A stretch of 64,000 bases of DNA from Cornus controversa. Its lineage: Eukaryota; Streptophyta; Magnoliopsida; Cornales; Cornaceae. Position 1 is the stretch's first letter. Every line of letters begins with the position of its first letter. A program made the position numbers and the translations under genes. Positions 1 through 64,000 of this stretch are shown in pieces. Under the pieces are notes generated by a model. The model searched no databases, was not told the DNA's origin, and saw only the letters and a list, made by a program, of their open reading frames with translations. Location: positions 90,088,533 through 90,152,532 of the forward strand of contig CM048845.1 of the NCBI GenBank assembly GCA_026545225.1. Reading direction: 5' to 3'.

Positions 1-330
1 CTATGCGGGTCTTGATGGCGCCGATTACCCCTATTATGATTCATATCTTCTAGATGAGGTGGTCTTTGGTAATCGTTAAGCTCATCTCCTAAAGAGGACT
101 CAACCTCATCTATATCCGCTAGACTCTCTGGCAAATGTCTACGATCTGTTACCCGATGTGGGTGAACAACTGGAGATCCCCTATTATTCCCCTGGACTCG
201 ACTCTCCCTAAAAGTGGGGTTTTGACCTTGACCATTTTTGGGGGACTCTCGGAGTGGGAAGTAACCCTTGTTGGGTGTGAGGAAACTGTTGCTAACTATC
301 ACTAGGACCGTGTGCAAAATTTGGGGAATC
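1..330 (-). mobile_element. Retroelement gag-like ORF fragment, open at the window edge
   Basis: Read on the - strand, one frame is open from about 330 to the left edge. It gives a hydrophilic Arg/Asn/Pro-rich polypeptide with the runs SNSFLTPNKGYFPLRES, NRGSPVVHPHRVTDRRH and EDMNHNRGNRRHQDPH. Further upstream on the same strand (about 360-540) a broken coiled-coil-like reading (EMEQRVQTV, LASLKELVNQL) appears. This composition is typical of the linker of Gypsy-type gag proteins, but no catalytic or zinc-knuckle motif lies inside the window, so the assignment is by style only. It could also be a host hypothetical gene fragment. Confidence 0.4.
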
Positions 331-837
331 AAAATTTTCACCCGTTTGATCCTCAAGAGGTTGTTTTCCTAGCATTGTTACTAACTAGAAAAGTTACTTA
401 CGTATTTCAATCAATTGGGCACCATGATCTGAATGAATCACATTATGGAGTTGGTTTACTAATTCTTTTAAACTGGCAAGGTCCTGTTATACAGTTTGAA
501 CTCTTTGTTCCATTTCGGTTTGGGCCTCAGTCAAGTCTCGAATTGTCATAATGGTTTCAATGGGAATGGTGTGAGCATGCAATGGTCAAAAGGTATTTTG
601 CCGATATATCAACTCAAATCGAATGAAATAAATCAAATTATAAACTTTTGTAATACTCAAATAAGAAACAAAAGTGCCAACAAAATTAATTATATGAAGT
701 TCATGCACCAATTTCAACTGTTGATGGTTGAGATAAAAGTGGTTGTGAAATGGTAAATTGAAGGATATGAAACAATTTTTTTGTTGTTTTGCTTGGTTGG
801 ATTTTGAAAGGCAAGGCAAGGTTTACAAATGACATTA
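331..837. other. Non-coding / unassigned stretch
   Basis: AT-rich sequence. Short open frames occur on both strands but none shows a recognisable domain or consistent codon use. The left part is probably the decayed continuation of the gag-like fragment. No RNA gene or clear repeat seen. Confidence 0.5.
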
Positions 838-1749
838 ATGTTGAAAGCTCTTGATCCCAATTATTTTGCTTTAAGGAGTACTCTTGAATTTTCAACATAT
901 GCAACTATAGAGAGATCCCAGTTATTGTGCTTTGTTGAAGGATTTATATATTTAAGTTATACATTCTCTAACAACTTAAGCTTTTAGAGTAGATGGTTGT
1001 TAACATGATATTAGAGCCAAAGGTTTCGTGTTCAAACCTCACCGTCACCCTGATAATTAAAATTGAAACACGTGTTGGACCAAAAGAAGGCCACACGTGT
1101 GGGGGCGTGTTGAAGGATTTATATATTTAAGTTACACCCTCTCTAGCAGCTTAAACTTTTAGAGTAGATGGTTGTTAACATGCTTTAAGGAGAATGCTCG
1201 ACTCATATGCAACTTTTGAGAGATTAATTCTTTGATTCCGTAAAAGTTTGGTCGAAACTGACCCATCATTGGTCATCTCCAGTACTTAAAGGTGCTCGAC
1301 ATTTGGTCTTTCAATATAAGGATGTTACCTGCAAGGAAGTTACTTGATGAAAGTTTGAAGAATCTAATTAGTCTCAATTTGTCACATAGTGACATCATGG
1401 AAGACTGGGAGGGTTGGCATCAAATCAAGGTCTCAGAGAATATCTCTGCTTTTTTCTTGTGTCCCACCATTTAATCATTTGATATTAGTCCTTCTCATTC
1501 TCTTTTTTCCTCTCTCTGGATGATGGAAATAAAGTTGAAAGTTGTTGATCTCCGTCATTGTGCTTTAAGGAGAACTCCTGACTTTTAAACATATACTACT
1601 TTAGAGAGATTGATTATTTGATTCTGTCAAAGTTTGGTCAATATTGATCAATCCATTGTTCATTTGAAGAATTTAAAAGTGCCCGACATTTTATGGTCTT
1701 TTAGTATAAGGGAGTTACCTGATGTAATTGGATGTTGGAGGAGCTGGAA
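838..1749 (+). pseudogene. Shuffled TNL LRR relic (exon 4 - exon 3 - exon 4 order)
   Basis: Nucleotide-level echoes of the TNL LRR exons occur out of order. An exon-4 start (TLK/LRRTPDFSSYATLE region) is at 838-932, interrupted by a small LTR element, and resumes at 1181-1330. It jumps into the end of exon 3 (NLISLNLSHSDIMEDWEGW) with a usable donor after 1429. An intron-like stretch follows, then a second exon-4 start at 1523 reading to the LPDxIWMLEELEV position at 1749. There are several frameshifts and an in-frame stop (TTTTAA replaces TTTTCA at the DFS codon). It cannot encode a protein; it is debris from at least two recombination events between TNL copies. Confidence 0.75.
933..1180 (+). 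mobile_element. TRIM-type miniature LTR retrotransposon
   Basis: Two 73-bp direct repeats, 933-1005 and 1108-1180, begin TGTTGAAGG and end GTTGTTAACA (TG..CA). Immediately after the left repeat comes TGATATTAGAGCC, close to the usual TGGTATCAGAGCC primer-binding site for initiator tRNA-Met. A G-rich tract (GTGGGGGCG) precedes the right repeat, as expected for a polypurine tract. The element is flanked by a perfect 5-bp target duplication, TGCTT (928-932 and 1181-1185). The duplicated bases are part of the LRR exon-4 sequence TTGTGCTTTAAGG, so the insertion site is known exactly. There is no coding capacity, about 100 bp internal; it must have moved with enzymes supplied elsewhere. Confidence 0.85.
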
Positions 1750-2181
1750 GTGGTAAGCGAATATGAAGTCCTTTTGAGTTTTAGTCTTTTCGATGACCAG
1801 ACACCTTCACCCATTTCCAGTACAATGATCTTAATGGTGTACAATTTTTCACCTTTCGAGATGATTATGAGCTTCACAAAGGAGAATAGAGTAGAACAGA
1901 GCTGCTCAAATCAATCTGGGAGTCAAAGATCTCCATCCCAATCTTCTCGCCTCCGCGAGCTTGCTCAGATGGTGGAATGCAATAGAACTATGGGACAAGT
2001 GATTTTACCCATCTTCTATGATGTCAAATCATTGGATGTGCAGTATCATTCTGGAAGTTACGAGGGGACCTTCCGTGAGAACGAGAGGTGTTTCAATGAT
2101 GGGATTGCTAAGCAATGGAGGGAGGCACTGAGAGAGGTTGGAGCATTGAAGGGGTTGGGAAGTCGAGAAAGAAGCTGATGA
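1750..2181 (+). pseudogene. Degenerate TIR exon fused to an LRR fragment
   Basis: Directly after the LRR relic the reading changes to the start of a TIR domain (SEYEVLLSF). The middle of the domain has gone out of frame. From RLRELAQMVECNRTMGQ to WREALREVGALKG (about 1948-2150) it is in the TIR frame again. A one-base gain in a G-run near 2152 shifts the end so that the frame stops at 2176-2178. A donor-like GTAATT follows 2181 in the phase used by sister genes. Relative to sister TIR exons it lacks the stretch around KNYASSKW. This is the position expected for exon 1 of the gene at 3014-6327, but it cannot supply a normal TIR domain. Confidence 0.75.
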
Positions 2182-2479
2182 GTAATTCATTCTTCCTAAG
2201 AAGCCCCTTATTCTATAGCATAGAAACCTAATAATATTGTAGGAAGTCAAGAATCATATACAATAGCAAGAAGCTTCAATTTATGGGTGGAATAGAAATT
2301 AAAAATCCAATTAGAGGGACACAAACAAAAATATAAGAAGAATTTTAAGACTATTGGTTTTGTGAGTTAATACATGGACTTTTCAAAAGAAGGTGAAATA
2401 CCCGTGTTAGACACACATTACACGGACATGAGTATGGGATATGTCTTTGACACTTTGGTTGAACATGCATCTAAAAAGT

Positions 2480-2642
2480 AAAAGGGCTAGCCCAGTGCAC
2501 AATGCTCTCTCCATTGCAGGGTCTGGGGAGGGTCAGCCATGCACAGCCTTACAAGCATGAGAGGAGGTTATTTCCTTATTTCGACCTCGTGATTTCTCGG
2601 TCACAGTTGAGCAACCTTACCGTTGCACTAAGACGCGCCCTC
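2480..2642 (-). mobile_element. Au-type SINE
   Basis: On the - strand, starting at 2642, the sequence begins GGGCGCGTCTTAGTGCAACGG followed by GGTAAGG and a GTGACC block, and ends near GGGCTAGCCC. This matches my memory of the plant Au SINE family (tRNA-derived head with box A/B-like segments). An imperfect target duplication of about 17 bp flanks it: ACATGCATCTAAAAAGT (2463-2479) and ACATACACCTAAAATGT (2643-2659), 14 of 17 identical. It sits in what was intron 1 of the TNL upstream of the NB-ARC exon of NL-A. Non-autonomous; it would be transcribed by RNA polymerase III if active. Confidence 0.75.
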
Positions 2643-3013
2643 ACATACACCTAAAATGTATATCATATAATTCAATTTCATTATATTATTGTTTTAAAAT
2701 GAGTGAAATGTCTATATTGGACATTATGTATTTATGTTATATAAAGACATTTTCTATTCTATTTTTATAATATGAATATTTAGTATTGTCCCTGTGTCCT
2801 TTTGTTTTTGGATTTGAAATGTTCAACGTTTGGATAGATACCCGCACCCAACACACGTACCCCAGTCCATGTAACATAGGTCCAAAATAATTACATGCAA
2901 CTTAAAATCAGAATAAAAAAGAGTACAAGTCATTATTTTTCCGCTCTATTGTTTATTATAATTTCCTTCTATGGACTAATTAATTCTTCTTTTTTTCCGC
3001 TAACATCAATTAG

Positions 3014-6000
3014 GTATCAAGTAAAATTGATAAAAGAGATTATTGTTCCAACAGTGTTGTTAGAGTTAAAAAGGAAGAGCATGGTCACAAGTGACTACTT
3101 GGTTGGGATGAATCATCACCTAAATGAAATGATGAGATTATTAAATATCATCTCCAATGAAGTACAAATTGTTGGTATCCATGGCGTGGGTGGTATTGGC
3201 AAGACAACCATTGCCAAGTTCATCTACAACAAACTCTTTGAGAGCTTTGAGTGTCATAGCTTCCTTGCAGATATTCAAGAAACAGCGCAACAATGCAATG
3301 GCCTTGTTAATTTGCAGAAAAAGCTTCTCACTGAAACCCTAAAATGGTGTCCTGACATTTCTGATGTTGATAGTGGAGTTGATGTGATTAAGTACATATT
3401 CCTCAGAAAGAAAGTTCTTGTTGTTCTTGACGATGTGACTGAAAGCTCTCAATTTGCTATGCTTGTTGGAAAGCGTGACTGGTTTGGTTCAGGTAGTAGG
3501 ATCATAGTTACAACCAAAGACAGAAATATTTTAAATGATCTTAAAGTGGATGCGACTTATGAACCTCCATTTATGAATTCTCTGCAATCTCTTCAACTTT
3601 TCAGCGTGCATGCCTTTAGAAGGTATTTTCCTTCAAAAGACTATGTTAGTATCTCTAGAGAGGTTGCTTCTACTGCTGCGGGAGTTCCTCTAGTTCTTGA
3701 GGTCATGGGTTCGTTTCTATCTGACAAAGAGAAAGTGGTATGGGAGGATACATTGAAGATGTTGAAAAAAATATCTGATGATGAAGTAGACAGAAAGTTG
3801 AGGGTAATTTATGAAACATTAACTTATGCCCAACGACAGATATTTCTTGATATTGCATGTCTTTTCACTGGGATGGATAAAGCAACAGTATTTTACTTGT
3901 GGGATGATTGTGGCTATCATCCAGAAAAGGAATTTAATGTCCTTTGTCTTATGTCTCTTGTAAAAGTGGGAGATGCTAATGAGCTGAGGATGCATAATCA
4001 GTTTACAACTCTTGGTAGGAAGATCGTTTGTGAAGAAAAGATTCTCGGAAATCATAGTAGGTTGTGGGATCACGATGATGCCTTGGACATATTGGAGGGA
4101 CGGAGGGTAAGATTTGAGCGCACTGAATTTCATACCCCTTTTTTAGTTAAATGTAGTAGGTTGTGAAATCTTGTCATATTATATTGTTTACTTATTTTTT
4201 CAATTGGCAGGGAACAAAAATGGTTGAAGCTTTAAGTCTTTGCTTTGAATTGGGTTCTGAAAAGAAGCCTTGCTTTACAAGTAAGGAGTTCATGAAATTA
4301 GTATCTCTAAGGTATCTCCAAACTGATGGCATAGACCTTGTTGGTGATTTTAATAATCTTTTTCCCTATTTAAGATGGCTTAGTTGGCGTGGTTGCCCTC
4401 CGCATTTTAAACCAAACAATTTTCATTTGAAAAATCTAGTCATTCTTGATCTATCAGATAGCGGCATCACAGAATACTGGGGGGGTTGGAATCAAATCAA
4501 GGTTTTGTGTAATATCTCTACTTTTGTTTTGTTCCTTTCAGTCATATACTTGTTTAAAATTAATCTTTTTCTGTTATTTATTTATTTTAACAGATGGCAA
4601 ATAGGTTGAAAGTTCTACAACTATCTAATTGTGCTTTAAGGAGAACTCCAGACTTTTCATCATATGCAACTCTAGAGATATTGATTCTTCAACGGTGTAA
4701 AAGTTTGGTCGAAGTTGATCAATCCATTGGTAATCTGAAGAATTTAAAAGTGCTTGACATTTCATACGCTGATATAAGGAATTTACCTGACGAAATTTGG
4801 ATATTGGAGAAGATGGAAGTGATGGATTTCACACATTGTAGCTATTTGAAGGGCCACATTCCTTGTAATATGGGGAGTTTAACATCTTTGAGATTCTTGA
4901 GCTTTTATGATACCAAAATTCAAAGCCTACCAACGAGCATTTCGAAGCTCTCTTGCCTCCAAACTCTTAAATTAGGAGATTGCACAGAGCTTCAAGCATT
5001 GCCACAACTTCCGTCAAGTCTAAGGAGCCTGGATGTAGCTTTGACCTCGGACCCCCCAGTAGACAGGTATGGAATTTATATCAAATATGGTTTTTGGAAG
5101 AGGGACTTTTCTTGATTGCTTCTTGTTATTCCTTTGTTTCTATATATCAATTCAGGTTGTGGTTGGAGGAGTTAAATGAAATTTACAAAGCATCAGATAT
5201 CAATATCATGATAAGTACTATCAATATTATCTCCTAATAAGAAAGTTGAAATGGTTATTTACATGAAGTCAACGACTAAACTGTTAATTCTCTCGATACT
5301 CTGTTTCATAAACCAGTTTTGTCGTTTTTGAGTTTTGACCTCGAACCCACGTGTCCGAGGTGGGATATTGATAATGATAAAAATGAGGCTCAATCAAACT
5401 ATCTGATGCTACTTAAGCAGTTAAGAGAGACATTATTTGAAGCCTATTTACAGTTATCAGAAGTCTATAAAGTTGGTTATCTGGTTTAGACTAATTGAAA
5501 TATATAAGATTGGTTATTTGGAATCTAGGAAATTTGAAATATTCTAAACCCAAGGTTGATTAATGGACCCTAGATAATTAGACTGTTCCTTGCCTAAAAA
5601 GGTTGATTTAGCATATTCAAGGCTAAAATTGTTAGGTATCTGAAACCTGAGAAATTTAGACTTTTCAAAGTCTAAGAAGTATAGTTATTTACAACTTTGG
5701 AAATTTAGACTATTCCAAGCTAAAAGAGTGATTATGTTTGTCGAGAAATTTTTTTTTTTTTAATGAGGATGAAGCATGATTCTTAGTCTGCTTAATTTCT
5801 TTTATTTTTATAGGTTTCCTGAAAAACGTAAAAAAGGATTGGACATAAGGCTACAAGAAGCAAGTGGTGGTGGTGTTGAGGGAGAGAAGAAGAGGAAGAC
5901 GGAGGAAAGCTACAAGGGAGTTAAAAATACACAGTGGGGGACGTATGCAGCGAAGATTCGAGACCCCTGGCAAAAGCTCCGCGTGTTGTTCAGGGCAGTG

Positions 6001-6327
6001 AATGCATTCCGAGGAGCCAAATACTACGCAGATAAGCACCAAGAGTGGGATTCGTCTTACTATGCAGATAAGCAGAGCTCCCAGCACCAAGAGAGGGATT
6101 CATCTTACTATGCTGATAAGCAGAGCTCACATCACCAAGAGAGGGATTTGTCTTATTATACCGAGAAGCAGAGCTCACAGCACCAGGAGAGGGATCAGAA
6201 AGCAAAGAGTGAAAGCTCTTCTTTTACCTCAGACATTCGAGACCCCTGGAAAAAGCTCCGCTTGTTGTTCAAGGCTGTGAATGCATTCAAAGGAGCCAAA
6301 CCGAAGCTCAAATTCCCATTGTCCTGA
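3014..6327 (+). CDS. NL-A: NB-ARC-LRR protein (TNL without a usable TIR) with repeat-bearing C-terminal tail
   Basis: Exons by splice sites and frame: 3014-4106 (NB-ARC), 4211-4501, 4594-5066 (LRR), 5814-6327 (tail). All join in frame. The first in-frame ATG in the NB exon that keeps the whole switch domain is at 3081, giving about 767 aa. Motifs in that numbering: P-loop GVGGIGKT (35-42), Walker B VLVVLDDV, RNBS-B GSRIIVTT, GLPL variant GVPLV, FLDIACLF, and MHN (304-306) instead of MHD. The second LRR exon is 473 bp against 1151 bp in gene C: 226 codons are missing without breaking frame. Exon 5 encodes a tail of about 170 residues instead of the usual 31-33 (see separate entry). The TIR exon upstream is broken, so this is either an NL-type receptor/helper-like protein or a late-stage pseudogene still open over 2.3 kb of coding sequence. 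Confidence 0.7.
5814..6327 (+). repeat. C-terminal tail exon of NL-A with internal amino-acid repeats
   Basis: This exon begins RFPEKRKKGLDIRLQ, which aligns with the start of the ordinary fifth exon of genes C and F (RYWTDLREKKLNVRL), then diverges into a Lys/Glu-rich linker. Two 22-codon blocks of near-identical sequence, 5956-6021 and 6235-6300, both start IRDPW and contain K-L-R-x-L-F-x-A-V-N-A-F. Between them (6022-6201) are four tandem units: 36 bp, then 48, 48 and 48 bp, encoding YYADKQSSQHQERDSS-like repeats. All units are multiples of three. The last residues and stop (KFPLS then TGA) are read from NB-ARC-derived sequence in a foreign frame. Function unknown. Confidence 0.8.
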
Positions 6328-8770
6328 GATTTCTGATGTTGATTGTGGAGTTGATGTGATTAGGTACATATTTCTCAGAAAGAAAGTTCTTGTTGTTCTT
6401 GACAAACTGACTGAAAGCTCTCAATTTGCTATGCTTGTTGGAAAGCGTGACTGGTGGCTTGGTTTAGGAAGTGGGATCATAGTTACAACCAAAGACAAAT
6501 ATTTTAAATGATCTTAAAGTGAATGCGACTTATGAACCTCCATTTATGAATTCTCTGCAATCTCTTCAACTTTTCATCATGCATTCCTTTAGAAGGTATT
6601 TTCCTTGAAAAGACTATGTTAGTATCTCTAGAGGGGTTGCTTCTACTGCTGTGGGGATTCCTCTAGCTCTTGATGTCATGGGCTCGTTTCTATCTGACAA
6701 GGAGAAAGTGGCATGGGAGGCTACATTGAAGAAATTGAAAAAAAAAAAATCTGATGGTGAAGTTGACAGAAAGGTGTGGGTATGAAACATTAACTTATGC
6801 CCTACGACAGATATTTCTCGATATTGCATGTCTTTTTGCTGGGATGGATAAAGCAACAGTTTTTTTTTTCCAGAAAAGGAATTTAATGTCCTTTGTCTGA
6901 TGTAAAAGTAGGAGATGGTAATGAGCTGAGGATGCGTGATTAGTTTAGAACTCCCAGTAGGAAAATCGCTTATGAAGAAAAGATTCTCGGAAATCGTAGT
7001 AGGTTGTGGGACTACGAGTATGCCTTGGACATATTGGAGGGATGGAGGGTAAGATTTGAGCGCTCTAAATTTCCTACCCCCTTTTCAGTTAAATGTAGTA
7101 GGCTGTGAAATCTGTCATATTATATTGTTTACTCCTTTTTTTTTTTTTCTATTGGCAGGCAACGGAAAAGGCTGAAGGCCCAAGTCTTTGCTTTGAATTG
7201 GGTTCTGAAAAGAAGCCTCGCTTTACAAGGAGTTCGTGAAACTAGTATCTGTAAGGTATCTCCAAGCTGATGGCATAGACCTTGTTGGGGATTTTGATCA
7301 TCTTTTTCCCTGTTTAGGAGTTCGTGAAACTATTATCTGTAAGGTACCTCCAAGCTGATGGCATAGACCTTATTGGGGATTTTGATAATCTTTTTCCCTG
7401 TTTAAGATGGCTTAGTTGGCCTGGTTGCCCTCTGCATTTTAATCCAAACAATTTTCATTTGAAAAATCTAGTCATTCTTGATCTATCAGATAGCGGTATC
7501 AACGAAGACTGAGGGGGCTGGAATCAAATCAAGGTTCTGTATAATATCTCTACTTTTGTTTTATTCTATTCAGTCATATACTAGTTTAAAATTAATCTTT
7601 TCCTGTTATTTATTTATTTTTAACAGATGGCAAATAGGTTGAAATTTCTACAACTGGCTAATTGTGCTTTAAGAAGAACTCCAGACTTTTCATCATATGC
7701 AACTCTAGAGATATTGATTCTTTGATGCTGTAAAAGTTTGGTCGAGATTGACCAATCCATCGGTAATCTGAAGACTTCAAAAGTTCTGGACATTTCACAT
7801 GTTGGTATAAGGAAACTACCTGATGAATTCTGGATGTTCGAGAAGTTGGAAGTGGTGGATTTCACATGTAGTTATTTGAAGGACATTCCTAGTAATATGG
7901 GGAGTCTATCATCTTTTAGATTCTTGAGCTTTCATGATACTAAAATTCAAATCCTACCAGTGATCATTTGGGAGTTGTCTTGCCTCCACACCTTTAATTT
8001 GGGAGGCTGTACAGAGCTTCAATCTCAACCAGAGCGTGTCAAGTTTAAGGAGTCTTGATGTAACTTGTATTACTCATCTTTCAAATTTGGTTAATTTACT
8101 GGAATTATACTTTATTGGGGCTTGTGAGCATATGGAGATTCCTAGAGATATTGGGAAATTATCCAAATCGGAGAAATTGACCTTGGATTGTACCAACATT
8201 AAGACCCTTCCAGAAGACATTGGTGATCTTTCTCAGCTGAAGGTGCTCGACATAAGATTCTGTCACAATCTTCAATGTATATCCAGGTTACCCTCAACTC
8301 TGTTTGAGTTCTGTGTTGTAAGTAAATCACTAGAACAATTGGCGGGTCTGCCAGATTTGAAAATTTTGTTGAAATTGTCACTTAAATGTTGCATTAAGCT
8401 GGCAGCGGTTCAAGGGCGTGGAAATATAAAATCATTGACAAGGCTGGACGTATATGCGTGCAATTTACTAGGTAACATTTGTCTGCTCGAATGTTTACCA
8501 TCTTTGGAGATGAGTGGGTGCAAAAACCTTGAGAAAGGGACATATCTATCAAACCTAAGGAAGTTAGAAATATTATCTATTACTAATTGTCTAGAACTCT
8601 ATGAGATCCGAGGATTGGACAAATTGACGTCATTGCAATATTTGGATTTGCTTGGTTGCAACTTGAAAGAACTTACGTGAGATTGAGGGCCTTGAAAGAG
8701 TGAAGCTACAGCAGAAGCATTGTGGGAACAATGTAACATGGAACAAGCTACAGCAGAGGCATAGGTAGCT
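6321..8770 (+). pseudogene. TNL relic B (NB-ARC half, LRR exons, remnant of last exon)
   Basis: Starts mid-NB-ARC (PEISDVDCGVDVIRYIFLRKKVLVVLD) directly against the tail exon of NL-A and has no TIR, P-loop or promoter. NB part 6321-7048 has several frameshifts (near 6490, 6730, 6780, 6860), a deleted segment around the RNBS-D/MHD region, and a donor at 7049. The exon-3 relic 7159-7533 has a stop in place of Trp (EDW to ED-stop) and an internal tandem duplication. The exon-4 relic starts at 7627, has a stop near 7725 and a small indel near 8040, and leaves two LRR reading frames (7738-8058, 8036-8680). At 8690-8770 it runs into sequence resembling the end of the last exon (GAAGCTACAGCAGAAGCATTG). 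The 3' flank (8820-8880) resembles the 3' flank of gene F. Confidence 0.85.
7228..7403 (+). repeat. 88-bp tandem duplication within exon-3 relic
   Basis: Two copies, 7228-7315 and 7316-7403, each starting AGGAGTTCGTGAAACTA and ending TTTTTCCCTGTTT, differ at only a few positions. 88 is not a multiple of three, so the duplication itself breaks the LRR frame. It looks recent relative to the rest of the relic. Confidence 0.85.
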
Positions 8771-9250
8771 AAAAGTAGTTTTTTTTTATTTCTTTTTTTT
8801 CTTCGTTTTGGTTTGTTGTTACTGAAGCACGAGCTATGGGCAACTTGTTTAAGGTTCTGGTTTGATGACTAATACAATGTACAGAAAACTAGTGTTTATA
8901 ATTAAAGGCTGCAATTTTCTTCTCCGGTTGTGTGATTCCCTGATTCACTTTAAATAGTTTCAGTTTCCTCAATCTTCATCTTAAGTGAGTCATTTAAACG
9001 CACCAATGGAAGGCATTTGATTAAAAGCGTCGATTACAACACTATATTATTTTTTTTAGCAAGAATGAGAGAAGATATATATTAAAATACTGCAAATACA
9101 TTCAAGAAAGAAAATAATACCGATAAAGAAAATGTTTTATTTTCAATGTGATTATCCCAACTTGTTCGGAAGACTAGTGAACTTCTAATTGAGCCAATAA
9201 TAATAATACAGCATAATTTTCGACTAGTGAAACTACAAATGTCCAGAATT
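8771..9250. other. 3' flank of relic B, AT-rich
   Basis: Contains homology to the 3' UTR/flank of gene F (around ACTGAAGCACGAGCTATGGGCAACTTGT), then simple AT-rich sequence. No gene seen. Confidence 0.5.
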
Positions 9251-9480
9251 TAGGTTGTTGAGCTCAGCAAAATCAAGGAAGAATTGGAGAAAGTGAAGGA
9301 TGAACAAGGAACAATTGGCGAAGTGGTAGAGTAGTTCACAAAGAGACCATGGAATGTCAAGAACTTGGTGCCAAATTAACTCAGGAGGTCCCAAAGCTTA
9401 AAGTTTCCAACAAGAATGCCATAGAAAATATTGAACAGTCAAAGCATGTTTGGCCTGAGTTTAAAATTTCCAATTTCTCA
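9251..9480 (+). pseudogene. Fragment of a coiled-coil protein gene (unidentified)
   Basis: Reading + strand gives VELSKIKEELEKVKDEQGTIGEVVE, then after a frame change ETMECQELGAKLTQEVPKLKVSNKNAIENIEQSKHVW. The heptad-rich Glu/Lys composition and 'SNKNAIENIEQSKHVW' style resemble plant coiled-coil proteins of the WEB/ICR sort, but I cannot name the parent. Stops and a frameshift show it is dead. No exon borders are visible, and it is unlike anything else in the window, so it was probably carried in by a transposon or retroposition. Confidence 0.4.
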
Positions 9481-11088
9481 ATTTGTCTATTCCAGTAATG
9501 TTTTCAACTTTTATTCCACATGGCTTGTAATAATCCCTGACACTTCTTTTGGTGATTTTTGAATATTCTGGTTTAATGCATGTAGTTAGAATTATTAATC
9601 CAATGAATTACATTTTGCCAAGCTATGGAATTTTTTCTCCAAGTTAATCTATTTAGCCGATAATTTTATTCCAACAAAGTTACTTTATTAGTATGAAACT
9701 TTTGGTTCCAACAAGCCACTTGGGAACACTTTTCAGCCTACGGTCCAAGTATTGGATGCCATGCCTTAAGGCTGAGAATAGTACAGGCCATCCCTCCCTC
9801 CGCGGATTCAAACAAACTTTCTTACCACCTCTTGACAATGTTTTTTTTTTTCTTTTTCTTTTCATTTCAGAATCATCATGTCATGACAATGTAATGCTTC
9901 AGCATTATTCGAATCCTCATCCTAACATTTATTTTATTTTATTTTATTTAAGATAAGTAACACGAGCACATTCATCAAATCTGAAAAAGAGAACTCACAT
10001 CACTTGAACTAATAAACTCCCATCTTTGCATTCTTTATTAATTATCCTCTTGTGTCGTAAAAATCACATGCTATTGTTAGAAAATGTATGCAATTATAAT
10101 ATTTGACAAATTTTATAATTCATTCTGAAACAAGTGTTATACTTTTATTTTCTTAGAATTAATCCAAAGAAAAAGTTTCGTTAGAAAAATCAATTTCAAA
10201 ATCTAAATTTTATAGTACAGTAACGTATCTGTATCGTGTTTATATCAGATATCGATCCTCCGATACTCACGGATATATATTCGATATTTTCAAAATGTAT
10301 TCATAATTTTAAAATATATGTTTTAATTTTTTACACGTATCCAATATTTCGATTACGTATCCAATACTCCTCATATACTTCCAAACGCATTTCTAACGAG
10401 TTTTAAACATTAAAATATAGCATTTTTAACAATAATATCGTAATACAATTGTTAAAAAAAAATAAAAATTTATTTTTAAAAAAAGTATTGAAATATATAT
10501 CATAATTTAATACAAAACTTATATATTTCAAATTATGCAATATAACTCTGAACTCTTATTTTGTTTGTTAATTATAATATTTTATAAAAAAATGTTAATA
10601 ACTATTATTTAAAGTTATCCATGTATGCATATGGATTGACTTTTATACATATCTACATTTATAAATTATATATATTGTCATATCATGTAGCATATCCTTT
10701 AAGAATTTGTCATTTCTTGTCTCTATCTATATTTTAGGTAAAAGTTAATTTGGTACTCGCCTGCTTATTTTTTGTGTTGGGAAACAAATTCGTGTTACAT
10801 TTAATTTTTTATTTATTTAAAACATATTAATGATTTCATTTAGATTCATAATATTATAAAAAAGATCAAAAATTAAAATTTTGTGTCTATAAAAATATAA
10901 TTTATTATTTGTTTTATTATTGTATTTTGTATTTTATTTATCTGTAATTTATCGACCGTATCTATTTGATGTGGTATCCGTGTGACGGATGGGATATTAG
11001 GTGAGGACCTTAAAGTAAATTCCTAGATCACACCCTTCAATCCCGCTTATATCCTTAATCCTCTCATCCGAAACCTCTCGACAATAGA
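9481..11088. other. AT-rich intergenic stretch
   Basis: No gene recognised. A block at about 10200-10400 repeats short motifs such as CGTATCCAATA and GATATCGAT and may be part of an old transposon. Very low GC from 10,400 to 10,960. Confidence 0.5.
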
Positions 11089-11363
11089 TTGCCTCGAAGT
11101 AGTCCGGAAATTACTTTCCTGTGAAAAAAGATGCCCCTTTCTCGCGTTCACTTCACTTGGAAAGTCAACTTGGCTTTTGGGTTGACCTTGTCACTCCAAT
11201 TACAGATAAAATTTGCAGATCCATTGCCCGAACACTGAAGGGAGAGAGAGAATCTGCAGATCCATTGCCCAAACACCCAAGAGAGAGAGAGAGAAATTTG
11301 AGCTTCTTGTATTTGATAGGGGTTGTAAAACTCAGAAAATTTAGTTTGATTATATTGTTGTTG
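11089..11363 (+). promoter_or_regulatory. Conserved upstream/5'UTR block of TNL-C
   Basis: Contains GAAGTAGTCCGGAAATT (11096-11112), shared with gene D (17621-17637) and an orphan copy at 35702-35718, then two tandem copies of GCAGATCCATTGCCC (11215-11229, 11256-11270) followed by a GA-rich tract. The same order (ATCCATTGCCC, GA-rich, GAGCTTCTTGTATTTGATAG) precedes genes D, F and partly I. It lies just upstream of the ATG, so it is read here as 5'UTR plus proximal promoter; the exact transcription start is not visible. Confidence 0.55.
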
Positions 11364-14300
11364 ATGGAGCGAAAAAGACAGAGTACGATTATATCTGAAA
11401 TTGAGCCTGATTGGGCAGCAGTAGGTCCAAGTAAGAGGAGGATTGTATCTGAATTGGAGTATGAGGCGAGTCCAAGTACATCCACATCACTTCAAAGAGG
11501 TGAATACGAAGTCTTCTTGAGTTTCAGAGGTTCAGACACTCGCTATACTTTCACCGATTATCTGTACAACGATCTCAAAGGCGTGGGAGTTCGCACTTTC
11601 CGAGACGATGATGAGCTTCGCATAGGAGAAGAGATCGGCCCAGAACTCCTCAATGCAATCACCGAATCGAAGATCTCAATCCCAATATTCTCCAAAAACT
11701 ATGCTTCTAGCAAATGGTGCCTTCGAGAGCTTGCCCAGATGGTGGAGTGCAGGAGATCTAATGGACAAGTCATTGTGCCCATTTTCTACGACGTTGAGCC
11801 GTCAGTTGTGAAGCTTCAATGTGGGGGTTACAAAGATGCCTTCCTCGAGCACGAGAGGTCTTTCGATGAAGAGACTGTTAACAATTGGAGGGACGCATTG
11901 AGAGAGGTCGGATCACTTAAGGGTTGGGATGTGGAGAAAGAAGCTTATGGGTAACTCATCCTATTTCCCTTTGGTTATTATTATTTTGAAAGTCCAAGCA
12001 AATGCACACACCAGCAATATTGCTCAGAACAGGGCTCAAACAATCAACCTCTCCTTTGGGGGAGGAGAGCTCATACCAGCCGGGCGAATGCCCATTGGTC
12101 TAGTTACCCTTATTTTATTAGTACAGAAACACTTCATAGTAGGAATAATTTTTGGAATTTAATAAATCATAGACCATAGCAAGAAGGTCCTGGTGATGGG
12201 TGAGACTGAAATTGCAAATCAATCAGATGGAAAAGATTGAATTATAACAAGAATCTTAATATCTTTAGTATTAATTCATTTCATAAGTTTAAAACAAATA
12301 ACTATATCTTAAAATCAACCATTTTGTGAAAAGCTGAAAATTTATTTTTAGCACTGACTCTTAACTCAACTGGTATATAATTGGTGTTTTTTGAGTTGTG
12401 TGTGTGATTGGCTTCCCTACCAAAGTAAATAAATGAATAAAAGAATCATCTTCTTTTCCCCTTACTTTCAATTTAATTTCCTTCTAGGCAGTATTTATGG
12501 TCTCACTTTCCACCTTGGCATCAATTAGGTACCAAGGGAAACTAGTAAAAGAGACCATTGTTCCAGCAGTGTTGCTAGAATTGAAGAAAAACTACATGGT
12601 TGTATCTCACAACTTGGTTGGAATCGATCATCACGAAAAAGAAATGATGAGATTGTTAGATGTTGTCGCCAGTGATGTACGAATTGTGGTTATTCATGGC
12701 ATGTGTGGTATTGGCAAGACAACTATTGCCAAGTTCATCTACAACAAACTCTTGAAGAGTTTTGAGTGTCACAGCTTCCTGGCAGATGTTCGAGAAATGG
12801 CGCAACAACTACGGGGTCTTGTTAGTTTGCAAAAACAGCTTCTCAATGACACACTAAATTGGAGCCCTATCATTGCTAATGTTGACAGCGGTTTAGTCAT
12901 GATCAGAAACAAATTTCTTAACAAGAAAGTTCTTGTTGTTCTTGATGATGTGAATGACAGTTCACAATTTCATTGTCTTGTGGGAGGGCGTGGTTGGTTT
13001 GGTACAGGAAGTAGGATAATAGTAACAACTAGAAACAAAGATGTTTTGAATGCTCTTGAAGTTGATGGGACTTATGAACCCCCAATATTGAATCCTCTGC
13101 AATCTCTTCAACTTTTCAGCATGCATGCCTTTAGAAGGGAGTCTCCTCCAAAAGACTACGACAATATCTCTAGAAAGGTTGCATCTTCTGCTGCAGGGCT
13201 TCCTCTAGCTCTTGAGGTTATAGGTTCGTTTCTATTTAATAAGGAGTTAGAGATATGGGAAGGTGCATTGAAGGAGTTGGAGGAAACACCGCATGATGAA
13301 GTCGAGAAAAAGTTGAGAGTTAGTTATGAAGCATTAAATCATAGGCAACGGCAGATTTTTCTCGATATTGCTTGTCTTTTTGTTGGGATGGATAAAAGAA
13401 CTGTATTTTACATGTGGCGTGATTGTGACTATCATCCAGAGAAAGAACTCAATGTCCTTTGCCTCTTGTCTCTAGTAAAAGTAGGAGATGCTAATAAGCT
13501 TATGATGCATGATCAGCTGAGAGCTCTCGGGAGGAAAATCGTCCTTGAAGAAATGGTTCTGGGAAACCGTAGTAGGTTTTGGAAGCATGATGAAGCCTTA
13601 TATATTTTGGAGGAACAGAAGGTGAATTTAAATGCACTGAATTTTGTACTCTTATTTGATTAAGCATAATAGGTTAAAAAATCTTATTCTAATACATTTC
13701 ACTGATTCTATTTTTTATTTTTCCATTGGTAGGGAACAGAAAATGTTGAGGCTTTAAGTCTTCGCTTTGAATTAGGATCAAAAAAGAAGCCTTGCTTTAC
13801 AAGTGATAAATTCACCAAGCTAGCATATCTAAGGTATCTCCAAGTGGATGGTGCAGAACTTGTTGGGGATTTTGAGCGTCTTCTATCATGGTTAAGATGG
13901 CTTAGTTGGCGTGGTTGCCCTTCGTACTTTAAAATAATCAATTTTCATATGAAGAATCTAGTCATTCTTGATCTATCGGATAGTGTTATCACAGAAGACT
14001 GGGGGGGTTGGAATCAAATCAAGGTGTTGTAGAATATCTCTATTTTTTTTCTTCTTCTTCTTCTTTTTCTTTTGTTTCATATCCCTATATATACTTTTTT
14101 GAAATTAATCTTTTTCTGTTATTTTACTTTTTCACAGATGGCAAATAAGTTGAAAGTTCTACAACTAGCTAATTGTGCTTTGAGGGAAACTCCTGACTTT
14201 TCATCTTATGCAACTTTAGAGATATTGATTCTTCGAGGATGTAAAAGTTTGTTCAACATAAAACAATCCATTTGTAGTCTGAAGAATTTGAAAGTGCTTG

Positions 14301-16084
14301 ACATTTCATGTGCTGAAATAACGAAGTTACCTGATGAAATTTGGATGTTGGAGAATCTGGAAGTGATGGATGCCTCACATTGTCATTATTTGAAGGGGGA
14401 TATTCCTTGTAATATCGGGAATCTGTCATGTTTGAGGTTCTTGAGCTTTTATGGTTCCAAAATTCAAAGCCTACCAAGGAGCATTTTGGGGCTCACTCGA
14501 CTCCAAACCCTCAACATTGGAGGCTGCACAGAGCTTCAATCGCAGCCAGGGCTTCCCTCAAGTATAAGGATTCTGAATGTCACTTATATTCCTGACCTTA
14601 CAAATCTGGTTAATTTACAGGAAGTACAATTGTCTGAGTGCCAGAATCTTGTGGAGATTCCTAGAGATATTGGGAGATTATCCAAATTGGAGAAACTGAC
14701 CTTGCATCATACCAACATTAGGTCCCTACCCGAAGAGGTTGGTGTCCTTTCTCAGCTGAAGGTGCTTGATGTACGCTTCTGTGACGATCTCGAATGTATA
14801 TTGGGGTTACCCTCAAGTCTAGTTGATTTATCTCTTGCATTTTGTGATTCATTGGAGAGATTGCCGGATCTATCAAATTTGAAAAATTTGTTGAGTTTGT
14901 TGATTAAGAATTGTGATAAGCTAGCAGAGGTTCAAGGGCTTGGAGGATTAGAATCATTGACAAGTTTGTACATATTTGCGTGTGACATGCTAGCTACATT
15001 TGAAAACATGCCTGATTTGTCAAGCTTAAAGAAGTTGGAGATATTATCTATTAATAATTGTTCAGAACTTGACAAGATCAAAGGGCTTGGCGGATTGGAA
15101 TCGCTGAAATATTTGGATTTGCGTGGTTGTGAGAACTTATGTAAGATTGAGGATCTTGAGGCTTTGAAATCTTTGGAGATATTGGACGTGTTAAGGTGCA
15201 CATCATTGGAAACAATACCACATCTGCCAAACACATATATACGACGGTCCAAAGATCAGATCAATACTGCCAATTCACATATGTGCAGGTATGGATTTAT
15301 TTCCAATGTTGCCTTGGATGAGAATAATATTTCCAGTAAACCCCCTCTCTTGTTGAGTTACTGTTTGGTTTTTGCAAAAGGTATTTTTCTTGATTGCTAG
15401 CTTGCTAATATTCTTTCTATATACCTTAGTTTAGGTTATGGTTTGAGTTCATGAAATGTTCAAAACGTCACTTATAATCAGTACTCAAGAGCAAGTTGTA
15501 TCAAAATAATTACTCACAAGAAAGGAGAAATGGTCATTTATTTGAGTAACCAAACTAGCTACTACCCTTTGGAGGATCTCTCAAATGACCATGGGTCATA
15601 GGAGCATGTTAATTCTCTTGTTGCTCTCTGGTTTTTTCATGTCTGGCTTTTAACCTTAACCCCACACGTGAGAAATGAAATGCCGGTCGCGATAAAAATG
15701 AGTTTCAATCCTAAGCCAATAATTAGACTGTTCCAAGCCAATTTTGGTGGTTATCAGAAACCAAAAGTTAAACCATTTTAAGGCCATGCGGTTGTACGTC
15801 TGAAATTGAATGTTTATGTGAAACCTATGAAATTTAGACTGTTCAAAGGCTAAAAGGTTTGTTATGTTTGATGTCATGATGTGTTATTTTGTTTTTCTTC
15901 TTCTTTTTTGGTTTAATTAAAGTAATCGAGTTTGAGGTGTGATATGCAGCCTAACTAATTTACTTTTTACCTTTATATTTATAGATATTGGACAGATTTG
16001 AGAGAGAAAAAATTGAACGTGCGGCTACCGGTGTTAAGTGGATATAGCAATGACGCTACACAAGAAGCATTGTTGAAGGCTTGA
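11364..16084 (+). CDS. TNL-C: intact TIR-NB-ARC-LRR immune receptor
   Basis: Exons 11364-11950, 12529-13621, 13733-14023, 14138-15288, 15985-16084; all GT-AG and in frame, about 1073 aa. The start at 11364 (MERKRQ) is chosen because the upstream extension of the same frame has no ATG and coincides with the shared 5'UTR block. TIR about 46-180 (GEYEVFLSFRG; SSKWCLREL with the Glu, about residue 122, that in L6/RPP1-type TIRs is catalytic for NADase activity). NB-ARC has P-loop GMCGIGKT (253-260), VLVVLDDV, GSRIIVTT, GLPLALEVIG, FLDIACLF and MHD (about 522-524). LRR about 561-1040 with repeated LxxLxxLxLxxC units; basic C-terminal tail ending ATQEALLKA. Predicted intracellular pathogen sensor signalling through EDS1. 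Nothing is broken. Confidence 0.93.
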
Positions 16085-17611
16085 AGCAATGGTAGCTTAT
16101 ACGCTTCATAACGGATCTTTCTTCTTCTTTTTATTTATTTATTTAGCAAGAGTAATTTCTCTAGTTCAAAATAAATTCTGTAGAGGCAGGCTACAATTTG
16201 AATTGAAAATGGAAAGAGAGAAAGAGAGGCGTCCGGTGTATCATTTTTTTTTATTAATTCAAATTTTACAAGTTAATTTGTTTGCAAGATGTTCACTCCC
16301 TCCTTAAAAACAGAAAGCCAAGTTGAGGGTATTTTCCATTTTTGCTGGTAGCAATTTTCTCCTCTGGCTCGCTAATGTTGCGTAAACCAATAATGCTACT
16401 AAATTGTATTGTCCCTTTGGTTTGACTTGAAAAGTTAACTTCTGCTGTTGGGTAGTCTTGAGATTATTACTTTCTAATTCCACATAGAGGATTTGCATAT
16501 CCATAGCCATAACTCCATGTAAACACATATACAGTGTGTGGAGATTGCGATTTGCGAGTAGTTTACCCAACCTTTTATTTAAAAAGAAAAAAAGAAAAAA
16601 AAAATAGAAGATGAAGTCGGAACAAAATTTGTGAACATTGTAACGTGATTTGTGCAATCATTCACAAACTTAAACTTCCAGTAAAACGAAATCTTGATAC
16701 TAATAAAAGTCACAAAGCTTATTAGAAAAGAAGCACAATAGACAATATGTCATGACTCTACTATCTTTTGTAATCTGTATACAGTTTTATATGTAGTTCA
16801 ATATATCATTTCAAATGTCTGTTTACAAAAATCCACATAAAGTTAGAGAGAGTACATTAAATCTAAAGCCTATAATGAGACTCGCATCAAGAAAATGAAG
16901 TTAGTTGGATTAAGAAAACAAAAAATAATTAAATAGGGGGCCTTTTCCCTAAACAGGCCTTGGGCACCTGAGTCAACTAAGGCTTGAGGCTTGAGCTATC
17001 TTGGGAACTTGCAGGAAGAACTCATTGTCAGTTTGATAGTAGTATGAAATTCGTGCAAACCTACGTGTTAATGGAATGGCGGTAAGAACTCATTGTTATT
17101 ATATTTTTCTATTACAGAATAAGAATGGCGTCTCGTAGTTGAAATTGAAAAAAAAAAAAAATTTTAATTCAAAATTTAAAGTGGTATAATCTTCTATTAC
17201 AAGTGATTAAATTGTTACAACATTTCATCACAATATAAATTGATAGCATGTTGCCAATAATTTGGGAATTAGGATAGCTCCAGTCTTTACAAAATTCAGC
17301 AAACGCCGGCTATTTATTGAACCATCCAAAAAAAATCATGTCCTCAGTCTTCCCAAATGAGAAATGTGTATGCAATTATGAAAGAAAACCATAAATTTGT
17401 TGTTTGAAAGATAAAGGATGAATGTTAAAATTTTATTAAAAAAATATTGTTAGATTTTCTGGTTAAAGATGCTACGAGATTAGTCATTAGATTAGTAGAC
17501 TTAAAAAAAGCACACTATTTGAGACATTTGAAACAGGCTTCTTGACAATATAGTATAGATTTTACGAGTGCTATTATTATCCATTCTTTAAGGTATCCTT
17601 GTATGAACAAG
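16085..17611. other. Intergenic stretch between TNL-C and TNL-D
   Basis: The first about 100 bp matches the 3' flank of gene F (AGCAATGGTAGCTTATACG). About 16415-16520 resembles the TNL promoter/5'UTR region (GACTTGAAAAGTTAACTT, GTTGGGTAGTCTTGAG, CATATCCATAGCC) without a gene behind it, suggesting an orphan promoter copy. The rest is AT-rich with homopolymer runs and no gene seen. Confidence 0.5.
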
Positions 17612-18023
17612 TTTTTTCTTGAAGTAGTGCGGAAATTCCTTGGAAAAACTGAAAAACCCACTGGCGGCTCTTTCGCCGGAAGATTATATTTGTCTCGTTG
17701 ACTTGACTTGTAAGTTGTAGACTTAACTTGGGTGTTTGCCGTTGGGTTGTCTGGACCCTGGAGGGAGCTTATCAATTTGCAATTCCAGATAGAGAAAATT
17801 TACAGATCCATTGCCCAAACTCCAGAGAGATAGATAGATATGAGCTTTCTTGTGTCATATTTGTCTGTGATAGAGTCGGAGTGTGGTGAAAGAAAATCAT
17901 AAATTTGCAGCCGCAAAGCCCTAAATACCGAAGACACAGATAAAGTAAGGGATCTGAGATTGTTGTATTTGATAGGGCTCATACAAGGGGTTTAGCTTGA
18001 TATATCGATAGTGTTGCTGATCG
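17612..18023 (+). promoter_or_regulatory. Conserved upstream/5'UTR block of TNL-D
   Basis: GAAGTAGTGCGGAAATT at 17621-17637 is followed by a GACTTGACTTG / TTGGGTTGTCTGG segment. ACAGATCCATTGCCC is at 17802-17816, with GA-rich and TAGATAGATA sequence and TTGTATTTGATAGGG near 17965. The order and wording match the blocks before genes C and F. A GC-rich coding start follows at 18024. Confidence 0.55.
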
Positions 18024-21000
18024 ATGGAGCCGCCGTCGCTGCCGCCGAAATGGGGGAAAAATAAAGAGTCCCGGCCGGCGATGGAGACGCTGCCGCAGCC
18101 GCCGCCCCTGCCGAGATGGGGGAAAAATAAAGAGTCCCGGCCACTGCGGCCGAAATGGGGCGCGATTCAAAATAAGATCCTTGAAATTGGCAATTTTGGA
18201 GAATCCCGAAAACATGAGATCAGAATTATTGATTCGCACCCTAGAATTACTGGTACAATTACTGATTCGCACTCTCCATCATCGCCACCTTCAGCAGGGG
18301 AATACGAAGTATTCTTGAGTTTCAAAAGTCCAGACATTCGCCACTCTTTCACTGATTACCTGTACAACTATCTCAAACGTGTAGGAGTTCGCACCTTTCG
18401 AGACGAGAACAAGAACGAGCTTTGTGAAGGAGATGAGATTGTCCCGAAACTACTCAATGCAATCAAGGAGTCGAAGATCTCAATCCCAATCTTCTCCAAG
18501 AACTATGCTTCCAGTAAATGGTGCCTCCAAGAACTCGCCCATATGGTGGAGTGCAGGAGAGCTACGAGACAATTGATTTTGCCCATCTTCTACGACGTTG
18601 ATCCCTCTGATGTGAAGCATCAAACTGGGAGTTATGAAGACGCCTTCTGCAAGCACCATAGCTGTTTTGGCGAAACCACCATTGAGAAATGGAAGGCGGC
18701 ACTGACAGAGGTTGGAGCACTCGATGGTTGGGAAATGAAGCAAAAAAATCAAGGGTATGATAATTCGTTCATGCTAATAATCCCATTATTTATTTTTTTG
18801 TAAGTGCTAATAATCCCATTATTTGTAGTATAGAAACTTCATTGTAGATAGTCTTGGAATTTAAGTAATCAAAAGCAATATGCGAGAAGGTTCAGGACCT
18901 CAGGTAATGGGAGGGATAAATTAAAGATCAAATTAGACGTACAGATACAAAAATATAACAAGAATTTTAGGATGATTATTAGTTTGGTGAGTTAGCTAGT
19001 CCCTAAAATAATTTATAACTGTCTCAAAAGATCAATCAGTCTATTTAGAGACCCTTGGTTTCAAGGTTGTCTTCTGTCTCAAAAGTTCTCTCATACAACA
19101 CTCAGCTTGTCTTAGTGTCCTCATTTCCAATGGTAGTTGGAACTGGTCCGTTCCATCTGATCCAAGGTTACTGCCTTTAAGTACTTTTCTTCACAGTATC
19201 TCCCCTACTGACAGAATGGATAAATGGCTTTGGGATAAGGGTGAATTCAGTTTCAAAATGGGCTGGGACAAATGCAGAACTTTTTACTCTCCTGTTCATT
19301 GGCGTTATCTTTGTTGGAGTGGCGGCAGGCCCAGATGCTCAGTCACCAGCTGCATAGTGTTATTAAATTAGATCCTCAGCTTTTGTAATTTGCAGAGAAG
19401 GGGCATCCATTCTGTTTCGTTCTGTGCCAACTGTGAGGCTGCCGTAGAGGACACTTATCATCTCTTCCTTTCTTGTTGTTATGCTTCAACTGTTTGGTCT
19501 TGGTTCAGTCATCATTTTAACTGGTCTTGGCCCTTTTCTGGTGTTAATTGCAAGCTTGTTGATGTTGTGGTTTGGTTTGTTCAAAATGTCAAATCAAAGA
19601 TCCAAATGAATGGTTTTTTCTGCTGTTATTTGGGGATATGGCAAGAAAGGAATGCCAGACTTCACAATGGAATTAAGAGAGATCACTCTGAGCATGCTAA
19701 GACTCTTTGCTTCAACACTCTTGATGCTGCATCAACTTCAGACCATGCTGTTTAGCCTATTTCATCCTAGGATTATTTTGATCATTTTTCACTCCTATTG
19801 GAAATGGATGTATTCATCTTTGTTCTTTCTGTTCTTCTAGGAGAGTATGCTCTCCTTTTTCATTTTACTGATTTGTCATATCTTTTGCAATGAAATACCA
19901 ACCCTAATTACGAAAATAATAATAATAATTTATAACTGTGATTTAATTCAAAATATTTACAATAATAATAATCGCATAAAATAAAAACGAAAAAGTATAA
20001 AAATCTTCATCCTTTTCCTGTTAGACATTAATTATTTGTTATGTTCACATCAATCAGGTATCAAGGAAGACTAATAAAAGAGAACATCGTTATAATTATG
20101 CTGATCATTAACTAAATGAAGTAGAAGTCATCATTTTTCCGCCCTATTTTTTACTATAATCTCCTTCTATGCACTAATTATTGTTCTGTTTTTTGGCTTA
20201 CATCAATCAGGTATAAACAAAAATTAATAAAAGAGATGATTGTTCCAGCGGTGTTGTTAGAGTTAAAAAGGCAGAGCATGCATGCACCTGAATACTTTGT
20301 TGGGATGGATCATCATCTAGAAGAAATGATGAGATTATTAAATGTTGGCTCCAGTGGAGTACAAATTGTTGGTATCTCTGGCATCGGTGGTATTGGCAAG
20401 ACAACTATTGCCAGGTTTATTTTTCAAAAACTTTTTAAGGGATTTGAATGTCATAGCTTCCTTGCAGATATTCGAGAAACAGCGCAGCAGTGCAATGGTC
20501 TTGTTGATTTGCAGATAAAGCTTCTCACTGACACCCTAAAATGGTGTCCTGACATTTCTGATGTCGAATGTGGAATGAATGTTATTAAACACGTATTTCG
20601 CGAAAAGAAAGTTCTTCTTGTTCTTGATGATGTGATTGAAAGCTCTCAATTTTATTGGCTTGTCGGAAAGCATGACTGGTTTGGTTCAGGAAGTAGGATC
20701 ATAGTTACAAGTAAAGACAGAAATGTTTTAGATGATATTAAAGTGGATGCGACTTATGAACCTCTATGTATGAATTCTGTCCAATCTCTTCAACTTTTCA
20801 GTATTCATGCATTTAGAAGGATGTTTCCTCCGGAAAACTATGTTAGTATCTCTAGAGAGGTTGCATCTAATGTTGCAGGGCTTCCTCTATGTCTTGAGGT
20901 CATCGGTTCATTTCTGTTTGACAAAGAGAAAGTGATATGGAAGGATACATTGGAGAAGCTGAAGAAAATATCAAATGATGAAGTTGAGAGAAAGTTGAGG

Positions 21001-22045
21001 GTAAGTTATGAAGCATTAAGTGATGCTCAACGAGAGATATTTCTTGATATTGCATGTCTTTTTATTGGGATGGATAAAAAAACTGTATTTTACATGTGGG
21101 ATGATTGTGGATATTATCCAGAAAAGGAATTTAATATCCTTTGTCTCATGTCTCTCGTAAAAGTGGACAGTGATACTTCTGAGCTGAGGATGCATGATCA
21201 GTTTAGAACTTTTGGTAGGAAACTCGTCTATAAAGAAAAGATTTTGGGAGATCGTAGTAGGTTATGGAACCACGCAGATGCCTTGGCCATATTGGAGGGA
21301 CGGAGGGTAAGATCGAGTTGACTGTACTGAATTTTATACCCATTCTTTAGTTAAATGCAGTAGGTTGTGAAATCATGTCCTAATATGTTGTTTACTTCTT
21401 TTTTCCATTGGTAGGGAACGGAAAAGGTTGAAGCCCTAAGTCTTTGCTTTGAATTGGGGTCTGGCAAGAAGCCTCGCTTTGCAAGTAAGGAATTCGCAAA
21501 ACTAATATCTCTAAGGTATCTCCGAGTTGATGGCATAGAGCTTGTTGGGGATTTTAAGCATCTGTTTCCCAATTTAAGATGGCTTAGCTGGCGTGGTTGC
21601 CCTCCGCATTTTAAACCAACCAATTTTCATTTGAAGAATTTAGTGATTCTTGATCTATCTGATAGCGGCATCACAGAAGACTGGAGGGGCTGGAATCAAA
21701 TCAAGGTCTTATACAAAATCTCTACTTTTGTTTCTTCTATCCCATCATCTACTTGTTTAAAATTAATCTTTTTCTATTATTTATTTAATTTTTTAACAGA
21801 TGGCAAATAAGTTGAAAGTTCTACGACTGGCTGGTTGTGCTTTAAGGAGAACTCCAGACTTTTCATCATATGCAACTCTAGAGATATTGATTCTTCAACG
21901 CTGTAGAAGTTTGGTTGAAATTGACCAATCCATAGTTTGTCTGAAGAATTTACAAGTGCTGGACATCTCATCTACTGATATAAGGGAGTTACCTAATGAA
22001 ATTCTGACGTTAGAGATGTTGGGTGCGCTAAGTGTTAAACGTTGA
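18024..22045 (+). CDS. TNL-D: TIR-NB-ARC protein with truncated LRR and repeated proline-rich N-terminus
   Basis: Exons 18024-18754, 20211-21306, 21415-21705, 21800-22045; about 787 aa. The N-terminal 91 residues are unlike the sister genes: GC-rich, Pro-rich, with WGKNKESRP at 10-18 and 32-40 and a partial third copy (RPKWGA, about 42-47). TIR about 92-225 with SSKWCLQEL (Glu kept); 'KSPDIRHSF' replaces the usual RGPDTRYTF. NB-ARC: GIGGIGKT, VLLVLDDV, GSRIIVTS, GLPLCLEVIG, FLDIACLF, MHD. The first LRR exon is intact. Exon 4 stops after 81 codons at 22043-22045 (LSVKR-stop), where sisters continue for about 300 more. Intron 1 is enlarged by a LINE. It may make a short-LRR TNL or be newly dead; the full NB-ARC frame argues for recent loss. 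Confidence 0.75.
19007..19939 (+). mobile_element. 5'-truncated LINE with target-site duplication, inside intron 1 of TNL-D
   Basis: A perfect 16-bp direct repeat AATAATTTATAACTGT lies at 19007-19022 and 19924-19939. Between them is about 900 bp with the C-terminal part of a plant non-LTR reverse transcriptase. A broken reading at about 19200-19330 (KWLWDKGEFSFKMGWDKC) is followed by an open zf-RVT segment at 19390-19755 (FCANCEAAVEDTYHLFLSCC, then IWQERNARLHN). The 3' end is an AAT-rich tail (CGAAAATAATAATAATAAT). Target duplication, 3' A-rich tail and 5' truncation together are the signature of target-primed insertion. Stops upstream show it is immobile. Confidence 0.88.
20048..20091 (+). 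repeat. Duplicate of intron-1 acceptor and NB exon start in TNL-D
   Basis: CATCAATCAGGTATCAAGGA followed by AGACTAATAAAAGAGAACATCGTT repeats the acceptor and first codons of the NB-ARC exon that begins properly at 20211. The duplicate soon degenerates (CATCGTTATAATTATG). It is a decoy 3' splice site 153 bp upstream of the real one. Confidence 0.7.
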
Positions 22046-22830
22046 AGAAATTTCAAGGACATTTACAGTAATTTCGTTGATCCATAATCATTGGGATTCT
22101 TGACCTTTTATGATAACAAAATTTGAATCTTTTCGATGAGTATTGGGAGCTCTCTTACCTCCACAACCTTAAATTGGGAGGCTGCATAGAGCTTCAATCG
22201 CAAGCTCTAGTGTCGGTCACATTAAGAGTCTGGCTGTCAACTTCATCCTTCATCTTACAATTTCTAACTAATTTATGTGAGTTGCACTTTATTGGGGGGC
22301 CTGTGAGCATGTGTAGATTCCCAGAGGTATTTGGAAATGATCCAAATTGGAGAAATTGACATTGGATTCTACCAACACTATATCCTACCAGAAGACGTTG
22401 GTGTCCCTTCTCAGCTGAAGGTTTTCTATGTAAAATTGTGTTATGTTCAGTGTATATTTAGGTAACTCTCTAGGCCTGTTGAGTTATCTGTGTTTAATTG
22501 TAAATATTGGTTCTGTCAGATTTGAAAATTTAGAATCTTTGACAAGGTTGGACATGTATGTGTGCAGTGTGCTAGCTAACATATATCTGCTTGAACAGTT
22601 AACATGTTTGCCGTCATCGGAGATGAGTGGTTGTAAATACCTTAAGAAAAGGCTAGATCTGTCAAACCAAAAGAAGTTGGAAATATTATCTATTACCGAT
22701 TACAGAAAGCAATAAGATCCTAGGACTTGACAAATTGGAATGATTGAAATATTTGGATTTGGATAGATGTAAGAACTTACATATGATTGAGGGTCTTGAG
22801 GAGGGTGTATATCGTTTCTTTCTTTATTCC
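22046..22830 (+). pseudogene. Decayed remainder of the TNL-D LRR exon
   Basis: Continues the LRR similarity past the stop of TNL-D, but in shifting frames. Recognisable pieces are YLHNLKLGGCIELQSQ (about 22150), LTNLCELHFIGGPVSM (about 22265), FENLESLTRLDMYVCSVLANIYLLEQL (about 22520) and KKLEILSIT (about 22670). At least five indels or stops. The order of LRR units matches genes C and F, so this is simple decay after truncation rather than shuffling. Confidence 0.8.
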
Positions 22831-22866
22831 AGTTCAGGTAATGGTCCGCGGAGTTCCTAGAAAAAT

Positions 22867-22954
22867 AAATAAATAAATATATATCTATTCTATACCTAAG
22901 GAAAACTAAGAAATAAATAAATATATATCTATTCTATACCTAAGGAAAACTAAG
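22867..22954. repeat. 44-bp tandem duplication
   Basis: Two adjacent copies of a unit containing ATATATATCTATTCTATACC and TAAGGAAAACTAAG, in the decayed intron 4 of TNL-D. Confidence 0.75.
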
Positions 22955-23111
22955 AAGACAAAAAATTTAATTCAATGATCCAGATTTGTTAAAAAAGCAA
23001 TCATGTGATCCAAAATATTTTTTGTTATCTACGGTCTAAAATCATTTCATCTAACAATCACGATTGTAAGTGTAAGATAGTGCCGCAGTATACCTTAGTA
23101 TATATATATAA

Positions 23112-24083
23112 GGCAAATTACACTTACCTCCCTTCTAGATTGGCTTTATAACACTTATCTCCCCTGTGTTTTGGCATATAATACTTACCTCCCTCTAATT
23201 TGCACATTGATAACAAATATCCCCTTCTATCAATCAAATTAACGGTTATTGCTGATGTCATCAAAATTTAATCTTAAAAAGATAATTATACCCTTAAAAA
23301 TGTTACGACTGAAGTTGACGAATCTCGAATTCAATGTCAGCTCCGTCATTGGGATAGTAGTGGCTAGTAGTTTGGCTAGAGTTGAGTCTTCTGGGCTGTG
23401 GTTTCAATGGTGAGTGTTGATGGCGTAAGTGGTGAAGCATGGTGGAGAAGGAGGTGGATGGTGGCTCGGCTGGAGATGATGTTGCTACGGTTGAAGGTTC
23501 GAAGTGGGTATGCTCATAGTAGTGGCTCATGGTGGGGGAAGTGGGTCTACACGACTATTTGGGTGTTCCTTGAATAATAGTGGTGGAGTTGGTGATTTGG
23601 TTGGTCTGACCGACATTGGGTCTGTTTGGCCGAAGTGATGACGACAGTGGTAATATGAGTCTTCTAGGTGTGGCAGTGGAGGTGGTGGGCCTCAGCTTTA
23701 ATGGCAACTCTGGCATTGGGATGGTAGTGGCTAGTGGTTTGGCCGGTGATGGGTCTTCTCGGCAGTGATTTCAATGGTGAGTTTTGATAGCGCAAGTGGT
23801 GAACCTTGGTGGAGACGGAGGTGGGTGGTGGCTCGGCTAGAGGTGATGTTGCTACGATTGCAGGTTCAAAGTGTGTCTACTATAAGTGGTGGCTCATGGT
23901 GGGATATAATTGTCCTTTTAAGATTAAATTTTGAAGATATCAGCAATAACTGTTAGTTTGATTGACAAAATGAGGTATTTGTTACTAATGTGCAAATTAG
24001 AGGGGGATAAGTGTTATATGCCAAAACACAGAGGATGTAAGTGTTATAAAGTCAATCTAAAAGGGAGGTAAGTGTAATTTGCC
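23112..24083. mobile_element. Non-autonomous DNA element with long terminal inverted repeats
   Basis: The left end GGCAAATTACACTTACCTCC is mirrored at the right end (GGGAGGTAAGTGTAATTTGCC). Inverted similarity extends about 170 bp inwards on both sides (to about 23280 and from about 23910), including the inverted pair for CTTTATAACACTTA and CAATCAAATTAACGGTTATTGC. The ends abut TATATATA tracts, so any target duplication is ambiguous. The interior holds a direct repeat of about 190 bp (about 23340-23537 and 23701-23902), GT-rich, without a transposase. Long inverted repeats suggest a Mutator-like family. Intron-4 sequence of TNL-D resumes at about 24105, so the element sits within it. Confidence 0.75.
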
Positions 24084-24104
24084 CATATATATATATATAT
24101 ATCA

Positions 24105-24420
24105 GTTGTCGGTACCTCAAGAAAGTAGGATCAAAAGTAGTAATACTCTAAAAAAGAAAGTTGAAATGGTCAACAACCAAACTGTTAGCCCTCTGGAGTA
24201 TCTCCTAAAATTAGCATGGGTCATTAGAAACATGTTGGTTCTCTCATATTCGGTCTCCTGTACCAGTTCAGTTCAGTTCAGTTCTGTTTTGTTTTGTTTT
24301 GTTTTGTTTGCCTTTTGCCCTCCACCACATTTGTCCAAGGTGGGATGCCAGTTATGATAAAAATGAGGCTCCATCGTTAACCTAGAGTTAGACCATTCTG
24401 ACTGTGTGAATGTGAAGTCT
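24105..24420 (+). pseudogene. Intron-4 remnant of TNL-D
   Basis: Matches intron 4 of gene C (15480-15720) by eye: GAAAGTTGAAATGGTCAACAACC, the ACCAAACTGTTAGC stretch, ATGGGTCATTAG, and GATAAAAATGAGGCTCCATC. It shows that the TNL-D unit once extended past the inverted-repeat element. No fifth exon was found afterwards. Confidence 0.6.
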
Positions 24421-24440
24421 GTAAGGATTATTCAAAATCA

Positions 24441-24630
24441 ATAGTGAGATTATTGAAGCCTACTCAGGCTTTTATATTAGTGTGTGTTAAAAGTTTTGTC
24501 ACTAATAAAAAAGAAATAAACAAACTTTTACGTTTGCTTTAGTGGCCTGCACTCATATGTGATTTTTAGGCACTGGATTGTCTAATTGGTTTCATATAAA
24601 AGCCTGAGTAGGCTTCAATAATCTCACTAT
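24441..24630. repeat. Perfect 37-bp inverted repeat (MITE-like)
   Basis: 24441-24477 and 24594-24630 are exact reverse complements (left arm starts ATAGTGAGATTATTGAAGCC). The spacer is 116 bp. A (TA)n/(TG)n microsatellite follows at about 24632-24661. No coding capacity. Confidence 0.85.
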
Positions 24631-24661
<31 letters not shown>

Positions 24662-24662
<1 letters not shown>

Positions 24663-25024
24663 ATTTTTATAATTCAAAACTTTTTAACAAAATGTTTAAG
24701 TATAGCCATTAGCCATTATTTTGAGCACATTTTCTTCTTTCTTTAAATTTATTACTTTTAAACTTTCTACTTCTTCTATTAACTATTTTATTTTTTCACA
24801 CACTAACTGAAGAGTGTACGGTTGGGTTGTATTTTTATGTTAATTTTTACCGTATTGTAAGAGCATCAGGCGTTTTTTTTTTAGAGAGCCAAAAACGGCA
24901 CCCTATGTGCCACATTTGGCTCATGTTCTATTTTTTTATACTTTTGTACTGTCTCCCGTGTCTGTCCCCTCTCTCTCTCTCTCTTTTATTTTTTTATTCT
25001 CTCTCCTCTCTCTCTCTATATATC
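24662..25024. other. AT-rich stretch with CT microsatellites
   Basis: (CT)n tracts near 24970-25015; nothing gene-like seen. Confidence 0.5.
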
Positions 25025-25870
25025 TATATAACATTTGAACTTTAGATTTGAATTTCCCCCAAAAAATTTTTTTTCATCTAACGGTTAAAAATACTTAAAA
25101 AATCAATCTGATAACTCAAAATATTTATGTCTATCTACGGTCTAAAATTACTCTCCTAATTTTTGATCAACGGTCATGATTAACCCACCTCATTAGATTC
25201 TATATCACACTCTCCCACTCATTATTTTTTTTATTTTTTTCTCTCTCTTTCTTTATATCACTCTCTTTATCTCTATCTCTCTCTCATAACACCACCACTA
25301 GTCCCTTAGTCACGACAACACCACCACCAGTGCCTCAGTCATGATCTCCTTCAAAGTTCAAACACACCTTCATGCTCGATCTTCATGTCTAGTATATATA
25401 TGCTAGAGTATTGCCCGTGCCTACGGTACTATAAAATAAAAAATAATTTTTTATTTTATAGTGCATCGGCTTCATCTTCCAGATCGAGCAACGGCCCAGA
25501 TCTGGGTGGACTGGAGTGGAGCATGAAGGTGTGTTTGAACTTTGAAGGAGGTCGTGACTGAGGCACTGGAGGTGGTGTTGTCGTGACTAAGGGACTGGTG
25601 GTGGTGTTATGAGAGAGAGATATAGATAAAGAGAGTGATATGAAAAAAGAGAGAGAAAAAAATAAAAAAATAATGAGTGGGAGAGTGTGATATAGAATCT
25701 AATGAGGTGGGTTAATCATGACTGTTGATCAAAAATTAGGAGAGTAATTTTAGACCGTAGATAGACATAGATATTTTGAGTTATCAGATTGATTTTTTAA
25801 GTATTTCTAACCGTTAGATGATAAAAAGAATTTGGGGGGAAATTCAAATCTAAAGCTCAAATGTTATATA
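25025..25870. mobile_element. Foldback element with about 350-bp inverted arms
   Basis: The left arm (about 25025-25377) and right arm (about 25519-25870) are reverse complements over almost their full length. Examples are AACATTTGAACTTTAGATTTG against CAAATCTAAAGCTCAAATGTT and CTTCAAAGTTCAAACACACC against GGTGTGTTTGAACTTTGAAG. The central about 140 bp contains GTATTGCCCGTGCCTACGG, repeated directly just outside the right arm (from about 25878). No transposase. A transcript through it would form a very long hairpin. Confidence 0.8.
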
Positions 25871-26394
25871 GACTAGGGTATTGCCCGTGCCTACGGCACT
25901 ATAAAATACAAAATTTTTGTTTAATAGTGTCATAATCACGGACAATACGCTAATATATTTACAAAAAATTATTGAACTGAAATATAAGTTGATTTCATAT
26001 AATCAACGTACTAATAAATTAATGTTTACAAAACACCATTTCAATTAAATCCTGTTTAAGATTAAAAAAAAAATGGACATTCAAAAATAAACAATGACCA
26101 ATGCTTCAAAACATAGTTCACATGTAAAAAACATACAAACATATATTTTTTTTCTCTTGTATCAATTATTCACATTAATTCAGGTGAGAGCGAATTTGAA
26201 TTTGAATTTAAATTTTAATTTGAATTTTTTTTTGCCGCCGATATTTACATTTTTTACAATATAAATTTGAATTTGAATTGAAAATGGAAGTGAAGGTTTA
26301 AATTTAAATTTTAGTTATCTGAAGAATTAAAAAAATAAAATTATAATTTTTTAATAATTAAATTTTAAAAATAATAAAATAATAAAGTTGAGGC
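25871..26394. other. AT-rich stretch, probable transposon debris
   Basis: Begins with the repeated GTATTGCCCGTGCCTACGG motif, then AT-rich sequence with ATTTGAATTTGAATT repeats. No gene seen. Confidence 0.5.
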
Positions 26395-29300
26395 AAAAGA
26401 ATCCAAAACCCCATGTGGTTTTAAAAAGATGTAAGAAACCACATATCCTATATTTTGTACCATACACACCCTTATCTTAGCGAAAGTGAGCAAAATATCC
26501 TCTTTTACACATTTTCCTTTGAAAAAATTACACTTAAATAAAGTTAGGAGGGCTAAATTACAGAATCGTCTATTTTGAAAGTTTATTTTTCACTTTGGTT
26601 GAATTAAACAAAATTATCACATATGCATTAAAAATTATTATTCAAGTCCAAAATGCCCTTCAATTTCATATTCCAACTCACACTAAATTGTGTTTGGTTC
26701 CTGTGTGACTGAAGGAGCGTTGTGCATGACTAAATAAAATTCAACAGATCATTGTTTTTTCGTCTCACTTGAAGAAAATCGAATTCATTACAAAGTACCA
26801 CCACCTGGATAAATTTTTAGTCGTTAATTATCTCTCATTACAAAAATATGGTCTCTTATTTTGCTTTAGTGAACTGCTTTTTGTACTTTAAAAAAAAAAT
26901 TAGTGAACTAAATTTTGAATTGTATGACAAATTCATGTGCCAATAGTTCTTAATTTAGAGGTTTTTTAAATGTAATAAATAGTTTCACTAGTCACTTTTT
27001 TAAGTTGTCATTATCAACTATCTAATTCATATTTGTTTGTTTAAATATGTTCTTAATTTGATTAGTGAACAAACATATTTTATGTAGGATGACTCATAAC
27101 TCATTTGCTGATAAAACTCAAATTTTATTTGCATTTGCAGGTATACTTGAAATTTATAAGAGTTTATTTGTGAAATTTGAATTTTTCTTATCTTTGTGAC
27201 TCATGTTTTGATGTAATATCTTTTCCTGATGCTCATATTTTTTTAGACATATCATACCGAAAAGTTACTCAAGCACATCTAAAAAATCTACTTCATTCTC
27301 ATCCAAATATAGTTGATGTGTTGTGATTACCACAAGTGTATCCACTTGCATTAATCTAAGAGGGAAAAGAAGTTGCTGTCATTCAGGGCCATATCATACA
27401 GTCTAATTTTGACTACTTTACGACATAATAGAATAATCACAAGTGCTTGTATAACGTATATTTTGCTTTACTTTATGGGTTTGTTCACTTTTAGTGGATT
27501 ACTTTTATATTCTTACAGTTTTTTAGAAACCAAACGATGTTCCCGATATGTTCTTAATTTTTTGAGTGAAGGAATTATTTGATTTAAGAATGATAATTTG
27601 ATATTTTAGAATAAGAGATTGAATGTCATTTTGTACCTGAATAATAATTTTCAATGTATATGTAATTATTTTGCTTAATTCAACCAAAATAAAAATTAAA
27701 CTTTTAAAATAGATCACTTTCTAATTTAGGTCTCCTAACTTTATTGAAGTGTAGTTTTCCCTTTTCCTTTTCTATCCTATTTTATCATTTCCATTATTAT
27801 TAAAAATATATAAAAAAATAGAGAATAGAGGGGTTTTTTATATTAAGTTTTTTTTACCTTAATAAAAAAATTTAATTAATAAAAGAGGAGTGTTTTTTTG
27901 GGAAAAAATTTTCAGTAGAAAGAGGGATTTTTTTATATTAAGTTTTTCTTTACCTTAATAAAGAAAAGGGGAGTTTTTTTTGGGGAAAAAAAATCCAAAA
28001 ATTGTTTCCGGAGAACAAAACTAAATATGCACAATAATAATAATTTTTAGATTTTTTTTTGTTTTTCAAAAAATTGTTGTATTTTCATAAATTCAGAAAC
28101 AATTTTTGAAAAACAAAAAAAAAAATCAAAAATTTTATTAAGTAATTGTGCATATTTAGTTTTTTTTTTCCTGAAAATTATTTCCGGAATTTTTTTCTTA
28201 GAAAAAAAACTCTTCTTTTTTTATTAAGGTAAACAAAAAACTTGATATAAAAAAAATCTCTTTTTAATGGAAAATTTTCCGAAAAACAAAAAAAAAATTT
28301 CAAAAAATTTTATTATGTAAGTGTGCATTTTTAGTTTTTTTTGGAAAAAAAAAATTTCCCCAAAAAAAAACTTAATATAAAAAACTTCTATTTTCTCTAT
28401 TGTTCTTTATTTTTTATAATAATGAAAAAGGTAAAATGGTCAAAAAAAAACATGAAAATATGTGCAAAAAAGGATAATTTGTTCACTTTTACAAATATTA
28501 GAATGTAATATGGTCTAAAATATAATATAGGATAGGGGTGCGCACGGTCCGGTTTTGGTCTTTTTTGGAACCAAACCATTTAATCCGGTTCCACTAAAAA
28601 TGGAATCGGACTAAACCGTTTGACCGTATGGAACCGGACCGCAGAGAACCGATTTGGTTCGGTTCGGTTCCACGGTTTATCAATCTGTATCAACCTGTTT
28701 TAAGCCTCAATTTCAAGCCTAGTCCACCCATAGAAACACATTAATCCATAAAAATTTAAGGTGTAATTGCGAAACAAATCAAACGAGTTGGAAACTTTTT
28801 TCACCACATTATGACATAAATCATGCAATGCTGCATAAGCAATAGTTGCTCATTGCAAAATTTGAATTATGTTTCTATCAGAGTTTGCTAGCATTTAGAA
28901 GCGAGTCGAACCCAAATTGGAGATTTGATAGGCACACACTAGTTGTAGATTGATCTACATTTTTGCATATCAAACAATGGCTTGACCTCGCAAGTGTAGT
29001 ATTCATTAGATACTGCAAATTCCATGAGCTGGACTGACAAAACATGAACAAATGATGAACGGTAAAATAAACCAATTAAATTACATATTCAAAGACAAAA
29101 TAAGAGTAAAGCTGTGAATATGAGCTCAGATTATTGGATTTGATCATGAATGTATAAATTAGCAACCTGAGAGCTCTCTGTCCTACTAGATTTATGCATG
29201 AAGTGATTGGCACTTGCTGTTTGGTCGCTGAGAAAACTAAAAGAATGAGGAAATTAATAATTACCTGACAAACAACAATAACAGAAAACTAAGGGAGAGG

Positions 29301-29850
29301 TAATTGTTGTTCTCTCATATTTGCTCATTTTAAGTGCACCCGTACTCTTTGGAGAATCTCACCTGTTGCTGTAGGACTCTCTAGTATACCACAGAGTACA
29401 GTAAGGAAATTTAAGTCATTTGCTCTCTCCCTTGATCAACTCAACAGTCTCTCAACAAATTGTCTCATAGAAACCTCAAATTCCCAATTTTATAACGAAC
29501 CAATCAATTCTTGGATTTACAATATAAGTTTATAACCAATTTCCAATTTTAGCAAAGATATGGAAGAGAGAAGTAGAACACAATATACATATTAAGTATA
29601 AGATCAGTATAATATTTAAATATTAAATATAATATATTTTATATTTATATATATAGAAACAGTTTGGTCCGGTTCGGTCCTGAGGGATCTAAAATTGTAA
29701 TCGGACAATTACTACTAACCGAACCGAATCGCAAAAAAATCGGACCAAATTATCCGGTCTAGTTTGGTTTTTCGGTTTAGACGAATTTTTGTGCACCCCT
29801 AATATAAGAAGATTTCTTGCACGTTTTTAAAATTACATGCCGCACACGAT
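26395..29850. mobile_element. Long inverted-repeat element interrupted by a hAT-like element
   Basis: Left-arm segments at 26411-26530 and 26519-26690 find reverse-complement partners at 28430-28532 and 27590-27760 (for example CACTTAAATAAAGTTAGGAG with CTCCTAACTTTATTGAAGTG). The outermost part of the right arm reappears only after 29802, on the far side of the hAT-like insertion at 28533-29801. A second, AT-rich hairpin lies inside at about 27900-28060 with about 28090-28290. No transposase ORF. Boundaries are approximate. Confidence 0.65.
28533..29801. mobile_element. hAT-like non-autonomous element
   Basis: Ends are TAGGGGTGCGC on the left and GTGCACCCCTA on the right, the typical plant hAT terminus. 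Subterminal regions are rich in the CCGGTTCGGTT / AACCGAACCG motif on both sides. An 8-bp target duplication with one mismatch flanks it (ATATAGGA at 28525-28532, ATATAAGA at 29802-29809). The interior of about 1 kb has no transposase frame. It lies in the right arm of a larger inverted-repeat element and so is the younger insertion. Confidence 0.85.
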
Positions 29851-30116
29851 TAGAAATTAATTTTGAGAAGTATTTATCCACTCTTTAAAAATTACATACG
29901 TGGCACTCTATTGTTTGAAAGTGGAGTATCAAAGTGCCTAATAGCTCTAATTGTTAGAGCATCCGGAGCGCAGTTGGGTTGGCGAAGATGTAACGAAGGT
30001 GCATAAAAAAATGTGTGACGGTGTGCAATGAGCCAAATCGTGGTCCCCACATAAGCGCCATTCAATACGCAACATTTGGACTATCAAGTGATGAATATGT
30101 TGTCAACTTTTGGAAC

Positions 30117-30887
30117 GAAGGTAATTCTCGAACGAGCTACCGAACATGACGTGCTTGAACACGTCGATTTTTAAAAAAATTGAAAAAGAAAATAAAATAA
30201 AAGTTGCTTGAAGATCAACACAGCCATGTGTGGTTGAGTATCTTTCATACGACAGAAAAGGTGGAGGGCATATGACGCCGCCTCTAGGGAGTTTCGCGGT
30301 GCCAAAACTAAGACTAATTTCCCCTCCCACAACAAAATATGAAAAATATGACTAATTTTTCCTGGCAGAGCATATGTGGTTTGGGAGCTTACATACAAAG
30401 GCGTATGTCTTGCTCCCACCAGGGAGTTTCACAACATGTGTATATTTTTAGATGGCAACAAGAATGATGTTGAATTTCTAAAATATATGCAAATTTTTGG
30501 TCTGTAAATCTTTTTTTTTTCATAAATTCATCAATTTTCATTCGTCAATTTTTTTTCTTCATATTTGTTGTACACATGTTCATTCGTTATATATATATAT
30601 ACAATGATAGTAACGCCGAAGCTTTATACCCGAAATTATCATCAAACCTGACGTGGTCATGCCATGTCAGATTCTTTAAACAAACGTGAGGGAATAAAAT
30701 ATCTTTTCTCTCTGTCACGTGATAAAATAAACAAATAAAAAATACTTGAAGATCGTGGAAGATTTTTTAAACAAGCGTGAGAGAATAAAACATCCTCTCT
30801 CTCGGTCACGTGATAAAATAAATAATATAAAACATACTTGAAGATCGTGGAAAGAAGGTGTGAAGATTCTGGATGTACACATTCGTG

Positions 30888-30918
<31 letters not shown>

Positions 30919-31675
30919 GTTCTCAGTGATGGTAATGAAACAGAGATACTAAGTGAATCAATGTACAACAAATATGCAAAATTTGTATTAGATTCAGAAA
31001 ATTATCAGCACAACAAGATAAAATCATTCAATCTCAAGCTCGAATCATTACAGGTCAAACAGATCCATCACAATATTGGCACTTGGCATCAAAGCAATAA
31101 ATATATATATAACGAATGAACATGTGTACAACAAATATGAAAAAACAATTTGACGAATGAAAATTGATTAATTTATGAAAAAAAAAGATTTACAGACCAA
31201 AAATTTGCATATATTTTAGACATTCAACATTAGTCTCGTTGCCATATAAACATATACACATGTTGCGAAACTCCCTGATGAGAGTAAGGCATACGCCTCT
31301 GTATGTAAGCTCCTCAAACCACACACGACGGCAGCCATCTTCGAGTACAATTTTTTTTTCTCACTCTGGCAAAAAAAAATAAGTCATATTTTGTTGTGGG
31401 AGGGAAATTAGTCTTGGCTTTGGTACCGCGAAACTCTCTAGAGGCGACATCCTATGCCCTCCACCTTGTATGAAAGATGCTCAACCACACGTGGCTGTGT
31501 TGATATTCCAGCAATTTTTATTTTATTTTATTTTTCAACCACACGTGGCTGTGTTGATATTCAAGCAATTTTTATTTTATTTTATTTTTTCATTTTTAGG
31601 ACAGACGTTTGTGATTTTAAAAATTGAGGTGTTTAAGCCATGTCATGTTCGGCAGTTCGTTCAGGATTACCTTCG
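30117..31675. mobile_element. Large foldback element with about 500-bp arms
   Basis: Left arm about 30117-30605 and right arm about 31095-31675 are inverted copies. Examples: CATGTGTGGTTGAGTATCTTTC against GAAAGATGCTCAACCACACG, CTCCCACAACAAAATATGA against TCATATTTTGTTGTGGGAG, and GTTGTACACATGTTCATTCG against CGAATGAACATGTGTACAAC. The core (30606-31094) contains a direct tandem repeat of about 91 bp (about 30671-30852, CACGTGATAAAATAAA in both copies) and (AT)n. The right arm has its own direct duplication (CAACCACACGTGGCTGTG at about 31489 and 31538). No transposase found. Confidence 0.78.
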
Positions 31676-31773
31676 GTTCCCCTTTCACTACTCTAAAACT
31701 AATTATCTATTTTTAAAAAAAATTAATGACATGACGCTCCACTTTTAAAAGTGAAGAGCTAAATAACTATACT

Positions 31774-32135
31774 TGAGCAAAAATTCACCCCGAACTGGTC
31801 AAACGCCAACCTGTAAAAAAGGACAAAAGAAGAGTAATTGAAAGGGCATCAGCGTGGTGTCGGCCGACTATGCTCCGATGATCAAGTCAGAAAATGGGAG
31901 GACTTTGAAAGTTGTAAAGGAACTCAAAGGGTATTCATTGCGTACCTTGGTATATGGACCGTCTTATATTTATAGTGACCAAGTGAGGGTGTACTCTAGT
32001 AAAACTCTGTCTCTTCAGCTTCCCTTTCCCATTTGGAGACAACCTGTCTTAGTCAAAGCATTCTTCTTATCCACATCACCTTAGCACCATCCTCCCACGT
32101 TATACGTTTCATATTAGGATTCAAACACCCCATCA
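31774..32135 (-). repeat. 3' LTR of the Gypsy-type element
   Basis: Direct repeat of 35051-35416; the outer end is slightly eroded (TGAGC against TGATGAAGC). Confidence 0.85.
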
Positions 32136-32369
32136 GATGCCCCTTGTTTATGAGGGTCGCTTGTCGGACATCAAGAACATTTGGTGTTTTAACGGATACT
32201 TGAACCACTAGCCTAACCCACCTTTTTTTTTTTCGCAGGCCTGGACTTACACGCGAGCGTGGGCCACGAGCCTAGTGCTCGGCCTCGGCCCAACGCACGA
32301 CCTTGGCCAAGCATCGGGCCTGGGCCAGGTGCGGTAGCCCGCATGCCTGCCCGACGCGACTTTGGAAGT

Positions 32370-32620
32370 GCTCAAGATGGGCCAATTTCTTCTTGGGCTT
32401 GCTACTTGTTTGGGCCGATTTCTTCTTGGGCCTACCGCTTGGTTGGGCCAATTTCTTCCTAGGCCTGCCGCTTGGTCGAGCCGATTTCTTCTTAGGCTCG
32501 CCGCTTGGGTCAGGCAGATTTCTTCCCGGGCTCGACTTTTGGTCGGGCCTGTTTCTTCTTTGGCCCGCTCTTGGTCTGAACAGCTTCTTCTTGGGCTCGG
32601 CCCGGCCCTTGGCCAATGTA
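32370..32620. repeat. GC-rich minisatellite, about 36-bp unit
   Basis: Repeats of a unit containing GGGCCGATTTCTTCTTGGGC and GCCTGCCGCTTGG. The + frame reads (ADFFLGLPLGW)n and the - frame (RPKKKSAQPSG)n. It lies in the pol position of the Gypsy-type element; base composition is very different from the AT-rich surroundings. Confidence 0.75.
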
Positions 32621-32657
32621 TAAGAACCTGATTTATATATATATATATATATATATA

Positions 32658-32739
32658 AAGATTCGATTCTTCAAAGTGATAATCATTTTAGATATATATA
32701 TATATCTAAAATGATTATCACTTTGAAGAATCGAATCTT
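32658..32739. repeat. 82-bp perfect palindrome
   Basis: Reverse complement equals itself with no spacer. Arms read AAGATTCGATTCTTCAAAG.. to the centre at a TATATATATATA core. It lies inside the Gypsy-type element between the two tandem arrays. Confidence 0.9.
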
Positions 32740-32999
32740 ATCTAATAAGCTCTAATGGTCTTACTCTAACCATTATGCCAATGACTCACTTGGTTAATAA
32801 ACTTTAACTAATAAACTTCATAGCACAACTCCTGATAAGCCATGCGACAACCTTGGAGGGACTTACTCGTCATTTGCTAAAATTTCTTTTAACGGGTTGT
32901 GCCCCCGTAGGGTCGGTTAACAATGTTCTCGGGATTAATTATCCAGTTTTTTTCATTAAAGTCCATTTGAAGAGGTGTGTCCCCGCAGAGCCGTGTCCT

Positions 33000-33575
33000 C
33001 GTAGTTGGGCTGGTTCCCCGTAGGGGCTGTGTCACTGTAGGGCTAGCTGTGCGCAGGGCTGTGTCCCCGTAGGGCTGTGCTGCCATAGGACTATTTTAAC
33101 AATGTTCTCGAAATTCATCTATCCCGCATTTTTCATTAAAGGCCCTCCTTGGAGGTGTATCACCGTAGGGTTGTGCCAACGTAGGGCTATTTAACAATGT
33201 TCTCAAAATTTATCCATTCTGACTTTTTTATTAAAGGCCCTCATTGGAGGTGTATCCCCGTAGGGTTGTGCCTGCGTAGAGCTATTTTAACAATGTTTTC
33301 AGAATTCATCTATCCTGTTTTTTTCATTAAAGGCCCTCCTAGGAGGTGTATTCCCGTAGGGTTGTGCCCATGTAGGGCTATTTTAACAATATTCTCAGAA
33401 TTCATTCATCTCATCTTTTTCAATAAAGGCCCTCCTTGGAGGTGTATTCCCGTAGGGTTGTGCCCACGTAGGGTTATTTTAACAATGTTTTCAGAATTTA
33501 TCCGTCCCATCTTTTTCATTAAAGGCCATCCTTGGAGGTGTATCCCTATAGGGTCGTGTCCCCGTAGGACTATTT
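33000..33575. repeat. About 93-bp tandem array
   Basis: Five to six copies of a unit containing CCCGTAGGGTTGTGCC, TTTTAACAATGTTCTCAGAA and TTTTTCATTAAAGGCCCTCC. The period is a multiple of three, so a 130-residue open frame (33197-33589, four 31-residue repeats) exists by construction and is not evidence of a gene. Confidence 0.85.
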
Positions 33576-33959
33576 ACTTTTTATTTTAATTATAACAACA
33601 TATTTTGAAACAAAAATGACTGTTATTGATATTTTAGTAACAAATAGAGATTTATTCGAGCAAAAATCTCGGCGCTATCGTCCTAAGGCTCGATATTAAA
33701 TTGATTTTCAGCTAGAATTATTAAAGTAAATGCAACTTTTAAAAGAAAATCTTACTGGTGGCACTTCCTCAGATGCTCAACATTCTAAGGATGGGCCAAC
33801 TGCCTCCCTTCTAATGTCTCTAGTCAATATGCCCCCTGCCTCCTCTAAGTCCACCAGAGTTATTTTTTCGAGTGTTGTCATCTTTACCATCCCCATCCCA
33901 TTGGCGGTTCCATGTTCCACTCTCATCTCCGGCCACATATCTTTGTAGTTGGCCCCTAT

Positions 33960-35014
33960 GAATCAGACTTTCAATCTGCTATTTCAAGTCTATGCACTTA
34001 TGTATATCGTGGCCATGGTCGCAATGGAACCTGTAATACTTTCTTACTTTTGGGGGCCAGGCAACAGCCGGGTCATCTTGGATGTAGATGAGGATTTGAC
34101 TTATTGACGTGTTTAAAGGGGTAAAGGTGTCGAATCCCTTATCATGATGCGATGCTTTATCGGTTTGCTCCCGTGACATTCTGCCATACTTGGGGTCTCT
34201 ATCTTCCTCACTGGACTGTCCCCCCTTTTTCTGTCTTCCTTTCTCGCATCAAGGGCCTCATCTGCGTTCATGTACTTTTGGGCCTTCACGAGTAGTTCGG
34301 ACATACTTTCTGGGGGTGTTTGGAAATTGAATACAAAAACTTTGAAAGCAGTAGGCCCCCCATGAATGCGTTAATTTCCACATTGTCGTCTAGGGCATCA
34401 ACCTATAACATCTCCCTGTTAAATCGGTTAATATAGTTTCGTAATGACTCCCCCTTAGTCTGTCTTACGTTCAGGAGATAGGTGGCGGGCTTTCTGTGCC
34501 TTCGGGCAGCAATAAAATTGCCTACGAACAATTGACTTAGTTCTTTGAAGGAACGTACAGATGCTGGCTTTAGGTTGATAAACCATGACCAGGCTGCGAT
34601 CCGTCCCTGGTCGTTTGGGATTTCGGGGCATGCCCCAGGGAAGTCCATCTGTTCAGGGGGTTACATGCCTCCCTGTCCAGCAGTTGGCACGTTGCAGCCG
34701 GGAAGATCAGGGGCGACAAACGGGCTCTGTCTGATTGGAGGGCCCTGCCCGTTAGGAAGGTCATGGCTGATAGGAGGATCCTGTGCGGCTGGAGGATTGT
34801 GATCGGCAGGAAGGTCCTGGGTTGGAGGATTGTGGTTGGAAGGAAGGTCCTGCGCTAGAGGATTGTGGCCGACAGGAAGGTCCTGCGTTGGAGGATTGTG
34901 GCCAGCAGGAGGGTCCTGCGCTGGAGGGTCCTGCGCAGGTTGGTCGTGTATGGCCATAGTCTCTGACCCATATCGTAGGTGCATCATGTTTCGTATATGA
35001 TTCGTGTAGAACAA
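33960..35014 (-). pseudogene. Broken gag of the Gypsy-type element
   Basis: Pieces in order on the - strand: a Pro-rich N-terminus with 13-residue repeats (NHNPPTQDLP..., about 34771-34935), a capsid-like segment (AAWSWFINLKPASVRSFKEL, 34403-34648; NVRQTKGESLRNYINRFNRE), TMSELLVKAQKYMNADEALD (about 34260-34304) and a knuckle-like RFHCDHGHDIHKCIDLK (about 33980-34030). These are the standard landmarks of plant Gypsy gag. The frames differ, so indels have killed it. Confidence 0.82.
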
Positions 35015-35050
35015 TCAAGTTTGTGATTGATTCCCACAGACGGCGCCAAC

Positions 35051-35416
35051 TGATGAAGCAAAAATTCACCCTGAACTGGTCAAACGCCAACCTGTAAAAA
35101 AGGACAAGAGAAAGGTAATCGAAAGGACATCGGCTTGGTGCCGGCCGACTACGCTCCAACGATCAAGTCAGAAATCGGAAGGACTTTGAAAGCTGTAAAA
35201 GAATTTAGAGGGTATTCATTGCTTACCTTGGTATATGGACCGTCATGTATTTATAGTGACCAAGTGAGGGTGTGTCCTAGTAAAACTCTGTCTCTTTAGC
35301 TTCCCTTTCCCACTTGGAGACAACCTGTCTTGGTCAAAATATTCTTCTTATCTACGTCACCTTAGCACTATCCTCTCACGTTATACGTTTCATATTAGGA
35401 GTCAAACACCCCATCA
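35051..35416 (-). repeat. 5' LTR of the Gypsy-type element
   Basis: Starts TGATGAAGC and ends CACCCCATCA on the + strand; transcription would run leftward. Confidence 0.85.
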
Positions 35417-37625
35417 ACACTAATACTCTTAGGCAAAAAAATAATAGAGTTGGGGTCTAGTCACAAATTTTCTTAAAGTTGGGATCTAACCATAATTTCT
35501 GAAACTAAAGTTCATGTCTTTGTAAAAGTCCTTTTTGGGAATGAGGAGGAAGGAAATATTTTTTGTAAAAAATTATTAGGTAATTTCAAAATCATCCCAA
35601 TACCAACATGTTACGTTCAGATATATGTTCTTTGTCTTTGTGGTATGTTAGCTGATAATTTTTCATTCTTTTGTATATCTTGATATTATCGGTTTTGTCT
35701 CGAAGTAGTGAGGAAATTTCTTAAGAAGTAATGCTGGTATGGGTAAAGGATTTTTACAAAAAAAGAAAAAAAAAACAAAAAAAGACTAACTGATTCATGT
35801 TATTTTTTTATTAGTTGGGACCATCAGCTACCTAATAATTTCTGATTTTTTTATTTTTTATTATTAAGCAGAAAGACTTGACTTGCTGTTTGGGTGTCTC
35901 GAACCTATCTCTTTACATACTTTTCAATCAGTGCCGGCTCAAAACCATTTGAAGCGCAAGGCCAAAAAAAATAAAAAATAAAAAATAAAAAAGTAAATAG
36001 CATGTTACCTGCTATTTAATTTATTGATATAAAATTATATTGACAAATAATTTATGAATAAATTTTTTTGTCACTTCAAATGCAAAACTATTAGTTAAAT
36101 AGTTGTATTGAAAGTATTTTTAATACTTCTTATGCATTTGAATATATAATTAACACAAGTTAATATATATTTTCTTATCTTTTAAATTGTTTCACAATGT
36201 CTTGTGTTCTAACACTTAGGACACACATGTATGAAAAATAATAAAAAAAAGAAGATAAAAAGTGTGATTAAATGAGAAAATAAAAAAAAATAGGTGGGAG
36301 AGAAAAAGATAAGTGTAGTAAATGAGAGATAGGCACCACAGAATAAAAAGCTAAGAGATGAGAAGAGATAAGTTTAAAAAATATACCAGAAAAAAATAGT
36401 ACTACAAAATAATTTAAGTTAAAAGAAGAATAAAATTTCTTGTTAAAAGTTAATATGAGAAAGTTTTATCAATTCTCACAATTAAAAAAAAAAAGTTAAT
36501 ACAGAAAAGTTTTATCAATTCCCACAATCTTCATTTGATATATATTCAATAATTAATATAACACGGCTGAGTAATGATAGAGTAGAAAATAACGTGGGAT
36601 GAGATATGAAAAGAAATAGGAGTTTTAATGATTGAATATATTATATCAATTCCCACAATCTTCATTTGATATATATTCAATAATTAATATAACACGACTG
36701 TGTAATGATAGAGTATAAAATAACGTGGGATGAGATATGGAAAGAAATAAGAGTTTTAATAAAAAGTGGAATAAAAATTTTTAGATTTTATTAAATTCTT
36801 TGAGCATATCATTAAATCTCACCTATTGGCTGGGACCTAATAATATAAAGAAATATAATTTTTAAAAATTTAATCATATATGAAAATAAAACTTAGAAAT
36901 CTTCTATTGACTGAGGTCTTAGGCGACTGCCTAACTTGCCTAATGCTCGTGGTGGTGGGAGTGTTTCCAATTTCTCCATCTTTCTCTCTATGTAAAGCCC
37001 ATTGAACTTATCTGAACAACAACAAAGCACAGAATTTTCAGTTCCAAATGGTAAAGCCTTTAGTTCAGTTATGTGGTGTGTCACCAATTCGGTTCACAAG
37101 GTTGGAAAATTTAGATTCAATGCTCCACATATATTCAACAAATTTATTGGTTTAAAAACTATAATTTGCGTTACTGGTTAAAAATTATTTGGCACTCTCC
37201 CGAAAAGAAAAAAGGAAAAAATTGATGCTTTTGTATGTCAATAATTGAACTGCTTGCTGGTGGCTTTGCTAGAGACATAATAACAAGATTCTTGACTGTG
37301 GTGAGGGAAGTTAAATGAGAGTCGATTTATTTAGACACGGCTTAGAATTCATTGAAATATTTTTTTTAACCCAAATCAGTAAATGGAGTTTCTCGCATAT
37401 TAGTGGCGCTCACGCGTCAATGTGAGAGTGAAATTTCGTTGATGTAAGATTATTCAAAAGTATGGCGCACTTGCTTCAAAATCTGTGACACTTTATTTAT
37501 TTATTTATTTGATTGGTAAAAAAGAAATTGTCTTTGTTGCTTTGCTGTTGACTTGGGAAGTTAATATAGATGGTCGGGCATTGACCTCCTCACTTTCCAC
37601 TTCCCAACCAGATCTAATACACACA
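35417..37625. other. AT-rich stretch with orphan TNL promoter block and repeat debris
   Basis: 35694-35905 matches the TNL upstream block (GAAGTAGTGAGGAAATT at 35702-35718; GACTTGACTTGCTGTTTGGGT near 35876), but no gene follows. From about 35929 (CAGTGCCGGCTCAAAACC) to about 36930 (CTTAGGCGACTGCCTAACTT) the wording resembles a widespread plant hAT-related repeat. 36514-36760 is a 131-bp-period tandem duplication. No gene seen. Confidence 0.5.
36514..36760. repeat. 131-bp-period tandem duplication
   Basis: Units start ATCAATTCCCACAATCTTC at 36514 and 36645 and share TAATGATAGAGTA and AACGTGGGATGAGATATG. Confidence 0.85.
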
Positions 37626-37725
37626 GAGGAGCAAATACCAAAATTTGTTGAGTTTGAAAGGCCAGACATTCGACATTCCTATACCTTCATCGATTTACAG
37701 AGGATTGTACAGGCCGGTGAAAGAT
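37626..37725 (+). pseudogene. TIR-domain fragment
   Basis: EQIPKFVEFERPDIRHSYTFIDLQ aligns with the opening of sister TIR exons (GEYxVFLSFRGPDTRYTFTDxLY). Similarity stops after about 30 codons and the frame closes at 37727. A remnant of another TNL exon 1 about 350 bp upstream of gene F. Confidence 0.65.
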
Positions 37726-37854
37726 AAGATGTCCTGTTCTTTCTTTATTATTATTATTATTATTGTTGTTGTTGTTGTTGCTGTTATTATTTGATAATTG
37801 TTGTGTTCATGTTGACATAGCTTGGGTAGATAACTCGGCTTGATGTCTTAATTT

Positions 37855-37982
37855 GCGAATCCATTGCCCAAACACTGAAGAAGAGAGATAGATAGATCTA
37901 TCTGAGCTTCCTGGATTGTATTTAATAGGGTTGGTAGTAGAATACTCATAGAAGATTTAGCTTCTCAATATTATTGTTGCAG
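37855..37982 (+). promoter_or_regulatory. Conserved 5'UTR block of TNL-F
   Basis: GCGAATCCATTGCCC (37855-37869), ACACTGAAG, a GA-rich/TAGATAGATCTATC segment, GAGCTTCCTGGATTGTATTT and AATAGGGTTGG match, in the same order, the sequence before genes C and D. Confidence 0.6.
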
Positions 37983-40900
37983 ATGAAGCTGGTGGAAAGA
38001 CAGAGTAGGACTGTATCTCAAATGGAGTGTGAGACGGGTCCAAGTAGAAGGAGACCTTTAGTTGTAATAGACACCTTGGCAGTTGCAGATACTGCGTCGC
38101 ACTCATCGCTTCCAGGAGGCAAATACCGAGTCTTTTTGAATTTCAGAGGCCCAGACACTCGCTACGGCTTCACGGATTTCCTCTACGAATCTCTCACCGA
38201 AAAAGGAGTTTCCACCTTTAGAGACGATGAAGAGCTCGAAAAAGGAAAAGAGATCGGCCCTGAACTCCGCAAAGCAATCATGGAGTCAACGATCTCAATT
38301 CCAATCTTCTCCAAAGACTATGCTTCCAGTCCATGGTGCCTTAAGGAGCTAGAGCTGATGCTGCAGTGCAATAAAAATAGGGGACAATTGATTTTACCCA
38401 TCTTCTATGATGTCACGCCCCAGGAAGTGAAGTATCAACCACCTGGGAGTACTTACGAGAAGGCCTTCAAGAATTACGAGAGACACAAGACATATTGGAA
38501 TATCAGTGACGACACTATTCAGCAATGGAAGAATGTATTGAAGGATGTTCCACATTTCAGTGGTTGGGAAGTGAAAAAATGTGCTGATGGCCGGTAATTC
38601 ACTCTTGCTATAAAAACCCCTTGTTTTAAAACACTACTAATTCACTGTTTTTGGAATTCACTCGTTCATAAATCATTGCAAGAATCTTCAAGCAATGTGT
38701 AGGAAATATTGCAATTCAATATCAACGTGCGACAAATATAAAACTATAACAAAAACTCTAAGATGACTGGTTTTGGAGCTCAACTAAGCTAGTCACTATA
38801 GTCACTTCAAATCAGTATTAATCTTTCAGTAAGTTTAAAATGAATAACTTTATCTTGAAATCAATAACAGATTGTTACAAAAAAAAAAAAAAAAAACATT
38901 TTTACCACAACTCTTCAACTCAGGTGGTATCCCTCCTCCTTCCAAATGGAATGTGGACGATTCCAGTCGAACTTAGAGTCGCTTATGACAAGTTGGTTGG
39001 AAGGAGGACGATTCCAGTATAACTTAGAGTCACTTGTGACAATTAGGTCTTTATTTGAGTTGAGCTTGTTAATAATCTGCCCAAAATAAATCATTACTTT
39101 TTTTCTCTTATTGTTTACTTTAAAACTTCATTCTTGTCACTCATTATTTGGTCTCATTTCCCCCTTGACATCAATCAGGTATGAAGGACAACTAATATTA
39201 AAAGAGATTATTCCATATGTGTTGTCAGTGTTGAAGATGAAATTCATGGATCTACCTAAAATCTTGATTGGAATGGATCATCACAAAAATGAAATGACGA
39301 GGCTATTTAATATTGCCTCTGACAATGTACAAATTGTTGGAATCTATGGCATGTGTGGTATTGGCAAGACAACAGTTGCCAAGGTCATGTTCAACGAACT
39401 CTTGGAGAACTTTGACTGTTGTAGCTTCCTTGCGGATGTTCAAATAATGGCAAACGAATTCTTGGGTCTTGTTAGGTTGCAAGAGCAGCTTCTCTTTGAC
39501 ACACTAAATCGAACACAGATTCATAATGTTGAGCATGGAATAACCATTATTAAAAACATATTTTGTAACAAGAAAGTTCTCATTGTTCTTGATGATGTAA
39601 ATTCCAAACAGCAATTTGATAATCTTGTGGGAGGGCCTGATTGCTTTGGTAAAGGAAGTAAGATCATAGTTACAACAAAAAATAAAGGTGTTTTAAATGA
39701 TCTTAAAGTTGAAAGCTCTTATGAAGTTCCAATTATGAATGCTGTGGAATCTCTTCAACTTTTCAGCAAGCATGCCTTCAACATGGACTTTCCTCCAAAA
39801 GAATATGTTAGTATTTCTAGAAAGATTGCATCCATTGCTGGAGGCCTTCCTTTAGCTCTCACATCTGTAGGTTCGTCTCTATTTGTGGTGAAGGATCGAA
39901 AGACATGGCGTGACGCATCAAAGAAGTTCTCACAAACACTGAACGATGATGTTCGGAACAAGTTAAGAGTAGATTATGAAGCATTAAATCGGGAGCAGCA
40001 GCAAATATTTCTCGATATTGCATGTCTTTTTGCTGGGATGGATAAAACAACTGTATTTTACATGTGGAATGATTGTGGCTATTATTCATATAAAGAATTT
40101 AATGACCTTTATCTCAAGTGTCTTGTGAAAGAGGGAGATGCTAATGAGTTGTGGATGCACAATCAGCTTATAGCTCTTGGGAAGAAAATTGCTGATGAAA
40201 GTGTTTTGTTAAACCGTACTAGGGTGTGGAATCACAATGAAGCCCTAGAGTTGTTGGATGCCCTAGAGTTGTTGGATCATCCGATAGTAAGATCTGAGTG
40301 CATTGAATTTTATTTACTTTATTTGATTAAGCATACATAGGAGGTGAGATCTGAATACATTATTAACATATATTTTTTCATTATCAGGGAACAAATGTTG
40401 AGGCCCTAAGTCTTCGCTTTAAATTGGAGTCTAAAGAGAAGCCTTGCTTTAGAAGTAACGCATTCACTAGACTAGTAAATCTAAGGTATCTCCGAGTGGA
40501 TGGCGCAGACCTTGATGGGGATTTCAATCGTGTTCTGTTCTTCTTAAGATGGCTTAATTGGCGTGGTTGCCCTCGGGATTTCAAACCAACGAATTTTCGT
40601 ATGAAGAATCTAGTCATTCTTGATCTATCAAATAGTGGCATCACAGAAGAATGGGGGGGTTGGAATCAAATCCAGGTCCAGTATAGTAGCTCTACTTTTG
40701 TTTCTTGTGTCCCATCATATAGTTGTTTAATTTAATTTTTTTTTTTGTGTGTTATTTATTTATTTATAACAGATGTCAAATAAGTTAAAAGTTCTACAAG
40801 TAGCTGATTGTGCTTTCAGGAAAACTCCTAACTTTTCGTCATGTGAACATTTAGAGATACTGATTCTTGGACACTGTCAAAGTTTGTTACATATTGACCC

Positions 40901-42418
40901 GTCCATGGGCAATCTAACGAATTTGAAAGTGCTCGACTTTTCATATACTGATATAAGGACGTTACCTCCTGAAATTTGGATGTTAGAGAAACTGGAAGTG
41001 ATGGATTTCACAGGGTGTAGTAACTTGGACATGGACATTCCTAGTAATATGGAAAGACTATCAGCTTTGAGATTCTTGAGCTTTTATGGTTCCGAAATTG
41101 GAAGCCTACCAGCGAGCATTTCGGAGCTTACTCAACTCCACACCCTTAACATTGGAGGCTGCACAGAGCTTCAATTGCTGCCAGAGCTTCCCTCAAGTTT
41201 AAGGATTCTGAATGTGGGTGATATCACTAAACTTACAAGTTTGGTTAAATTACAGGAATTGCAATTGATTGGGTGCCATAATCTTGTGAAGATGCCCAAA
41301 GATATTGGGAAATTAACCAAATTGGAGAAACTGACCTTGGATGATACCAAAGTTAAGTCCTTAGCATACATTTGTCTCCTTCCTCAGCTGAAGGTGCTCG
41401 ACATACGATCCTGTGAGCATCTGCGAGATATATGGGGGTTACCCTCAAGTCTAGTTGAGTTATCTCTCGCAGATTGTGATTCATTGCAATTTATATACCC
41501 ATATCAATCAGATTTGAAAATTTTGTCAAGTGTGTTGCTTAAGAATTGCAATAAGCTAGAATGCTTTGTAGGGCTTGGAAAACTAGAATTGTTGACTAGT
41601 TTGTATGTATATGTGTGCGAGATGCTAGCTACCTCTAAAAATATGCCGGATTTGTCAAAATTAAAGAAGTTGGAAATATTATGTATTAGTAATTGTTCAG
41701 AACTTGATAAGATCCAAGGGCTTGAGGGATTGGAATTGCTGAAATATTTGAATTTGCGTGATTGCGAGAAGTTGTGTAATATCGAGGGGCTTGCGTCTTT
41801 GAAATGTTTGGAAGTATTGGACGTGTTAAGGTGCACATCATTGGAACCAATACCGGAACTGCCATACACATATATACGATATCCCAAAGATGAGATCAAT
41901 CCTACTGATTCAGTGTACAGGTATGGTCTAATTTCCAATATTTCCTTGGATGGGTATCATATTTCTATTTCTATTAATCTATGTGATGGTATGCCATTCC
42001 CCTGCCCTCTCTCTCATTGAGTTACGTACTGTTTGATTTCTGCAAAAGGTATTTTTCTTGATTGCTAGCTTGCTAATAATATTCTTGCTATATATATATA
42101 TATATATATATATAGCTCATTTTGGTTATGGTTTAGATTGTTTGAAACCTTGGATGATGTTTATGTGAAACCTATGAAATTTAGACTGTTCAAAGGCTAA
42201 TAGGATGGTTATGTTCTGATAATGATATTTTCTTTTCTCTTTTTGGTTTAATTAAAGTAACTGAGCTTGAGGCGTGATATGTAATGCAGCCTATTAATTT
42301 AGTTTTTGCCTTCATATTTTATAGATATTGGACAGAGTTGATGGAAAAAAAATTGGATGGGACGCGGCAACCGGTGTTAAGTGGATATAGAAATGAAGCT
42401 GCACAAGAAGCATTGTAG
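37983..42418 (+). CDS. TNL-F: intact TIR-NB-ARC-LRR immune receptor, MHN variant
   Basis: Exons 37983-38593, 39179-40286, 40388-40675, 40773-41920, 42325-42418; in frame throughout, about 1082 aa. ATG at 37983 (MKLVERQ) follows the shared 5'UTR block. TIR about 46-185, the most diverged of the set (GKYRVFLNFRGPDTRYGF; SSPWCLKEL with the catalytic-position Glu). NB-ARC: GMCGIGKT, VLIVLDDV, GSKIIVTT, GLPLALTSVG, FLDIACLF, and MHN (about 530-532) in place of MHD. Near the end of exon 2 an 18-bp in-frame tandem duplication (40242-40259, 40260-40277) doubles ALELLD. The long LRR exon parallels gene C; the last exon encodes a 31-residue tail (RYWTELMEKK...AAQEAL). Predicted pathogen sensor; no break seen. 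Confidence 0.92.
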
Positions 42419-45213
42419 AATGCTTAAAAGCAATGGTAGCTTATACGGTAGATAAGAGATCTTTCTTCCTCCTCCTCCTCCTTTTTATTGTATTTCTTTT
42501 CGCAACATCGAGTAATTTCTGAAGTTCAAAACAAATTCTGTAGGTCTATTGAAGTCTTCATTTCAAAATTGTAAAAATCTGAACATGCTTAATTTCAAAC
42601 TCTTTATTTTGTAGGTTTTATAGAAAATTGTGGGCTACCAAAAGAAATGAGCTAATGGGTATAGAAGGCAAGAGGATATAGGGGCGAAGATGCACCAGGA
42701 GTATTATGGAAGCAATTGTAGCTTGCAAATTTGCCATCTTGCTTGCATTATGGAAGCAGGGGGTGCCTAAAAGTGTGTGTGTGTGTTTTTTTTTGTTGGC
42801 TTGTCATTACTGAAACGTGAGTTAAGAACCACTTGTCAAGGCATTGTTTAATGGTAAATGGGAAAAGAGAGGCTTTATCATTTTTTTTTCTTTATAATAG
42901 GTAAAACAGTACAAGTTAATATTTTTGCATCATGTTCACTCCTTTGTTCTTGAAAACAAAAACTCCAAATCAGAGCATTTTTCTTTTTATCTTATTGTCC
43001 ACCACTATAGCTATGCGATGTTATATAAAAACCCAATGTAACTGTTAACTATCACAAACCAATTAGTTCTTGCTTGCAATTGTTCGTTAGCTTACTTATT
43101 CACTCTTTCTAGGTTCAAATATTATTTTTGTATATATATATATATTACACACAAATATATCATGACACACTGGGTGGATATCCCAACAAATTGTAAGTTT
43201 GTAATATAAGTGAAATTAATATATTTCTGAAAATTAAACTTGTTTTAAAGTTTATGTTTTCACATATTTAAGAAACCTAAAGGGGGAAATAGGTCCTGAC
43301 TTTGCTGATTAATTGTTTTTTCCAAACCAAACTAGACTGTAGCATGCAATCAATCAACCAAACCAGTATTTTTATCAGAAAAAAAATATTTGTAGGGAAA
43401 AAAAAAAATAAACAGTAAAAAGTAGAAGAAAGATACAAAGTAATTTCCCGTAAAAACCCACAAAATTGCAGCGCCATGGTCATTGTCATAGGGTTCAACT
43501 CAGTTGCTGCTTGCAGAAATCTCAAACCTCCATCCAGGAATTGGATCTCTAAGTTAACAATTATATATATTATCGATTTTTTAATAGCTTGTAACGTGCC
43601 ATGTCATTCAATAATTAAAAATGTTTGAAACAAGATAATGTATGAATGTAAAAATGTTTGAAACAAGATAATGTATGAATGCATGTGATAAATTGTAAGC
43701 TATTGATTTTTATAAGACGATACGTGTTACCTTTTTATCAATTCAACTTATGATAACATAGTGAAATTCAACTTAGAGGATCCTTGTCTATAGATTCAAA
43801 CTATATACTTTATATTTTGTTATTTATTCAACTATTTCGCAGCAATCCCAAATATTAATTTTCTCAATTTTGTAAAGAAGGATTCGTCCATGATGAAACT
43901 ATGTTAACTAATGTTATTTTTGGATTTATTTAAGACTAAAGATGTTTCATATTTGTCCAAAGATGAATATTTTTTTTTCTTTCAATTTTTTTATTATAAA
44001 AAAGGTAAGCATGCATTCTTAACTGGAATACACTCATTAGATTAAAATTCAATAAAGTAGTTGAATTTTTGTTAGAAATGACAAAGGAAGGAAGAAAATT
44101 TAATAATATTGTCCTAACACCTACGTAGTTGTACACAAAGTACATGGTGACTTTTGATCGATGGATGTGCAGCGAGCTGATGAATGCACTATCATTTCGC
44201 TTTAGAGATTATATTAATTACTGTTAAGAATATATTTTGTACTTTGGATATTTAAATATTACAAAACTTCTTTTTTTCTTTTTCTTTTTTATTGGTGACT
44301 AGATGGTGTTTTCATTCTTTGAGTGAGACTAATCTCATTCACACATAGCAAGCTCCAATTTTACGAGTTGATTTTAATTTAGGGAAAATCATTATGAAAA
44401 TTTGTTTTGCTAATTAAAGGGAAAAAAAGTCATGTCATAAAGCAACAAGAGATATCACTACTAAAATTATTAATCAAGAGTAGAAGGATTGTATGGTTTT
44501 AAAATAAAACTCTCAATCGATCCTTAGCACTTCGAATCTTTTTTAAAAAATCTATCTCACCCAAGATTTGGTATTACTCTAAAACCGGTTGGAAAATGAT
44601 AATCACTCGGACTGAGTGGTTCAAGTGAGTTAGCAAACTAAACTTAATTAAACTTAACCTCCTATACTATCATTTTGTGACACATAACTTTAATTAATAT
44701 CACAAAATGATAGGTAGGAGAGTTAAGTGCAATTAAGCCTTTAAATTCTAATTGATTAATATCTACTTGACCAAACAATTAAATACGGAAAGTGAAATTG
44801 GAGAATGAATTGTGATTAAATATTAGTGCTTAAATAAGAGGAGAGCCATCATTTTTGCTTTTTCTGCTCAAACTCGTGATATCCTTTTTCTTTTTCTTTT
44901 TTTATAAAAAAAATCAACACATCTTTCATGTACCGTAAGATCAGCAAGACATTCGAAAGACAATTTGACTTTAAAAACATTATGCATCAGGGCTCCAAAT
45001 AAACCGAATTATTCATAAACAACTTAAACTTAATTTATTTAAGACTTAATTCGAACTCATTTATTAAGCAAACGAGCTGAACTCGAATTGAGTTTCTAAG
45101 CTCGTTTAAAAAACGAGCCAATCTTCGGATAATATTGGATTTAACTCGTGTAAGTGCGTGAACATAAGCTTGTGTAAACTCGTATATGTTTGTGAACATA
45201 AGTTTGTACAGAG
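42419..45213. other. Intergenic stretch downstream of TNL-F
   Basis: 42420-42480 is the 3' flank shared with gene C. 42614-42760 looks like a second, degenerate last-exon copy (TTTTATAGAAAATTGTGGGC; GAAGCAATTGTAGCTTGC). A direct repeat of about 30 bp (AAAATGTTTGAAACAAGATAATG) lies at about 43618-43680. The rest is AT-rich with no gene seen. Confidence 0.5.
44643..44737. repeat. Short stem-loop / MITE-like inverted repeat
   Basis: 44643-44680 and 44700-44737 are near-perfect reverse complements of 38 bp around a 19-bp loop (left arm CTTAATTAAACTTAACCTCC.., TATCATTTTGTGA). Confidence 0.75.
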
Positions 45214-46403
45214 TGTGAGTTGCGCGGTGTGGAAGCGGTTGCGAAAAGTATTTTAGAACCTAGAGGGGGGTGAATAGGATCACTTGCTCTTTTATTTAAT
45301 TTTTAATTAATTCAATTTTAAGTCAAATTAATCAAACAATTAAAGCAAATAAATAAATAAAGTGCAAGTAAAAAAAAGAATGCACCAGATATACGTGGAA
45401 ACCCAAGGCGGGAAAAATCACGGAGGGAGACGGCAAACCTTAGGGAACCAATTCACTATGATGAAGCAAAGTATAACAGACTCTGTCTCAGTCTCACACC
45501 CCTCTTCACTCTGTCAAGGATCTGATGCGGAACACTTTAGACTTATGATTGCGACAACACGTCCAACTGTTGCAGACTTCCATCTAACGTCACCATCCTT
45601 ACAGAAAGGTTGTTGGAAGAACCAAAATACTCAGCAAACATTTTGTTCCCTTCATAGTGCAATCTGGTCACCTTTCTTCCTCAGCAAGCAAGCAAGCAAA
45701 CGAAGAACCATCAATCCAATGTTCTGATCAGCAAATAGATTTAATGCAGTCTCTGAGCAGCTAATCAGAAGCAGAACACTATCCTAAATATCACTCGTGT
45801 AATATGGATGTGTGTTCTTAAAAATAAATAGCCCTAATTATATTGTATATACTTTCTCTCTCTAAAAATAATAATAGTCCAGGTTTTTTCTTCACCAAAT
45901 TGTAGAGATACATATATATAGGTAAGGAAGTCCTAATTCTACTTGGAAAAGAAGTTGAATATCAAAATAGAACTCTCATAGAAGTTTCAAACCCAATAGG
46001 AATCAGAATTTCCGTCAAAATCTATTTCCTATTTGGAACAGGCTAAGTGGGACCGGTGCTAAATAAATAGGGCCGGTGGAACTTTGTAAAAACCTGCAGA
46101 AACCAATCTACAGAGAAAAGTTGGACCGGTCCTAAATATTGGGGACTAGTCCTATTTTGAAAAACTCTTAATTTTTCATTAAAACCCTAGTTTTTCAAAA
46201 TAGGCTCGAAAATAAAAAGTACAGAGTGTCCTCACCATACTTACCTGTACTATATGGTGTTCTAACTGATTTGTTTGCATTCATGCACTTGAATATCAGT
46301 TTGAAGTTGTCGATGATCGATACAAAGAATAATACGAAAATTACAACTCGATCAACCAAGTTTTGATCACCGAAATATGTCAATTACAAATTTATATCTC
46401 ACA
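45214..46403 (-). repeat. 3' LTR of the Copia/SIRE-like element
   Basis: Direct repeat of 51535-52739. Contains the palindromic decamer GGACCGGTCC (46123-46132) and related GGGCCGGTGG / GGGACTAGTCC sites. Confidence 0.9.
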
Positions 46404-46415
46404 ATCTCCCCCTTT

Positions 46416-49400
46416 GGCAATTTCGTGACAAAACCACCTAGACAATTATAGCCTAACTCATTGAAAAAATTAGATTACAATGTTGCCCAAAAATACATAG
46501 AAATAAAGAACTGATCAACAGAAGCTTCACTTGTGTGTTCAAGACGGTAGAATAAAAACAACTTGTTGTACCTGCACATCCCTTAAACAACACAACCTGT
46601 GAAAAGCTTAATAAATAAATATAATCACAACTCTGTAATGCTCCCCCTTAATCTCCCAAACAAAAATATCTGATATAAATATATCTCCCCCTTTGTCAAA
46701 GAATCACATATCATATCATATCATATAACAATATCATCTCCCCCTTTTTAGAACAAATTGATAAAGAAATACCCAAGAGATTTATATAAACAGATAAATC
46801 ATGAAGCACATAGAGAGATTAAGACAATAATGAAACAAAAATAATCATCATCACTGATCAAATAAATATCCAAAACATATCAGTTGATGGAATAAACAAA
46901 ACATAACAAGATCAAGCATTAAACCTAGACAAAATAGAGTTAACTATTCAAAGTCGATCTAGCAAAACATAAATAAGTCTATCATCAAGACCTAATCCTC
47001 ATCATCATCATGAGCTCCAAAAAGTAGATATCAACATCTATCAAAAAGATATCCCTGAACATGTAACTCCTTCTATTGAAATTTTCATCAAAGTCCACAA
47101 ACATATGATCCAAACACAAGTATGGTATCCATAGAATGAACATTCAACCTAATCAAAGACACCATGTGTATCCAAAAATAAATTAGTCTAAGTCATAAAC
47201 CTAGCAAACAGATGAACTAGTCTTGAATCATCAAAGCATCAAAGCCGAAAAACTAGTTATCATAAGTTATGTAGGAGAATGAATGATGTCCATTATCAAA
47301 GATACATTGGGTACTCATAAGGCTCGAATCATTATCCTCTATAGATGATCTTATCAAGATTTGTCCTCAAATATTACAAAATAATATCACATATTTAGAT
47401 CAATAATATCAACAATTGAGTCATAACAATTGTATTTACCTCAATGATAATGACAAACACTTTGATTGTAAAAGATAAACATCCAAATAGAAATATGTCA
47501 TCCAAATCACATAAGAACGCTCAACCAAAATCTTTCAAATCAACATTCTTGTTCAAAAAATAATTCTAACCTAGCTCTTTAATCTATCCATTAAAGCTAC
47601 ACCGAATGGAAGCATAAACAAGATCACAAACTCCATTAAAGAATTTTGTCAAACACTTGAAGAGCAAGTTTTTGAAAACACAAGCTTGAATGAAACTTTG
47701 TTAGTATAATCTTCCAAAACCAACACAAATTCTCCAAAGATCATTCCCTTCCACCAATTCAACTCAAAATAAAACACAAATATTAACCAAAATGATGTAT
47801 ATTATGTAGCACAAGATAGGTTGAGGATTGATGCAATTTGAAGAAAAATAAAGTTTAAAGTTCCATTTGGGGCTTTTTATCGAACACCTAGTGTGCAATT
47901 CTATAATCCTCAAGTTTCAAGAATGTTTGTTTGCACAATCTCACCCAAATCAACAAACAATAAATCAACAATCACCACAATCCTCCAAAAGTTCAATCAT
48001 AATTCACCAATCAATCACAATTCAAGAGAAATATAAAAGAAGAGAATATATGTGAGATGGTGAGTTTTTAAGAATGTATAGAGAGTTAGAGTATTTGAGA
48101 GAGTGAGTTATGAGTGTGCGCATATGAGAGTGAGAGAAAGGTTTTAAACAAAAACGCGAGTGCGCAGAATCAATATTTTGGGCATTTGCTAAGTGCGACC
48201 GGTCCTAATATTTGGGGACCGGTCCAACTTCTTTCGATTCCTCAGAACCTGCAAAAGTGCGACCGGTGCTCAATAATGGGGACCGGTCCAACTTTGTGAA
48301 TTATGAAAAATTACACTTTGGACCTCTAATTCACTAAATATACCTCATCTCAACTTGATTTAGCAATTAAGCACACAAAGTATGAAAAATAAACACAAAA
48401 TTAATATGAAACATATTTTTGATTTTTTGAAAATTTTTAAAAGAAAAAATAAAAATAAAACATGAATAATCTCATGAGAATAATCAAAGCACATTTTTCA
48501 GAGAATAACATGAGTTCTAAAATTTCTAAAAAATTTCAAACATTTATAAATGCAGAATTTTAAAACCCATAATTTATCCACAAATTCATTCTCAAATTCA
48601 TGATCATGACACAACTTCCAACACACAAATATTTATAAAATTTAGAAATTTATCTAATAAATTCATGTGTGTGTGTAATCCAAATTCATCAAAAATTAAT
48701 CAAATTCCTTTAATCCATCTTCTAAAACATATTGGATAATAAGCAAATATAACTACACATGATCAAACAAATTTTTTTCATTGAATTTCATCATTTTTTT
48801 TAATTTCTAAGACGGTGGCTTTCACTCTTACGGGCAGCCAGCTATTTTTCTCAAAACAACTCTTTAATTTTTAAAGATATCTCATTAGAGATTTACATTG
48901 TAGTGGAAGTTACGAACACATCCCGAAGGTAGCCTTTTCCTTTTGTCTTAGATATTCAGCAAATTTTCTTTCCTTTTTCTTTTCATGCTGAATAAAAATA
49001 TAATTTTTTTTCATTGATCATTTAAGCTTTCAATGCTATTCATAAAATATACTCTAGTCAACTTCACATTAGTTTTCAATCAATTCTCTCAGAGTTGGAC
49101 AAGTGCACAAATTGTATGGATTCAAAAGATTTACCTCTAAAAAGAAATAAATATAGCATATTGGTTATCAATGCTTTGATCATAAAATCAAGTACTTCAT
49201 TCATTGACAAACTAAGTGTCCCAATTATGCATTCACAAATCAAAGTGAAATTAAAAAGAAATATAAAGAATTCACATTATTTCTCAGAAAAACATGATTC
49301 TTATAATCTTATATGATTATTACTAAAAATAAACAAAACATATCCTAACGTAAAAGATATGGTCTAATGAAAAATAAATAATGAACATAAGCTCAGTCCA

Positions 49401-49513
49401 TGACCATCAAAATCCTAAATGACTCAGTTAGGAGGTTTTGCACCCAAAGACCTATTAGGAGTAAATCCTATAGTATCAACAGGCACAAACTTCTCCAAAT
49501 CTTTCTTTTTCAT
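46416..49513. other. Non-coding interior of the Copia/SIRE-like element
   Basis: AT-rich, no pol. Repeats of polypurine-tract-like CTCCCCCTTTG / CTCCCCCTTTTT at about 46640, 46688 and 46739. A block at 48190-48300 carries two GGACCGGTCC decamers (48216-48225, 48280-48289) with LTR-like surroundings. Confidence 0.6.
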
Positions 49514-51430
49514 CTAGATAGTTTTAACATACAATTTATCAGAAAATTGATGTGGAGAAACAAAAACATTCTTCTTTTTATTTGAATTCTTTTTACATTT
49601 AGAATTTTTGGGTTTATTCCAGTAATGTGGCTTTTTAGCATGAACCCTATTCTTAGCAAAAGAATTATGCACATGAAAATCAGAATTAGAATGTCTTATC
49701 TTTTTATAGCAATCTATGTCCATTCTTATCACAAAAAGAATAATAAAGCACATTGAATACAACATTAGCATGCAAAGACTTAACTTGAGACTTAGGTTTG
49801 GGTTCAGACACATTCAAGTTCTTGGGTTTAACAAAAATAGTTTTTTCCTTAGATGATGACCCAACAAAACCTAATCCAGTTTTATCTCCTACAGGCTTAC
49901 CAACACTAATCATACTATCAAGCTTAGTCTGCCCAAAAGTAAAAGCAATTAATTTCTCTTGTGATTTTTTCAATTCAGGCTCAAGAAAATTAATTCTAGC
50001 AATAAGAACATCTTTAGCAGAAATAACTTGACTTACCTCATTTTCGAGAAACTTGACTTTGCCTTGAAGATTCAGAATTTCTGTTTTACTTTCTTTAATC
50101 AACTTCAATTGATCTTCATTCTTTTTCTTCAAAGTCTCTTTCTTAGATTTTTTATTATAAGCTTCCAGCAATTTCTCAAACAGTTCAGGCAGTTTGCTTT
50201 CACATGGTTCTCTATCAGACTGCTCATCTTCTGAATCATCAGACCCTACTTGACTGAGAGTAGTGTATATCTCTGTTTCACCTATATCAGAAGAAGAATC
50301 ATTAGCAGTATCACCATTCAATAAAGCAACAAAAGCAAAAGAATCATTCTCAATAGAAGAATCACTATCAAAGTTAGAAGATTCAGACTCAGAAATAATA
50401 GCTTTCATGACTTTCTTGTTTAAACTTTTTTTTGCACTAAAGCTATTTTTCTTAGGACTTGGACATTGATTAGATGTATGACCTTTACCACCACATGTCC
50501 AACAAGTAAGTTCAGTCTCCCTAGAGTCATCTTCTTTCTCTTTCCTTTCCTTACCTTTGGATGATGAGCTTTGATTCCGAAATTTAGAAAGATTTCTTTT
50601 TTTCAAATTTTTACCTTTTTCATATTCAAGAATCTTTCTAAATTTCCTAGCAAGGAGTGCAACATCATTATCTGAATTATATTCAAAACTTTCAATTTTT
50701 TCAACTTCAGATTTTGAAGAATTTGAACCATTTGACAAACTTGAAGTCTTTGAGGTTTTTAAAGCCAAATTTTTTTATTTCTGAAGCTTTGGATAGTTAA
50801 TCTCAAAAGTTTGAATTGATCCAACTAACTCAGCCACCTCCATTGAATCTACATCTCTACTCTCATCTAAGACTTCCAACTTAGCTTGGAACCTATCAGA
50901 CAATGATTTCATGATTTTTCTAATAATCTGAAAAGAAGGAATTTTCTCACCAAGGTTAGCACTACTTTGAACAATATCATTAAGTCTAGAATAAAAATCA
51001 GAAAATATCTCATCTTCATCCATTCTGATTGTTTCAAATTTAGTAACAAGCATTTGTAACTTAAATCTCCTTACCTTAGTGGTACCCTCATGAGTTACCT
51101 GTAAAATATCCCATACTTCTCTCGAAGTGGAACAAGTAGAGATTCTAGCAAATTCAGAAGGAACAATAGAATTAAATATTGCATATAAACCTTTATTGTT
51201 ATTATTAGCATCTTCATGTTCAGCATTAGACCATGTTGTTTTATCCTTTTCTACAGTAACAGTAGCATCACCATCACCAGTGGTAGTAGTAGGAATTTAT
51301 AGCTATTCTCTACAACCATCCAAACTCTCTCTCCTTAAGATTTTAAAAAGGCTTTCATGCGAGACTTCTAGAAAGTATAATTTGAACCATCAAACAAAGG
51401 AGTTCGCTGAATCGATCCACCATCTTTCAT
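49514..51430 (-). pseudogene. Broken gag of the Copia/SIRE-like element
   Basis: Starts at 51430 on the - strand (MKDGGSIQRTPLFDGSNYTF), with a stop where Trp is expected, then another stop soon after. Open segment 50775-51053 (IRMDEDEIFSDFYSRLNDIV.., the UBN2-type gag region) ends at a single TAA at 50775-50777. The same frame then continues to 49704, with a CCHC knuckle (CWTCGGKGHTSNQC, about 50465-50510) and Lys/Ser/Glu-rich sequence. A frameshift near 49720-49740 leads into a second knuckle-like CYKK segment ending at 49514. The 354-codon open frame is therefore retroelement gag, not a host gene. Confidence 0.87.
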
Positions 51431-51534
51431 ACTAGATTCCATAATAATTTTTGAAAACAAAAATAAATTTTGATTTTAAAAAATACTTCACAAGGAACTA
51501 CTCACAAATTAGAGAACACTGCTCTGATACCAAT

Positions 51535-52739
51535 TGTGAGTTGCGCGGTGCAGAAGCGGTTGCGAAAAGTATTTTAGAACCTTGAGAGGGGGTGAATAGG
51601 ATCACTTGCTCTTTTGTTTAATTTTTAATTAATTCAATTTTAAGTCCAATTAATCAAACAATTAAAGCAAGCAAATAAATAAAGTGCAAGTAAAGAAAAG
51701 AATGCACCAGATATACGTGAAAATCCAAGGCGGGAAAAATCACGGAGGGAGGCGGCAAGCCTCAGGGAACCAATTCACTATGATGAAACAAAGTACAACA
51801 GACTCAGTCTCAGTCTCACACCCCTCTTCACTCTGTCAAGGATCTAATGCGGAACACCTTAGGCTTATGATTGCGACAACACGTCCAACTGCTGCAGACT
51901 TCCGGCTAATGTCACCATCCTTACAGAAAGGTTGCTGGAAGAACCAAAATACTCAACAAGTATTTTGTTCCCTTCGTAGTGCAATCTGGTCACCTTTCCT
52001 CCTCAGCAAGCAAACAAGCGAAGAACCATCAATCCAATGTTCTGATCAGCAAATAGATTTGATGCAGCTTCTGAGCAGCATCAGAAGTAGAACACCATCC
52101 TAAATATCATTCGTGTAGTATGGATGTGTGTTCTTAAAAATAAATAGCCCTAATTATATTGTATATACTTTCTCTCTCTAAAAATAATAATAGTCCAGGT
52201 TTTTTCTTCACCAAATTGTAGAGATACATATATATAGGCAAGAAAGTTCTAATTCTACTTGGAAAAGAAGTTGAATACCAAAATAGAACTCTCCTAGAAG
52301 TTTCAAACCCAATAGGAATCAGAATTTCCGTCAAAATCTATTTCCTATTTGGAACAAGCTAAGTGGGACCGGTGCTAAATAAATAGGGCCGGTGGAACTT
52401 TGTAAAAACCTGCAGAAACCAACCTACCGAGAAAAGTTGGACCGGTCCTAAATATTGGGGACTAGTCCTAAATATTGGGGACTAGTCCTATTTTGAAAAA
52501 CTCTTAATTTTTCATTAAAACCCTAGTTTTTCAAAATAGGCTCGAAAATAAAAAGTACAGAGTGTCCTCACCATACTTACCTGTACTATATGATGTTCTA
52601 ACTGATTTGTCTGCATCCATTCACTTGAATATCAGCTCGAAGTTGTCGATGATCGATACAAAGAATAATACGAAAATTACAACTCGATCAACCAAGTTTT
52701 GATCATCGAAATATGTCAATTACAAATTTATATCTCACA
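51535..52739 (-). repeat. 5' LTR of the Copia/SIRE-like element
   Basis: Same as the other LTR, plus an extra tandem copy of CTAAATATTGGGGACTAGTC near 52448-52490 and a few small indels. Confidence 0.9.
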
Positions 52740-53509
52740 CAGAAATTGTAAACATGGAATTTCTTGCTGAATAAAGCGTATATCCTATGTAGAAATTTGT
52801 TAGGACCGTGGAATTCCTTGCTAGCAATTACATATACAAATTGTCTTGTAAGTGTTAACTTGGATATATTGTCTGATATATTGAGCTTCTCACATTCCAA
52901 TTCCCTCCTATTTGTCTGAGAGAAATATGAGCTTCTCGTTTTGTTTTTAGAATGGTTTTCAAGGCAAGTTCAAGCATTGCTTTCAACTCTTTATCCACAT
53001 CCATTCCAGGAGGTGAATACGAAGCTTTTTTGAGTTTTAGAAGTCCAGACACTCGCCACACCTTCACCAATTTCTTGTGCACAAATCTAGGTGTAGGAAT
53101 TCGTACCTTTCGAGATCATAATGAGCTTCGCAAATGTAAAGAGATCGGCCCAGACCTACTCAAGGCAATCATTCAATCAAAGATCTCAATTCCAATCCTA
53201 TCCAAAAATTACGTGTCTAGTAACTGGTGCCTTCGCGAGCTAGCTCAAATGGTGGAGTGCAAGAGAACTACAAGACAACTGATCCTACCCATCTTATATG
53301 ATGTTGAACCGTTCAAGGTTCGGCATCAATATGGGAGTTACGAGAAGGCCTTCCACAAATATGAGAGATATTTCCACAAAAGTATTCTTAAAGATTGAAA
53401 GGATGCTTTGAGAGAGGTTGGAAAACTCAGGGGTTGGGAAGTCAAGAAAGAAGCTGATAGGTATGTCAATTCATTTATGATACTTAACTGCTTATTTTAT
53501 AATGTAAAG

Positions 53510-54010
53510 TAGGGGTGACCACATATTGGATCGGATTGTATCGGATTAGGCATAATCCTAATCTGATTCGCAGTCTACGGATTAGTGAATATGCAATCTG
53601 ATCCGTAGAAAATACTCAATCTGATCTGCGGAATAACGGATTGAATCGAATCGAATTGACGGATTAGGCTTAATTTAAACAATTCAATATAATTATTTTT
53701 TAACTAGGGGGGCAAATAACAAGTTTTTAGCCTAAAAGATATAAGATATTATAATATTGTTATTAAAAGTTATAAGATATATAACTTTTTAGCCTAAAAG
53801 TTATAAGTATTATAAATTCTAACGAATTGCCATGGATTGGATTCACAGATCGGATCAGATTTCTGACTCCCGAATTTGTAATCTGATATGTGACCTACGG
53901 ATTCTTATTTTCTAAATTGCAACCGATATGTTAGTCATCCAATCCGATCTGATCCGCATGGATTGGATCGGATCGGATTCACGAATTCACGAATTTTTTG
54001 TGCACCCTTA
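53510..54010. mobile_element. Small hAT-like non-autonomous element in intron 1 of relic H
   Basis: Ends TAGGGGTGACC and GTGCACCCTTA. Subterminal regions are full of ATCGGATTGGAT / CGGATCGGATT motifs in both orientations. Flanking octamers ATGTAAAG (53502-53509) and GTGTAAAC (54011-54018) agree at 6 of 8. About 500 bp, no transposase. Confidence 0.75.
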
Positions 54011-55429
54011 GTGTAAACAATAAAAATAGCAAGAATAATTTCAAGAAATCAAAAGGACATCAAGAAGCTTTAGGCAATGGGTGAGATTAAAATTACAACT
54101 CAAAATAGGACGGGAACAAAAATGTAATAAGAATTTTAAGATCATTGTAATATCTTTGGATTTGTGCGTCAACTAGTCCTTGAAATAACTTCAAATAAAT
54201 ATTATTTGATTGAATATGTTTAAAATAAATAACTACACCTCAATATCAATCAGATCGATGATAATAAATAGAGATCATCATCTTTCTACTTTTTGTACTT
54301 TGATTTTTCTTCTAGGCACTAATTATTTTTTTTACTTTTCTCATTGACATCAATCAGGCATCAAAGGAAAACTCGTAAAGATGGTTGTTCAAACAGTATT
54401 ATTAGAGTTAAAGAAGAATTGCATGATTTCACTAATAACTTGATTGGAATAGATCATCATGTAAATGAAATGATGAGATTATTAAAGATTGGTTCCAATG
54501 ATAGACAGATTGTTGGTATCCATGGCATGGGAGGTATTGGCAAGATAACTATTGCCAAGTGGATCTACAACAAGCTCATTGAGTGCTTTGAATGTTATAG
54601 CTTCCTTGGAGATATTCGAGAAATGGCACAACAACACAAAGGTCTTGTTAGTTTGCAAAAGCAGCTTCTTGGTGACATTGTTGGTGTCAATAATGGAATC
54701 GATGCTATTAAACACCAATTTCTCAAATAGAAAGTTCTCATCGTTCTTGACGATTTGAATGAAAAGTCTCAATTTGATTGGCTTGTGGGAAATTGTGATT
54801 GGTTTGTTGAGGAAGTAGAATTATAGTTACAACTAGAGACAAGCACGCTTTAAATGCTATTCAAGTGAATGCGGCATATGAACCCCCATTTATGAATTAT
54901 GTGCAATCTCTTGAACTATTCAATATGCTTGCCTTTAGAAGAAAGTTTTCTCCGAAAGATTATGATATATCTCTAGAAAGGTTGTCTCTGCTGTTGCAGG
55001 GCTTCCTCTCGCTCTTGAGGTTATAGGTTCCTTTCTATTCCACAAGACAAAAGTGGTATGGAAAGATACATTGAAGAAGTTGAAGAGAATTCTAAATGAT
55101 CAAGTCCAAAAAAAAGTTGAGAATAAGTTATGATGAATTAAATCATGAGCAACAAGAGATATTTCTTGATATTGCATGTCTTTTTATAGGACGGATAAAA
55201 CAAAGTGTTTTACAAGTGAGATGATTGTGGTTATTATTGAGAGAAGGAAATTAATGTTCTTTGTCTCATGTCTCTAATAAAATTAGGAGATAATAATCTC
55301 CTGATGATGCACGATCAACTTAGAGGTCTCGGTAGAGAAATCATTCCTCAAGAAGATTTCAAAAATTCAGGAGCCCATAGTAGGTTGTGGGATAAAAAAA
55401 AAGCACTAAATGTGCTGAAGGAACGTCGG

Positions 55430-56068
55430 GTAATATTTTAGTTCACTAAATTGTATGCCCCATATTTGATTAATTAATGTTTTCTCTACCTTCATTCATC
55501 TCATCTCATAAATACACATACAAACGCACAAGTGATTTTTAATGGTAGCATCCAAATGAGCGCCAAAAAGGAAGTTACATGGTTGGTTGACCAAAATGTA
55601 TTTTGACGGGCTTACACAACTCTTGGTTTTGGTTTAAATTGAAATTTTAGGTGCCTCAATTTAATTTGTCCTCTGGTATAGATTTCAAGAAACCTGAAGC
55701 CAACTAAAACTAATCATGTCGATATTGTTGCTACTAATACAGCTACGAACTTCAGTCCTACATAACCTTTGATCGGCTTAGGTGTACAACTCAAGGCCAG
55801 TTGAATCTAACCCCAAGTTAAGTTGAGCTTAAAAATAACTAAATTTTAGTTGCTTCATTTTGTAATTTAAAAATTTGTTTAGGTAAACCTAAATGATTTC
55901 TAAACCATTTATTATTAAATTTTTAGAAGTCACTAATAATCTGTTCTGTATTATTATTATTTTTACTGAATTAGTATTCAGTTAATTTCTAATATTCATA
56001 ATCTTTTTATAAGCAATTCAAAAATTGGTTCTTGGAAGTTTACTTATTGTATGTTTTGTTGTTGGCAG
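55430..56068 (+). other. Intron 2 of relic H
   Basis: AT-rich sequence between a donor-like CGGGTAATA and an acceptor TTGGCAG. Partly similar to intron 2 of gene I (GGTAGCATCCAAATGAGCG against GGTAGCTTCCACATGGGTG). No feature seen. Confidence 0.6.
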
Positions 56069-56340
56069 GGAAAAAAAGGGTCGAGGTCCCAAGTCTTAAC
56101 TTGTACAAGTAAATGTCTTTTACAAGTACATAAATCGGGAAACTATTTAATCTATGATATCTCCAAATAGATAAAGCAAAACTTGTTGGTGATTTTAAGC
56201 ATCATTTGCCACGATTAAGATGGCTTCCCTGGGAAAATTACCCTCTCCATTTTGAAGCTATCCATTTTCATATGAAAAATCTAGTCATTCTTGACCAATC
56301 AGGTAGCTCGATCACAGAGAACTGGAAGGGTTGGAGTCTG

Positions 56341-57500
56341 AAATATTTTTAACTTTCATTTATTGTTTCTCATCTTACAAGTGTTGTAAATTGATTGTTA
56401 TATATATATATATATATCACCTTTGAGACACTTGATATTTAGTAATACCAAAATTCAAGCTCTATCATCAAGCATTTGCAATCCAGATTAGTACTTGTTT
56501 TTAATATTGTCTTTCTACTTTCTATTTAGGGAAAGACTCGATCATTGGAGATCAATAATGTGAGCTTGCATCAAAATTGATATGCCAAAATAAGAAAGGG
56601 AAAATATTAGCACGTACTTTGAAGGATCTTCAAAATGAGCATGGGTAATAGTCATACAAGGAAGATGGTAAGTCTCTTGAAACTCTGTTTTGACAGATGA
56701 GTTTCTTTGGATCCACTACTTTCATACAATATACAGAATTTATATATTCACAATATTTTTGCTCTCCTGATCACTTACATATTTCTTTTTATCAATGTTC
56801 GGAAGGGGATAATGTTGAATACAAAGAGGAATTAATTAAGGCCTTGTATACATAGCTATGAGGTCAAGAAACACTACGTTGCTTAACCAAGATTGAACAC
56901 TTGATAATGGCCTTTAATTTATTTTATGCAGAGTGTAGCATGGTTTGTTGCACTATACCCTAGATCAAATGAACTTTTAGAGAGCATTTTTATCACTTCT
57001 TAGTACTTCAAATCGTTTTCACACTTCAATTGTGAAATCAATCTCAAATCAAGTCCTGATTAGGATTTTGATATACTTAATTTTCATCCCAATCAACATT
57101 AGAGCATACTTTTCAATCAAACCCAATCAAAGGATTTAAAATATCATCTGGAATCATAATTAATTCAATTAACCATTTGATTTTGAAAGAACCTGCCTGA
57201 TTTGATTTCTACAAATCTTGCAAGCTAGTGTTTCAGTCCGAGACTGTCTTACAATTTTGCTTCAATCATCATCAAATCCTCAAAATGACAATTCCATGCT
57301 AAAATTCAAGTCATTATTTGTTAGGTTGTCCACGATCACCTTAATTTCAACCTAGTTACTTCAACGGAAACGTTTTGGTTAAATGGCCCTGTATTGGTCC
57401 AAAAAGTTTAATAGTACCTCCTTACACACTGTAGGGCCCTTTACTCCAAATTGAAACAATTCTAAGTTTCTCCACAGTCTTCAACCATTCATTTCTAAAG
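56341..57500. other. Unassigned stretch inside relic H
   Basis: Scattered LRR-like words (AATACCAAAATTCAAGCTC near 56445) and a (TA)n tract at about 56401. Otherwise nothing recognised. Confidence 0.45.
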
Positions 57501-57641
57501 TGCAAGGTGAGACATTAAATTATGAGCAATAATAAATATTTATTGATATTGTATTTTTTTTTATTGGAGTAGATGGAAATGTGCATTTTACATGTGGGAT
57601 GATTGTTGTTATTTCTTTTTAACCGATGGCAAAAAAGCTGA

Positions 57642-57784
57642 GACTATATTTGGTTACATGAAAATAGAATAGGTAGAATTAGAGAAAATTTAGTTTAAAG
57701 TTTGTACTAATTTTTGAACTAATTTTTTTTCAATATCAGAAATTCTAATTCCAAAACACTAATTTTATGCAATCGAACATAGCC
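57642..57784. mobile_element. MITE inserted in the LRR exon of relic H
   Basis: The exon-4 text ATGGCAAAAAAGCTGA is interrupted and resumes as TGAAAGCTTGGCTCTTGAT. The inserted 143 bp has imperfect terminal inverted repeats (GACTATATTTGGTTACAT against GGCTATGTTCGATTGCAT, 13 of 18) and a TGA trinucleotide on both sides. A 3-bp duplication and these ends suggest a Tourist/PIF-Harbinger-like MITE, though the trinucleotide is not the usual TAA/TTA. Confidence 0.7.
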
Positions 57785-58200
57785 TGAAAGCTTGGCTCTT
57801 GATTATTGTGTTTTTTTAAAGAAAACTCTTGACTTTTTAACATATTCATCTCTGAAAATTGTTATAGTTTGATTGAAATTGAGCAATCCATCGGCAATTG
57901 AAAGAGCTCAATATTTCACAATGCGTCAAACTAACAAATTTACCTGATGAGATTTAGATCTTAGAAGTCTGAAGACTTTGCAGGTCGCTTCTTGGGTTCA
58001 TAATGTGGCAAATCTTGCAAATTTAAAGGAATTGCACTTGCAGATCTCTCAAACTTGGGGCAACCCTATTCTTGGAGGGCAATTACTTTTTGAAAAATAA
58101 TTAATGAAAAGGTTTTGGAATATATTGTAAAGAAAGAATCAAGAATTTCTTATGGAGTTGCTGTCACAATAGCAGTATAGATGACCCAAGTCAGTCAAAA

Positions 58201-59000
58201 ATTTTTTTTTTTTTTTCTTACTTGCTCTATGAAAAGAAAAAAAGAAAAAAAAAAATATATATATATATATATGACCATCCCAAGTTCTTCACAGGACTGC
58301 CACAAGCGTGCAATGTCTTAAGTGGGCCAAAACATCAATACTTCCTGGAACATGTAACATTCATGAGGGAGGCCCAAAAACTTACCAATAAAAACTTCAA
58401 TATGCAAGTGGGCTAAAACGGTATTGAGAACTAAAACAAGATCCGGCCGAAACAAGCAAACAGGATATGAACCACCATTTGACGATGGCGTGTTGATCAA
58501 CAGCACTTAAGTTAAAGCTCGATCTCTTCCATGGTTATTGGTTGAAGGAGAAGAAGAGGTTCTTCTCCATGGGTTCAAAAATGACCTAGGTAGGTTCCAA
58601 TCACGAGCAGCATATGAGCATTTGCACTGTTTGACAGAGAAGAGGCGGAATCGAACGGATTCAATGATTGAATCGAGGGTTCTCGGAGGATGGTTGAAGA
58701 CATTTCGAAAGATTCTGTTGTTCCTCTCCTTCCATATAACTTGATAGGGTGAGTTTCCAGGTAAGTACTCTACTGTTTCCAATTTTGGTTTCCAGTTGGA
58801 GGATGCCCAGATTAGGAAGACAGTAAGACACTCCAACTGTTTGAATTTGTGTAAAACCCACATTTGTGTTGTAGTTCTTGCCAAATGGCACGGGTGTATG
58901 GGCATTGGTGAAAGAGATGGTTGTGGTCTTCAGCCGCTTTGAGGCAAACGATGGACACGTTGGGTTCCATACGGTAGTCAACTGTTTGAATGGGTAACAC
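58201..59000 (-). mobile_element. LINE fragment (3' end, zf-RVT region)
   Basis: On the - strand: PNVSIVCLKAAEDHNHLFHQC and PYTRAIWQELQHKCGF (58812-59000), then in another frame YQVIWKERNNRIFRNV and LDSIIESVRFRL (58620-58750). This is the C-terminal zinc-finger-like and tail part of plant LINE ORF2. The 3' end is marked by the T-run at 58202-58219 on the + strand (poly-A on the element strand). Truncated and frameshifted. No target duplication could be made out. Confidence 0.78.
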
Positions 59001-59341
59001 TTGTCTTCAACTTCATAAACTTAAATGTCAGTGTACACTGATTACTTTGTCATTATGGCACCTATGCAGCTTTAAATTGTCCACCACTCACCCTCTTATT
59101 GTCTTTCTTCTTCTCTTCCGATGATGTTGATCACCCTTCAATTTTTAATTTGATACATTTTCATTAGTAAAATTTCAATTAAATACACAGTTAGTTCATT
59201 CCAAAGCTACTGTCTCTATCATGTTAGGCCCAAGTCAATACATATAAAGAAGTATTAAATAATTCGAGTGTACAAATATGTATTGAATAAAAACCGCGGG
59301 TTTTTGTTGACAATGTCGCAGTTTGCGTTGTGCCTGAAGTT

Positions 59342-59388
<47 letters not shown>

Positions 59389-59705
59389 AGAGGTAAGGGG
59401 ACTAAGAACATGTGCAGAAGACTTCAAATTAGTTGCCAACTTGTCCTTTAAATTGTAAGTTTATTAGAGTCTGAATATTCTAAATCTTTTTCTGTATATA
59501 TATTGATTTAATGAACAAGCGCCAGACTGTTGAAGACTTTGATTTGATTATAAAGAGTCGGTGATCCCAGATATGGAACAACCTCAAGCTCAAAGAACCT
59601 CTGACTTTCCAATTCCAAGGTAAAGCTAGGCTACTTGTTGTTAAACAATCAGGAAATTATTAAGCATAAAACAAACTTCTTTCTTTCCAATTTGCACATA
59701 ACTTT
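59001..59705. other. Intergenic stretch upstream of TNL-I
   Basis: Contains a pure (TA)n microsatellite at 59344-59387. No gene seen; the Ile/Tyr-rich frames over the TA run are artefacts. Confidence 0.6.
59344..59387. repeat. (TA)22 microsatellite
   Basis: Uninterrupted TA dinucleotides, likely length-polymorphic. Confidence 0.9.
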
Positions 59706-59764
59706 GCAGAACCATTGCCCACTCCATAGACAAGGAGACCTGAACTTCTTGTATTGCTTCTGAA
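59706..59764 (+). promoter_or_regulatory. 5'UTR block of TNL-I
   Basis: GCAGAACCATTGCCC (59706-59720) and GAACTTCTTGTATTGCTTCTG match, in shortened form, the block preceding the ATG of genes C, D and F. Confidence 0.5.
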
Positions 59765-62700
59765 ATGGACTCTGAGGCAGGTGCATATACTGGTTTCTAC
59801 TCTTCATCTACATCCCTTCCTGTTCCTGGAGGCGAATATGATGTCTTTTTGAGTTTCAGAGGCCCAGACACTCGCTACACATTCACAGATTTCCTATACA
59901 CCCATCTTCACAGTTTAGGAGTTCGCACATTTAGGGATGATAACGAGCTTCGCAAAGGAGAAGAGATTGGCCCAGAGCTCCTCAAAGCAATCAGGGAGTC
60001 AAAGATCTCAATCCCAATCTTCTCCAAGAACTATGCTTCCAGTAAATGGTGCCTCCGCGAGCTCGCCCAGATGGCAGAGTGCAAGAGAACTACGGGACAA
60101 TTGATTTTACCCATCTTCTACGACGTTGAACCATTGAATGTGCGACATCAATCTGGGAGTTATGAGGAGGCTTTTTATGAGTACCAGAGGTGTTTCGATG
60201 ATGGGACTGTTGAGGAATGGAAGCAGGCACTGAGAGAGGTTGGAGCACTCAAGGGTTGGGAAGTCAAGAAAGAGGCTGATGGGTAGCTTACTCTTGCTAA
60301 TAACCCTTTATTTTGTTATTATCTTTTATTCTTATTTCATTGATACGCAACTCACCTGCACACAACCTCTCATATGGAAGGAGGTGGAGGTTGTGTCAAT
60401 TTGGTTCACTCTTTTGAAAGCAGTTTAATTTCAAGAACTCTAAAAACATATTACAATTTTCGGATAACCATAAAAGTCTATTTGTAAAGCAGACCTTCTT
60501 TTTTCTTGGTTATTTAATTTTGAATTAATTGGAGGTTGTGTCAATTGGTTTACTCTTTTGAAGGCTGTTTAATTTCAAGAACTCTAAAAACATATTACAA
60601 TTTTCGGATAACCATAAAAGACTATTGTAAAGCAGACCTTTCTTTTTTCTTGGTTATTTAATTTTGAGTTAACTATCAAAAACCATTCTAAAATATGCCT
60701 ACATTTAGCTCAGTTTGCAGAAGACTGTCAAGCTATGAATTTTCCTACTGTAGATGTGTGGGGGATAGAAATCAAAATCAAATTAGAAGGACAAAACAAA
60801 AATATATGAAGAATATTGTTAAGCCTTGGGTTCATAACTTTTTTTCAGTATTTAAGGAAAATGTTTAAGGTAAATAATTAAACTTAAAATAAGTATAATA
60901 TCTATAGAAATTATCATTCTTTTCCCTTCTAGTGTACTTTAATTTGCTTGTACACATTAATTATTTGTTTGGCATATTGCTTTTTCAGGTATCAAGGAAA
61001 ACTAATAAAAGAGATTATTGTTCCAACAGTGTTGTTAGAGTTAAAGAAGAACTACATGATTGTAACTGATAACTTGATTGGGATCGATCATCACCAAAAT
61101 GAAATGATGAGATTAATAGATGTCACTAATAATGTACGAGTTATTGGTATCCATGGCATGGGTGGTATTGGCAAGACAACTATTGCCAAATTCATCTACA
61201 ACAAACTCTTGGAATGCTTTGAATGTAGCAGCTTCCTTGCAGATGTTCGAGAAACCGGGCAACAACTCAAGGGACTTGTTAGTTTGCAAAAGCAACTTCT
61301 CTCTGACACTCTAAATTGGGGCATTGACATAGCTGATGTAGATAGTGGAATCAAGGCAATTAGAAACAGGTTTGTTAGAAAGAAAGTTCTCATTGTTCTT
61401 GACGATGTGAATGAAAGGTCGCAATTTGATTGTCTTGTGGGGAAGCGTGATTGGTTTGGTACAGGAAGTAGAATCATAGTTACAACTAGAGACAAAAATA
61501 TTTTAAATGCTATTGGTGTTGATGGAACATATAATCCACCACTGATGAATGATCTACAATCTCTTCAACTTTTCAGCATTCATGCTTTTAGAACGAAGTT
61601 TCCTCCAAAAGACTTTGACGGGATCTCCAAAGAGGTTGGATCCACTGCTGCAGGTCTTCCTCTAGCTCTTGAGATTATAGGTTCATTTCTTTTTGACAAG
61701 GAGAAAGTGGTTTGGGAAGATACCTTGAAGAAGTTGAAGAAAATACCAGATGATCAAGTCCAAAAAATATTGAGAATAAGTTATGATGCATTAAACTATG
61801 AGCAACAACAAATATTTCTCGACATCGCATGTTTTTTTGTTGGAACAAATAAAGCATATGTATTTTATATGTGGGACGATTGTGGCTATTATCCAGAGAA
61901 GGAAGTTAATGTTCTTTGTCTAGTGTCTCTTGTACAAATGGGAGATGATAATGTGTTCAGGATGCATGATCAACTCAGAGATCTCGGCAGAGAAATCGTA
62001 CGTCAGCAAAATTTCATGAATCCAGGAAGGCGTAGTAGGTTGTGGGATCAAGAGGAAGCCTTGGAAGTATTGGAGGGACGGAGGGTAATATCTAAGTGCA
62101 CCAAATTCTATTTTCTCAAACCCTTATTTCATTAATTAATGTTTTGTTAATCTTATTCATGTAATGCAATTACACATGTAGGCATGCCCAATTAGTGTTC
62201 ATGGTAGCTTCCACATGGGTGTTAATTAGGGTTTAACTTGGTTTCACCAACTTTATGCCTATATGATACCTAAATGGGCTTGGGAAGCTCTTTTTATTGT
62301 TCAGATTGGGTTTGGACTTAAACATTCTGGTTGACCTTAATTTAAGCTCTTGTAATTATTACTTTTCAAGGCATTAAAAATGGGGAAAGAAATAATGAAA
62401 AATATTTACTAGATAAATGTAAATTAATCTCCAATATTCAATACTTCTTTTGTTAGCCGGCCATAAATCTATAATACTCATACGGTCATACTTTGTTTTT
62501 CCCTTCTTTTTTTTTTTTTTTGTGCTAACTGCACAGTTATACTTATTTTGGAGGTTTTCTATTGACAGGGGAGAGAAGAGGTTGAAGCTTTGAGTCTTTT
62601 CTTTGACGTTGAAGAATTAGAATGTCAGAAGAAGCAGCCTCGATTTACAAATAAGGAATTTGCAGAACTATTTAATCTAAGGTTTCTTCAAGTGGGTGGG

Positions 62701-64000
62701 GCAAACCTTGTTGGAAATTTTAAGCATCTTTTGTCAAGGTTAAGATGGCTTCAGTGGATCAACTGTCCCCAAGAATTTAAAGCAACGAATTTTAATCTAA
62801 AGAATCTTGTTATTCTTAATCTATCATATAGTAAGATCACAGAAGACTGGAAGGGTTGGAGTCAATTTAAGGTTTGTGTAATATTTCTACTTTTGATATA
62901 GTAATCTTAAGTTTCTACTTAAGCTATCATATGATAATATTTTTACTTATATCCCATCATATAACATTTCTAAATCTGATAATTTTGAGTTATTTGTGCT
63001 TAACAGGTGGCAAAGAAGTTGAAAGTTTTAGATCTCGCTTATTGTTCTTTAAGGAGAACTCCTGACTTTTCAACGCATGGAGAACTAGAGATATTGATTC
63101 TTCAAAACTGTTATAGATTGGTTGAAATTGATCCATCCATTGGGAATCTGATGAATTTAAAACTTCTCGATATTTCGGATTGTTACAAAGTAACAAAGTT
63201 ACCTGATGAAATCTGGATGTTGGAGAAGCTGGAACTGATAGATGCCACAGGTTGTCATTCTTTGGAAGGGGGCATTCCTAGTAATATGGGGAGACTATCA
63301 TCTTTGATATTCTTGAGCATCTGTAATACCAAAATTCAAAGCCTACCAACGAGCATTTCAGAGCTTCTTTGCCTCCAACTCCTTGACTTGGGATTCTGCA
63401 CAGAGCTCCAATCGTTGCCACAACTTCCCTCAAGTTTAAATACCCTGCTGGGTGGTGGTTGTATCCATAATGTGGCAAACCTGGTTAATTTAAACGTATT
63501 TCACTTGACTGGCTGGCTTCAGCATGAAGAGGTTCCTATAGGTATTGGGCAACTATCCAAATTGCAGACATTGACCATAAAATATTGCAACGTTAAGGCC
63601 CTGCCAGAAGAGATTGGTGCCCTTTGTCAGCTGAAGTATCTTGAAATAAAATATTGTGACAATCTCCAATATGTGCATGGGTTACCCTCAAGTCTGGTTG
63701 AATTTTATGTTCAACATTGTCCACCATTGAAAAGATTGCCAAATCTATCGAATTTGAAGAAATTGTTGAAAATGGTGCTTAGAGAGTGCAGTGAGCTGAC
63801 TGCACTTCAAGGGCTTGGAGGACTAGAATCATTGACAAGTTTGTACATAGATGGGTGTGTTAAGCTAGCTGATGTTAAAGGGCTCGGGAATCTAGAATCA
63901 TTGAAAGACTTGACGATACAAGGGTCCAATCAGCTAGCTGAACTTGATCTGCTTGAACAGTTGTTACTTTTACCGTCCTTGGAGCCTGAAGAAAAACCAG
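59765..64000 (+). CDS. TNL-I: TIR-NB-ARC-LRR immune receptor, 3' end beyond the window
   Basis: Exons 59765-60282, 60989-62084, 62569-62871, and 63007 to the window end, all in frame; the long LRR exon stays open for 994 bp with no stop. TIR about 23-158 (GGEYDVFLSFRGPDTRYTF; SSKWCLREL with the catalytic-position Glu). NB-ARC: GMGGIGKTTIAK, VLIVLDDV, GSRIIVTT, GLPLALEIIG, FLDIACFF, MHD with the full MNPGRRSRLWD motif that is shortened in the sister genes. The long LRR exon starts with GTG (VAKKLKVLDL) where sisters have ATG. It shows ordered LRR units (LEILILQNCYRLVEID; LGGLESLTSLYIDGC). The best-preserved member of the cluster in consensus terms. The last LRRs and tail exon are not visible. 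Confidence 0.92.
60386..60675. repeat. 145-bp tandem duplication in intron 1 of TNL-I
   Basis: Copies start GGAGGTTGTGTCAATT at 60386 and 60531 and share TTTCAAGAACTCTAAAAACA and TCGGATAACCATAAAAG. Confidence 0.85.

Follow-up and report, generated by a model that had tools for sequence, protein, structure and literature searches.

The long C-terminal tail of NL-A, an NB-LRR gene of Cornus controversa, is very probably what rearrangement has left of an AP2/ERF transcription-factor domain that was once integrated into a receptor gene. The gene lies in the window, by which we mean the whole stretch of 64,000 nucleotides that was analysed (C1:90088533-90152532 of a 772-Mb assembly), and which contains a cluster of TNL (TIR-NB-LRR) genes. 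Tails of ERF origin were also found in three further TNL paralogues, NL-B, A2 and NL-C, and none of the four tails holds an intact AP2 domain. The first-pass annotation had found no named NLR integrated domain to fit the tail of NL-A; this was mistaken, as the tail appears to consist of degenerate AP2/ERF sequence together with flanking ERF sequence.

All features of NL-A are on the + strand and are given in window coordinates. An exon remnant in one open frame (1723-2178) carries a frameshifted TIR domain: the homology passes from frame 2 to frame 1 (with a stop) and back to frame 2, and the Pfam match (E=3.8e-10) covers only positions 69-138 of the 179 in the profile. Because the homologous frame switches twice, the label 'NB-LRR' is apt. 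The NB-ARC and winged-helix domains occupy an open frame at 3014-4106, with approximate ends placed by splice motifs, and are followed at 4211-5066 by the LRR exons L1 (4211-4501) and L2 (4594-5066), L2 having a shorter frame than its counterparts in NL-B, NL-C and the sister gene at 14-15 kb. Pfam matches to NB-ARC (E=3e-27), WHD_ROQ1 (4.2e-11) and LRR_14 (2.8e-21) give NL-A the canonical NLR core of NB-ARC plus LRR, with the TIR there but frameshifted. After the last intron (5067-5813) and the tail exon comes a TNL pseudogene (6320-8695), NB/LRR sequence with stops; the stop codon of NL-A lies at the junction with its NB fragment, and NL-B has the same junction.

The tail exon (5814-6327) is open for 170 codons and a stop, or 171 residues when the split Arg codon is included. 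The splice motifs of the last intron are GACAG/GTATGG at the donor and TTTTTATAG/G at the acceptor (the slash marks the cut), and joining 4594-5066 to 5814-6327 keeps the frame with a phase-2 splice, so that at the DNA level the preserved frame and phase claimed earlier are borne out. An ordinary last exon is present in the two sister TNLs of this window, with 33 residues in the first (15985-16084) and 31 in the second (from 42325), just as had been described. It had also been claimed that the N-terminal edge of the tail still aligns with the normal last exon. This holds for the first sister, whose short last exon (RFPEKRKKGLDIRLQEASG) resembles the start of the tail exon (5814-5868): the edge alignment REKKLNVRLPVLSG / RKKGLDIRLQEASG was equalled once in 5000 shuffles of the protein and 92 times in 2000 shuffles of the DNA. 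It does not hold for the second, where 3179 of 5000 shuffles scored as high and the alignment is not beyond chance.

Beyond this edge, the tail can be read as a series of ERF parts: a basic pre-AP2 linker, the N-terminal half of AP2, its C-terminal edge, and a post-AP2 segment that has expanded into repeats. The linker and N-terminal half (VEGEKKRKTEESYKGVKNTQWGTYAAKIRDPWQKLRVLF) span 5875-5991 and score 36.3 bits in the first, partly circular profile comparison described below. In the alignment to ERFs, NL-A retains the linker and, with SYKGVKNTQWGTYAAKIRDPWQKLRVLF, strands 1-2 and the first part of strand 3; it then shows a gap and resumes at AVNAFRGAK. The 14 residues matching GTFNTAEEAAMAYD are absent just ahead of the AP2 C-terminal edge (5992-6021), where RAVNAFRGAK corresponds to KAAIDFRGPK of an ERF locus called L057. 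This edge closes the first of two 22-residue blocks (5956-6021 and 6235-6300), which are identical at 18 of 22 positions. Between the blocks are four YYADK/YYTEK units (6022-6195), which match an ERF post-AP2 segment; they start at 6022, 6058, 6106 and 6154, have lengths of 12, 16, 16 and 16 residues, and were scored by TRF as a 48-bp tandem array of 3.4 copies (88% matches, score 245). A Ser-rich spacer (6196-6234) then brings in the post-AP2 motif DQKAK, which reads ATDQKAKK in L057 and A2 and STDQKAK in NL-C. The second block copy (IRDPWKKLRLLFKAVNAFKGAK) has the same 14-residue deletion as the first; it runs on into the AP2 end PKLKFPLS before the stop (6235-6327). The two blocks and four units are thus as the first-pass annotation described them.

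The AP2/ERF assignment draws on several kinds of search. When the whole tail was used in a PDB sequence search, the three top matches were AP2 domains, from AtERF1 (two chains) and ERF096, at E=0.058, and the next matches were antibody or endoglucanase chains (E 0.8-2.2). The piece containing the first block matched AP2 at E=0.0053, which is weak alone. We take these PDB matches as a lead to the identity of the tail rather than as proof of it. Searching the plant's own genome with the NL-A tail (tail A) gave 63 listed matches, three of them receptor tails; 29 of the 60 others were opened, and all 29 were AP2/ERF by motif in translation. With the NL-C tail (tail C) there were 18 listed matches, four of them receptor tails, and the five opened among the 14 others were all ERFs, headed by L057 with a genome-wide E of 1.1e-4. 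These matches are the best-scoring candidates, and within the part of the TNL cluster that was read the tails number at least four. On C2 and C4 both queries find the same genes, in halves that lie next to each other.

An earlier profile, built from ERFs that tail A had itself found, was partly circular, and the comparison was therefore repeated with four ERFs picked from the matches of tail C, which has no AP2 N-terminal half; two of the four are also matches of tail A. Against this profile, tails A, B (of NL-B) and C score 29.4, 23.6 and 18.5 bits, and none of 2000 shuffles of each tail reaches its score. The three A2 repeats taken singly were equalled by 31, 2 and 18 of 2000 shuffles, and all three together by 2 of 2000. 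The A2 repeats are weak in this test, and it is the DNA matches and the flanks they share with the other tails that link them to ERFs. On these sequence comparisons, tails A, B and C can be assigned common ancestry with AP2 domains, with a weaker assignment for the A2 repeats.

Pfam does not report an AP2 domain in tail A up to E=1, or in tail B, the A2 tail and the two block pieces up to E=10, its filters dropping weak matches. There was no useful Pfam match in the tails and pieces scanned, the DUF6931 match to the A2 tail (E=0.0045) being below the cutoff. By the gathering threshold for AP2/ERF (PF00847; 33.3 bits), the tails scanned fail, whereas L057 (46 bits; E=6.3e-12) and a stretch of a second ERF locus, L025 (61.4 bits; 1e-16), pass. 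The tail is therefore AP2-derived, though Pfam's rule does not make it an AP2 domain, and the miss is probably explained by loss of the middle of the domain. At the DNA level, NL-A carries in frame a non-NLR segment of identifiable origin, which is one of the features of an NLR with an integrated domain (NLR-ID).

The ERF-related sequence of the NL-A tail is closest to L057 (C1:114.94 Mb), the best relative, and to an ERF array on C2. The DNA matches to L057 extend past AP2: 70% over 173 bp for tail C, 83% over 35 bp for A2, and short pieces for tails A and B. For the YYADK units, the DNA matches are to AEKHSSE of L057 (89% over 19 bp) and NYAKKHQE of A2 (87% over 23 bp). Since L057 lacks the AP2 Trp (RARG) that is kept in tails A and B (TQWG), it is a relative of the donor and not a proven donor. 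A genome search with the post-AP2 part of L057 returned L057 and four C2 loci and no receptor tails; the post-AP2 link thus depends on the tail-to-ERF searches and pairwise DNA comparison. L057 has both MVSALxxVI and CxxCKIxGCLGCN, and L025, L058, L059 and L060 have the first. These two are N-terminal motifs of ERF group X, and the donor may on this basis have belonged to that group. A group VIII donor, suggested by eye from IRDPWKK, was dropped, as the linker and post-AP2 segment fit the L057/C2 type better. ERF109/RRTF1 and ABR1/ERF111 are group X ERFs. The tails match L057 and the C2/C4 ERFs in the linker, the AP2 halves and the post-AP2 motif; group X ERFs, unlike the tails, are free transcription factors with a complete AP2. 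Apart from the receptor tails, none of the listed matches to tail A lies at C1 89.7-90.5 Mb, and so no intact TNL-AP2 gene was found in that part of the cluster.

The other three paralogues retain different remains. The NL-B tail (C1:89971943-89972362) is a near-copy of tail A in two pieces (84 and 85%). The TIR, NB and LRR exons of NL-B are open; a fragment resembling a TIR exon has displaced the donor normally used last, and in-phase GT sites are present. A2 (about C1:90062.5-90068.2 kb) has a core almost indistinguishable from that of NL-A (NB 99.7% in amino acids, L1 100%), and its last exon consists of three repeats of ~58 residues, then a stop, with the C-terminal half of AP2. Each repeat contains the middle of AP2 and some of its helix (TLITAEEVAWACKATAKL, compared with TFNTAEEAAMAYDKAA…KL), without the N-terminal half. 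One A2 repeat searched against PDB gave no match, and the start of the A2 exon showed no alignment beyond chance with either ordinary exon (1729 and 3974 of 5000 shuffles). The A2 counterpart of the YYADK units reads NYAKKHQES. NL-C (C1 about 89863-89869 kb) keeps ESREAKAKPNFPLS, the C-terminal edge of AP2, and a long post-AP2 stretch that ends DDTGTVLGE, where L057 has SHTGTMVTE; read from the ordinary acceptor, the NL-C tail is not in frame. Across the four tails, different parts are missing and others are repeated, in NL-A the 22-residue block and the 48-bp unit. Common to all four are a similar exon start (QEASG..VEG.KK type) and the post-AP2 DQKAK motif, from which it would appear that a single integration event explains all of them.

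The next point concerns how NL-A came to share its core with one paralogue and its tail with another. NL-A and NL-B are only moderately alike in the NB exon (59.5% of residues, 75.3% of DNA), and are ~91% identical from 5286 in the window through the tail and into the downstream pseudogene. For NL-A and A2, on the other hand, identity is 95-100% in those stretches that were compared between 2936 and about 5564, a point inside the last intron, past which the only BLAST match is 72% over 112 bp (5783-5894), at the corresponding place. The last intron of NL-A is thus A2-like up to about 5564 (95.3%) and NL-B-like from about 5286. Because an NB exon 99.7% like that of A2 is followed by a tail block like that of NL-B, the tail was probably exchanged via the last intron, where recombination is likely to have put different tails onto receptor cores.

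Integration of AP2 into NLRs has been published for wheat and Brachypodium (PMC5819176) and for wheat (PMC7422411); the former study describes its wheat integrated domains as mostly complete and defines them by domain E-values. In Poales, fusions with AP2 occur at relatively low levels according to PlantRG (PMC13398923). The closest parallel is NLR-AP2a of wheat (NLR-WRKY/AP2a; Bailey et al. 2018, PMC5819176), in which an AP2/ERF piece is also C-terminal on the NLR, and in which the fusion follows duplication of the donor gene and replaces another tail in otherwise homoeologous receptors. In contrast, the AP2 described here is broken, Pfam-silent, partly repeated and situated in a TNL cluster. 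RRS1 of Arabidopsis is likewise an NLR with an integrated transcription-factor domain, in that case WRKY (PMC5819176). TNL-class genes of Melaleuca and other Myrtaceae also have an unusual C-terminal domain on TIR-type receptors, but this is a jacalin lectin domain and the genes have no LRR (PMC10720953); neither AP2 nor ERF occurs in the main text of that paper. Among the open-licence papers searched, none was found to describe a TNL with a repeat tail derived from AP2. What sets this case apart is a broken and repeated AP2, below Pfam detection, in a TNL cluster where at least four paralogues keep different parts of it.

The history that best fits these comparisons is one in which a piece of an ERF gene was joined to the end of a TNL gene, a single integration being behind all four tails. 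By analogy with other NLR-IDs, the integrated piece may have served as a bait, the receptor sensing pathogen factors that attack ERFs. A review describes an effector acting on tomato ERF4 and lists among its references a paper on ABR1 as a susceptibility hub (PMC8150971), and in a published table an AP2 protein appears alongside an effector group (PMC4759884). RRS1 is a TNL in which the C-terminal WRKY acts as a bait; there the WRKY domain is intact and the receptor has a paired partner. Deletion and duplication would have reshaped the ERF piece, with recombination in the last intron swapping tails among receptors. As its TIR is also frameshifted, NL-A itself is in all likelihood either an NLR-ID in decay or a receptor truncated at its N terminus, and not a working sensor. 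Three readings compete below on present function only.

The first, which we regard as rather probable, is that the ERF fusion has been decaying neutrally since integration, the open frames being left over from its coding origin. NL-A and NL-B have the same identity, 91.2%, in intron and tail, and 91.4% in the NB part of the downstream pseudogene, so that the tail is no better conserved than its neutral flanks. In neutral simulations a 99-codon ERF segment still stays open in 0.03-0.30 of cases, for 0.4-0.1 substitutions per site, figures that overstate frame survival because indels are ignored. The disrupted TIR, shortened LRR and adjoining pseudogene of NL-A are in keeping with such decay. 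It fits less well with the fact that tails A, B and A2 are all open, in the ERF frame, across their deletions and duplications.

These same open tails, together with the open TIR, NB and LRR exons of NL-B, are what would be expected if the tail were a working effector bait, having no DNA binding and being selected as an interaction surface, in a cluster that swaps and duplicates ERF pieces. Between the NL-A and NL-B tails there are 36 nucleotide differences in 138 codons, with 22 amino-acid changes and no stop. When simulated with the substitution pattern of the flanks, P(no stop) is 0.08-0.09 and P(so few changes) about 0.10, neither being significant alone; the joint P is 0.012-0.016, and dN/dS is 0.45 (NG86), 0.70 (YN00) or 0.71 (ML). 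Set against this are the identity of about 91% in tail, intron and pseudogene alike, the frameshifted TIR of NL-A, the displaced last donor of NL-B and the out-of-frame tail of NL-C, and we consider a working bait doubtful.

When tails A and B are aligned as DNA, the gaps fall as 62 and 31 bases, neither a multiple of three, which sum to 93; the protein alignment has a 32-codon gap and a one-codon gap in the opposite direction. Base-shuffled tails stay open at frequencies of 0 (A), 0.00025 (B), 0.00005 (A2) and 0.011 (C), to which we give no weight as evidence for selection, base shuffling being the wrong null for a sequence of coding origin. Overall, selection on the NL-A tail is weakly supported. 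The idea that selection kept the frame, put forward in the first-pass annotation, thus gains from the joint probability and loses from the equal identity of the flanks; the evidence for constraint is mixed, and any function for the tail is a proposal drawn from sequence.

It is very unlikely that the AP2 part still binds DNA and that the receptor acts on promoters through it. Strand-3 Trp is a DNA-contact residue in AP2; in NL-A it has become Leu, and the 14 residues after that position are deleted. Of the contacts numbered on AtERF100, which include R152, R162 and R170 (PMC7593309), the R162 and R170 positions of the putative GCC-box contacts are kept (in IRDP and KLR) and the tail has a basic KKRK stretch, but the R152 position is Thr (NTQWG). 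AlphaFold of the tail alone predicted helices and no strands, though with a mean pLDDT of only 58.5. Since strand 3 has lost its end, the helix is largely missing and several residues that make contacts are changed, the NL-A tail probably can no longer bind the GCC box.

That the tail is a chance low-complexity repeat or derives from a transposon, its ERF likeness being spurious, is extremely unlikely: the YYADK part alone gives no AP2 score (-0.9 bits, in the profile from tail A-found ERFs) and Pfam offers no useful match, but no transposon family is among the Pfam matches of the tail, in line with the check set by the first-pass annotation, and the shuffle controls for tails A, B and C, the DNA matches to L057 and the 29 opened matches of tail A, all AP2/ERF, led us to drop a transposon origin.

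The finding bears on how integrated domains are counted. Surveys define them by Pfam hits (PMC10720953, PMC7422411, PMC13398923), and the AP2-derived tail of at least four receptors would enter these as an 'unknown tail'. Should erosion of this sort be common, counts of integrations are too low. The cluster also provides a natural series, in which one kind of captured factor has left four different remains and two receptors have near-identical cores and different tails; given transcript and population data, it would allow retention of a bait after loss of activity to be tested against decay. A further suggestion, which we also rate as doubtful, is that a single captured ERF supplies the TNL cluster with material from which in-frame deletion, tandem duplication and recombination in the last intron keep making varied, non-DNA-binding mosaic baits on near-identical cores, as with NL-A and A2, whose different ERF fragments sit behind NB exons of 99.7% identity. 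If so, recognition surfaces in these receptors would diversify in the tail instead of in the LRR.

One frame is open throughout the TIR exon of NL-A, the TIR-NB-LRR gene near the window start (window 1723-2178), and along this exon the homology to TIR switches frame twice, with a stop inside the part that lies in the middle frame. This amounts to a pair of frameshifts, each roughly compensating the other.

At C1:90170.9-90174.3 kb (L055 934-4252), one NB exon is preceded by four tandem TIR exon matches, all of them stop-free. The TIR exon of the paralogue NL-C (L049 2511-3539) carries about 11 repeats of the PPRSAKVEDTKPSL type, upstream of the TIR. In another paralogue, NL-B, the 3' end of the LRR exon continues into a fragment (C1:89953000 + about 18230-18350; EAGPSKRRIKSE), which by eye looks similar to the start of a TIR exon.

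The last intron of the paralogue A2 contains an AT-rich stretch of about 1.1 kb (L044 6380-7534), for which BLAST gave no match to NL-A. In the window, a tandem repeat with a 96-bp unit (33060-33575; 5.4 copies, 84% matches) is overlapped by an open frame of 134 codons (33185-33589).

Genome matches of the receptor-tail queries to ERF genes are arranged as an array at C2:19.56-20.06 Mb. The three loci opened there (L025, L058 and L060) encode AP2, the ERF DNA-binding domain, and then FPLSDY, as does L059 on C4, the Pfam scan among these four covering the L025 stretch only.
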